NCBI GenBank assembly: GCA_937899835.1
Contig: CALCCE010000199.1
Location: forward strand, 1 to 38,260
Direction of reading: 5' to 3'
DNA from: an uncultured Flavobacteriales bacterium
GTDB lineage: Bacteria; Bacteroidota; Bacteroidia; Flavobacteriales_G; Salibacteraceae
Length of the DNA: 38,260 bases
Part shown: positions 1-38,260 of the stretch, in pieces
Numbering within the stretch: the stretch's first letter is position 1
Layout: each line of letters opens with the position of its first letter
Translations under genes and position numbers: made by a program
The notes under the pieces: model-generated
Told to the model about the DNA's origin: nothing
Database searches by the model: none
Seen by the model: the letters and a program-made list of their open reading frames with translations, nothing else

Positions 1-399
1 GGTGTAAGTGACGGTATAAATGATGGTGTAACGAGTAGCAAAAGTGTCGCTTTAAGCGCATCTGAAACTAATTTCGAAACACTTGAGGGTGCAAATCGAA
101 GTACAAATGATGGTGTAAATGAAGGTGTAATTGCCGCCATCAATGATGGTTTATATACGGCAGTAATTGATCCGATCAGTAGTGGAATGAAAGAAGAGCT
201 GGTGCTACTTACGCAGTTGGTAAAGGAAAGGGAGGGCCTTAACGCGGAAGACCTGGCCGTTCGGAGAGGCAAATCAAAGTCAAGCCTGGAGAGGTACCTA
301 AGAATAGCCCGGGCCTTGAAGATCATCCAATTTGAGGGCGCTCCAAGAACCGGTGGTTATTTCCTAAGCCCTGAGATGAAAAAACAGGTCAAATCCTAA
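1..399 (+). CDS. C-terminal part of a COG2865-type ATP-binding transcriptional regulator (5' end outside window)
   Basis: The frame is open from base 1, so this is the 3' end of a gene that begins before the window; the internal ATG at 187 is probably not the start. The first ~60 residues are a low-complexity linker rich in G-V-N-D/E repeats (NDGV, NDGVNEGV). The last ~70 residues look like a winged helix-turn-helix (KEREGLNAEDLAVRRGKS, then a recognition-like helix SSLERYLRIARAL). In Bacteroidota this repeat-rich linker followed by a small winged helix is typical of the tail of COG2865 proteins (AlbA_2/AAA_4 domain plus C-terminal HTH). The catalytic or DNA-binding N-terminal domain is not visible, so the family call rests on the linker and HTH only. 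No obvious terminator follows. Confidence 0.6.
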   Translation, partial: GVSDGINDGVTSSKSVALSASETNFETLEGANRSTNDGVNEGVIAAINDGLYTAVIDPISSGMKEELVLLTQLVKEREGLNAEDLAVRRGKSKSSLERYLRIARALKIIQFEGAPRTGGYFLSPEMKKQVKS

Positions 400-1663
400 A
401 TTCTATTTCCATTGGTTTCCATCCCAGCGGAGACGTTGAACCCTCACCTATGAAAGCGCTTCTGCGGTGATGTGGGCGCTTCCTACCGTTGCAGGCCCCA
501 TCGGCGAGTCACAAGGCTGGTTTGTAAGACCAACTTTTCCAAATCCGAATGCTGGTGCGCACCTCGAAAGCGGAGCGCACCGAAACTTTAATTTCAAACG
601 TCCGGTGGTGCATGCCCCGGCTTTTCCCAAGGCTTATCATGAAGCATGAAAAAAGCGGTGCAACCCTTGGTAAGGCAGTGCACCAGTTGTAAATGGGTCT
701 GCTCTTTGCGGTGCAAGGCTCGTTCAATTCTTGCACCACCTAATAATCGATCAAAAAAACGGTGCACAAACCGTGGAAGTCGTGCACCACCTACAACAGC
801 TTCAGTAAGCACTGGTGCAATACGCTTTTAAACTGTGCGCCACTTAAAATGGAACGGGTGTGCACTGGTGCAAGGCTTTTTAAAACTGTGCACCACTTGA
901 AATTCAATTGTTGTGCACCGGTGCAAGTCTTCTTAAAACTGTGCACCACTTAAAATGGAACGGGTATGCACCGGTGCAAGGCTTTTTTAAACTATGCACC
1001 ACTTGAAATTCAATTTTTGTGCACCAGTGCAAGGCTTTTTTAAACGATGCACCACTTGAAATTCAATTTTTGTGCACCAGTGCAAGGCTTTTTTAAACGA
1101 TGCACCACCCGACCATAAAATGGAATTCACCGCCACAAGCGGTTTCGGGAATCGGTGCCGTGTTGATGGCTGGCTCGAGCCACTCCTTTCTTGAATGAAT
1201 TGCACCACAAAATTTTGAAGAACTGACCAACACGGTTCAAAAAATCAGGTTTACCCCTCCCCTAATGAGGGTACATTTATAATTAAAAGTAATTTTTTTT
1301 CAATTTATTTTCCTCCTTAGGACTCCTCGAATGGGATCGCCACTACTCGCTTCGAACCCAAGGTGAAGTGCAAGCCAAGCAGGCAACAGTAAACACACTG
1401 TTAATTGCACGTATAAACCCGTAGTATTTCAAGTTATTAGCGAGGGCGCCTCTTTGCTTCATGCACCACTTTTCAGGTCTTCATTCGCCTGTAATCCAAC
1501 TACTCAACTTTTGAAAAATCCAGTATTCACAGGGCTTTTCACTTCCAAATCATCACCAGATTCAAGGATTCTAATTCATAACTTTTTTGTCATATTTGAT
1601 GTTGTAATCCTTGCTGGACTCAGCGTTTCTACCTGCCCCCCGCAACCGAAAAACCGAAACGCT
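400..1663. other. Long gene-free interval carrying the 53-bp repeat array
   Basis: About 1.26 kb without a convincing gene. The short open frames here lie on both strands, overlap each other and run through the tandem repeats. The repeat period (53) is not a multiple of three, so a protein reading would change frame at each unit. The right part (about 1260-1320) is AT-rich, with a T-run. Isolated copies of the repeat motif TGCACCAC also occur at 1201 and 1462, outside the regular array. A degenerate unit may be present near 576-630. I see no RNA gene or transposase remnant. Confidence 0.6.
679..1108. repeat. Tandem array of ~53-bp units built on TGCACC / GGTGCA
   Basis: The motif TGCACC (once TGCGCC) begins at 679, 732, 783, 836, 889, 942, 995, 1048 and 1101, so the spacing is 53, 51, 53, 53, 53, 53, 53, 53. 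A second motif GGTGCA (AGTGCA in the last two) begins at 710, 761, 814, 867, 920, 973, 1026 and 1079 in the same phase. In the unit at 885-937 the second motif forms the perfect palindrome TGCACCGGTGCA (914-925). Two unit types alternate: type A has TTAAAATGGAACGGG (832-884, 938-990) and type B has TTGAAATTCAATT (885-937, 991-1043, 1044-1096). Units 991-1043 and 1044-1096 differ at one base, while units before 832 are strongly decayed. The array is therefore youngest at its right end. Confidence 0.9.
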
Positions 1664-1879
1664 ATGACCTATCCATCTCTTGGCTTCCTCATTCGAAGCC
1701 TTCGTACCAAACGCAAAGCTTCAGTGCGGCAATTTGCCGCTTTGCTCGGCGTCCACCACTCTACCCTTATCCGCTACGAGAAGGGCAGCGTTACCCCATC
1801 GCGGGCCGTAATGCAACGTTTGCGGGTTATAGCCGGGGTAAAAACCACCGAAGAGTTGGTTCTAATTGCCCTCTTGTGA
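1664..1879 (+). CDS. Small XRE/Cro-type helix-turn-helix protein
   Basis: A 71-residue protein that is almost entirely one HTH_3 domain. Helix 1-2 is FLIRSLRTKRKASVRQFAAL, the turn and recognition helix follow as LLGVHHSTLIRYEKG, then a supporting helix (MQRLRVIAGV). The R-x-x-K-x-x-S-x-x-x-x-A pattern is characteristic of Cro/CI regulators. The open frame extends upstream to 1454, but that stretch has no helix-turn-helix and poor protein character, so I use the ATG at 1664. It probably binds DNA as a dimer, and its targets are unknown. It lies between the 53-bp array and the coiled-coil gene. No toxin partner is recognisable beside it. Confidence 0.7.
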   Translation: MTYPSLGFLIRSLRTKRKASVRQFAALLGVHHSTLIRYEKGSVTPSRAVMQRLRVIAGVKTTEELVLIALL

Positions 1880-2048
1880 AATCATACGGGTGTGCGCAGC
1901 CCGACTATTCAATAATCCTTTCAACTTCTTTGCCTATGCAACAGCTCCGGAAACAGCGGTGTGCATCCGGCTACCTCCAAGGATGGAAAACAAGAACGAG
2001 GGATCACCTTTTTTAAATTTTAGAACTATGTTAATCTTATTAAGTGAT

Positions 2049-2444
2049 ATGACCCTGAGTCAATTGGAAAGTTTGAAAACCCGCATCGGAAGTGTTATTC
2101 TTGAACAAGAACTGGAAATCAATCGCCGTCAAAAACGCCTCGACGATCGCCTGGAACGCCAGTCTGACGATACCGTGATCCGAGACGGACTGAAAATTAA
2201 ACTGGACAAAAACAAGCAGGTGCGCGATGAGTTAGTGGCTGCCGGTTCTCCAGCTGCGACCATTGCCACCGCTCAGGAGTTGGTAGACGAAGCACAAAAA
2301 CAATTGGACGACAGCAGCCCAAGTACCCGCTTTATTTCTGATGTGGAAGCCCACATCATTCAATCGGAAATTGATGAATTAGTGCTGGGTTTGCAAGACA
2401 AGGCCACCAAGCTTTCAAGCATCGAAGCCTTGTTGCTTCCTTAA
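2049..2444 (+). CDS. Predicted coiled-coil protein of unknown function
   Basis: A 131-residue acidic/basic protein with no signal peptide or membrane segment. It is almost all helix: residues ~3-55 are a heptad-like coiled coil (LESLKTRIGSVILEQELEIN, then RRQKRLDDRLERQ). A short break with G/P/A follows (AAGSPAAT), then a second amphipathic helix (ELVDEAQKQLDD) and a C-terminal helix (VLGLQDKATKLSSIEALL). I do not recognise a named family. The start is uncertain: ATG 2028 (MLILLSD, 138 residues) is in frame just upstream, and the frame is open back to 1866, but only the part from about 2049 has coiled-coil character. A strong intrinsic terminator follows at 2485, which supports this being a real transcription unit. 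Confidence 0.65.
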   Translation: MTLSQLESLKTRIGSVILEQELEINRRQKRLDDRLERQSDDTVIRDGLKIKLDKNKQVRDELVAAGSPAATIATAQELVDEAQKQLDDSSPSTRFISDVEAHIIQSEIDELVLGLQDKATKLSSIEALLLP

Positions 2445-2484
2445 TGAAACACCCTTGTTTCCCGGCTTTACTTCGGTGAAGCGC

Positions 2485-2520
2485 AACGCCCGGAGCTTTT
2501 GGCTTCCGGGCGTTTTTTTT
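2485..2520 (+). terminator. Intrinsic terminator after the coiled-coil gene
   Basis: The inverted repeat AACGCCCGG (2485-2493) / CCGGGCGTT (2506-2514) forms a GC-rich 9-bp stem. It extends by AGC/GCT with one bulged T, has a short loop, and its right arm runs into a tract of eight T (2513-2520). It lies 40 bases after the stop at 2444. Confidence 0.9.
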
Positions 2521-2634
2521 GAGCTGCCCCTGGTCCCGGTACTTTTTCGTTGCTATGCAACGAAAACACTCGACCCGAAGGAATTGTATTTCGTTTGGTG
2601 ACAAAACCCAACCGTCACTTTTTTCGCTTGCCTA

Positions 2635-3093
2635 TCACTCCTTCTTTTTACTGTGCGCCCCGTTCTTGTGGTCTTTCAACCAATCCATCATTTCTTTTCG
2701 AAGTGGTTCTAAATACGCTTTTAAATCATGGGGCAACACTTTTGAAATGTCTTCCAAACTGTTGAGGGGGGGGCGCTCGAAGACCGTGGAAGGGGCTGAA
2801 TGCAGCATGTATAGGATAGCGGATCGTAGTTGCAAACTACGATCAGAATTCGGTAGATGGGAGGTGAGGGGCGCTTGAGGATCGGGCTTCTCGACTTCGA
2901 AGACCGGCGAGGTTTCGGCACGAACCCGCAGGGCTTGACCTTGATAGTGAAGTTTTACAGTTCCCAATTTTGAACAGGAATCGATAAAATGGATATGACC
3001 GAGGATGACGGAAATAGAGTTGAGGCCATTCAATGCTAGAAGGTTAACAACAACCGGGTTATTAGACCTATGGATGGAGTAGAATTGACACAC
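2635..3093 (-). CDS. Hypothetical protein
   Basis: A 152-residue open frame on the minus strand, not overlapped by any better candidate. The C-terminal two thirds read like a soluble protein: a possible strand region (VKLHYQGQALRVRAETSP), a proline-rich linker, then helices (LQLRSAILYMLHSA and LKAYLEPLRKEMMDWLKD) ending in a lysine-rich tail. There is no signal peptide, membrane helix or motif I recognise. The start is uncertain because the N-terminal ~30 residues are weak. The overlapping plus-strand frames look less protein-like. It may be a lineage-specific gene or the remnant of a longer one, since the next 500 bases upstream hold no gene. Confidence 0.4.
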   Translation of the reverse strand: MCQFYSIHRSNNPVVVNLLALNGLNSISVILGHIHFIDSCSKLGTVKLHYQGQALRVRAETSPVFEVEKPDPQAPLTSHLPNSDRSLQLRSAILYMLHSAPSTVFERPPLNSLEDISKVLPHDLKAYLEPLRKEMMDWLKDHKNGAHSKKKE

Positions 3094-3598
3094 AACGATC
3101 CACCAAGGGATTTTGAGTTTGGTCTAACCTATAGCAGAAGGGCAATTGTTTCCAGCTTTGCAATTTTAACGGATGCGTTTTAAACCGTTAAACCGTAAGT
3201 TTTATCCCAAAGTGTACGTAATGGCTTTTATCAGTGCCCGGATAGTTGAGTTTGGCCGGCTTGAATGTAGCGCGTTCCACCAGGTTTTCCGAAGTCCCTC
3301 ATTGCCTTTCCGAACACGGCTCTCGGTTTTTTCAAATTATCTGGTGACTCGGTTCTTCAGCGTTTTACGCCGATTGGTAAGCGACTAAGATGACTTGCTA
3401 CCCTCTGCTGGTTACCCCAATTAGGGGCAGCACTTCGGCTGTCGGCTGCCTTTTGCCCAGCCATCGGTATTATTAGGACAGCATACCGATCTATCGTTTA
3501 CCTTTGCCCACTTTCATCTTTTGAATCCGGCCGGTGAGCAATACCATGGCAGTTACGTTTCAACATCACTGCGCAACTTGAGCTGAATAGAATTAGGT
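3094..3598. other. Intergenic region without a supported gene
   Basis: About 500 bases between the minus-strand hypothetical gene and the MBOAT operon. A 71-codon frame at 3173-3388 has a basic, aromatic-rich composition without recognisable motifs, and I consider it spurious. The only positive signal is a -7-like element near 3499. No hairpin-plus-T-tract, tRNA or repeat was recognised. Confidence 0.5.
3499..3506 (+). promoter_or_regulatory. Candidate Bacteroidota -7 element for the MBOAT operon
   Basis: TACCTTTG matches TAnnTTTG exactly and lies 92 bases before the MBOAT start codon. No TTTG element stands 19-21 bases upstream, so the promoter is only half supported. Confidence 0.35.
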
Positions 3599-5056
3599 AT
3601 GTTATTCAATTCCATTGATTTTGCCCTCTTTCTGCCCCTTGTTTTTGTGCTCTATTGGTTTGTAACCCAGCGCAACCTCAAGCTGCAAAATGCTTTGATG
3701 GTGGTGGCCAGTTATGTTTTCTACGGTTGGTGGGACTGGCGCTTTTTGTCGTTGATTGTTTTTAGTTCCCTGGTCGACTTTTTGGTGGGCATGGGCATGG
3801 GCAACATGGAGGCTCCGAAGAAAAGAAAGCTGTTGCTTTGGACCAGCATTGCCGTCAACCTGGGCTTTCTAGGCTTCTTCAAGTATTTCAATTTTTTTGC
3901 CGAAAGTTTTGCCGATGCCTTCACCCTGCTCGGCCAACCGATGGAGGTGAGTCGCCTGGAAATTGTTTTGCCGGTAGGCATCAGTTTCTACACCTTTCAA
4001 ACCCTCAGCTATTCGGTGGATGTTTACAAGGGTAAACTAAAACCGACCCGTGATCCGCTTTCGTTTTTTGCCTTTGTCAGCTTTTTCCCCCAATTGGTGG
4101 CGGGCCCTATTGAACGGGCGACCAACCTTTTGCCACAATTTTACCGCTCCCGGGTGTTCGACCGTCAACAGGCGGTGGACGGCTTGCGCCAAATTCTATG
4201 GGGCTTGTTTAAAAAAGTAGTGATTGCCGACAACTGTGCCCAGTTTGCCAACCTCATTTTTGAAAACCACAGCGAAGTGCACGCCAGCAGCCTGGTGTTG
4301 GGGGCGGTGTTCTTCACCTTTCAGATTTATGGCGACTTCTCCGGCTATTCCGACATTGCCATTGGCACGGCACGCCTTTTTGGCTTCAACCTGATGCAAA
4401 ACTTTGCCTACCCCTATTTCTCGCGCGACATCGCCGAATTTTGGCGCAGGTGGCACATTTCGTTGAGCACCTGGTTTCGAGACTACGTGTACATTCCGCT
4501 GGGGGGCAGCAAAGGCGGCACAAAAATGCGGGTGCGCAATACCTTCATCATTTTTCTGGTCAGCGGTTTTTGGCACGGCGACAATTGGACCTTTATCACC
4601 TGGGGATTTTTGAACGCTTGCTATTTTCTGCCCCTTTTGCTCACCAACAACAACCGAAAAAACCTTGGTGTGGTGGCAGAGGGCAAATGGATCTTTTCCG
4701 TTCGGGAATTCCTGCAAATCAGCATCACTTTTGCGCTCACGGTGTTTGCCTGGATCTTTTTTCGGGCCGAGAGCATGGCACATGCGCTGAGCTACATCTC
4801 CGGCATATTTTCCAAAACCTTGTTTTCCATCCGGGGCGCAGATTTTATTGGCACCGATTTTCACCCCTTTGTCATCTTGGGGATCATTTTTGTTTTTTTG
4901 GTGGTAGAATGGTTGGGACGGGCGCATCGGTTTGCCATCGAAGGCATTGGCACCCAAGGGAACCGACCGGTGCGCTACCTTGCTTATTACACCATTTTGT
5001 TGGCCATCTTATGGTTTGGTGGCAAAGAACAAACGTTCATCTACTTCCAGTTTTAA
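3599..5056 (+). CDS. MBOAT family membrane-bound O-acyltransferase (AlgI/DltB-like)
   Basis: A 485-residue polytopic membrane protein; family members move acyl groups (often acetyl) across the inner membrane onto surface polysaccharides or other exported substrates. The sequence shows about a dozen hydrophobic segments and the AlgI-type signatures. FYGWWDWRFL is at ~41-50, SFFPQLVAGPIERATNLLPQ at ~161-180, FWRRWHISLSTWFRDYVYIP at 281-300, and SGFWHGDNW at 322-330. His326 in the last motif is the expected catalytic histidine. The length fits AlgI-like proteins (450-520). It is first in a tight three-gene set with an SGNH-like protein (6-base gap) and a GT2 glycosyltransferase, which suggests O-acylation of a glycan made or modified by the same operon. 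The acyl donor and acceptor are unknown. Confidence 0.93.
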   Translation: MLFNSIDFALFLPLVFVLYWFVTQRNLKLQNALMVVASYVFYGWWDWRFLSLIVFSSLVDFLVGMGMGNMEAPKKRKLLLWTSIAVNLGFLGFFKYFNFFAESFADAFTLLGQPMEVSRLEIVLPVGISFYTFQTLSYSVDVYKGKLKPTRDPLSFFAFVSFFPQLVAGPIERATNLLPQFYRSRVFDRQQAVDGLRQILWGLFKKVVIADNCAQFANLIFENHSEVHASSLVLGAVFFTFQIYGDFSGYSDIAIGTARLFGFNLMQNFAYPYFSRDIAEFWRRWHISLSTWFRDYVYIPLGGSKGGTKMRVRNTFIIFLVSGFWHGDNWTFITWGFLNACYFLPLLLTNNNRKNLGVVAEGKWIFSVREFLQISITFALTVFAWIFFRAESMAHALSYISGIFSKTLFSIRGADFIGTDFHPFVILGIIFVFLVVEWLGRAHRFAIEGIGTQGNRPVRYLAYYTILLAILWFGGKEQTFIYFQF

Positions 5057-5062
5057 AAGACA

Positions 5063-5974
5063 ATGCGCAGGTTTCTCATACAATTCTCCGTTTTTTTAGT
5101 TCCTGTTGTGAGCTTTGTACTGCTGCTTTGTTTCATGGCCGACGGACACGTGGACGCTTTTTATGTGCGCATGGCTACTCCTACGCAAAAGAGCCTCATC
5201 CTGGGCACTTCACGAGCCGCCCAGGGGCTTCAACCCCGCGTTTTTAAGGAGGAGCTGAACCAGGAAATTTTCAATTTTGCCTTCACGGTTTCGCACAGTC
5301 CTTTTGGCAAAGTATATTACGAGGCCATTCAAAAAAAGCATTTGCGCGAAGAAGAGGGTTTGTTCGTCATTGCGGTGGACCCTTGGAGCCTCGTGAGCTG
5401 GTGCGAAGACCCCAACGCAGTGGAAGATTTCAGGGAAAACATTTTGTGCCTCCACCGTACCCGCAATGTGACCGCTCACCCCAACTGGCATTATTTGTAC
5501 GACAATTTTTCGGGCAAGTTGAAAGATTTGGTGCCCTACCTCAACCGGGATGGCATGTACCTACACCCGGATGGCTGGTTGGAAATCGATATTCCGATGG
5601 ACAGCGCTTCGGTGGCGCTGCGCACAAAGAAAAAGCTGACCGTTTACCGCAACGAAAACCTGCCGAAAGTCAAGTTTTCGACCTTGCGGCTTAGCTATTT
5701 GGAAAAAACCATTGAATACTTAAAACCCTTCGGACCGGTGTACCTCGTAAGGCTGCCGGTGTGCCGGGAGTTTACGGTCATGGAAGAGGAGCTTATGCCC
5801 GATTTCGACCTCAAAATCAAAGCTGCGATAACCGCCTCCAATGGCTATCTCAATCTTTCTGAGCAGGGAGATGATTATCAATATACCGATGGCAATCACC
5901 TACACAAGGACTCTGGGATGCGGGTTTCAAAGCTAATTGCCCAATGGATCAAAGCACAGCCTCAACAACCATGA
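5063..5974 (+). CDS. Membrane-anchored SGNH-hydrolase-like partner of the MBOAT protein
   Basis: A 303-residue protein with one N-terminal membrane segment (residues ~5-25, FLIQFSVFLVPVVSFVLLL) and an extracytoplasmic body. LILGTSRA (45-52) places Ser50 after a strand, as in block I of SGNH enzymes. TDGNHLHKDS near the C-terminus supplies the Asp276/His279 pair typical of block V (D-x-x-H). MBOAT proteins are often paired with such proteins (AlgJ/AlgX, PatB), which finish acetyl transfer outside the membrane; the 6-base gap from the MBOAT gene supports the same partnership here. Whether it is a transferase or an esterase cannot be decided from the sequence. Its stop codon overlaps the next start in ATGA, so translation of the glycosyltransferase is probably coupled. 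Confidence 0.75.
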   Translation: MRRFLIQFSVFLVPVVSFVLLLCFMADGHVDAFYVRMATPTQKSLILGTSRAAQGLQPRVFKEELNQEIFNFAFTVSHSPFGKVYYEAIQKKHLREEEGLFVIAVDPWSLVSWCEDPNAVEDFRENILCLHRTRNVTAHPNWHYLYDNFSGKLKDLVPYLNRDGMYLHPDGWLEIDIPMDSASVALRTKKKLTVYRNENLPKVKFSTLRLSYLEKTIEYLKPFGPVYLVRLPVCREFTVMEEELMPDFDLKIKAAITASNGYLNLSEQGDDYQYTDGNHLHKDSGMRVSKLIAQWIKAQPQQP

Positions 5975-6915
5975 AGGTATCGGTAGTTATCCCTTGCTAC
6001 AACGTAGAAACTTTCGTTACCGCCTGCCTCGGGAGTGTGGAACAGCAAAGCCACACTGACCTGGAAGTGATTTGTGTGGACGATGGCAGTACGGATGGCA
6101 CCGTGGCTGCAATCGAGCGGTACATGGCGGATTCGCCGTTGAACATTCGCCTCCTGCAACAGCCCAACCAAGGTGCGCCTGCTGCTCGTAACCATGGAGT
6201 GCGCCACTGCTCGGGGCAATACATTCAGTTTTTAGATGCCGACGACACCCTGGGGCCAGACAAAATAAAGACCCAAGTGGCGTTGGTGCAATCCCACGAA
6301 TTCCCGGACATGGTGGTGGGCAGCTACCTGCGGCAAAACCTGCAAGGCGAACTCTTGCTCAAACGGATTTACCAACCGGAGGAAATCGAAAATGTGTGGC
6401 TCTTGCTCATGAGTACTGACCTGGGCAACACCTGCGCCAACCTGTTCAAGGCCGGTATGTTTGCCGATGGTCTTGCCTGGAACAAAAACATGCGCAGTTC
6501 ACAAGAGTATGAATTGATGTTTCAAATTCTGAAACGGAAGGCCCACCTTGTGTTCGATTCGGCCATCAACACTTTCATCAACATCAGAGATACCGGTTCC
6601 ATTACCCGTAGCAACCTCGATCAAAAGTGGGAACGCTACGTGCAACTGCGGGTAGACATTGTGGCTTATTTGCGGCAGGAACATCCCGAAAAGGTGACCG
6701 ACGAATTGCTCCAAAACCTCTTTGGTTGCATCCGTATGCTATACCCCTATCGGCCAAAGAAGGCCATTGCATTTTACAAGCAGCAGCTCCCCAAAGGCTT
6801 TATGCCTAAGCCGAGCCATACTACCGGAGCCTTTTACATTCAACTGTTTCGGTGGTTGGGCTTTAGCACCACAGAAAAAATCAGACAATTGATGAGCAAG
6901 GGCAAGGCGAGTTAA
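5971..6915 (+). CDS. Family 2 glycosyltransferase (GT-A fold)
   Basis: A 314-residue cytoplasmic enzyme expected to move a sugar from a nucleotide-sugar donor. The N-terminus is a textbook GT2 start (MKVSVVIPCYN). VDDGSTDGT (Asp37, Asp38) and FLDADD (89-92) are the nucleotide- and metal-binding acidic motifs, and AARNHGV is the usual helix between them. No membrane helix is seen. I chose the ATG at 5971, which overlaps the preceding TGA as ATGA, over the in-frame ATG at 5944, because the GT2 core begins right at the later one. It is third in the MBOAT/SGNH/GT2 operon, so it probably builds or extends the glycan that the first two proteins acylate. Confidence 0.93.
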   Translation: MKVSVVIPCYNVETFVTACLGSVEQQSHTDLEVICVDDGSTDGTVAAIERYMADSPLNIRLLQQPNQGAPAARNHGVRHCSGQYIQFLDADDTLGPDKIKTQVALVQSHEFPDMVVGSYLRQNLQGELLLKRIYQPEEIENVWLLLMSTDLGNTCANLFKAGMFADGLAWNKNMRSSQEYELMFQILKRKAHLVFDSAINTFINIRDTGSITRSNLDQKWERYVQLRVDIVAYLRQEHPEKVTDELLQNLFGCIRMLYPYRPKKAIAFYKQQLPKGFMPKPSHTTGAFYIQLFRWLGFSTTEKIRQLMSKGKAS

Positions 6916-6998
6916 GCCGGTTTCGAAACACTCTCTGCGAGTAGCTGGCAGTAACCAGCAGGCTGAAACACGTCTTTTCCGGCAATCAACTAATGTAG

Positions 6999-7280
6999 AA
7001 GCGCAGGGAATATTTTAATCGTTCGTATCAATACAACTGGCAACAAATCCAAGAGCTGTATAAGAACAGCAAGGAAGCATACACTTTTTGCGAAAGTGAT
7101 GGGAAAGCGTTGCTCATGGACTTCTTACCCGGACTGCTAAACTTCCTCAGCCAAAGCCTGCAGGTAACCGGACTAAGACCGTTCGGGCACCACTTTTTTG
7201 GTTGGGTTAAGGTCAATGATTACCTGTGGTCTTTCTTTTTTGCGCTGGGTCGCTTTCAACAGAATCACCAGCAACAATAA
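6999..7280 (+). pseudogene. Possible remnant reading frame between glycosyltransferase and TPR gene
   Basis: After a TAG at 6996 a frame stays open to the TAA at 7278-7280. Its first ~58 codons lie outside any other gene and read like a helical protein segment (NWQQIQELYKNSKEAY, LMDFLPGLLNFLSQSLQ). No upstream start codon precedes this segment, and the only ATG is at 7116. The 3' half is antisense to the TPR gene. It could be a decayed gene fragment or chance; I do not recognise a family. Confidence 0.2.
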
Positions 7281-8480
7281 GAGTACCGCCACCAGCACAC
7301 CGATAATAATCTTGTAGCGCGGAACAGCCTTTTCGGTCAGCGCTGCTTCTTGTTCCATGGCCTCGATGCGCTTTTCAAGTTGCTGGGCTGCGGCTTTATG
7401 TTGGGTATTGGCCTCGTCCAGGGCTTGTTGAAATCGAGCACGCTCCTGATCTACCGATGCTTCAATGGATTGGTCAAGGTATTCAGCAAACAGTTCCGGA
7501 TTTTCGGCATTGGCATGCACCCGCATCAGCAATCGGGCGGCAAAACCTTCGAGCGATTTCCAATCGTATTGCTTGGATCGGGCCAAAACCGAGGTGGTTA
7601 AACTTATGCAAGCCTGTTTATCTCCCAGTTTATTGTGAAGGCTGGCCATGTTGAGGTGGGCACGGGCCAGATAGCGTTGGTGGTTCAACACCTCCCACAG
7701 GGCCTCGGCCCGGCGGTAGTAGTTCATGGCTGCTTCGTAATCGTACAACTTTTGATAGGTTAACCCCATTTCGTTGCAACAGGAAGCAATCAATGCACGA
7801 TCCCCAAGTTTCTCGGCCTGCTCCAAAGCACGTAGGGAGGCTTGCTTCCCTTTTTGGTAGTCTTTTGCACCTTCGTTGTGCAATGCTGCCTCCCGGCCAT
7901 ACATCCGGGCCAACATGCGCAGGGGAATCCCAGCCGAACGGTGTATCTGATGGGCCTTAGCAATGTATGCAAGGCCCTCATCGTACCGGTTCTCTGCACG
8001 GCACAGCTCCGCCAAATCAATGTAGGTTTCTGCCTCGCCTACCGGGTTGCGGGGCTTTTGATAAAATTGAAGTATTGCCTGAAGTAAATTCCTCGATTGC
8101 TCGAAGCGAATTCGCACTTTTTGATTGGCGGCAACAATCCGTAGCAGCGGAATTAGCGCAGTGGAATCGGCTTCCCGGAGGCAGCGCCTCACCACGTAGG
8201 CTTCCGCATTTTCAAAAGCCAGGTACTCCCCGTGATGAAACAAGGCATGCAAATAGGTCACGCTTTGGTCCAGCGGTTGGGTACTCCAATCTTCCTGTGT
8301 TGTGAAGTTCTTTTGCAGTTCCGCAATTACGGTGGCCGGATTGGTTTGAGACAGGGCCCACTTCTTTCCAGAAAAGTAGTTTTCAAAGTCTACACTTCCT
8401 GCTTGGGCAGCGAAAACCGACAACCCACCTAAAAACATCAATAACCACCTGAGCACTACTGCTCTTTTCCTTTCGTCCAC
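7173..8480 (-). CDS. TPR-repeat protein with signal peptide and C-terminal membrane helix
   Basis: A 435-residue protein that starts with GTG and has a signal peptide (residues ~1-28, ending near FAAQAGS). Tetratricopeptide repeats follow between ~60 and 340 (for example ALIASCCNEMGLTYQKLYDY and YRRAEALWEVLNHQRYLA). Next come a coiled coil at ~348-388 and one transmembrane helix (~389-408, YKIIIGVLVAVLLLLLVILL). The tail is a basic ~27-residue cytoplasmic segment. This is the architecture of the periplasmic sensor half of Bacteroidota TPR histidine kinases or TPR-LuxR regulators, but no kinase, HATPase or HTH domain follows. It could be a scaffold or a sensor that signals through a partner. 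It is divergent from the cytochrome peroxidase gene and ends in an intergenic region with a possible gene remnant. Confidence 0.8.
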   Translation of the reverse strand: MDERKRAVVLRWLLMFLGGLSVFAAQAGSVDFENYFSGKKWALSQTNPATVIAELQKNFTTQEDWSTQPLDQSVTYLHALFHHGEYLAFENAEAYVVRRCLREADSTALIPLLRIVAANQKVRIRFEQSRNLLQAILQFYQKPRNPVGEAETYIDLAELCRAENRYDEGLAYIAKAHQIHRSAGIPLRMLARMYGREAALHNEGAKDYQKGKQASLRALEQAEKLGDRALIASCCNEMGLTYQKLYDYEAAMNYYRRAEALWEVLNHQRYLARAHLNMASLHNKLGDKQACISLTTSVLARSKQYDWKSLEGFAARLLMRVHANAENPELFAEYLDQSIEASVDQERARFQQALDEANTQHKAAAQQLEKRIEAMEQEAALTEKAVPRYKIIIGVLVAVLLLLLVILLKATQRKKERPQVIIDLNPTKKVVPERS

Positions 8481-8643
8481 TTTTTCAGGACTATTTCTAT
8501 TCTGCGTAATAACTGACTCCTACTTTAATCGATTTGAGGCAATACTAAAGCCCGGTGGAAGGCCTTAGGAGCTTCCCTTTCGAAGAAGGGAAAGACAATA
8601 ACATTAAATGTTCTTACATGAGTTAGTTTCAAAAGTTTCACCG

Positions 8644-8675
8644 TTTGACCCTTTTTTACCCTCAAAATAGCTTTG
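8644..8675 (+). promoter_or_regulatory. Bacteroidota-type promoter of the cytochrome c peroxidase gene
   Basis: TTTG (8644-8647), 20 bases, then TAGCTTTG (8668-8675): an exact match to the TTTG / TAnnTTTG pattern with ideal spacing. Transcription would begin near 8682, about 24 bases before the ATG at 8706. A 7-bp inverted repeat TTCCCTT / AAGGGAA (8573-8592) lies further upstream. Confidence 0.75.
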
Positions 8676-8705
8676 CCAACCTGTCCATCCCGTAAAATAT
8701 CGACC

Positions 8706-10046
8706 ATGAAAAAAACAACTGGATTTCTGTTGGCCTTGTTTCTTTTGAGTTGGAGTTGCCAACCGGACCCCAACGTAGAACAGGATCCTCTCAATGCTGC
8801 GCTTGAGGCGGCCATCAGCCAGCAGCCCGGGGGCAAATCCGGCCTGCGGCTACCGCAAGACCATGACTGGTCGGCATTTCCGCAAGATCCGCGCAATCCC
8901 ATCACGGCAGAAAAAGTACAGTTGGGCAAACTTTTATTCCATGAAACTGGCCTGGCCATCAACCCGCGCCTACCACAGGGCATGAATCGTTTTTCGTGCG
9001 CCAGTTGCCACCATGCCGGAGCGGGTTTTCAGGCAGGAATCCTACAGGGGCTTGGCGAGGGTGGTCTTGGTTTTGGCGTGGCCGGCGAAAGTCGAGACAT
9101 CGACCCCAATTGGCCCATCGATTCGATTGATGTGCAGCCCATCCGCACCCCCACCAGTTTGAATGTGGCGTTTCAGGAGTTGATGCTCTGGAATGGGCAG
9201 TTTGGCAGCACGGGTGCCAACCGCAACACCTCAGCGCAGTGGACCAGCGGCACACCCAAAGCGGTGAATCACCTGGGCTATGAAGGACCTGAAATTCAAG
9301 CCATTGCTGGCCTCAAGGTACACCGCATGGAAGTAACTGAAGCCATCCTAAGTACTTACGGATACCTTGAACTGTTCGATCAGGTTTTTCCTGATTTTGC
9401 GCGCTCGGAGCGCTACACCAAAGAAACGGCCGGTTTGGCAATTGCCGCCTACGAGCGCAGTGTGGTGGCCAACCGTTCGCCGTTCCAGCAATGGCTTCGG
9501 GGCGATGTGCTGGCCCTCTCAGAAGCGCAAAAACGTGGGGCCGTTTTGTTTTTTGGCAAAGCAGCGTGTGGCGGTTGTCATCAAGGACCCGCCCTCAACA
9601 GCATGGAGTTTTATGCCTTGGGAATGAACGACCTGGTGGGCCCGGGCACTTACGGTACTTCGGGCAATGCAGCCGACAACACCAACCTTGGCCGGGGTGG
9701 TTTCACGGGCAACCCCGAAGAGCATTACCAATTCAAAGTACCGCAACTCTACAACCTCAAAGGACTTTCTTTTTTGGGCCACGGTGGAACGTTTGGATCG
9801 CTGCGCGAAGTGGTAGATTATAAAAACCGCGCCCAGGCCGAAAACGCAAAAGTGCCTGCTCATCGCCTGGCCTCCGAATTCAAAGCTCTTTCCCTATCGG
9901 ATGAAGAAGTAGATGATCTGGTGGAGTTTTTGGAGGAAGGACTCTACGACCCTAACCTGGAACGCTACGTTCCAGCTACGGTTTATTCGGGCAACTGTTT
10001 TCCCAATGCCGATCCCATGGCACAAGTGGATCAGGGATGCTTGTAA
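8706..10046 (+). CDS. Dihaem cytochrome c peroxidase / MauG family lipoprotein
   Basis: A 446-residue exported dihaem protein. The N-terminal signal ends in a probable lipobox with Cys18 (SWSC), so it is likely a lipoprotein. Two haem-binding CxxCH motifs are present: CASCH at 98-102 and CGGCH at 288-292, spaced as in CcpA/MauG proteins. Other family features are the N-terminal AEKVQLGKLLFHE block and FKVPQLYNLKGLSFLGHGG near the distal haem region. Family members reduce periplasmic H2O2 with electrons from cytochrome c, or carry out MauG-like oxidations. The length is somewhat above the classical ~330-residue CcpA, as usual for Bacteroidota homologues. I chose ATG 8706 rather than the longer frame from 8673 because the signal peptide begins there and the promoter sits at 8644-8675. 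Confidence 0.92.
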   Translation: MKKTTGFLLALFLLSWSCQPDPNVEQDPLNAALEAAISQQPGGKSGLRLPQDHDWSAFPQDPRNPITAEKVQLGKLLFHETGLAINPRLPQGMNRFSCASCHHAGAGFQAGILQGLGEGGLGFGVAGESRDIDPNWPIDSIDVQPIRTPTSLNVAFQELMLWNGQFGSTGANRNTSAQWTSGTPKAVNHLGYEGPEIQAIAGLKVHRMEVTEAILSTYGYLELFDQVFPDFARSERYTKETAGLAIAAYERSVVANRSPFQQWLRGDVLALSEAQKRGAVLFFGKAACGGCHQGPALNSMEFYALGMNDLVGPGTYGTSGNAADNTNLGRGGFTGNPEEHYQFKVPQLYNLKGLSFLGHGGTFGSLREVVDYKNRAQAENAKVPAHRLASEFKALSLSDEEVDDLVEFLEEGLYDPNLERYVPATVYSGNCFPNADPMAQVDQGCL

Positions 10047-10176
10047 GACTTGCAAGCACTGCTACCTAAGCTTACTTCGTTTCTTATTAGGAGCAACTTA
10101 TAATTCAGGCATTTGGTCTTTGAGTCAAACAAGCTTCGCCTCTGTGTGTTTAATCCACTTAAAATGCTCTGCACAC

Positions 10177-10824
10177 ATGGCACAACTGATTTACGATTTT
10201 CTGGAAGCCCTCACCCAAAACAACTCCAAAGCCTGGATGGATGCCAATCGCAATTGGTACCACGAAGCCCGCGATGCCGTGGTGGAGTTGATGGATCCCG
10301 TTCTTTTGGAAATCAAGTCGATTGATCCTCGCGTGGTGCAAGACTCGGTGCGGCAATCGCTCAACCGCATCAACAACAACCTGATGTTTCATCCTGACCG
10401 ACCGACCTACAAAGATCATTTCGGGATTGGTATGGGCTATGGTAAGGGCTTACCCGATTTTTACATTGAGTTGGGCGTGCGTCAAAATATGGTTGCTGGT
10501 GGGCTTTGGCACCCGAGTTCTGCTGAAATCAAAAAAGTGCGTTCGGAAATCCATTTCGAAGGCGATCGCTTGCAGCAACTGATTCACAGCAAGGCTTTCA
10601 CCGATCGGTTTGAACTTTACCGGGACGATGCCCTAAAAACTACGCCCAAAGGATATGAGAAAGACCATCCGTATATTGAATTGCTCCGACTCAAGAGCGT
10701 GGCAGCGTTTGAATACTTGCCCAAAGAATCGGCCATGCAAGATGATTTTAGGGCACGGGTAGTGAGTGGGTATAAAGTCTTGGCACCCATGTTGGACTTT
10801 TTGGTCACCGCCATCAAAGAGTAA
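10177..10824 (+). CDS. DUF2461 family protein (TIGR02453)
   Basis: A 215-residue soluble protein. The start LIYDFLEALTQNNSKAWMDA followed by NRNWYHEARDAV matches the conserved opening of DUF2461 (F-x-F-L-x-x-L-x-x-N-N-x-x-x-W-F/M-x-x-N). The middle NRINNNLMFHPDRPTYKDHF and the GLPDFYIEL / GGLWHPSS segment are also family landmarks. The function of the family is not established. The open frame extends back to 9913, over the end of the peroxidase gene, but the domain starts exactly at the ATG at 10177, which I use. It is followed by the repeat-rich leader of the Fic gene. Confidence 0.9.
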   Translation: MAQLIYDFLEALTQNNSKAWMDANRNWYHEARDAVVELMDPVLLEIKSIDPRVVQDSVRQSLNRINNNLMFHPDRPTYKDHFGIGMGYGKGLPDFYIELGVRQNMVAGGLWHPSSAEIKKVRSEIHFEGDRLQQLIHSKAFTDRFELYRDDALKTTPKGYEKDHPYIELLRLKSVAAFEYLPKESAMQDDFRARVVSGYKVLAPMLDFLVTAIKE

Positions 10825-10830
10825 TCTTTT

Positions 10831-10949
10831 TGGAAAAAATTTGTCACTATCGCACTTATAATGGAAAAAATTTGCGCTTTTGGCGGTTTTAATGGAAAAT
10901 TTTTGTCAAAATTGCGTAATTTGGAGCTTTTAATGGAAAATTTTTGCGG
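10831..10949 (+). repeat. Four phased TGGAAAAWWTTTG repeats in front of the Fic gene
   Basis: Copies begin (at the T of TGG) at 10831, 10862, 10893 and 10934. The first two read TGGAAAAAATTTG and the last two TGGAAAATTTTTG. Three of the four are preceded by AA. The bases after the G are TCA, CGC, TCA and CGG. Spacings of 31, 31 and 41 are close to three, three and four helical turns, so all copies face the same side of the DNA. The last copy touches the GTG start at 10949. This is a likely multi-site operator, probably autoregulatory. Confidence 0.75.
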
Positions 10950-12415
10950 TGGCCGCTCCTCAAGAAATTGTATTTGCTTCGTCGGATCCGAAGGTTTCGC
11001 GTGCTGTATCCAGGCAACTGGATCAGGGTACTTTGCGGAAGCTTGCGCCTAAAATTTATTCGACCAATTTAGCGGACGCTCCTGAGGCAATTGTTCAACG
11101 CAACCTCTTTTTAATTCTGGGGCACCTTTATCCGAAAGCCCTGCTGAGCCACCGCTCGGCCATGGAGTTTCAACCTACCGCTACCGGCCAGCTTTTTTTG
11201 ACTTACACCTATACCAGAAAGATACTACTTCCGGGCATTACCTTGCGGTTTTTAGAGGGCCCTCCTCCTGCTGAAGGGGATCGAATTTTTTCGGGGCAAT
11301 TGCACGTTTCGCAGCGCGAGCGGGCTTTTTTAGAAAACCTGCAAACCTCTCGCAAACACGGCCCCGACTCCAAAACCCTTTCTTTTCCGGAGTTGGAGGA
11401 GCGCCTGGAACAAATTATCCGGGTAAACGGTGAAGAAGCCCTGAATGCCATGCGCGATCGGGCTCAGGTTTTATCGGTGAAGTTGGGCATGAAAAAAGAG
11501 TTCTCGATGCTCAACAAGTTGTGCAGTGCTTTGCTGAGTACTCACCCGGCCAAGATGTTGACTTCCCCGGTGGCAGCAGCGCGTGCTATGGGCAGTCCGT
11601 ATGATCCGGCCCGTATCGAGTTGTTTGCCTCCCTGTTCCAGACTTTGCAAAAAAGTGAGTTCAAATACCATCCAGAGCCCAATACGAGTACTCGGGCTTT
11701 CCGCAACTTTGCCTTTTTTGAAAGTTATTTCTCCAATTACATTGAAGGAACGGTGTTTGAACTACCAGAGGCCCGTGAAATTGTTGCTTCACAACGGCCA
11801 CTGACCGCCCGTAACGAAGACTCGCACGACATTCTGGGCACCTATCAATTGGTTTCCAGCCCCGAAGAAATGCAGCTATTGCCCGAAACCGCCAACGATC
11901 TGCTGGACATATTAAAGAGGCGGCACAAGATTTTGCTTTCTGCCCGCAAGGAGCAACTGCCCGGGCAATTCAAAACACAAAACAATTTTGCCGGACAAAC
12001 GGCTTTTGTCGATCGCTATTTGGTGCGTGGAACCCTCATCAAAGCTTTTGATTATTACCGGGTATTGGTGCACCCCTTTGCCCGGGCGGCCTACCTCATG
12101 TTTGTCATCAGCGAGGTGCATCCTTTCCAAGATGGTAATGGGCGCATTGCCCGGGTGATGATGAATGCGGAACTGGTGCACGGCAACCAGGCCAAAATCA
12201 TTATTCCTACGGTGTATCGAGACGATTACCTGGGCACCCTGCGCCAGCTCACCCGCCGAAAAGACCCGATTTCTTACCTACGAATGCTTGCCCGTGCGCA
12301 TGCCTTTAGTGCTACCATTGCTGGTGAAGACGAGCAAGTGATGGAACGGCAATTGGAACGCAGCAATGCCTTTATGGAACACACCGAAGGCATTTTACAG
12401 GATATTTCTGACTAA
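10949..12415 (+). CDS. Fic family protein with AbiEi-like N-terminal winged helix
   Basis: A 488-residue two-part protein. Residues ~1-120 resemble the DNA-binding N-terminus of AbiEi-type antitoxins (QLDQGTLRKLAPKIYSTN, then HLYPKALLSHRSAMEF). The C-terminal part is a Fic domain with the full catalytic motif HPFQDGNGRIAR at 391-402. Fic enzymes usually transfer AMP to a Ser, Thr or Tyr of a target. S-N-Y-I-E-G at 262-267 fits the inhibitory motif (S/T)xxxE(G/N) located before the core, so the enzyme would be a class II, self-inhibited Fic. The start is GTG 10949: the in-frame TAA at 10931 leaves no earlier option, and the nearby ATG codons are in another frame. The four upstream repeats are the likely operator. 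The target is unknown. Confidence 0.9.
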   Translation: MAAPQEIVFASSDPKVSRAVSRQLDQGTLRKLAPKIYSTNLADAPEAIVQRNLFLILGHLYPKALLSHRSAMEFQPTATGQLFLTYTYTRKILLPGITLRFLEGPPPAEGDRIFSGQLHVSQRERAFLENLQTSRKHGPDSKTLSFPELEERLEQIIRVNGEEALNAMRDRAQVLSVKLGMKKEFSMLNKLCSALLSTHPAKMLTSPVAAARAMGSPYDPARIELFASLFQTLQKSEFKYHPEPNTSTRAFRNFAFFESYFSNYIEGTVFELPEAREIVASQRPLTARNEDSHDILGTYQLVSSPEEMQLLPETANDLLDILKRRHKILLSARKEQLPGQFKTQNNFAGQTAFVDRYLVRGTLIKAFDYYRVLVHPFARAAYLMFVISEVHPFQDGNGRIARVMMNAELVHGNQAKIIIPTVYRDDYLGTLRQLTRRKDPISYLRMLARAHAFSATIAGEDEQVMERQLERSNAFMEHTEGILQDISD

Positions 12416-12476
12416 GGAATTGATGGAATTCCGGCCAATTGTTGAACACTAATCCGCCTGATTGGTTAATCCTGAT

Positions 12477-13745
12477 ATGAATCAACCAGATGAACCCCGT
12501 ATATACATCATTGGAGCAGGAATAAGCGGTCTTGTTGCGGCTATCAACCTCGAAAAACAGGGGTACAAGCCCATTATCATTGAAAAAGATGCTGCGGTAG
12601 GCGGTCGGGTGCAAACCGACATTGTTGAAGGATATCAGTTGGACCGAGGGTTTCAGGTGTTGCTGGAAGCTTATCCCAAAGCCAAGGAGTATTTGGACTA
12701 TGATGCTCTGGAGCTACAGCCGCTTAGCTCTGGCGCCATGCTGTTTCAAAACGGAAAAGGAAAATTGTTTGGCGACCCACTTCGCGAGTTTTCCTACTTC
12801 TTCCCTACCCTGTTTTCGAGTGCCGGCTCTATTGTAGACAAGTGGAAGGTATTTCGTTTGAATAAGCAGTTGGAAAAGGCGGATCTACACGCCCTCTTTC
12901 AAAAAGAGGAACACAGCTCGCTCGAGTACTTGAAAGCCCGCGGGTTTTCCGACCGTATTATCGATGCGTTCTTTCGTCCTTTTTTCAGTGGTATTTTTCT
13001 GGAGCCCCACCTGGCTACCTCCAGCCGCATGTTTGAGTACGTATACAAGATGTTTGGGAAAGGCCGCGCCATGATTCCCAAAGCGGGTATGGGCGCCATT
13101 GCCCAACAGTTGGCCGGTCAACTGAAGCATACCACCGTTCACCTCAATACAGAGGTGAAGCGGGTGATGCACGAATCGATCGAACTTGCCAATGGTGACA
13201 TCTTGCCTTCTCTGTTCACCATCATTGCCACCCAACCCGATCCCTTGGTCAACAATTACGTTTCCAGCCTTCAGTGGAAATCCTGCGACATCCTGTACTT
13301 TACCGCTCCTCAAAGGCGCATTCAACCACCGGTAATTGGACTCAGCACCGAACCGGGGTCTTTGGTCAACAACATTTTCTATTCCACCAGCATCCCTACT
13401 GCGCAGCGCGGTTCGGAGGAGTTGCTTTCGGTCACGGTGGTGCGGGAACACAACCTGGAGGATTCTAAATTGATTGAGAAAGTAAGCCAGGAATTGACTT
13501 CGATTTTTGGCATCGACCAAACCAAGTTGCTGCAGCACAAGCGTATTGCACAAGCTCTGCCAGATCTGCAAGACCTGCAATACAGCCGGGATCCAGAAGA
13601 GAATCAGCTCACCGACCGCATTTCTATCGCTGGCGATCACCAATTGAACGGTTCGTTCAATGCGGCTATGATCTCTGGTGAAAATGCCGCAGCCATGGCT
13701 CACCGGGCCCTTTCCAACCTTCTGTTTTCTTCCACTACAGTTTGA
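12477..13745 (+). CDS. FAD-dependent amine-oxidase/protoporphyrinogen-oxidase-like protein
   Basis: A 422-residue flavoprotein. The N-terminal dinucleotide-binding motif is IYIIGAGISGLVAAINLEKQ, followed by the acidic strand end IIIEKDAAVGGRVQT, where the GGR-x-x-T segment is characteristic of the amine oxidase/PPOX/phytoene desaturase superfamily. A C-terminal FAD motif (RISIAGDHQLNGSFNAAMIS, then GENAA) closes the fold. The substrate cannot be told from the sequence, because plant and cyanobacterial homologues are only broadly annotated NAD(P)/FAD-dependent oxidoreductases. I use ATG 12477; a TTG five codons earlier is less likely. It follows the Fic gene by ~60 bases on the same strand, but a functional link is not evident. 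Confidence 0.88.
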   Translation: MNQPDEPRIYIIGAGISGLVAAINLEKQGYKPIIIEKDAAVGGRVQTDIVEGYQLDRGFQVLLEAYPKAKEYLDYDALELQPLSSGAMLFQNGKGKLFGDPLREFSYFFPTLFSSAGSIVDKWKVFRLNKQLEKADLHALFQKEEHSSLEYLKARGFSDRIIDAFFRPFFSGIFLEPHLATSSRMFEYVYKMFGKGRAMIPKAGMGAIAQQLAGQLKHTTVHLNTEVKRVMHESIELANGDILPSLFTIIATQPDPLVNNYVSSLQWKSCDILYFTAPQRRIQPPVIGLSTEPGSLVNNIFYSTSIPTAQRGSEELLSVTVVREHNLEDSKLIEKVSQELTSIFGIDQTKLLQHKRIAQALPDLQDLQYSRDPEENQLTDRISIAGDHQLNGSFNAAMISGENAAAMAHRALSNLLFSSTTV

Positions 13746-13818
13746 GCGGCCAGCACGCTTTCTACTTTTTTGGGTGACTTTTTCACGGGAATGGTATTCA
13801 TGTGAAAATCATTACCCC

Positions 13819-14820
13819 ATGCACTCTCTCAAAATCGTCTGTATTGCCTTCGGCATTTTTCTAATTGGCTTTTTGCTGCCCTGTTCCTCCGCGGGTCAAC
13901 TCACCAATGCGCACTATAACCGTACACAAAACAGTTATCAATTCAACAACGAAGCTGGCATTCAGGCTTCTGCCGATGCCTTAAACATCACTTGTAAAGT
14001 AGTTTACAATGCCTCACCGGACGGCTATCGGGTCACTTACACCACCTCGTTTATAAGCAATACAGTGGAGGCTACTGAGGCGACTATGAATCAAAAAGTA
14101 GCCGTGCTCATCAAGGATTTGAAAGCCCTCAAACTTCAGGAAAATGACATTGCCGTGGACGTCATTTCAATCGACCCCATCTTCGATCCGCTCGGACGCC
14201 ATTTGCCAAGGGACAGTATTCCTGTACCTCAAGGCTACAAAATCACCCAAAATTTGACCTTTAACCTCAAAAGGTTGGATCAGTTTCGGGAATTGGCCGT
14301 AGTCTGCATGGAATACGGAATTTACGATGTCATCAATGTTGAAGCTTACCTGAAAGACCCGAGCTTTATCCACGATTCACTTGCCTCAAAAGCGGTGCAG
14401 GTATTGAATCAGAAAAAGGAACTGTCGAAGCAGATTGGCTGGTCTTTCGGAGCGGGTTCTGTGGGCTTCACGAAAAAACAGGACGTGATTTATCCCAACG
14501 AGCGGTATTTGAAATCACACCTCAAAAATGCCAGCTTGTACCAGCACCATCTTTCGCAGAATACTACTGTAGAACTCCAGCGGCAGCTAAACGTTGACAA
14601 CCACTTTACGCTCAATCTGAAGAACGCCGACTTTGTTTTCAATGCACAACTGACGCATCCTTGCATTCAATTCTATTATGAAGTGAATTATACCTTCTTA
14701 CCGACCGAAACCGAGTCGGAAATGCGCAACAAGATTCGAGAAGAATTAGAGGAGGAACAGGAAAAAACATTTTACATCCTTGGTAAGGACGGAAAGCTAA
14801 AGACCATCAAGCTGGACTGA
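13819..14820 (+). CDS. Secreted protein of unknown function
   Basis: A 333-residue protein with a clear signal peptide (residues ~1-26, IVCIAFGIFLIGFLLPCSSAG), so it is exported. The body contains alternating strands with a VKALLKDL-like helical stretch near 90-110 and ends in a charged helix (REELEEEQEKTFYILGKDGK). I do not recognise a family; the fold could be SIMPL-like, but I see no diagnostic motif. The frame is open back to 13678 inside the oxidoreductase gene, but the signal peptide starts at the ATG at 13819. The 3' end overlaps the convergent gene on the minus strand by 14 bases. Confidence 0.7.
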   Translation: MHSLKIVCIAFGIFLIGFLLPCSSAGQLTNAHYNRTQNSYQFNNEAGIQASADALNITCKVVYNASPDGYRVTYTTSFISNTVEATEATMNQKVAVLIKDLKALKLQENDIAVDVISIDPIFDPLGRHLPRDSIPVPQGYKITQNLTFNLKRLDQFRELAVVCMEYGIYDVINVEAYLKDPSFIHDSLASKAVQVLNQKKELSKQIGWSFGAGSVGFTKKQDVIYPNERYLKSHLKNASLYQHHLSQNTTVELQRQLNVDNHFTLNLKNADFVFNAQLTHPCIQFYYEVNYTFLPTETESEMRNKIREELEEEQEKTFYILGKDGKLKTIKLD

Positions 14821-15202
14821 ACCCTTTTTGCTGTAGCTGCTGCCGAACGTATTCCTGCAACTGCGCTAAATCCATCTGGTCCATTTGTGCTTTTGCAAGA
14901 AACACTTCTACTTCCCTCTTTTCTACCAGGAAGGCAGCGGGAAGGGCGTCTTTTCGGCCAAACTCCTGCTCCCACTCGTCTTTGTGAAGAAACCTTACTT
15001 CAATGGGCAATTGCTCAATGAACTTGCGCCATTGCTTGCGCATAGATACCGGGCCGTAGGTGATGGCGCACAAGTGGCACGGATAAGTTTTGGGCGAAAA
15101 CACTTTGTGCATGGCATCAAGGGCCATGTTCCACAGGCCAGCATCGGCATTGTAAACAAAAATCAGTGTACCTTCCTGAGGTTGCTCTACTTGTTTCGCC
15201 AT
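14807..15202 (-). CDS. Conserved small protein with CxxC motif
   Basis: A 131-residue soluble protein. It opens with a beta strand and acidic turn (LIFVYNADAGLWNMALDA), followed by TYPCHLCAITYG with Cys42 and Cys45 in a CxxC, which could bind a metal or act in thiol chemistry. A long helix and a C-terminal segment rich in Gln/Leu follow. I recall similar sequences only as unnamed or loosely 'GTPase' proteins; no P-loop is visible, so I would not call it a GTPase. A near-consensus -7 element (TAATCTTG on the minus strand, 15214-15207) sits only five bases before the ATG, which would give an almost leaderless mRNA. It is divergent from the hipB-like gene. Confidence 0.7.
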   Translation of the reverse strand: MAKQVEQPQEGTLIFVYNADAGLWNMALDAMHKVFSPKTYPCHLCAITYGPVSMRKQWRKFIEQLPIEVRFLHKDEWEQEFGRKDALPAAFLVEKREVEVFLAKAQMDQMDLAQLQEYVRQQLQQKGFSPA

Positions 15203-15275
15203 GGTGCAAGATTAATAATACTTCGCTGCTTTTGCGATCGTTCAACTGACATTTTTTCAAAAGAGGATTTTCAAA

Positions 15276-15325
15276 TTTGTACTATATTAAATACATTTTT
15301 TATATTTTTGTACGGAAAGAAGTAC
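15276..15325 (+). promoter_or_regulatory. Promoter and candidate operator of the hipB-hipA operon
   Basis: TTTG at 15276-15279 and TATTTTTG at 15303-15310 (an exact TAnnTTTG) are separated by 23 bases. GTAC occurs at 15279-15282, 15310-15313 and 15322-15325, so the first two begin on the last base of the -33 and -7 elements. The third lies in the partly mirrored sequence AAGTACATTTT. This arrangement suggests that a HipB-like repressor covers the promoter. Confidence 0.55.
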
Positions 15326-15328
15326 ATT

Positions 15329-15616
15329 TTGAAACAAAGCAAGCAACAATCTCTTTTACCTTCGCACCAGCGTTTGTTGACCCAAATGGGTGAAAATATT
15401 CGTCTGGCCCGCAAACGCCGGAAGCTCACCACCATTCAGGTGGCGGAACGGGCGGGCATCTCCCGCAACACCCTCTACTTGCTGGAGAAAGGCAATCCGG
15501 GGGTTTCGATTGGCAACTTGTTCAACGTCCTTCGCACCTTAAATTTACAAGACGACTTTTTGAAATTAGCGGCCGACGATACCTTGGGCCGCAAACTGCA
15601 AGACCTTAATTTATAA
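15329..15616 (+). CDS. HipB-like XRE antitoxin / regulator
   Basis: A 95-residue DNA-binding protein immediately upstream of a HipA-type kinase. The HTH is GENIRLARKRRKLTTIQVAE then RAGISRNTLYLLEKGNPGVS, and the tail AADDTLGRKLQDLNL is shared by this antitoxin subgroup. Homologues of this subgroup have a ~20-residue extension (LLPSHQRLLTQ here) before the HTH. That extension is in frame with a TTG at 15329, so I use TTG rather than the ATG at 15386, which would remove it. The operon promoter ends just upstream. The gap to hipA is 3 bases. As in E. coli HipBA, the protein is expected to neutralise the kinase and repress the operon, although here that is inference. Confidence 0.85.
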   Translation: MKQSKQQSLLPSHQRLLTQMGENIRLARKRRKLTTIQVAERAGISRNTLYLLEKGNPGVSIGNLFNVLRTLNLQDDFLKLAADDTLGRKLQDLNL

Positions 15617-15619
15617 GTC

Positions 15620-16879
15620 ATGGGCACGGGAAAGACCGATATATACGTGTATGCTCACTGGGCAGGTATGCCAGAGGCCCAGCGCATCGGTATATTGGGC
15701 GCACACCAGGCGAAAGGAAAAAAGGCCTTCAGTTTCGAATACGATCTTACGTGGTTGAAGACCAAAGCGCAGTTTTTGCTCGACCCCGATATCAATTGGT
15801 ATTCGGGGCCACAATACCCTAATCAGAAGGAGAACTTTGGCGTTTTTTTCGATTCCATGCCCGATACCTGGGGCCGTACGTTGATGAAACGCAGAGCGGC
15901 CCAGGCCGCAAAAGAAAAAGCAGAACGCCCACCCAAGCTCTACGATGTTGATTTTTTATTAGGAGTATTTGATCCCAGTCGTATCGGAGCGCTTCGTTTC
16001 AAAACCGATCCTGAAGGGCCTTTTTTAGATGACGATGCGGAGCATGCTACTCCTCCCTGGTCGTCGATTCGCGAGTTGCAGTACGGGGCCCAACAATTGG
16101 AAGAAGACCCTGACCCGGCCTCGGCCCAAAAATGGCTCAACCTGTTGATGGCGCCCGGCTCTTCGTTGGGTGGTGCGCGCCCGAAAGCCAACATCCTCGA
16201 CGACCACGGCCACCCATGGATTGCCAAGTTCCCTTCCAAAAACGACCCGATCGATAAGGGCCTTTGGGAATACCTCACCTACCGCCTGGCGGAAATGGCG
16301 GGCATTGCCATGGCGGAATCGAAAGTGGAAAAGGTACTTGGCCATCAGCACACCTTTTTTACCAAACGGTTCGACCGCATGAATGGCGAACGGGTGCATT
16401 TTGCCTCGGCCATGACCATGACTGGACACAACGAAGAAACCCTGAAAAATCACGAGCCCAGTTACCTGGAACTGGCCGAATTCATTCAATTCACCGGAAG
16501 TCAAAACGTGGTGGACCTGCAACAGCTTTGGCGCAGGATCATTTTCAACATTTGCGTTTCCAATACCGACGATCACTTGAGAAACCACGGTTTCCTGCTC
16601 ACCGAAAAAGGCTGGATCCTGTCCCCTGCCTACGATTTGAATCCTTCCGTAGACAAAGACGGCTTGTCGCTCCAAATCAACGAAACCGACAATGCACTCG
16701 ACTTCGATTTGGCCCGTGAAGTAGGTGTGTATTTTGAAATGCTCCCCCAACAGATGGATGCCTGTATTGCCGAAGTAAGTGCAGCAGTCAACCAGTGGGA
16801 GCGGGTGGCCGATGAGTTGGGCATTCGCCGAAGCGAAAAAGAATTGATGGCTCCGGCATTTCATACTTTAGCGGTGTAA
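15620..16879 (+). CDS. HipA family serine/threonine kinase toxin
   Basis: A 419-residue HipA-type kinase. The N-terminal HipA_N-like region has FGVFFDSMPDTWGRTLMKRR (73-92), a family block. GSSLGGARPKANI (180-192) is the phosphate-binding loop, NTDDHLRNHG (315-324) contains the catalytic Asp317 and Asn322 (N-x-D-x-H-x-x-N), and PAYDLNP (336-342) carries the metal-binding Asp339. The catalytic set is therefore complete. E. coli HipA phosphorylates glutamyl-tRNA synthetase and causes growth arrest and persistence. Targets of other HipA homologues differ, so the target here is unknown. The gene follows the antitoxin by 3 bases and precedes an SDR gene by 12 bases on the same strand. Confidence 0.92.
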   Translation: MGTGKTDIYVYAHWAGMPEAQRIGILGAHQAKGKKAFSFEYDLTWLKTKAQFLLDPDINWYSGPQYPNQKENFGVFFDSMPDTWGRTLMKRRAAQAAKEKAERPPKLYDVDFLLGVFDPSRIGALRFKTDPEGPFLDDDAEHATPPWSSIRELQYGAQQLEEDPDPASAQKWLNLLMAPGSSLGGARPKANILDDHGHPWIAKFPSKNDPIDKGLWEYLTYRLAEMAGIAMAESKVEKVLGHQHTFFTKRFDRMNGERVHFASAMTMTGHNEETLKNHEPSYLELAEFIQFTGSQNVVDLQQLWRRIIFNICVSNTDDHLRNHGFLLTEKGWILSPAYDLNPSVDKDGLSLQINETDNALDFDLAREVGVYFEMLPQQMDACIAEVSAAVNQWERVADELGIRRSEKELMAPAFHTLAV

Positions 16880-16891
16880 AACCTTTCTTTT

Positions 16892-17587
16892 ATGAGTGCT
16901 CCAATTGCATTGGTTACCGGTGGCAACCGAGGTATCGGTTTGGCCGTGGTGCGACAACTGGCCGAAAAGGGCTATCGAGTGCTGCTCGGCTGCCGTAACC
17001 CAAAAGCTGGTGAAAAAGCGATTGCCCCCTGGCCAGATCTGGCTGGTCGCATTGTGGTGGAACAACTGGATGTCAGCTCTCTGGACAGTATCCGGTCTTG
17101 CTTTGAAGGCGTCCAACGAGCCTATGGTCGCCTGGATGCCTTGGTCAACAACGCTGGCATCCACTACGATACCTGGCACGAAGCCCAAAATGCCGACCTA
17201 CAAAACGTGCGTGAAACCTTGGAAACAAACCTATTTGGCCCCTGGCAAATGGTGGAAATCTTTTTGCCCTTGCTGGGGCAAGGTGCCCGGGTCGTCAACG
17301 TTTCGAGTGGTGCAGGTGCTTTACAAGGCATGGGCCCCGGCACTCCTGGCTACAGCGTTTCCAAAGCGGCCTTGAACGTATTGACCCTCAAATTAGCGGC
17401 CGAATGGCAATCGAAAGGTATTTTGGTGAACTCCGTTTGTCCGGGCTGGGTCCGCACCGAAATGGGGGGCGCTGCCGCACCAAGATCGGTGGATGAAGGA
17501 GCCGATACCATTGTGTGGGCGGCTGACCTGCCAAAAGACGGCCCCAGCGGCAAGTTTTTCCGCGATCGAGAAGAGATTCCTTTTTGA
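16892..17587 (+). CDS. Short-chain dehydrogenase/reductase (classical SDR)
   Basis: A 231-residue NAD(P)-dependent oxidoreductase. TGGNRGIG (9-16) is the cofactor-binding motif, DALVNNAG follows the fourth strand, and the catalytic set is Ser in NVSSGAG, Tyr and Lys in YSVSK, with PGWVRTEMG after the active site. The Arg in GGNRGIG favours NADP(H). It is similar in layout to the carbonyl-reductase-like SDR group, but the substrate is not predictable. It lies 12 bases after hipA, so it may be co-transcribed with the toxin-antitoxin pair without a clear functional reason. It converges with the SulP gene, with a GC-rich stem-loop between them. Confidence 0.92.
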   Translation: MSAPIALVTGGNRGIGLAVVRQLAEKGYRVLLGCRNPKAGEKAIAPWPDLAGRIVVEQLDVSSLDSIRSCFEGVQRAYGRLDALVNNAGIHYDTWHEAQNADLQNVRETLETNLFGPWQMVEIFLPLLGQGARVVNVSSGAGALQGMGPGTPGYSVSKAALNVLTLKLAAEWQSKGILVNSVCPGWVRTEMGGAAAPRSVDEGADTIVWAADLPKDGPSGKFFRDREEIPF

Positions 17588-17593
17588 GTTGAA

Positions 17594-17626
17594 GTTGCGC
17601 CTGCCGCAGGTGCGGCACCAGGCAAC
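17594..17626. terminator. GC-rich stem-loop between convergent SDR and SulP genes
   Basis: GTTG-CG-CCTG (17594-17603) pairs with CAGGCAAC (17619-17626) leaving a two-base bulge. Inside, CCGC and GCGG (17604-17607, 17612-17615) form a second short stem. No proper T tract follows on either strand, so it may end transcription weakly or with help, or it may only be a hairpin. Confidence 0.35.
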
Positions 17627-17653
17627 AAAAATCGGGTAATCCGGGGGCGATGA

Positions 17654-19369
17654 CTATTTGACGGTATTGGCCTGGGTGGCGATTTTCTGGAGCCGTGGAG
17701 CGCGTTCTTCCGGGTAGTTGAAGCTATTGACTGCCTGGGCAGTGCGCACAAAATAGTTTTCGGGGCCAATCAGGTCGGCCAGCTCCGACCGCATCAAGAT
17801 ATCGCGCACCGGGCCAATGGCTCCCGCCAGACGAAAGGCAATGCCCTTGGCCGCCAACTCTCCCAAAAACTTATGCAACACATCTACCCCGGAGGCATCG
17901 ATGTAGTTGATGGCTTCGGCGTTGAGCACCACCAACTTTAAGGCCTCGCCTTTTTTCGCCACCAGGTAATTCAGGCGGCTGCGGAAATAATCTTTGTTGG
18001 CATAGTAAAGTTGGCCGTCAAAACGGATGGCCAGCACATCGGGGCGGGTCTTTGCCTCCGGAAAGCGCAATACGTTTTTGTAAAATCCTGAAATATCGCC
18101 CAATACTGCAATGTGTGGTTGGGTGGAGCGGTACACCATGAGCAACAAGGCCAACACCACTCCTACGCCAATGCCAACGGTAATGCCCACAAATGCGGTG
18201 ACCGAAAAGGTGATCAAGAGCAACACAAATTCATCTTTCCGGTGGTGCCACAAACGCAAAGGGTATTGGAAATCGATGAGGCCAAACACTGCCACCATGA
18301 TGATGGACGCCAGAATGGCTTTGGGCAAATCGTGGAACAAGGGTGTGAAAAACAACAAGACCAAGGCCACCACGCCGGCACTGATAAGGGCTGCCATGCC
18401 GGTGCGTGCACCACTTTGATCATTAACCGCAGTACGCGAAAACCCGCCCGTGGTGGGATAAGCTTGAAACAGGGCCCCAATGATGTTGGCCATGCCAAGG
18501 GCGCGCAACTCTTGGTTGGCATCTACTTCGTAGTCTTGGTGGCGCGCTTCGATGGCTTTGGCTACGGAAATGGCCTCCATAAAAGCAATTAAGGCCAAAG
18601 TAGCCGCCATGGGAAGCAAATCGAGCAAGGGAGCATTGGCAATATCCGGGAGGCTCAAACGGGGAAAACCGCTTGGAATTTCGCCTACTAAGGGCACTTT
18701 CGCAGTCAGCTGCAGACCAAGGGTAGCGAGAATGCCAGCCACCACCACTACCAAAGCCGCTGGAATACGTTTGGCGAAACGCTTGAGCAGCACCATCACC
18801 AAGATTCCGCCCAGACCAATCGCTAAGGCCCAACCGTTGGTTCCGGGCAAGGCTTGCCAGGCGGAAAGCATCAATTCGTGAATTTGATTGCTGCGGGGAA
18901 CTTCAATTCCAAACAAGTATTTGAGCTGGTTGAGGCCGATGATGAGGGCTGCGGCAGAAGTGAAACCGCTGATGACGGGCTTGGACAAGAAATTGACCAA
19001 AAATCCCATGCGCAGCAGGCCCAGCAGCAGTTGAATGGCCCCCATTAGCAAGGCCAATACCAGTGCCAAGGCAATGTAGTTTTCGCTGCCTACCACCGCA
19101 ATGGCCGAAAGGCCAGCGGCTACCAGCAAGGAATCCATGGCTACCGGACCAACGGCAAGCTGTCGGGATGTACCCAAAAATGCGTAAACGACCTGGGGCA
19201 TCAACGCAGCGTATAAGCCATAAACCGGAGGAAGCCCGGCAATTAGCGCATAGGCCATGCCTTGAGGGATAAGCATGATGCCCACGGTAAGCCCTGCAGG
19301 CAGGTCGCCTTTGAGTTGCTGTCGTGAATAACCGGGCAACCAGTTTAAAAATGGTAAAAAACGCTTCAT
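17654..19369 (-). CDS. SulP family inorganic anion transporter with STAS domain
   Basis: A 571-residue inner-membrane transporter. It opens with the SulP signature region (LPAGLTVGIMLIPQGMAYAL, then IAGLPPVYGLYAAL) and the AVGPVAMDSLL block, followed by repeated hydrophobic segments up to about residue 420. The C-terminal STAS domain (~440-560) contains the signature IDASGVD (490-496). Family members carry sulfate, bicarbonate or other anions, usually as Na+ or H+ symporters. The anion here cannot be decided. It is 33 bases downstream of a Crp/Fnr-family regulator gene on the same strand, so the two likely form an operon and the regulator may control anion or sulfur supply. The length is typical of the family (550-580). 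Confidence 0.95.
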   Translation of the reverse strand: MKRFLPFLNWLPGYSRQQLKGDLPAGLTVGIMLIPQGMAYALIAGLPPVYGLYAALMPQVVYAFLGTSRQLAVGPVAMDSLLVAAGLSAIAVVGSENYIALALVLALLMGAIQLLLGLLRMGFLVNFLSKPVISGFTSAAALIIGLNQLKYLFGIEVPRSNQIHELMLSAWQALPGTNGWALAIGLGGILVMVLLKRFAKRIPAALVVVVAGILATLGLQLTAKVPLVGEIPSGFPRLSLPDIANAPLLDLLPMAATLALIAFMEAISVAKAIEARHQDYEVDANQELRALGMANIIGALFQAYPTTGGFSRTAVNDQSGARTGMAALISAGVVALVLLFFTPLFHDLPKAILASIIMVAVFGLIDFQYPLRLWHHRKDEFVLLLITFSVTAFVGITVGIGVGVVLALLLMVYRSTQPHIAVLGDISGFYKNVLRFPEAKTRPDVLAIRFDGQLYYANKDYFRSRLNYLVAKKGEALKLVVLNAEAINYIDASGVDVLHKFLGELAAKGIAFRLAGAIGPVRDILMRSELADLIGPENYFVRTAQAVNSFNYPEERAPRLQKIATQANTVK

Positions 19370-19402
19370 CGATGCATGTAGGGCAACTCGGTGTGCACTA
19401 AT

Positions 19403-20047
19403 TCAAAACTCTTTTACTTCTATCCGGTTACGGTGCAACTCGATTTTTCCTTCTTTTTCGAGCTGCTTCAATACCCGTGAGATCACCACCCGACTGGTGT
19501 GCAAATCCTTCGCAATTTCGTGGTGTTTCACCGAAAGGGTGGTGGTATGGTGCAGTTTTACTTTGTCTTTTAAGTAGTTGAAGAGCCGCTCGTGTAAATT
19601 GAGAAATACGAGTGAATCAATGGATTGCAACATTTCATGCAAGCGCTCGTGATAACTGGTAAACACAAAGTTCATCCATCCCGTATATTGCTTCATCCAT
19701 TCGGCCATTTTTTGAACCGGTATCATGAGCAAAGTGGCATCTTGTTCGGCAATGGCCCTGATTTCACTTTGGGTCTTCCCCAAACATCCCGAAAGACTCA
19801 TGGTACATGTATCGCCCTTTTCGAGAAAAAACAGCAACATTTCGTCCCCTTCCTGATCCTCGCGCATAATTTTAATCGATCCATTCACGAGCAAGATCAT
19901 AAACCGGATTTCTTCCCCTACTTCAATAATCACATCACCTTGCCTTTTCTGTTTGATGATGCCGGACTCCACTATTTCATTCAGCAGTTCGGGTTCAAAC
20001 AAATATCCGTAGTTTTCCTCCAGTAGTGTGCGTTCTCTTTGATTCAT
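19403..20047 (-). CDS. Crp/Fnr family transcriptional regulator
   Basis: A 214-residue regulator with a cyclic-nucleotide-binding-type beta-roll (~20-115), a dimerisation helix (~120-155) and a Crp-type HTH (~165-214). In the ligand loop, CTMSLSGCLGKTQSEIRAIA (81-100), the Arg that binds the cAMP phosphate in E. coli CRP is Gln, so cAMP is unlikely. Cys81 and Cys88 in this loop could instead sense a thiol-reactive signal, which is inference. In the recognition helix S-R-V-V-I-S-R (185-191), Arg186 and Arg191 align with CRP Arg180 and Arg185, while CRP Glu181 is Val. It is first in an operon with SulP. A palindrome GTGA-N6-TCAC lies 104 bases upstream, between this gene and the divergent methyltransferase. 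Confidence 0.9.
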   Translation of the reverse strand: MNQRERTLLEENYGYLFEPELLNEIVESGIIKQKRQGDVIIEVGEEIRFMILLVNGSIKIMREDQEGDEMLLFFLEKGDTCTMSLSGCLGKTQSEIRAIAEQDATLLMIPVQKMAEWMKQYTGWMNFVFTSYHERLHEMLQSIDSLVFLNLHERLFNYLKDKVKLHHTTTLSVKHHEIAKDLHTSRVVISRVLKQLEKEGKIELHRNRIEVKEF

Positions 20048-20150
20048 CGCTCAAGGGTTTCGGTAGCTTCTGCCGGCACAAAGTAAGGATTTGTTCGCTT
20101 GTGGAGTTACCACCCAGACTACCCGATCAAAAGACTAAATTGGAGTTTAA

Positions 20151-20164
20151 GTGACTTGGATCAC
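20151..20164. promoter_or_regulatory. CRP-like operator GTGA-N6-TCAC in the divergent intergenic region
   Basis: GTGACTTGGATCAC has the exact GTGA-N6-TCAC core of CRP-type sites. A weak -7 element TAACTTCG (20187-20194) without a -33 partner precedes the methyltransferase gene. A start near 20201 would place the site centre at about -43, the position of an activator that contacts polymerase. Confidence 0.55.
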
Positions 20165-20211
20165 CGATAAAGTAACCTGCGGAAAATAACTTCGTGCACT
20201 CGACACTACGC

Positions 20212-20820
20212 ATGCCTTCCCAAGATTTCTGGAACCAACGTTACGACACTCCCACCTATGCCTATGGCGAGGCTCCCAATGTATTTTTTGCCCATCGGCT
20301 TCAAAGTCTAAAGCCGGGAAATCTGCTCTCAGTTTGTGAAGGGGAAGGTAGAAATGCCATTCATGCAGCGCAAAACGGATGGCAAAGTGTGGCCATTGAT
20401 TTCAGCGATGCTGCTCGCCAAAAAGCCCACCAGCTGGCCAAGAGCAAAGGTACAGCCATTCAATACATTGTGGCCAATTGTTCGCAACTGGGTTATCCTG
20501 CGCATCGATACGATGCCGTAGCGCTGGTTTATGCCCACATGAGCCCTGAGGACCAAGCACTTTTGTTTCCTAAGCTTTACAACAGCTTGAAGCCGGGCGG
20601 CCACTTCATTTTCGAAGCATTTTCTTCCAAGCAATTGGGATTGGCTTCGGGTGGTCCAAAGCAATTGGATTGGCTTTTTACGTTGCAGGACCTGCGTACC
20701 ACCTGGCCCGACATGCATTGGGTGATTTTGGAAGAGGCGGCCGTTCGTTTGGAGGAGGGCTCCTACCACCAAGGTGAAGCCCAGGTAATTCGGGCTTTTG
20801 GACAAAAGCCACTTTCTTAA
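20212..20820 (+). CDS. Class I SAM-dependent methyltransferase
   Basis: A 202-residue soluble enzyme. After the N-terminal DFWNQRYDTPTYAYGEAPN block, common to the TehB/thiopurine-methyltransferase-like group, the SAM-binding motif I is NLLSVCEGEGRNAIHAAQNG. Motif II is SVAIDFSDAA, and motif IV-V regions (YDAVALVYAHM, SLKPGGHFIFEAF) follow. The E-G-E-G-R-N pattern links it to methyltransferases of tellurite/selenite or small-molecule type, but the substrate is unknown. I use ATG 20212; an in-frame GTG at 20194 would sit on the likely -7 element. It is divergent from the Crp-family gene, and the GTGA-N6-TCAC site between them suggests shared control. The 3' end overlaps the convergent membrane-protein gene by 4 bases. 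Confidence 0.9.
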   Translation: MPSQDFWNQRYDTPTYAYGEAPNVFFAHRLQSLKPGNLLSVCEGEGRNAIHAAQNGWQSVAIDFSDAARQKAHQLAKSKGTAIQYIVANCSQLGYPAHRYDAVALVYAHMSPEDQALLFPKLYNSLKPGGHFIFEAFSSKQLGLASGGPKQLDWLFTLQDLRTTWPDMHWVILEEAAVRLEEGSYHQGEAQVIRAFGQKPLS

Positions 20821-21404
20821 AACTTGAAGCCCATACCGATTCCGTTGGGTCCCAACAAGGGAAACAAACGATCGTTCTGTGTGGCAAATACGGCATAAGT
20901 GGAAACATCGAACAAAAACAAGAATGCTCCTTGCACCGCAATAGAGCGGCCAAAACCCTTCAACCGTGGAGCATTGGAAGTGCCCCGACGAGAACGCTCC
21001 ATGAGGTAAGCACCGCCCAACATGTAGCCCACATCAAGGCCAGCGTTGAACAACAATAACTTCTGCAGGTTGTGGTGCTCTTGAAAAGTAGCCGCTGCAT
21101 CCAAAGCGAATGGATCGGCTTTAGCGGCCTGGTAGAAGGCCCAACCAGCAATCGAAAGGTTCACTACATTCCAACCCACATTCATTTGATGGAAATAGCG
21201 CGTTTCTCCTGAACTGCGCCCCATGCCTACCGCTCCTACGGCCATGTTGCCGATGGCCCAGGTGCCCAAAATGGCCATGGCCGTTTTTTGACGCGAAAGC
21301 CGGTCTTGATTAAAGCTCGGTAAATCGTCGGTTTGCCCATAGATTAGGGTTACCCCTATTAAGAATGTAAACGCCAGCAGGCTAAGGAGTTTCTTCCATT
21401 GCAT
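20817..21404 (-). CDS. Conserved Bacteroidota membrane protein of unknown function
   Basis: A 195-residue protein with a signal peptide or first membrane helix (~6-22, LLSLLAFTFLIGVTLIY). Three or four further hydrophobic segments follow (MAILGTWAIGNMAVGAVG, NVVNLSIAGWAFYQAA, KLLLFNAGLDVGYMLGGAYL and a C-terminal QGAFLFLFD). The glycine-spaced helices and the YFHQMNVGWNVVNL block recall an uncharacterised Bacteroidota family (possibly DUF6992, from memory and not checked). It has no catalytic motif. It converges with the methyltransferase and overlaps its end by 4 bases. The upstream region has no clear promoter. Confidence 0.75.
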   Translation of the reverse strand: MQWKKLLSLLAFTFLIGVTLIYGQTDDLPSFNQDRLSRQKTAMAILGTWAIGNMAVGAVGMGRSSGETRYFHQMNVGWNVVNLSIAGWAFYQAAKADPFALDAAATFQEHHNLQKLLLFNAGLDVGYMLGGAYLMERSRRGTSNAPRLKGFGRSIAVQGAFLFLFDVSTYAVFATQNDRLFPLLGPNGIGMGFKF

Positions 21405-21584
21405 ACCAGCTTAATTCCATTCAGGGTCTTTTTGTTCAATCGAAGAGGCAAATCAGGATTAGAACCCATCCAAACTCCGGCATAACTGGAGTAATAAGTA
21501 ATTGCCATTCAAAACTTTAAGCAGTCATTTTAATTGAGGCAGGAATGGATTACCTTTTGGTTTCAATCATCAAATCCAAACAAT

Positions 21585-22538
21585 ATGCAAGTTCAATTTC
21601 TATTTCGTTGCCGCAGGCTGCGATACTTCTTATTAACATCCCCAATCCTGTTATTTCTGGCTGGTCCCATTTCCGTATTTAGCCAAACGACCAGCCCTCC
21701 GGTTGCTGCAGGCCAGAAATGCAAAGCGAGCCCCAAAGTAGGCGATCCAGTCCAGGAAGGAACCCCCAATAACGAGTATCGGCTGGTTTGCGGGATGGCC
21801 AAAGCCAAGGATGCAAATTGCGGAGGTGAATGCGAATTCAAATACCGCTGCAAGATTCAATTCTTTGATGGAAACAATTGGGTCAACACCGACACGACCA
21901 AAGGCCAAGTACACAAGGATGTGTACAATGCCTGGCACAAAGACACAGGTGAGTTTGCCAGCAACAATATTTCCTGGGAATTTAAAACCCGGGACACCAC
22001 CATCGCTGACAGCAACAACACTTCTGAATTCGGGCCTGGTATTGATATTAAAGTCGCCTGCAACAAATCGAAAGCAGTAAAAGCTACAGTAAGTTCCAAC
22101 ACACCGATCAATCCCAACCCGGCAAGTGATCCCAATGGCACTCCAACCGATGTTTCTATGTCAGTTTCTTTCACGCTGAAATGCAGTAAATGCAAAATCG
22201 ACACCATTATTTTCGATTCTATTCGATATGAGCTTCCCGTAACTCCACGTACAGAGGCCCATCCGTCAGCTTCCGATGAAATCACCTACAAAGTTTTCAA
22301 TGGGGCTGAAGGCCATCCGGTTTTGTGGGTGCAAGGCAATGCAGAAACGGATCGGGTTCAGGTGCGCATGTTCGATTTACAAGGGCGTCAAATCATGCTT
22401 TTGAGCAACAAAGTGCTCACTCCCGGAGGCAATATGATTGCACTGCCTGCCCAAAACTTATCGGCGGGCATCTATGTCCTTCAACTCGAATTTGATTCAG
22501 GTTATCAAAGTGCCAGCCGTATCGTAATTGCTCGTTAA
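21585..22538 (+). CDS. Secreted protein with T9SS type A sorting domain
   Basis: A 317-residue exported protein. The signal peptide is residues ~1-34 (basic start FRCRRLRYF, then LLTSPILLFLAGPISVFS). The mature part contains many cysteines (GQKC, VCGMAKAKDANCGGECEF, YRCK, CNKSK, LKCSKCK), suggesting disulphides. The last ~75 residues form a T9SS sorting domain (VQVRMFDLQGRQIMLLS, then LSAGIYVLQLEF), so the protein is secreted through the type IX system and probably attached to the surface. The middle domain is unknown to me. I use ATG 21585; the frame opens at a TTG at 21534, but the basic n-region starts at 21585. A strong terminator follows. Confidence 0.85.
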   Translation: MQVQFLFRCRRLRYFLLTSPILLFLAGPISVFSQTTSPPVAAGQKCKASPKVGDPVQEGTPNNEYRLVCGMAKAKDANCGGECEFKYRCKIQFFDGNNWVNTDTTKGQVHKDVYNAWHKDTGEFASNNISWEFKTRDTTIADSNNTSEFGPGIDIKVACNKSKAVKATVSSNTPINPNPASDPNGTPTDVSMSVSFTLKCSKCKIDTIIFDSIRYELPVTPRTEAHPSASDEITYKVFNGAEGHPVLWVQGNAETDRVQVRMFDLQGRQIMLLSNKVLTPGGNMIALPAQNLSAGIYVLQLEFDSGYQSASRIVIAR

Positions 22539-22561
22539 AACTGGACGATAAAGTCACTTCT

Positions 22562-22595
22562 GAAGCCCCCGCAGCTGCGGTGGGCTTCTTTTTTT
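22562..22595 (+). terminator. Intrinsic terminator after the T9SS protein gene
   Basis: GAAGCCC (22562-22568) pairs with GGGCTTC (22582-22588) and encloses the self-complementary CCGCAGCTGCGG. Seven T follow (22589-22595). It stands 23 bases after the stop at 22538. Confidence 0.93.
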
Positions 22596-22656
22596 CCTGT
22601 GGGTATCGTCAGGTCGTTGGCTTTGAACAAATTTGTGCCTCAATACCAAGCAAAAC

Positions 22657-23355
22657 ATGAATTTACAAGAAGCCAAAGTTTTAATTACCGGAGGTAGTTC
22701 TGGAATTGGATATGCTACCGCACAATTGCTGCAACAACAAGGTGCACAAGTATTTATTTGTTCGCGCAAAGCTGCGGATGTCGAGCGCGTAAAATCGGAA
22801 CTTTCGGTTGCGGGCACGGTCTGCGATGTTTCGCAAGAAGATCAGGTAGAGCAGTTGGTGAGCACCGCCATTTCGGAGCTTGGCGGCTTGAACGTGTTGG
22901 TGAACAATGCTGGTTTTGGTGCTTTTGCCCCTCTGACTGCGACTTCTACCGAAGATTTCACCAAGGTGTGGGAAACCAATGTACGGGGAGCGTTTTTTGT
23001 GGGTCGTGCCGTGGCCAAACATTTTGTGGCGCAAGAAACCGGCAACCTCATCAACATTGGATCGACAGCGGCCAAGAAAGGCTTTGCCAACGGAACGGCC
23101 TATTGCGCCAGCAAGTTTGCCCTGGCCGGGATGACCGAATGCTGGCGTGCCGAATTGCGGCCTTACAACGTGCGGGTGACCCAATTGAACCCCAGCGAGG
23201 TAATTACTCAGTTTGGTTCCAAACTCGGCTTTGAGCCAAAGAATACAGAGCGGAAGTTGAAGCCTTCAGAAATTGCACACACCATTGCTTCTTTGCTAAC
23301 CCTAAACGATATCGGGTTTGTTCCTGAGCTTTCGGTTTGGGCCACCAATCCGTAA
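22657..23355 (+). CDS. Short-chain dehydrogenase/reductase (3-ketoacyl reductase-like)
   Basis: A 232-residue classical SDR. TGGSSGIG (11-18) binds the cofactor, VLVNNAGFGAF follows strand four, and the catalytic Ser (NIGSTAAKKG), Tyr and Lys (YCASK) are present. LNPSEVITQF is the post-active-site segment. The similarity in layout is to FabG-like reductases, but the substrate is unknown. I use ATG 22657; the ORF start at 22633 is eight codons upstream, and the SDR core begins after MNLQEAKVLI. The gene is isolated by the terminator on its left. To its right the NrtR-type gene starts 107 bases later, so it may or may not belong to the NAD locus. Confidence 0.92.
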   Translation: MNLQEAKVLITGGSSGIGYATAQLLQQQGAQVFICSRKAADVERVKSELSVAGTVCDVSQEDQVEQLVSTAISELGGLNVLVNNAGFGAFAPLTATSTEDFTKVWETNVRGAFFVGRAVAKHFVAQETGNLINIGSTAAKKGFANGTAYCASKFALAGMTECWRAELRPYNVRVTQLNPSEVITQFGSKLGFEPKNTERKLKPSEIAHTIASLLTLNDIGFVPELSVWATNP

Positions 23356-23462
23356 GAAGCGCCTGCTTTCAATCGGTTATAGAACGCTCCGGGTGGTGCT
23401 TTCAGTGGCATTGTTTGCGGAGGTACCTCCCCTATTCTTTCGGGTTGGTTTAACTTTATCGT

Positions 23463-24149
23463 GTGAACCAAACGCAAAAAATCAAACTTTCGGTCGATGC
23501 CGTGGTCTTTGGATATTCTTCTGAAAAGGGAATCCTGATCTTACTCATCAAACGAAACAGCCGCACCTTTCGGGGAAGCTGGGCACTTCCTGGAGGCCTG
23601 GTGCGCAACGAAGAATCGTTGGAAGAAGCCGCCAAGCGCGAACTCAACGAAGAAACTGGTGTTTCGATCAATTTCCTGGAACAACTCTACACCTTTGGAA
23701 CTCCCGACCGCGACCCCAGAAACCGGGCTGTTTCAGTGGCTTACTATGCCTTGGTGAGCCCAGATGCCTTTACGTTACAAGCCGATACCGATGCCAGTGC
23801 AGCCGATTGGTTTTCGATAGAGCAACTTCCTGAGTTGGCTTTCGATCATCAAGAGATCGTGGCTACTGCCCTCAAAAGGTTGCGTTCAAAGGTGCTTTAT
23901 CAACCCGTAGGCTTTGAGCTGTTGGAAGAAAAGTTTCCGTTCTCAGATCTGGAAAACCTTTACCAAACCCTACTGGGGTATCCAATCGATCGGAGAAACT
24001 TTCGCAAGAAGGTGCTCAAGTTTGGCTTTGTGGAAGCCACCACCGAGCGCCAAAAGCACGCCGGATCCGGCCGACCGGGTTTTTTGTTTCGTTTCAACCG
24101 CCAACGCTACCACGAATTGGTAGAGCAAGGCATTCATTTCGAGCTCTAA
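23463..24149 (+). CDS. nrtR: NrtR-type transcriptional regulator (Nudix domain plus winged helix)
   Basis: A 228-residue protein with an N-terminal Nudix domain (~1-145) and a C-terminal winged helix (~150-228, including RRNFRKKVLKFGFVEATTER). The Nudix box is intact: G45-x5-E51-x7-R59-E60-L-N-E63-E64-T-G66-V. In the NrtR family the Nudix domain senses ADP-ribose or related NAD metabolites, and the winged helix represses NAD genes. The box is lost in some paralogues such as AraR, but here it is retained, so residual hydrolase activity is possible. It starts with GTG 23463. It precedes nadM, nadV and prs, and two palindromes bracket the promoter in front of nadM, which fits direct repression. 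The symbol is given by family and context. Confidence 0.88.
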   Translation: MNQTQKIKLSVDAVVFGYSSEKGILILLIKRNSRTFRGSWALPGGLVRNEESLEEAAKRELNEETGVSINFLEQLYTFGTPDRDPRNRAVSVAYYALVSPDAFTLQADTDASAADWFSIEQLPELAFDHQEIVATALKRLRSKVLYQPVGFELLEEKFPFSDLENLYQTLLGYPIDRRNFRKKVLKFGFVEATTERQKHAGSGRPGFLFRFNRQRYHELVEQGIHFEL

Positions 24150-24158
24150 AATATACTT

Positions 24159-24174
24159 AGACAAAGCGTTGTCT
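24159..24174. promoter_or_regulatory. Perfect 16-base inverted repeat after nrtR
   Basis: AGACAA (24159-24164), loop AGCG, TTGTCT (24169-24174). No T tract follows, so it is not a classical terminator. It could end nrtR transcription weakly, act as an extra regulator site, or be chance. Confidence 0.4.
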
Positions 24175-24183
24175 GCTTTAAAG

Positions 24184-24216
24184 AAATTTTATGCGTAAAA
24201 ATTACACATAAAATTT
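24184..24216. promoter_or_regulatory. nrtR box 1: Palindrome 1 upstream of nadM (candidate NrtR operator)
   Basis: A 33-base palindrome centred on 24200. The outer arms AAATTTTATG (24184-24193) and CATAAAATTT (24207-24216) are perfect, and only two of the 16 base pairs mismatch (24194/24206 and 24199/24201). The core GCGTAAAA is shared with palindrome 2. Its right edge overlaps the -33 element at 24215. Confidence 0.75.
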
Positions 24217-24245
24217 TGGCGGCTAACTTTCTGCACTTATTTTTG
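24215..24245 (+). promoter_or_regulatory. Promoter of the nadM-nadV-prs operon
   Basis: TTTG (24215-24218), 19 bases, then TATTTTTG (24238-24245): an exact Bacteroidota promoter. Transcription would start near 24251 with a ~15-base leader. Its -33 touches palindrome 1 and its -7 overlaps palindrome 2, so a bound repressor would block both. Confidence 0.8.
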
Positions 24246-24261
24246 CGTAAAATTAACGCAA
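24243..24261. promoter_or_regulatory. nrtR box 2: Palindrome 2 upstream of nadM (candidate NrtR operator)
   Basis: TTGCGTAAAATTAACGCAA is centred on 24252 with one mismatching pair (24249/24255). The core GCGTAAAA is shared with palindrome 1. It overlaps the -7 element and ends four bases before the nadM ATG. Confidence 0.8.
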
Positions 24262-24265
24262 TAAA

Positions 24266-25162
24266 ATGACCACAGCAGTAATCATCGCCCGTTTTCAAAC
24301 CCCATACCTTCACGAGGGGCATCACCAACTGATTCAACAGGTGCGGGAAAAGCACAACAAGCTGATCATTGTATTAGGTATCAGTGCTATCCTGGGCAGC
24401 CGCCGAAATCCTTACGATTACCACACCCGCGAAAAGATGCTGAAAACAGCTTATCCGGAAGTGGTGGTACTACCGCTCCGCGATCAGCCGGAAGACCATC
24501 GCTGGTCGGTCAACCTGGACGAACTGCTGGGCAATGCGTTTCCCAATGAGCAATTTGAACTCTACGGCGGTCGCGACAGCTTTGTGCCCTATTACCAGGG
24601 GCGCTACCCTACCGTGGAACTGCCGCAACACGGACAATTCAACGCTACGGAGATCAGAAACCGCTATGCCGACAAGGTGGGCAACTCTGACGATTTCAGG
24701 GCGGGCATTCTCTACGCCTACCACAACCAGTTTACGAAAGTGTATCCCACGGTAGATGTGGTGGTTTTCCGGAACGACCGGCGGGAAATGCTGTTGGGCA
24801 AAAAGGCCAATAACCTGAAATGGCGCCTTGTGGGTGGCTTTGCCGACCCGGAAGATGAAAGTTTTGAAGCGGCAGCCCGTAGGGAGCTATTAGAGGAGTG
24901 TGGCCCAATCGAAGTGAGTGAGATGCGCTATGAAATGAGCCTTCGGGTTGATGATTGGCGTTACCGCAACGAAGCCGACAAAATCACCACCACCGTTTTC
25001 AGCTGCGATCATTTGTTTGGCACCCCTAAGGCGCAAGACGATATTGTGGATGTGGCATGGCATCCGCTGGATCACATTTGGCAACTCCTGCAAAACCAAG
25101 AAATAACCCCAGCGCACCTGCCCATTTTTGAAAAGCTGCTCGCTAAGTATAACGCTCAATAA
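24266..25162 (+). CDS. nadM: Bifunctional NMN adenylyltransferase (NadM) / Nudix hydrolase
   Basis: A 298-residue two-domain enzyme. The N-terminal nucleotidyltransferase (~1-155) has ARFQTPYLHEGH (8-19), the phosphate-binding His16 and His19, and FNATEIRNRY (125-134), equivalent to the ISxTxxR motif. It makes NAD from NMN and ATP. The C-terminal Nudix domain (~160-290) resembles those of cyanobacterial and Francisella NadM-Nudix proteins, which hydrolyse ADP-ribose. Its box keeps E198-x7-R206-E207-L-L-E210-E211-C-G213, but the first loop is one residue longer than canonical (G191-x6-E198) and Pro follows the last Gly. It is the first gene of the salvage operon, with nadV 10 bases downstream, and is preceded by a promoter with dual palindromes. 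Confidence 0.9.
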   Translation: MTTAVIIARFQTPYLHEGHHQLIQQVREKHNKLIIVLGISAILGSRRNPYDYHTREKMLKTAYPEVVVLPLRDQPEDHRWSVNLDELLGNAFPNEQFELYGGRDSFVPYYQGRYPTVELPQHGQFNATEIRNRYADKVGNSDDFRAGILYAYHNQFTKVYPTVDVVVFRNDRREMLLGKKANNLKWRLVGGFADPEDESFEAAARRELLEECGPIEVSEMRYEMSLRVDDWRYRNEADKITTTVFSCDHLFGTPKAQDDIVDVAWHPLDHIWQLLQNQEITPAHLPIFEKLLAKYNAQ

Positions 25163-25172
25163 CCCCAAGGTC

Positions 25173-26588
25173 ATGGCAAAAGAAAACCTCATTCTACTGG
25201 CCGATGCGTATAAGTATTCGCACCACAAACTCTATTACCCCGGTACCACGCAAGTGTACTCTTACCTGGAAAGTCGTGGCGGAAAATTTGACAGCACCGT
25301 TTTTTACGGCTTGCAGTATTTTCTGAAAGAATACCTCTGTGGCCCTGCCTTTAGCCAGGCCGACCTGGATGCGGCCAAGAACTTCCTGCCCCAGGTATTT
25401 GGTCGAGACGATGTGTTCGACCCCAGCCGCTTTCAGTATATTCTCGACACCTACAACGGTCACCTTCCCGTGCGGATAAAAGCCGTGCCGGAGGGGACCG
25501 AGGTGCCGGTGAGCAACGTTTTGATGACCATTGAAAACACCGACCCCAAGTGCTTTTGGCTGACCAACTTTTTGGAAACCCTGCTCATGCAGGTTTGGTA
25601 TCCTTGCACGGTAGCCACCATCAGCAAGGAGGTGCGCAAAGTAGTAGCCCAATACCACCAGGAAACGGCTACACCCGGCAGCGAGGCTGGAATTGATTTT
25701 GTGCTGAACGATTTCGGTTTTCGGGGAGTGAGCAGTGTAGAAAGTGCCGGATTAGGCGGTAGTGCCCACTTGTTGAATTTTCGCGGAAGCGATACCCTTG
25801 CCGGATCGGTGTTTGCCCAACGGTACTACAAGGCTCAAGAAGTGTATGGCCTCAGTATTCCTGCTACCGAACACAGCATTTGCACCTTGTTGGGCAAAGC
25901 AGGTGAAGCGGACATTTACCGCCATATTCTTGATACCTTTCCCACTGGCGTGGTGGCCTGCGTATCGGACAGCTACAATATTTTTGACGCTTGTGCGCAA
26001 TATTGGGGTACTGAATTCAAGAATCAAATTCTGGAACGAGACGGCCGCCTGGTGATTCGCCCCGACAGTGGTGATCCCGCGATGACCTTGCTCAAAGTGT
26101 TTGACATTTTGTTTGAACGATTTGGGTTTGCCACCAACGAGAAAGGCTACAAAGTGTTGCCGCCTCAAGTACGGGTCATTCAAGGAGATGGCGTGAACTA
26201 TGATTCCATCAAGGCGATTTATGCACGCTTGAAAGCCCACGGCATCAGTGCAGAAAACCTGGTGTTGGGCATGGGTGGTGCCTTGTTGCAAAAGCTGGAC
26301 CGCGATACGCAGAAATTTGCCCTCAAATGCTCTTACGCCAAGTTGAACGGCAAAGACACGGTGGTGCAAAAAAGCCCTACCGAAATGGATGCCGATGGCA
26401 ACATTACGGGGTCGTTTAAAAAATCCAAGGGCGGAAGACTCAAGTTGATTCATAGAAATGGCCATTTTGAAACGGTACCAGAAACCAGCCATCCCGAATG
26501 GGAAGACCAATTGCAAACGGTTTTTGAAAACGGACACTTGCTGAACGAACAAACTTTTGAAGTGCTGCGGCAACGCAGCGCGCTCTAA
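25173..26588 (+). CDS. nadV: Nicotinamide phosphoribosyltransferase (NadV / NAMPT)
   Basis: A 471-residue enzyme that joins nicotinamide and PRPP to form NMN. It is close in length to human NAMPT (491). Key family motifs are present: GSAHLLNFRGSDT with Asp207 (human Asp219), ATEHSIC with His234 (human His247, the ATP-phosphorylated histidine), and VIRPDSGDP with Arg296 and Asp298 (human Arg311, Asp313). I chose ATG 25173, since the open frame begins earlier inside nadM but the protein family starts at MAKENLILLADAYK. It follows nadM by 10 bases and precedes prs by 18 bases, so the operon supplies both its substrate PRPP and the next enzyme. Confidence 0.95.
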   Translation: MAKENLILLADAYKYSHHKLYYPGTTQVYSYLESRGGKFDSTVFYGLQYFLKEYLCGPAFSQADLDAAKNFLPQVFGRDDVFDPSRFQYILDTYNGHLPVRIKAVPEGTEVPVSNVLMTIENTDPKCFWLTNFLETLLMQVWYPCTVATISKEVRKVVAQYHQETATPGSEAGIDFVLNDFGFRGVSSVESAGLGGSAHLLNFRGSDTLAGSVFAQRYYKAQEVYGLSIPATEHSICTLLGKAGEADIYRHILDTFPTGVVACVSDSYNIFDACAQYWGTEFKNQILERDGRLVIRPDSGDPAMTLLKVFDILFERFGFATNEKGYKVLPPQVRVIQGDGVNYDSIKAIYARLKAHGISAENLVLGMGGALLQKLDRDTQKFALKCSYAKLNGKDTVVQKSPTEMDADGNITGSFKKSKGGRLKLIHRNGHFETVPETSHPEWEDQLQTVFENGHLLNEQTFEVLRQRSAL

Positions 26589-26606
26589 GCCCAAACCTGA
26601 TCTGAA

Positions 26607-27533
26607 ATGAAAAAAATTCTCTTTTCTACCCGACCTTATCGTTTTCTTGCCCAAGAGATGCTGGCCTTGGGCGATTTTAAGCGCGGCAAAGTGGAAGAAA
26701 AAACCTTTCCTGACGGCGAGCATTACCAACGCATCCTCACCAATGTAGAAGACCGCAGCGTGGTGCTGGTGGGCGGCACGGTGAACGATGTGACCACCCT
26801 GGAACTGTACGATCTGGCAAGTACTTTGGTGCAACTGGGATGCGCTTCGCTCGATTTGGTGATTCCCTATTACGGCTACTCCACCATGGAACGGGCGGTG
26901 CAACCTGGCGAGGTGGTGGCTGCCAAAAACCGGGCGCGCCTGCTCTCTTCGATTCCACGCAGCCAGAAGGGCAACAAGGTCTATCTTTTCGACTTGCATT
27001 CGGAAGGGATTCCCCACTACTTTGAAGACCACTTAAGGGCGGTGCATGTTTACTGCAAGGATTTGATCATAGAAGCTGCGCTCCAAAATGGTGGAAGCAA
27101 TTTTGTTTTGGCCAGTACCGATGCCGGCCGGGCCAAATGGGTAGAATCGCTGGCGAAAGAAATTGGTGTGAACCCCGCTTTCGTGCTCAAACGCAGGGTT
27201 AGCGGTAGCGAAACCGAGGTCACTGCCATCAATGCAGATGTAGCGGGCAAAACCGTGGTATTGTATGACGATATGATCCGCTCGGGTAGTAGCCTGATCC
27301 ACGCGGCCAATGCCTACCAACAAGCCGGAGCTACCCGAATTGTGGTGATTACTACCCATGCCGTTTTTGTGAATGGAGCCGTGGAACGACTGCAAGCTTC
27401 CGGCCTGATTGAAAAGGTGATCTGTACCAATACCCACGTGGCCAGTCAAGAAACCTGGGGAGACTTTGTAGAGGTGCTGTCCATTGCTCCGTTGATGATC
27501 AAGCACCTGAAGAAGGGTGGCTACCACAAATGA
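26607..27533 (+). CDS. prs: Ribose-phosphate pyrophosphokinase (PRPP synthetase), divergent paralogue
   Basis: A 308-residue enzyme that makes PRPP from ribose-5-phosphate and ATP. FDLHSEGIPHYF (128-139, canonical DLH core), KRR at 195-197 (flexible catalytic loop) and the PRPP loop DDMIRSGSS (221-229) are present. Most bacterial housekeeping enzymes have DDMIDTAGT at the last site, so this paralogue is divergent there. The N-terminal ILFSTRPYRFLA is also unlike the usual start (GNANxxLA). Its position after nadV suggests a dedicated PRPP supply for NAD salvage. A housekeeping prs probably exists elsewhere in the genome, which is not visible here. No terminator was recognised in the ~200-base gap that follows. 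Confidence 0.88.
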   Translation: MKKILFSTRPYRFLAQEMLALGDFKRGKVEEKTFPDGEHYQRILTNVEDRSVVLVGGTVNDVTTLELYDLASTLVQLGCASLDLVIPYYGYSTMERAVQPGEVVAAKNRARLLSSIPRSQKGNKVYLFDLHSEGIPHYFEDHLRAVHVYCKDLIIEAALQNGGSNFVLASTDAGRAKWVESLAKEIGVNPAFVLKRRVSGSETEVTAINADVAGKTVVLYDDMIRSGSSLIHAANAYQQAGATRIVVITTHAVFVNGAVERLQASGLIEKVICTNTHVASQETWGDFVEVLSIAPLMIKHLKKGGYHK

Positions 27534-27735
27534 GCCATCGAGATAAAGCTATAGAATACCTGCTGATTCTTTGAAAGCTATTGCTCGAAAAAACGACACT
27601 CTCTTGGGAAAAAAAGGGATTAAAACGCCAAATTCCATGGAAGTCCAGAGGATAGTGGGGTTTTCATTTACCCAAAATTCACGCTACATTGCGGTGACCT
27701 ACGGCAACCATCCATTTTGAATCCGACTTATCGAT

Positions 27736-30036
27736 ATGAAACGACTACTATTTTTTCTCTTAGCACTTCTTCCCTTAGGTGTTTTGGCGCAAGCCGGTTC
27801 CGGCACTGCACTTGATTTTAATGGCAGTTCCTCCTACGCAACAGCCGATACACTCAACCTCAGCAACAACCAGGTTTCGATGATGACCTGGATCAAAGTA
27901 GATGCTTTTAAAACTGGCTTTCCATTCATTAGCTCAGTTATGGGTACGGAGCAACCCGGAAATTCTGCATTCATCCGGTTGGGAGACGCATCCCTGGCCG
28001 CTTCCAGGCTGCAATTTGTGCTTACGATAAGTAGTACCCAGGTTAAATTAGACGGTATTACCAACCTACAAACCAACCGTTGGTACCACATTGCCGCTAC
28101 CTACGATGGAAGTCAAATGCGTCTTTACATTGACGGTATGTTGGATGCCAGCATGGCCATGTCGGGTACCATCACTTCCAACGACTTGTTTGAGATCGGT
28201 CGGAATTTCGAAAATACCCGGATTCTTGACGGAAGTATGGATGAAATGAGTGTTTGGACCACGGCCGTTTCACAAAGCACCATTCGGGAGTGGATGTGCA
28301 AACGCACCAATTCTTCGCACCCCGATTTTGCCAACCTTTTGGCCTACTGGCGCTTTGATGAAGGTTCTGGTACTAGTTCGGCTGACTTGAGTGCCAATAC
28401 CAACAATGCCACCCTGGTGAGCAGCCCCAACTGGGTAAACTCCGGTGCAGCCATTGGCGATGAGAGCATTCAATCCTACAGCGGTGCTCTCGGCATGAGC
28501 ATAGCCCACCCCGATGGAGATTCCATCGAAGTAGTAGCCACAGGAGGAACGATTGATGGGTTGCACCTTTACCGGGTAGATTCCATGCCCAATACCCTCA
28601 ATACGGGTACGGGGCTTACCTCAGTAGATTCCACCCGCTATTGGGGCGTTTTCAAAGTGGGTTCAGGAAACTATACCCTGCGGTATAACTATGACGCTAA
28701 TTCGGCCTTAGCCGGACAAAGCGATTGCTTTTTTCAAATGGGTCGCCGAAACAACGGTGCCTCAAGCTCCTGGGCTACCGCCAATGGGCAAAATCAAGAT
28801 TTAAGTGCCGATACCATTCAAGTGTTTCGCAACGCCAGTCAAGAATTTATTGCGGGTTTCAATACCGGTTTGGTCATTCACACCATCAACTTTACGTCCA
28901 GCAATGTATTGTGTAACGGCGATAGCAACGGTTCGGCGACTGCCAATGTATCGGGCGGTGTACAACCCTATGTGTACCTGTGGTCCAATGGTGGAAACAC
29001 AGCTACCCTCAACAACCTTGCGGCCGGCACCTATACCCTTTCCATTACCGATAGTTCCAACTGCAACACCATCGAATCGGTCACCATTACACAACCGAGC
29101 CCATTGGTGGCTACCGGAGTAACCGTTACCGAGAACGATTGCCAGATAGATGAGGATGGGGCCGTTCAAGCCACCGTTACCGGCGGAACTACGCCCTATC
29201 AATACATTTGGAACGATCCCATGACGCAAGCAGCGGTTTCTGCTACCAATTTGGCCAACGGCACCTATACCGTGACGGTAACCGACGACAACGGTTGTAC
29301 CGACACCTCAATGGCTTCCGTCACCAACTTGTTTCCCGATCCGGTTCCTACCCTCGGAAGCGATACCAGTGTTTGCTCCGGCGACTCGGTTAGCCTACTT
29401 CCTACAGGTTCCGCAGGACCCTATGTAGTCTTCGCCTGGTCGGATGGTAATAACTTAAGTTTCAACAACGCTCAGCCGGGAACCTATACCGTCACCGTTA
29501 CCAATGGCAACGGATGTACCGGAGTTTCTGCTCCGGTTACCATCAGTGCACTTCCTTTGCCTACGCCCAACCTTGGGCCCGACATTTCGCAACAAAACCC
29601 ACCGGCTACTCTGGATGCAGGTCCGGGTTTTTCCATCTACGATTGGTCTACCGGAGACAACACACAAACCATCAGTGTGAGCATTGCAGGAACCTATTTC
29701 GTAGTGGTCACTGACAATAACGGGTGTACGGGAACCGATACCATTGAGGTAGAGTTTGCTCCGATCAATGTACCAGAACTGGTGAATGATTTGGACGTAA
29801 AAGTATATCCGAACCCCGCCAGAGATCAGGTTTACATTGAATTGCCTGAAGAAGTAAAGGGCAAAGTAAAACTCGAAGTATTGGACCTGCGCGGTAGACA
29901 AGTGGCTACTTATTCGCTTACACCTCGCAGAAACGCCCTCACACTTGACCTTTCGGGTTATGCCACCGGCATGTACTTATTGCGTTTTACGAGCGATAGC
30001 GGATACCATAACCATCCGCTTCAAGTCCAGGAATAA
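27736..30036 (+). CDS. Large secreted LamG / SprB-repeat protein with T9SS sorting domain
   Basis: A 766-residue exported protein. The signal peptide is ~1-19 (RLLFFLLALLPLGVLAQ). Residues ~25-230 form a LamG/concanavalin-like domain (ALDFNGSSSYATADTLNLSN; RWYHIAATYDGSQMRLYIDG; DEMSVWTTAVS). From ~390 come SprB-type and related Ig-like repeats (CNGDSNGSATANVSGGVQPY; GTYTLSITDSSNC; GTYTVTVTDDNGC; GTYTVTVTNGNGC). A T9SS type A domain (~690-766, VKVYPNPARDQVYIELPEE) ends the protein. It is probably a cell-surface adhesin or gliding-related protein. It converges with the S41 peptidase gene at a 3-base gap. A weak -7-like TACATTGC (27685-27692) is the best promoter candidate. Confidence 0.92.
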   Translation: MKRLLFFLLALLPLGVLAQAGSGTALDFNGSSSYATADTLNLSNNQVSMMTWIKVDAFKTGFPFISSVMGTEQPGNSAFIRLGDASLAASRLQFVLTISSTQVKLDGITNLQTNRWYHIAATYDGSQMRLYIDGMLDASMAMSGTITSNDLFEIGRNFENTRILDGSMDEMSVWTTAVSQSTIREWMCKRTNSSHPDFANLLAYWRFDEGSGTSSADLSANTNNATLVSSPNWVNSGAAIGDESIQSYSGALGMSIAHPDGDSIEVVATGGTIDGLHLYRVDSMPNTLNTGTGLTSVDSTRYWGVFKVGSGNYTLRYNYDANSALAGQSDCFFQMGRRNNGASSSWATANGQNQDLSADTIQVFRNASQEFIAGFNTGLVIHTINFTSSNVLCNGDSNGSATANVSGGVQPYVYLWSNGGNTATLNNLAAGTYTLSITDSSNCNTIESVTITQPSPLVATGVTVTENDCQIDEDGAVQATVTGGTTPYQYIWNDPMTQAAVSATNLANGTYTVTVTDDNGCTDTSMASVTNLFPDPVPTLGSDTSVCSGDSVSLLPTGSAGPYVVFAWSDGNNLSFNNAQPGTYTVTVTNGNGCTGVSAPVTISALPLPTPNLGPDISQQNPPATLDAGPGFSIYDWSTGDNTQTISVSIAGTYFVVVTDNNGCTGTDTIEVEFAPINVPELVNDLDVKVYPNPARDQVYIELPEEVKGKVKLEVLDLRGRQVATYSLTPRRNALTLDLSGYATGMYLLRFTSDSGYHNHPLQVQE

Positions 30037-30039
30037 GGT

Positions 30040-31086
30040 TTATTGCAATTCCAGAATTGCGCGTTCGATCACCTCATCGCGGCTGGGATCGTTCAAATCC
30101 AATGCTACCGGAATATCGGGGTCGAGGCCATCGTCGAGGTATCGACCTTGGTGATCGACAAACTCGGTAACGGATAAGCTCCAATACCAACCGTTGGCCA
30201 AATAGCCGTCTCCCACTCCCCCGCTGCCGCCTCCGGAGCGCTGGCCGATAAAGGTGACCCGATCCAGGGGTGAAAGCGAATAGGTGAAGGTTAATCCAGC
30301 ACTGTAAACGTTGCGGTCGGTCAATACGGCCACCGGTTTGAGGTAGCGAAAATCAGAGTTGGCGGGCTGCATGGTGATCTCGCTGTTGGTAAAATCACTG
30401 GGGCCCGGGCCGGTTTTGAATCGCTCAAAGCCCACATATAACGGCTCATCAATGAAATAAGCGGCAAACTTTACCGCCAGGTTGGGGTCTCCGCCCTGGT
30501 TGAGGCGTTGGTCAACGATGAGTGCGGTGGTGCCATTCAAGTCCCTGAAAATGGTTTCAATATCCGAATCGTCGATCTCCTCGGCCCAAGTAGGCAGCCA
30601 CAGGTAGCCAATGTCTGGGGCTTGCGGCAAGGTGCCCCATACGGCACGAACACCAAATTCATCACCATCGAGCTGTTTGATGCCGGGGTTCACTGCCCTA
30701 CCGATGTAGTTGTTTTCCAGGATGCCCCGATCAACCCCCCGGGGAAAACCTTTCAAGAGATCAAAGGTGGCCTCCATTCCGTTATCCCCACCTTCCAGCA
30801 GGGAACTGTGGCCATCGCGCAATCGGTTGGTCACCACTGCCAATCGGCTAAACAACTCGGCATCACTCAATTCGCCATCCACAGTGTTGAGCAAGGAATC
30901 TTTCAGGAACGCCATGTCTACACCTTTAGGCGCTAACATGGCGTATTTTTCTTCCACCAAGGTGAGGTATTCTTCGAGAATGCTGCGGGCATCGGTATCG
31001 GGGTTGGGCCGCAACAGCGCCCGTTCACATGCCACCAAGGCCATAGCAGCCAGCAGCACCAGAAGGATTGACATTCGGTTGCTCAT
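30040..31086 (-). CDS. S41 family peptidase, probable lipoprotein
   Basis: A 348-residue exported protein. The signal ends in a lipobox LVAC with Cys20. The S41 (C-terminal-processing-peptidase-like) core is visible: VTNRLRDGHSSLLEG (~86-99), VDQRLNQGGD (191-200, like the DLRGNxGG segment), and VLTDRNVYSAG (254-264), where Ser262 is the likely nucleophile. Such proteins may cleave or bind proteins near the membrane, but no PDZ domain is obvious. Start: ATG 31086 forms ATGA with the stop of the upstream beta-barrel gene; the longer open frame to 31215 lies inside that gene and is not the start. The pair is likely co-translated. Confidence 0.88.
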   Translation of the reverse strand: MSNRMSILLVLLAAMALVACERALLRPNPDTDARSILEEYLTLVEEKYAMLAPKGVDMAFLKDSLLNTVDGELSDAELFSRLAVVTNRLRDGHSSLLEGGDNGMEATFDLLKGFPRGVDRGILENNYIGRAVNPGIKQLDGDEFGVRAVWGTLPQAPDIGYLWLPTWAEEIDDSDIETIFRDLNGTTALIVDQRLNQGGDPNLAVKFAAYFIDEPLYVGFERFKTGPGPSDFTNSEITMQPANSDFRYLKPVAVLTDRNVYSAGLTFTYSLSPLDRVTFIGQRSGGGSGGVGDGYLANGWYWSLSVTEFVDHQGRYLDDGLDPDIPVALDLNDPSRDEVIERAILELQ

Positions 31087-31940
31087 GATGCTGGTTTTAA
31101 GGTGGTTTTGTGAACAAAACGGAAGTGTAGGTTGAGCCGATGTTGACCGTAAGCCGTTGGATAGTTGGTTACCGTAGCAAAACGTGCAAATTGCCATTGG
31201 TACCCTATTGCCCACCTGCGGTGCAACTCATACTGTGCTCGAAATCGAAAATTCAGCCGGTCCCACAGCGGAGCGAAAGTGCCATTACGAAAGCTAAAAA
31301 AACTGGTGACCGATTCGTTTTGGTAGGAAAACTCGCCTTTCTCTTGGGCGTCCTGCGGAATGGAAAACGCAAAACCGGTCGATTCCCGGAAATAAGTCAA
31401 CACTCCAACATCTGCGCCCAAGGTTAAGGGGCGCTCCTTCACACTGAGATCGTGCTGTACGCTGGCCCACAGTTGGCTACCAGTGATGGAATAGGTTCCG
31501 TTGTTGCCCAGGTTATTACTATTGCGGAGGTAATAATCCAAGGCATCGAGTTGCCCTCCGAGCCGCCACACACCATGGATGGATCGCAAGTACCGATACG
31601 ATAGAGCGGTGTGAATGACCGAAACAAAATCGGCATCGTGGGTGCTGGCCGATTCTCCACCAAACCCGACGGTGACGTTGTAGTTGCTCACATACTTTTC
31701 AGCGACAGCAGTTCGGTCAAATAAGAACACCATGCCCCCACCACCGTAGCGTACATCCGAATATTTCGTGTCTTGAAAAAAAGAACCTACTCCCCCGAGG
31801 CCCAGCTCCCACATGCTGGTTTTTTGCCCAATGGCGGTGGAAACGAACAACAACAGACTTATCGCCGTGCACCAATGCGGTAGGTAGCGATGCGGGAATT
31901 CCCCGCTACTTCGCACGGATAATTTGGTCAAATACTTCAT
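31083..31940 (-). CDS. Predicted outer-membrane beta-barrel protein
   Basis: A 285-residue exported protein with a long signal region (hydrophobic stretch ~26-38, AISLLLFVSTAIGQ). The mature part has alternating strands with aromatic ends (YRYLRSIHGVWRLGGQLDAL; LNFRFRAQYELHRRWAIGYQ; RLNLHFRFVH), as in outer-membrane barrels of Bacteroidota. I do not recognise a named family. Its stop overlaps the start of the S41 peptidase gene in ATGA, so it likely works with that lipoprotein. It may be an assembly partner, a substrate, or an unrelated operon member. A reading of the alternative start codons did not give a better signal peptide. Confidence 0.7.
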   Translation of the reverse strand: MKYLTKLSVRSSGEFPHRYLPHWCTAISLLLFVSTAIGQKTSMWELGLGGVGSFFQDTKYSDVRYGGGGMVFLFDRTAVAEKYVSNYNVTVGFGGESASTHDADFVSVIHTALSYRYLRSIHGVWRLGGQLDALDYYLRNSNNLGNNGTYSITGSQLWASVQHDLSVKERPLTLGADVGVLTYFRESTGFAFSIPQDAQEKGEFSYQNESVTSFFSFRNGTFAPLWDRLNFRFRAQYELHRRWAIGYQWQFARFATVTNYPTAYGQHRLNLHFRFVHKTTLKPAS

Positions 31941-32077
31941 AGCAAAACCTTACTGGTGAGCTTCCCCCATGCTGGGGTTCAATCATACTCATGGAGCGGA
32001 AACGGACCAATGCCCTTGCTACAAACATGTGAAAAATATTGCCAGTAAGAAACAGGTTTCAGGACAAAGCGTGGTCC

Positions 32078-34099
32078 TCAATTGCACCCTTTTAACATCT
32101 CTGGTGCTACCTCTTCTCCCAATGCGGCACTTTTCCTGAAGCAATGGCAGGCCTCCCCTGGTTTTCCCAATTGCTGATAGGCTAACCCCAAGTTGTAGTA
32201 CAGCCAAGGATGTTGATCGCCCAACTCCAGCGCCTGCTGAAAAGCTTGCTGTGCAGCTTCGGGATTGCCAATGCGCAACATGGCACTGCCGTAATGGTAC
32301 AGTTCCAGATGAGGAGCCTTGTTGCGTTTTGCCTCACTGCCTTCAATGGCCACGGTCAACTCTGGTGCCTCGATCAACAAGGTATTGTCGATGCCCAATT
32401 GCTGGTGCACTGTTTCGGCATACCCGGTAAGGACACTTTCTTCCCTGCCGTGGTCCACTTCGCGCAGGTAGGTTTTCAGATCACTCGCTAAAATCATCTG
32501 CGTTAAGGCAAACAGCGAATCGACTTGTTTGGCCGTCCAAAACTGGCGGTGAAGGGTAGCCTCCAACTCCCGACGGGCCATTTCTACCCGATCGAAATAG
32601 AGGTTGATGAAACAATTGGTATTGGGGTTTTTCTTGAGGTAATAAAAGCTTTCGTCGAGGTTGATCAAAGTGCTCGAAACATAATACACACTGTCGTTGG
32701 CCACATTGCGGTCGAGGTAAATCTGGGCCGACAACTGGTACAACTCCGAGGCGGTGCTCAGGTTGTGGTAATCGTTGAGTTCCCCGTCTACTTCGAAATC
32801 AAAACCATCGTTGATGGCATAGGAAAAGATCCGTTCATTGGACCAAGGCACCACTTTGTTTTTGAAAATCACATTTTGCTTGCTCAGTTCATTGAAGTTG
32901 AACAACACTCCGTTCTCTTTAAAAAATTGCCGATAGGCCAGCCGGCGTTTGCTCGGAATCAGTAGTGTTTGGTACTCCCAAAACAAGGGATCGTAAGGCT
33001 GGGAAACAATTTTTTCGTAATCGGTCACCAGATTTTCCCCGGCGGAATAATGCGGAAGGCCAAAGCCCTGTTCCCGATCGTAGAACAAGACCACTCCCTT
33101 GGTGGCAAGTGGGCGTTGGGCACGTGCATTGGCGTAGATAAAATCGTATTCAAAAGTCACTTTCTCCAATCCAAAAGCAGTTGCGTCAACAAACGAATAC
33201 TGCACCTCAAAATTCAGTTGACTCATTTCGTCTCCCGGGTTGATTTCCCCAAAAGGGTGCTTTTGAAGGTTGTCGGCCTTCAGTTGCACTTCCATCAACT
33301 GCCCTTTTGCTTTGTTCAACGTAATCAATGCATCGAACTGGTCGCCCGATTTGGAAATCAACTCCAACTGCACCCAATCATCGCCCGAACTCACCGGATG
33401 GTATTCATAAAGTTTGGCAATTTGCTTTTTCCCAAAGTGCAACGGGTTGTCGGGAAAAGTGTTGTTGCTCTTGTAGATGAGGTTGTAATTGGCCAGTATT
33501 TCAGTCGTACTGAGGTTGACAAAGTAACTCTGATCCACCGGACTCATGCCGATGCGCCCGGTTTTGAGGTGCAAATCACCAAACCCGGTGGACCTTACCT
33601 CGGCATTGAAATAGCACTCGATCAGCTCCACCGGTTGGCCTTGCGTGGCACTTTCGAGCGAAAAATAGGTTTTGTGGATTGCGTTACCCGAACGCCGCAA
33701 ATGCCTGCCTGCGCGCACCAACAGGTCCAACAACACCTCTTTGTCGGCATATACCGCAACCGTGTTGAGTTCTACCCCAACCGGCTGCAACACAATGCCG
33801 CCTTTTTGAAGCACTTCAGAGGCTACCACGGTATGTTTTTGAAATCCGATGTAGGTGACCATCAAACTATCAGTCAATTGACAATTAACTATAAATCGTC
33901 CGTCTTCGTTGGTAACGGCCCCTTTTAGCGTCCGCTTGAGCACGACATGGGCGTAGGGCAATGGGGTTTTATCTGCCGCCGACTGCACTACTCCACTCAC
34001 CTTTACGACTTGCCCCACCACTTGATGGCGGGCTCCTATGAACAGGAAGAAGAGCAAAAGGAAGGATAAAGTGCACGAGGAGAGTCGGGAAGCGTTCAT
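32078..34099 (-). CDS. CarboxypepD_reg-like domain protein with C-terminal TPR
   Basis: A 673-residue exported protein. The signal peptide is ~1-30 (LSFLLLFFLFIGARHQVVGQ). A carboxypeptidase-regulatory-like domain follows (~34-115: VSGVVQSAADKTPLPYAHVV, then TNEDGRFIVN), as in TonB-linked outer-membrane proteins of Bacteroidota. A large middle region (~120-590) has mixed strands and no plug or porin motifs I recognise. The C-terminus has TPR-like helices (~595-660: AMLRIGNPEAAQQAFQQALE; WLYYNLGLAYQQLGKPGEAC). It could be a surface or periplasmic protein scaffold. It follows the upstream hypothetical gene by 6 bases, so it is third in an operon headed by an HxlR regulator. No T9SS domain is seen. 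Confidence 0.8.
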   Translation of the reverse strand: MNASRLSSCTLSFLLLFFLFIGARHQVVGQVVKVSGVVQSAADKTPLPYAHVVLKRTLKGAVTNEDGRFIVNCQLTDSLMVTYIGFQKHTVVASEVLQKGGIVLQPVGVELNTVAVYADKEVLLDLLVRAGRHLRRSGNAIHKTYFSLESATQGQPVELIECYFNAEVRSTGFGDLHLKTGRIGMSPVDQSYFVNLSTTEILANYNLIYKSNNTFPDNPLHFGKKQIAKLYEYHPVSSGDDWVQLELISKSGDQFDALITLNKAKGQLMEVQLKADNLQKHPFGEINPGDEMSQLNFEVQYSFVDATAFGLEKVTFEYDFIYANARAQRPLATKGVVLFYDREQGFGLPHYSAGENLVTDYEKIVSQPYDPLFWEYQTLLIPSKRRLAYRQFFKENGVLFNFNELSKQNVIFKNKVVPWSNERIFSYAINDGFDFEVDGELNDYHNLSTASELYQLSAQIYLDRNVANDSVYYVSSTLINLDESFYYLKKNPNTNCFINLYFDRVEMARRELEATLHRQFWTAKQVDSLFALTQMILASDLKTYLREVDHGREESVLTGYAETVHQQLGIDNTLLIEAPELTVAIEGSEAKRNKAPHLELYHYGSAMLRIGNPEAAQQAFQQALELGDQHPWLYYNLGLAYQQLGKPGEACHCFRKSAALGEEVAPEMLKGCN

Positions 34100-34105
34100 G
34101 ATGAA

Positions 34106-34855
34106 TTATTCGGTTTGAAAACCCGCACCCGTCCAGTGCCAGATGCGGATTTCATCGGTTGGGAAAAAGAAACCCTGGTCGGGATCAAATCGAAAAACAG
34201 GTTGAACGATTTGTCGGGTTTCCGGGTCAAAAGTGAGGGCAATATCCGTGGCACGAGGTGCTTCTACCGCCAAATAGCGGTCTTTACCAAAAGCTTTGGC
34301 CACTTCGGCCAGTCCTGCTTCGGTATGGCAAAACAAGCGGATGATCTTGTGGTGATGCCCGGCCCCGTGCGTTCCTCCTCCCAGCAGCAAATAGTAGCGG
34401 GAAGAATCGGTGGTAAACTGGTAAATCTTGCCATACCCTGAATCGGTAAATCCGCCTTCCAGATCATCGGAATCATCCAGCAAAGGCAATATTTGTATCC
34501 CATCTTCAAAAGCATATTGCGCAAAAGCTACTGTTTCGTGGTTGGAGCCTCCGAGGCGGTAGTTGAAGGAAACTACACGCAGCAAACGGTCTTCCGACAG
34601 TTGAATACCCACCTTCTCACGCAATAGCGGGAAGGCATACCGCTGTGAAGCCGGATTTTGTAATAAGGCCAACAAGCTATCCTGAAAACACCGGGCCAGG
34701 CTATCCGATCGGCGTGAATAATCGAAGGCCACCGACAAATACGCAGCTCTAAGGTGCACAATTTGTGCCTCTCGCTTCGCGATATCTGCCTCTTGCCCCA
34801 ATCCAAAGGTGGTGCAGCATAACAACAAAACGCCAATAGCTATACCGAGTCTCAT
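34106..34855 (-). CDS. Secreted protein of unknown function
   Basis: A 249-residue exported protein with a signal peptide (~1-21, MRLGIAIGVLLLCCTTFGLG). The body contains a helical N-terminal part (REAQIVHLRAAYLSVAFDYS) and a strand-rich C-terminal part with a glycine/histidine patch (LLLGGGTHGAGHHHK, ~157-171) that could bind a metal. I know no family for it. Start: ATG 34855 overlaps the HxlR stop as ATGA; the longer frame to 34897 lies inside the regulator gene. Its stop is 6 bases before the CarboxypepD_reg-TPR gene, which suggests the two exported proteins act together and are under HxlR control. Confidence 0.7.
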   Translation of the reverse strand: MRLGIAIGVLLLCCTTFGLGQEADIAKREAQIVHLRAAYLSVAFDYSRRSDSLARCFQDSLLALLQNPASQRYAFPLLREKVGIQLSEDRLLRVVSFNYRLGGSNHETVAFAQYAFEDGIQILPLLDDSDDLEGGFTDSGYGKIYQFTTDSSRYYLLLGGGTHGAGHHHKIIRLFCHTEAGLAEVAKAFGKDRYLAVEAPRATDIALTFDPETRQIVQPVFRFDPDQGFFFPTDEIRIWHWTGAGFQTE

Positions 34856-35202
34856 CCTGCTACCTTGGGTTTTTCCGACATGTTGGTGAGGCCCCAAGCG
34901 CTCATGGCGTCAATCACTGGAAACAATCCACGGCCAAAGTCGGTGAACCCGTATTCGACCCTTGGCGGAATTTCGGGAAAGATGGTGCGGGTAAGAATAC
35001 CATCCGCTTCCAACTCGCGCAACTGCTTGGTGAGCATTTGCTTGGTGATGCCCTCGATGCCTCTTTCCAAAATACCAAAGCGGTTGGCGCCTTTGCGAAT
35101 GAGGTGTATCAAAATGGGCTTCCATTTTCCTCCGATGTGTTGCATACAAAAAGTCACGGGGCAATCGGCATGTTGCACTTTAGGAGTGATTGTTTTTTTC
35201 AT
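34852..35202 (-). CDS. HxlR family transcriptional regulator
   Basis: A 116-residue winged-helix regulator. CPVTFCMQHIGGKWKPILIH (14-33) is the family signature; Cys14 aligns with the redox-sensing Cys of YodB/HypR-type members, and Cys19 is a second cysteine. The wing and recognition helix follow (KQMLTKQLRELEADGILTRT; VEYGFTDFGRGLFPVI). The family often controls nearby oxidoreductases in response to quinones or aldehydes. Here an MDR oxidoreductase is divergently transcribed and an inverted repeat stands between them. Its stop overlaps the next start (ATGA), so it also heads a three-gene operon. Confidence 0.93.
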   Translation of the reverse strand: MKKTITPKVQHADCPVTFCMQHIGGKWKPILIHLIRKGANRFGILERGIEGITKQMLTKQLRELEADGILTRTIFPEIPPRVEYGFTDFGRGLFPVIDAMSAWGLTNMSEKPKVAG

Positions 35203-35228
35203 GGCCTAAACATTTGATTTTCAACATA

Positions 35229-35246
35229 AGTCACTTTTAAATGACT
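35229..35246. promoter_or_regulatory. Inverted repeat between hxlR and the oxidoreductase (candidate HxlR operator)
   Basis: AGTCACTTTTAAATGACT has five-base perfect arms (AGTCA / TGACT) and only two mismatching pairs over 18 bases. A third half-site TGACT occurs at 35261-35265. The region is AT-rich, as is usual for HxlR operators. Confidence 0.6.
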
Positions 35247-35349
35247 AAACAATTAAAAAATGACTACTTGCACTATTCATACAATGGTAGAAAATTTGCA
35301 AGACCTGTACTAAGGAGAAGATGCAGGAATTAATCAATTTCCATAGTCT

Positions 35350-36333
35350 ATGAAAGCCATTGTTCGCAGCCGCCCCGGCAAAGCCCTTTCTACCATGCAA
35401 GTCATGGACTTGCCCCCTCCTTCCCTGCCTGCTGATCATCTTCGCATTCGCGTGGCCACCAGCCGCATCAATCCGGTGGATGTCGATTTAATGAAGGGCA
35501 TGCCCTTTCTGAAGTATAAGCAACCGCAAATCGGAGGTATCGACGGTGCAGGCGAGGTGCTGGAAAGGGGCACTGCTACGACCGGCTTTCAACCCGGAGA
35601 TCGGGTATTTTTTTATCGTCACTTCACCGATATGGGTACCTGGGCAGAGGAAATCAGTGTTCCGGCCAATGTAGTGGCCAAAATTCCTCAACACCTGGAA
35701 TTGACGGATGCCGGTGCAGTGGCGCTTCCCCTTCTCACGGCTTTCGAATCGATGCAACAATTTCAGGGAAAAACCGGCCAAACCATTTTGATTCACGGAG
35801 GTGCTGGAGGAGTGGGTTTTCAAGCGGTTCAGGTGGCAGTGGCCCTCGGGCTCAAGGTGGTTGCCACCGCCAGCGCGAAAGACGAAAAACGATTGAAAAC
35901 AGCCGGCGTTGCTCAATGCATCGACTATAAAAGTCAGCGCTTTGAGCAAGTACTGAAACCAGGAGCAATCGATTTCATTTTCGATACGGTGGGAAAAGAT
36001 ACTTTACTCCGATCGATGCTGCTTCGACCGAAAAAGGTAGTATCGGTGCATTATGCCGATCCGGCATTGATGCATAAAACCGGAATGAAAGTGCCTGGAG
36101 TGCTCAAGCTCATTTTAAAGTTGGCCAACCGAAAGTTCACCAAAGCCGCAAAAAAGGAAGGGGTAACCTTGCTGGGGCAAGTCACCGGGGGAAATGGGAA
36201 AACCCTCCAAAAAGCCGCTGATTTGGCGCAGAAGTCTGGATTTATCGTAGGGCCATATACCACAATTTCCATTCAAGACATTGCTCAGCAAGGCCTGAAT
36301 GGAAAAAGCGTGGGTCGGATAATTGTGTTCTAA
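35350..36333 (+). CDS. MDR-family NADP-dependent oxidoreductase (quinone oxidoreductase-like)
   Basis: A 327-residue medium-chain reductase without the catalytic zinc. The N-terminal domain contains RINPVDVDLMKGMPFLKYKQ and GIDGAGEVLERG. The cofactor-binding motif is IHGGAGGVGFQAVQ (~148-161), an AxxGxxG-type motif for NADPH. AFESMQQFQGKTGQTILIHG is the usual helix-strand link. These enzymes reduce quinones or enones. The gene is divergent from hxlR and is the likely regulated target. No promoter matching the TAnnTTTG pattern is strong; TAGAAAATTTG near the start is a weak alternative. It converges with the serine hydrolase gene 18 bases away. Confidence 0.92.
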   Translation: MKAIVRSRPGKALSTMQVMDLPPPSLPADHLRIRVATSRINPVDVDLMKGMPFLKYKQPQIGGIDGAGEVLERGTATTGFQPGDRVFFYRHFTDMGTWAEEISVPANVVAKIPQHLELTDAGAVALPLLTAFESMQQFQGKTGQTILIHGGAGGVGFQAVQVAVALGLKVVATASAKDEKRLKTAGVAQCIDYKSQRFEQVLKPGAIDFIFDTVGKDTLLRSMLLRPKKVVSVHYADPALMHKTGMKVPGVLKLILKLANRKFTKAAKKEGVTLLGQVTGGNGKTLQKAADLAQKSGFIVGPYTTISIQDIAQQGLNGKSVGRIIVF

Positions 36334-36351
36334 CGCTCGATGGGAGGAAGC

Positions 36352-37716
36352 TTATTGGAAAATGACTTTCCGGCTTTCCACCAACTGGCCGTTTTGAACA
36401 AGGTTTAAGAGGTAAATGCCAGCTCCGAAAGATGATTTCTCAAGTGTTGTAGTATGGTTTAGAAAGGTTTGTTGTGCAACCAATCGACCAGTTACATCGC
36501 GAAGTTCCAAGTGGGTTTCAACCGGGTTAGTAGCTTGCTCCAACTGAACGGTCATGATATTGGAGCTTGGGTTGGGATACACCTTTACCGTAGCGGTAGC
36601 CTTCGCCAGCTCGGGCGCAGAAACCACCTGCTGAATGTACTCCAACACATCGGTCAATTTCAAAAACATCCGCTCTGTTTCATCGTGAAGTCCATTGTCA
36701 ATGTTCATCACCACGAGGCTAAAATCTGAGTCAAGGCTGTAGTGCATTTGGCTGTTTTGAAAAGTGGTGCCTCCGTGCCCAAGGTAGACCCGGCCTTTGT
36801 AGGTTTCCTCAAAAAGTCCCAGCCCGAGGGTAGTACTACCACTCGTTGGCCCGGTGCGCATCTTGTCCATCGAAGCAGCGGTCAATACTTCACCACTGTA
36901 GAGCTTGTGCGCCCAGGTGGCCAGGTCTTCGGGAGTGGCCACTATACCACCAGCAGCCCAAGCCGAACTGAGCAGCGAGGTGTGGTAATCACCAACGTAT
37001 TGATTTCCCGACCAGGTACCGGTAAGGGTCATTCCATGCGCATCGTATGCTTCCAAAAAAGTGTTGCTCAATTGCAAAGGATCAAACAAACGATCGCGCA
37101 TCACCACATGAAGGGGCTTTTGCTCCACCACTTCAATCACTTTTCCGAGCAAGACGTAGTTGGTGTTGGAATAGGAATAGTTGGCTCCGGGGGTGAATAG
37201 CGGTGCAGCAACAAAACTGTTCAAAATGGTATCCGGATGCCAAAAGACGTTGAAATCGTCGGTGATCTCTGGACCGAAGTTGGGATGGTTGGTGTAATTA
37301 AAAATACCACTGTTGTGCCCTAAGAGTTGTTTTAAGGTAACATTCCCTGGTACGTTGGGATAAGCGGTTGAAAGGTAATCGGAAAGGGGATCATCAATGG
37401 ACAACAGTCCTTCTTCTTCCAGCAGCAGGGTAATGGTGGCCACCATGGTTTTGGTGTTGCTGCCAATATCGTAGAGCAACCCACTTTGCAAAGGCGAAAA
37501 TCCATAATGACCGGATTGGCCCGACCATACCGAACCGTCAGCGAAAACTACCGCACTGGCAGCTCCTTTCATGTTTTCATCCATGCGGCATTGCTGTAAA
37601 ACTTTGTTGAGCGTATCGGCCCACTGAGCACTCATTTGCGCTTGAGCCCCGAGCAGGGTAAAAACCGAGAATAAGAGGGAAAAGCCGAGGGTTTTAAAGA
37701 AGGTAGAGGGTTTCAT
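36352..37716 (-). CDS. Secreted serine hydrolase (class C beta-lactamase-like) with T9SS sorting domain
   Basis: A 454-residue exported enzyme. Signal peptide ~1-26. The beta-lactamase/DD-peptidase fold has SNTK (Ser86, Lys89; the S-x-x-K motif), YSN (182-184; Y-x-N) and HGG (314-316; the third active-site motif). The catalytic set is therefore complete. Residues ~375-454 are a T9SS type A domain (VKVYPNPSSNIMTVQLEQAT, then SFGAGIYLLNLV), so it is secreted by the type IX system. Members of this clan act as esterases, D-amino-acid amidases or peptidases, and lactamase activity is not implied. A promoter and inverted repeat stand upstream at 37731-37775. Confidence 0.93.
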   Translation of the reverse strand: MKPSTFFKTLGFSLLFSVFTLLGAQAQMSAQWADTLNKVLQQCRMDENMKGAASAVVFADGSVWSGQSGHYGFSPLQSGLLYDIGSNTKTMVATITLLLEEEGLLSIDDPLSDYLSTAYPNVPGNVTLKQLLGHNSGIFNYTNHPNFGPEITDDFNVFWHPDTILNSFVAAPLFTPGANYSYSNTNYVLLGKVIEVVEQKPLHVVMRDRLFDPLQLSNTFLEAYDAHGMTLTGTWSGNQYVGDYHTSLLSSAWAAGGIVATPEDLATWAHKLYSGEVLTAASMDKMRTGPTSGSTTLGLGLFEETYKGRVYLGHGGTTFQNSQMHYSLDSDFSLVVMNIDNGLHDETERMFLKLTDVLEYIQQVVSAPELAKATATVKVYPNPSSNIMTVQLEQATNPVETHLELRDVTGRLVAQQTFLNHTTTLEKSSFGAGIYLLNLVQNGQLVESRKVIFQ

Positions 37717-37730
37717 TTTCGTTCTTTTTG

Positions 37731-37775
37731 TTTGACTGATGGGTCAAATGTACCGGCTACTGCTCCACTACTAAA
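37731..37775 (-). promoter_or_regulatory. Promoter and inverted repeat upstream of the serine hydrolase
   Basis: On the minus strand TTTA (37775-37772), 19 bases, then TACATTTG (37752-37745): -7 exact, -33 one base off TTTG. The inverted repeat TTTGAC-N6-GTCAAA (37731-37748) overlaps the -7 element and the likely start of transcription, so it could be an operator. Confidence 0.55.
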
Positions 37776-37906
37776 GGAGATTCTGACGAACGGTATTTTC
37801 TTTGGGCTAAACCCACTAATGAGCCGACGAAATGAAAAGCGTCTTCTAACGATGGTCAGGTATGGGTCGAAAAACCAACCCCACCTTTGATACAGGCCTG
37901 TTATTA

Positions 37907-38260
37907 CTAATCCTTCTCAAATTCGATCAACGGCCCGTCTACCTCGGGATGATCGGATAGAAAGAGCCGGCCATTGGTGAAATAGTAATCGTACTCCACC
38001 GTTTCGATGGTGACCGACTGACTGCCGACGGCGATGGGATAAGTACCAGAAGCCAAAATGCTATTCTCAGGCTGAGGGGAGTTATTGCGCACGTGTAGCT
38101 GGTTCGTCTCCACATCAAAAGTCCACACCTGATCCCCCCGTTGGAGAAAAACTGGACGGCATTCGCAGGTCACATCCATCATGTGCCAGGTTCCATAGAG
38201 GCTGTTGGGGGAATTCGATTGGCCAAAATGTTCTCCTTCCTTATTGCAGGAAAACATGAG
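37907..38260 (-). CDS. Partial lipoprotein of unknown function (start outside window)
   Basis: A frame of about 117 codons that runs off the right edge. The first in-window ATG (38257) gives MFSCNKEGEH. The codon before it is Leu, so the sequence reads L-M-F-S-C, which looks like a lipobox ending in the anchoring Cys. The true start and signal peptide are therefore probably beyond the window. The rest is strand-rich (GTWHMMDVTCECRPVFLQ; VWTFDVETNQLHV; SVTIETVEYDYYF; GRLFLSD), resembling small lipocalin-like lipoproteins of Bacteroidota. The two cysteines in VTCECRP could pair. I do not know the function. The region 37717-37906 between it and the hydrolase has only the promoter elements. Confidence 0.65.
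   Translation of the reverse strand, partial: LMFSCNKEGEHFGQSNSPNSLYGTWHMMDVTCECRPVFLQRGDQVWTFDVETNQLHVRNNSPQPENSILASGTYPIAVGSQSVTIETVEYDYYFTNGRLFLSDHPEVDGPLIEFEKD

Follow-up and report, generated by a model that had tools for sequence, protein, structure and literature searches.

Putative tandem NrtR operators at the nadM-nadV-prs promoter of an uncultured Flavobacteriales bacterium

Introduction

Three described regulators offer the closest comparisons for the locus analysed here. BtAraR of Bacteroides thetaiotaomicron, a member of the same protein family from the same phylum (PDB 5bs6, 5dd4, 5ddg, 5deq), controls arabinose genes from tandem operators located 3 or 42 nt apart before the target operon; its dimer spans about 25 bp, and the DNA in its co-crystal is GCAAAAGTGTTACTTTTACACCCATGC, in which two half-sites with a GTGT/ACAC core are separated by N7 (PMC4666351). 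SoNrtR of Shewanella oneidensis (PDB 3gz5, 3gz6, 3gz8), composed of a Nudix domain and a winged helix, is a repressor of NAD genes, with Arg41 and Arg98 as ligand residues and Lys76 holding a phosphate of ADP-ribose. MsNrtR of Mycobacterium smegmatis binds a 23-bp operator, GTTTTCGA-N7-TCGAAAAC, represses its own gene along with the de novo nadABC genes, and is released by ADP-ribose (PMC6800001). According to published accounts, the Nudix signature of the NrtRs of NAD metabolism is impaired (PMC4666351), as are the Nudix boxes of BtAraR and SoNrtR; that of MsNrtR is broken and hydrolase activity of this protein is not detectable (PMC6800001).

Here, we describe a related arrangement in a 38,260-nt stretch of DNA (hereafter, the window), for which a sequence-only reading had proposed that two palindromes around the nadM promoter form a nearly ideal layout for NrtR repression.

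Results and discussion

An NrtR-family gene precedes a NAD salvage operon

Four genes follow each other on the forward strand: nrtR (23463–24149, GTG start), nadM (24266–25162), nadV (25173–26588) and prs (26607–27533), with a 116-bp gap separating nrtR from nadM. The nrtR product combines a Nudix-like N-terminal domain (PF00293, 2e-23, 83 bits against a cut-off of 21) with the NrtR winged helix (PF21906 NrtR_WHD, 4e-21, 75 bits against a cut-off of 27) and also matches AraR_C (2e-13). Its closest solved structures are those of BtAraR (5bs6, 7.6e-49) and, next, SoNrtR (3gz5, 1.1e-31); with the narrow NrtR equivalog model NF050029 of NCBIfam it reaches 142.6 bits, below the curated cut-off of 400. 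The sugar-responsive AraR branch is recognized by Gly at BtAraR position 89 and a sugar-gene context, neither of which is found here: the regulator carries Arg86 at the equivalent position, as do all 80 relatives, and is surrounded by NAD genes. NadM, a bifunctional NMN adenylyltransferase/Nudix protein, was assigned from PF01467, PF00293 and its relatives, with PRK05379-type models scoring below cut-off. NadV, a nicotinamide phosphoribosyltransferase (PF04095, PF18127), and Prs, a ribose-phosphate pyrophosphokinase, exceed the cut-offs of NF006629 and TIGR01251, respectively.

The same genome encodes an NrtR/AraR-family paralogue (C305), the gene of which adjoins phosphofructokinase- and GAPDH-like genes (locus L167) and which is probably a sugar-type regulator. 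It has GTGT-N7-ACAC palindromes of its own, before itself (L167 2128–2154) and before the next gene (3216–3242).

Two palindromes flank the nadM promoter

The nrtR-nadM gap contains an exact promoter string, TTTG-N19-TATTTTTG, with the −33 element TTTG at 24215–24218 and the −7 element TATTTTTG at 24238–24245, both on the forward strand, in agreement with the consensus of the Bacteroidota primary sigma factor, TAnnTTTG at −7 and TTTG near −33 (PMC7366714). It is flanked, as had been claimed, by a 33-base palindrome with two mismatched pairs (24184–24216, centre 24200) and a 19-base palindrome with one (24243–24261, centre 24252), the latter extendable to 24240–24264 with two mismatched pairs. 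The 52 bp between the centres correspond to 4.95 helical turns at 10.5 bp per turn, matching the five turns originally noted. When the 116-bp gap was shuffled 5000 times with its dinucleotides preserved, 17 shuffles contained a palindrome equal to the first in quality and one contained both.

The conserved unit within each palindrome is a 21-mer that belongs to neither strand in particular, namely, the predicted distal operator TATGCGTAAAAATTACACATA (24190–24210) and the predicted proximal operator TTTGCGTAAAATTAACGCAAT (24242–24262), with 3 bases between the latter and the nadM ATG. The AAATTT on the outside of the 33-mer is AT-rich flanking sequence. The core initially thought to be shared by the two sites, GCGTAAAA, has to be replaced by TTTGYGT-N7-ACRCAAA, with TTTGYGTA as the conserved half-site. 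The overlap of the second palindrome with the −7 element holds also for the 21-mer, which uses the TTTG of TATTTTTG as its first four bases. By contrast, the contact of the first palindrome with the −33 element is a property of the 33-base palindrome only, given that the distal 21-mer ends 4 bases short of the TTTG.

The paired motif is conserved among relatives

A NadM alignment, searched against the genomes of 84,980 species, yielded 80 loci, mainly from Mucilaginibacter, Chitinophaga, Saprospiraceae and Cytophagales. The nrtR-nadM-nadV order is kept in most of 84 loci, many of which also include prs, and operator motifs are present; the nadM upstream regions of relatives share the motif TTTGYGT-N7-ACRCAAA. 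A 27-position weight matrix (PWM) built from 121 unique sites of relatives, with the window left out, places the two window sites on top (24187–24213, score 26.4; 24239–24265, 26.3; training median, 29), followed by a match of 9.1 over the nrtR start, whereas the maximum across 20 Markov copies of the window is 13.3. An isolated moderate match (8.9) at 10897–10923 is probably due to chance. Among the 150 best candidates that it scored in the 6.9-Mb genome of the bacterium, a profile model derived from the sequences alone reported no match (E up to 10) other than the two sites, each detected on both strands. These two models took the place of short-pattern genome scans (GCGTAAAATTAACGC with 3 mismatches; TTTGYGT-N7-ACRCAAA with 2 mismatches), which returned as many matches as the reversed control.

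Conservation of the palindromes upstream of nadM, nadV or prs in relatives had been named as the comparison to make, and it proved to be strong, with the motif paired and placed identically relative to the promoter. The palindromes are very probably operators arranged in tandem and recognized by the NrtR-type repressor whose gene lies immediately upstream, and through them the nadM-nadV-prs operon would be controlled. A diverged NrtR clade (L042 and L043, 45–46% identity), in which nadM directly follows nrtR, has TTAGTGT-N7-ACACTAA-type sites before nrtR instead, which suggests a shift in operator sequence.

Spacing of the predicted operators and the proposed mode of repression

We compared the layouts of 78 distinct Bacteroidota nadM promoters with a clear site. 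Two or three sites are present in 75 of these and a single site in the remaining 3. The spacing is 51–54 bp in 41 promoters, as in the window (52 bp), and 26–28 bp in 31, whereas three promoters have three-site forms (25+27 bp); no spacing between 29 and 50 bp occurs among the 78. In 73/78 promoters, the first bases of the proximal site are the TTTG of the −7 box TAnnTTTG, and 65/78 have a further TTTG 18–20 bases upstream. In the 27-bp layout, the upstream operator begins with this −33 TTTG; in the 52-bp layout, the operator ends shortly before it. In the NrtR tree, the window groups with four Saprospirales entries (97/89), all of which use 27–28 bp, and the distribution of layouts over the tree requires at least six changes, implying gains and losses of operators in steps of fixed size. 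We also considered the −33 TTTG as a relic of a lost middle operator and rejected this idea: CGT follows the TTTG in only 2 of 30 distinct long-layout promoters, and no right half survives.

In the model that we favour, each operator would bind one NrtR dimer via TTTGYGT half-sites 7 bp apart, and every dimer would block a promoter box of its own, the proximal one covering the −7 box and the probable start site and the distal one lying against the −33 box. Together, the two dimers would bar RNA polymerase from the nadM-nadV-prs promoter and control the pathway that converts nicotinamide and PRPP via NMN into NAD. Derepression would occur when a NAD-derived ligand, most probably ADP-ribose, accumulates and detaches the dimers. 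By analogy with the family, we propose binding, repression and ADP-ribose/NAD as the effector; the dimers may also cooperate.

Alternatively, repression could depend on contact between two dimers on one face of the DNA, five turns apart, rather than on independent occlusion. The same-side arrangement suggested for the window does apply to the 51–54 bp layouts, which always stay near five turns and account for 41/78 promoters. However, it fails for the 26–28 bp layouts, where about 2.5–2.6 turns place the dimers on opposite faces, and hence is not a general rule; these 31 promoters, the three with 25+27 bp spacing and the use of 27–28 bp by the closest relatives of the window in the NrtR tree make dimer–dimer contact as the mode of repression somewhat unlikely.

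The sites follow the regulator across genomes

The assignment of the sites to NrtR is further supported by genomes in which the regulated genes differ. In genomes of the same family that lack nadM, nrtR neighbours prs and/or a different nadV, with an identity of about 35%, and site pairs are found at those promoters. In G015, nrtR is divergent from prs and a 39-bp site pair precedes nadV; in G009 and G010, nrtR is divergent from the different nadV, which is followed by a prs-like gene. The site pairs at these nrtR-divergent promoters are 54 bp (G015) and 53 bp (G009, G010) apart. In G117, the nadM site is intact although nrtR resides on another contig. Conversely, in three same-family genomes without nrtR (G008, G011 and G014), the best profile matches have E values of 0.3 or worse. 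A control with the other nadV in nrtR-less relatives shows co-absence only, as that gene is missing from them too.

In addition, a DinB-family gene of G117 that is remote from NAD genes is preceded by a strong pair of NrtR-type operators with a spacing of 63 bp (L189 3995–4084; G117 C1:238495–238582). This pair, the only exception seen to the location of the motif at nrtR or NAD genes, is a possible extension of the regulon.

The palindromes could, in principle, serve another regulator, such as one of the two NrtR-family paralogues of this genome, C305 and C198, or a Crp-like protein, and the sites of C305 at L167 2128 and 3216 illustrate that half-sites are similar within the family. Yet, the window motif gives these sites scores of only 4.6 and 1.2, and is itself associated, in different genera, with nrtR or NAD genes and has no clear counterpart in the nrtR-less genomes of the same family, making this explanation very improbable. 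Finally, although both palindromes are inverted repeats and the start codon directly adjoins the proximal one, their function as RNA hairpins, in termination or translational control, is hardly credible considering the AT-rich arms with loops of 1–7 bases, the position of the distal site upstream of the promoter and the DNA-type nature of the conserved features (the bases of the half-sites, the length of 21 bp, the 27/52-bp phasing and a constant overlap with the −33 and −7 boxes).

A possible third operator at the nrtR start

The third-best PWM match in the window (23458–23478, no strand; 9.1) spans the nrtR GTG start. Strong sites (scores 17–24) lie across the nrtR GTG in six relatives (L076, L097, L102, L164, L165 and L166), each beginning 5 bases before the GTG, and the weak site has the same offset. 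All seven genes start with GTG, which belongs to the operator. The window site probably represents an eroded autoregulatory operator; its right half, however, could be kept in part by the protein sequence (TQ), which renders this copy uncertain. A candidate −7 element of nrtR, TAACTTTA (23451–23458, forward strand), precedes the GTG by 4 bases and would yield an almost leaderless mRNA. Many nrtR starts of Mucilaginibacter (L069–L101) show TAACTTTG-N4-ATG, which suggests that the mRNA is almost leaderless there as well.

DNA contacts, ligand and the Nudix box

The GYGT-N7-ACRC of the predicted operators is in the same frame as the GTGT-N7-ACAC of the BtAraR DNA, and the window motif as a whole is in frame with the operators of both AraR and MsNrtR, although the flanks are TTT/AAA in the window and AAA/CCA in BtAraR. 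The contact residues of BtAraR, Lys179, Arg180, Asn181 and Lys184, correspond to Arg177, Arg178, Asn179 and Lys182 of the regulator, conserved in 78, 80, 80 and 80 of the 80 relatives, respectively. Similarly, Arg41 and Arg98 of SoNrtR are matched by Arg31 and Arg86, which are invariant in the 80 relatives. Given that AraR has Gly89 at the latter position, this would favour a nucleotide rather than a sugar as the ligand. By contrast, Lys76 of SoNrtR is replaced by a catalytic Glu, so that the ligand may differ.

Unlike the three characterized proteins, the regulator retains the full GX5EX7REUXEEXGU Nudix signature (GLVRNEESLEEAAKRELNEETGV), which is also intact in 53/80 relatives and broken in those from Chitinophaga. 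An intact box is, hence, a common trait rather than a family-defining one, and is the one point of wider interest. The full signature, together with the preserved ligand arginines, leaves room for a repressor that hydrolyses ADP-ribose. A rather speculative scenario is that the regulator destroys its own inducer, forming a self-resetting NAD salvage switch in which the 27- and 52-bp operator steps tune the strength.

Implications

Because the same paired motif recurs at the nadM switch of about 75 related bacteria, it is almost surely the place where the neighbouring NrtR repressor would bind. The biology is solid but fairly ordinary, tandem NrtR operators being an already known type. What the locus provides for Bacteroidota is a concrete and testable NrtR operator motif, together with the layout of a NAD salvage promoter, in contrast to AraR, the characterized NrtR-family regulator of this phylum found in the literature consulted, which senses a sugar. 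It further suggests a simple design rule, whereby operators step 27 or 52 bp along the promoter, anchored on the −7 and −33 TTTG, and, owing to the intact Nudix box, a bifunctional sensor-enzyme becomes a testable proposition.
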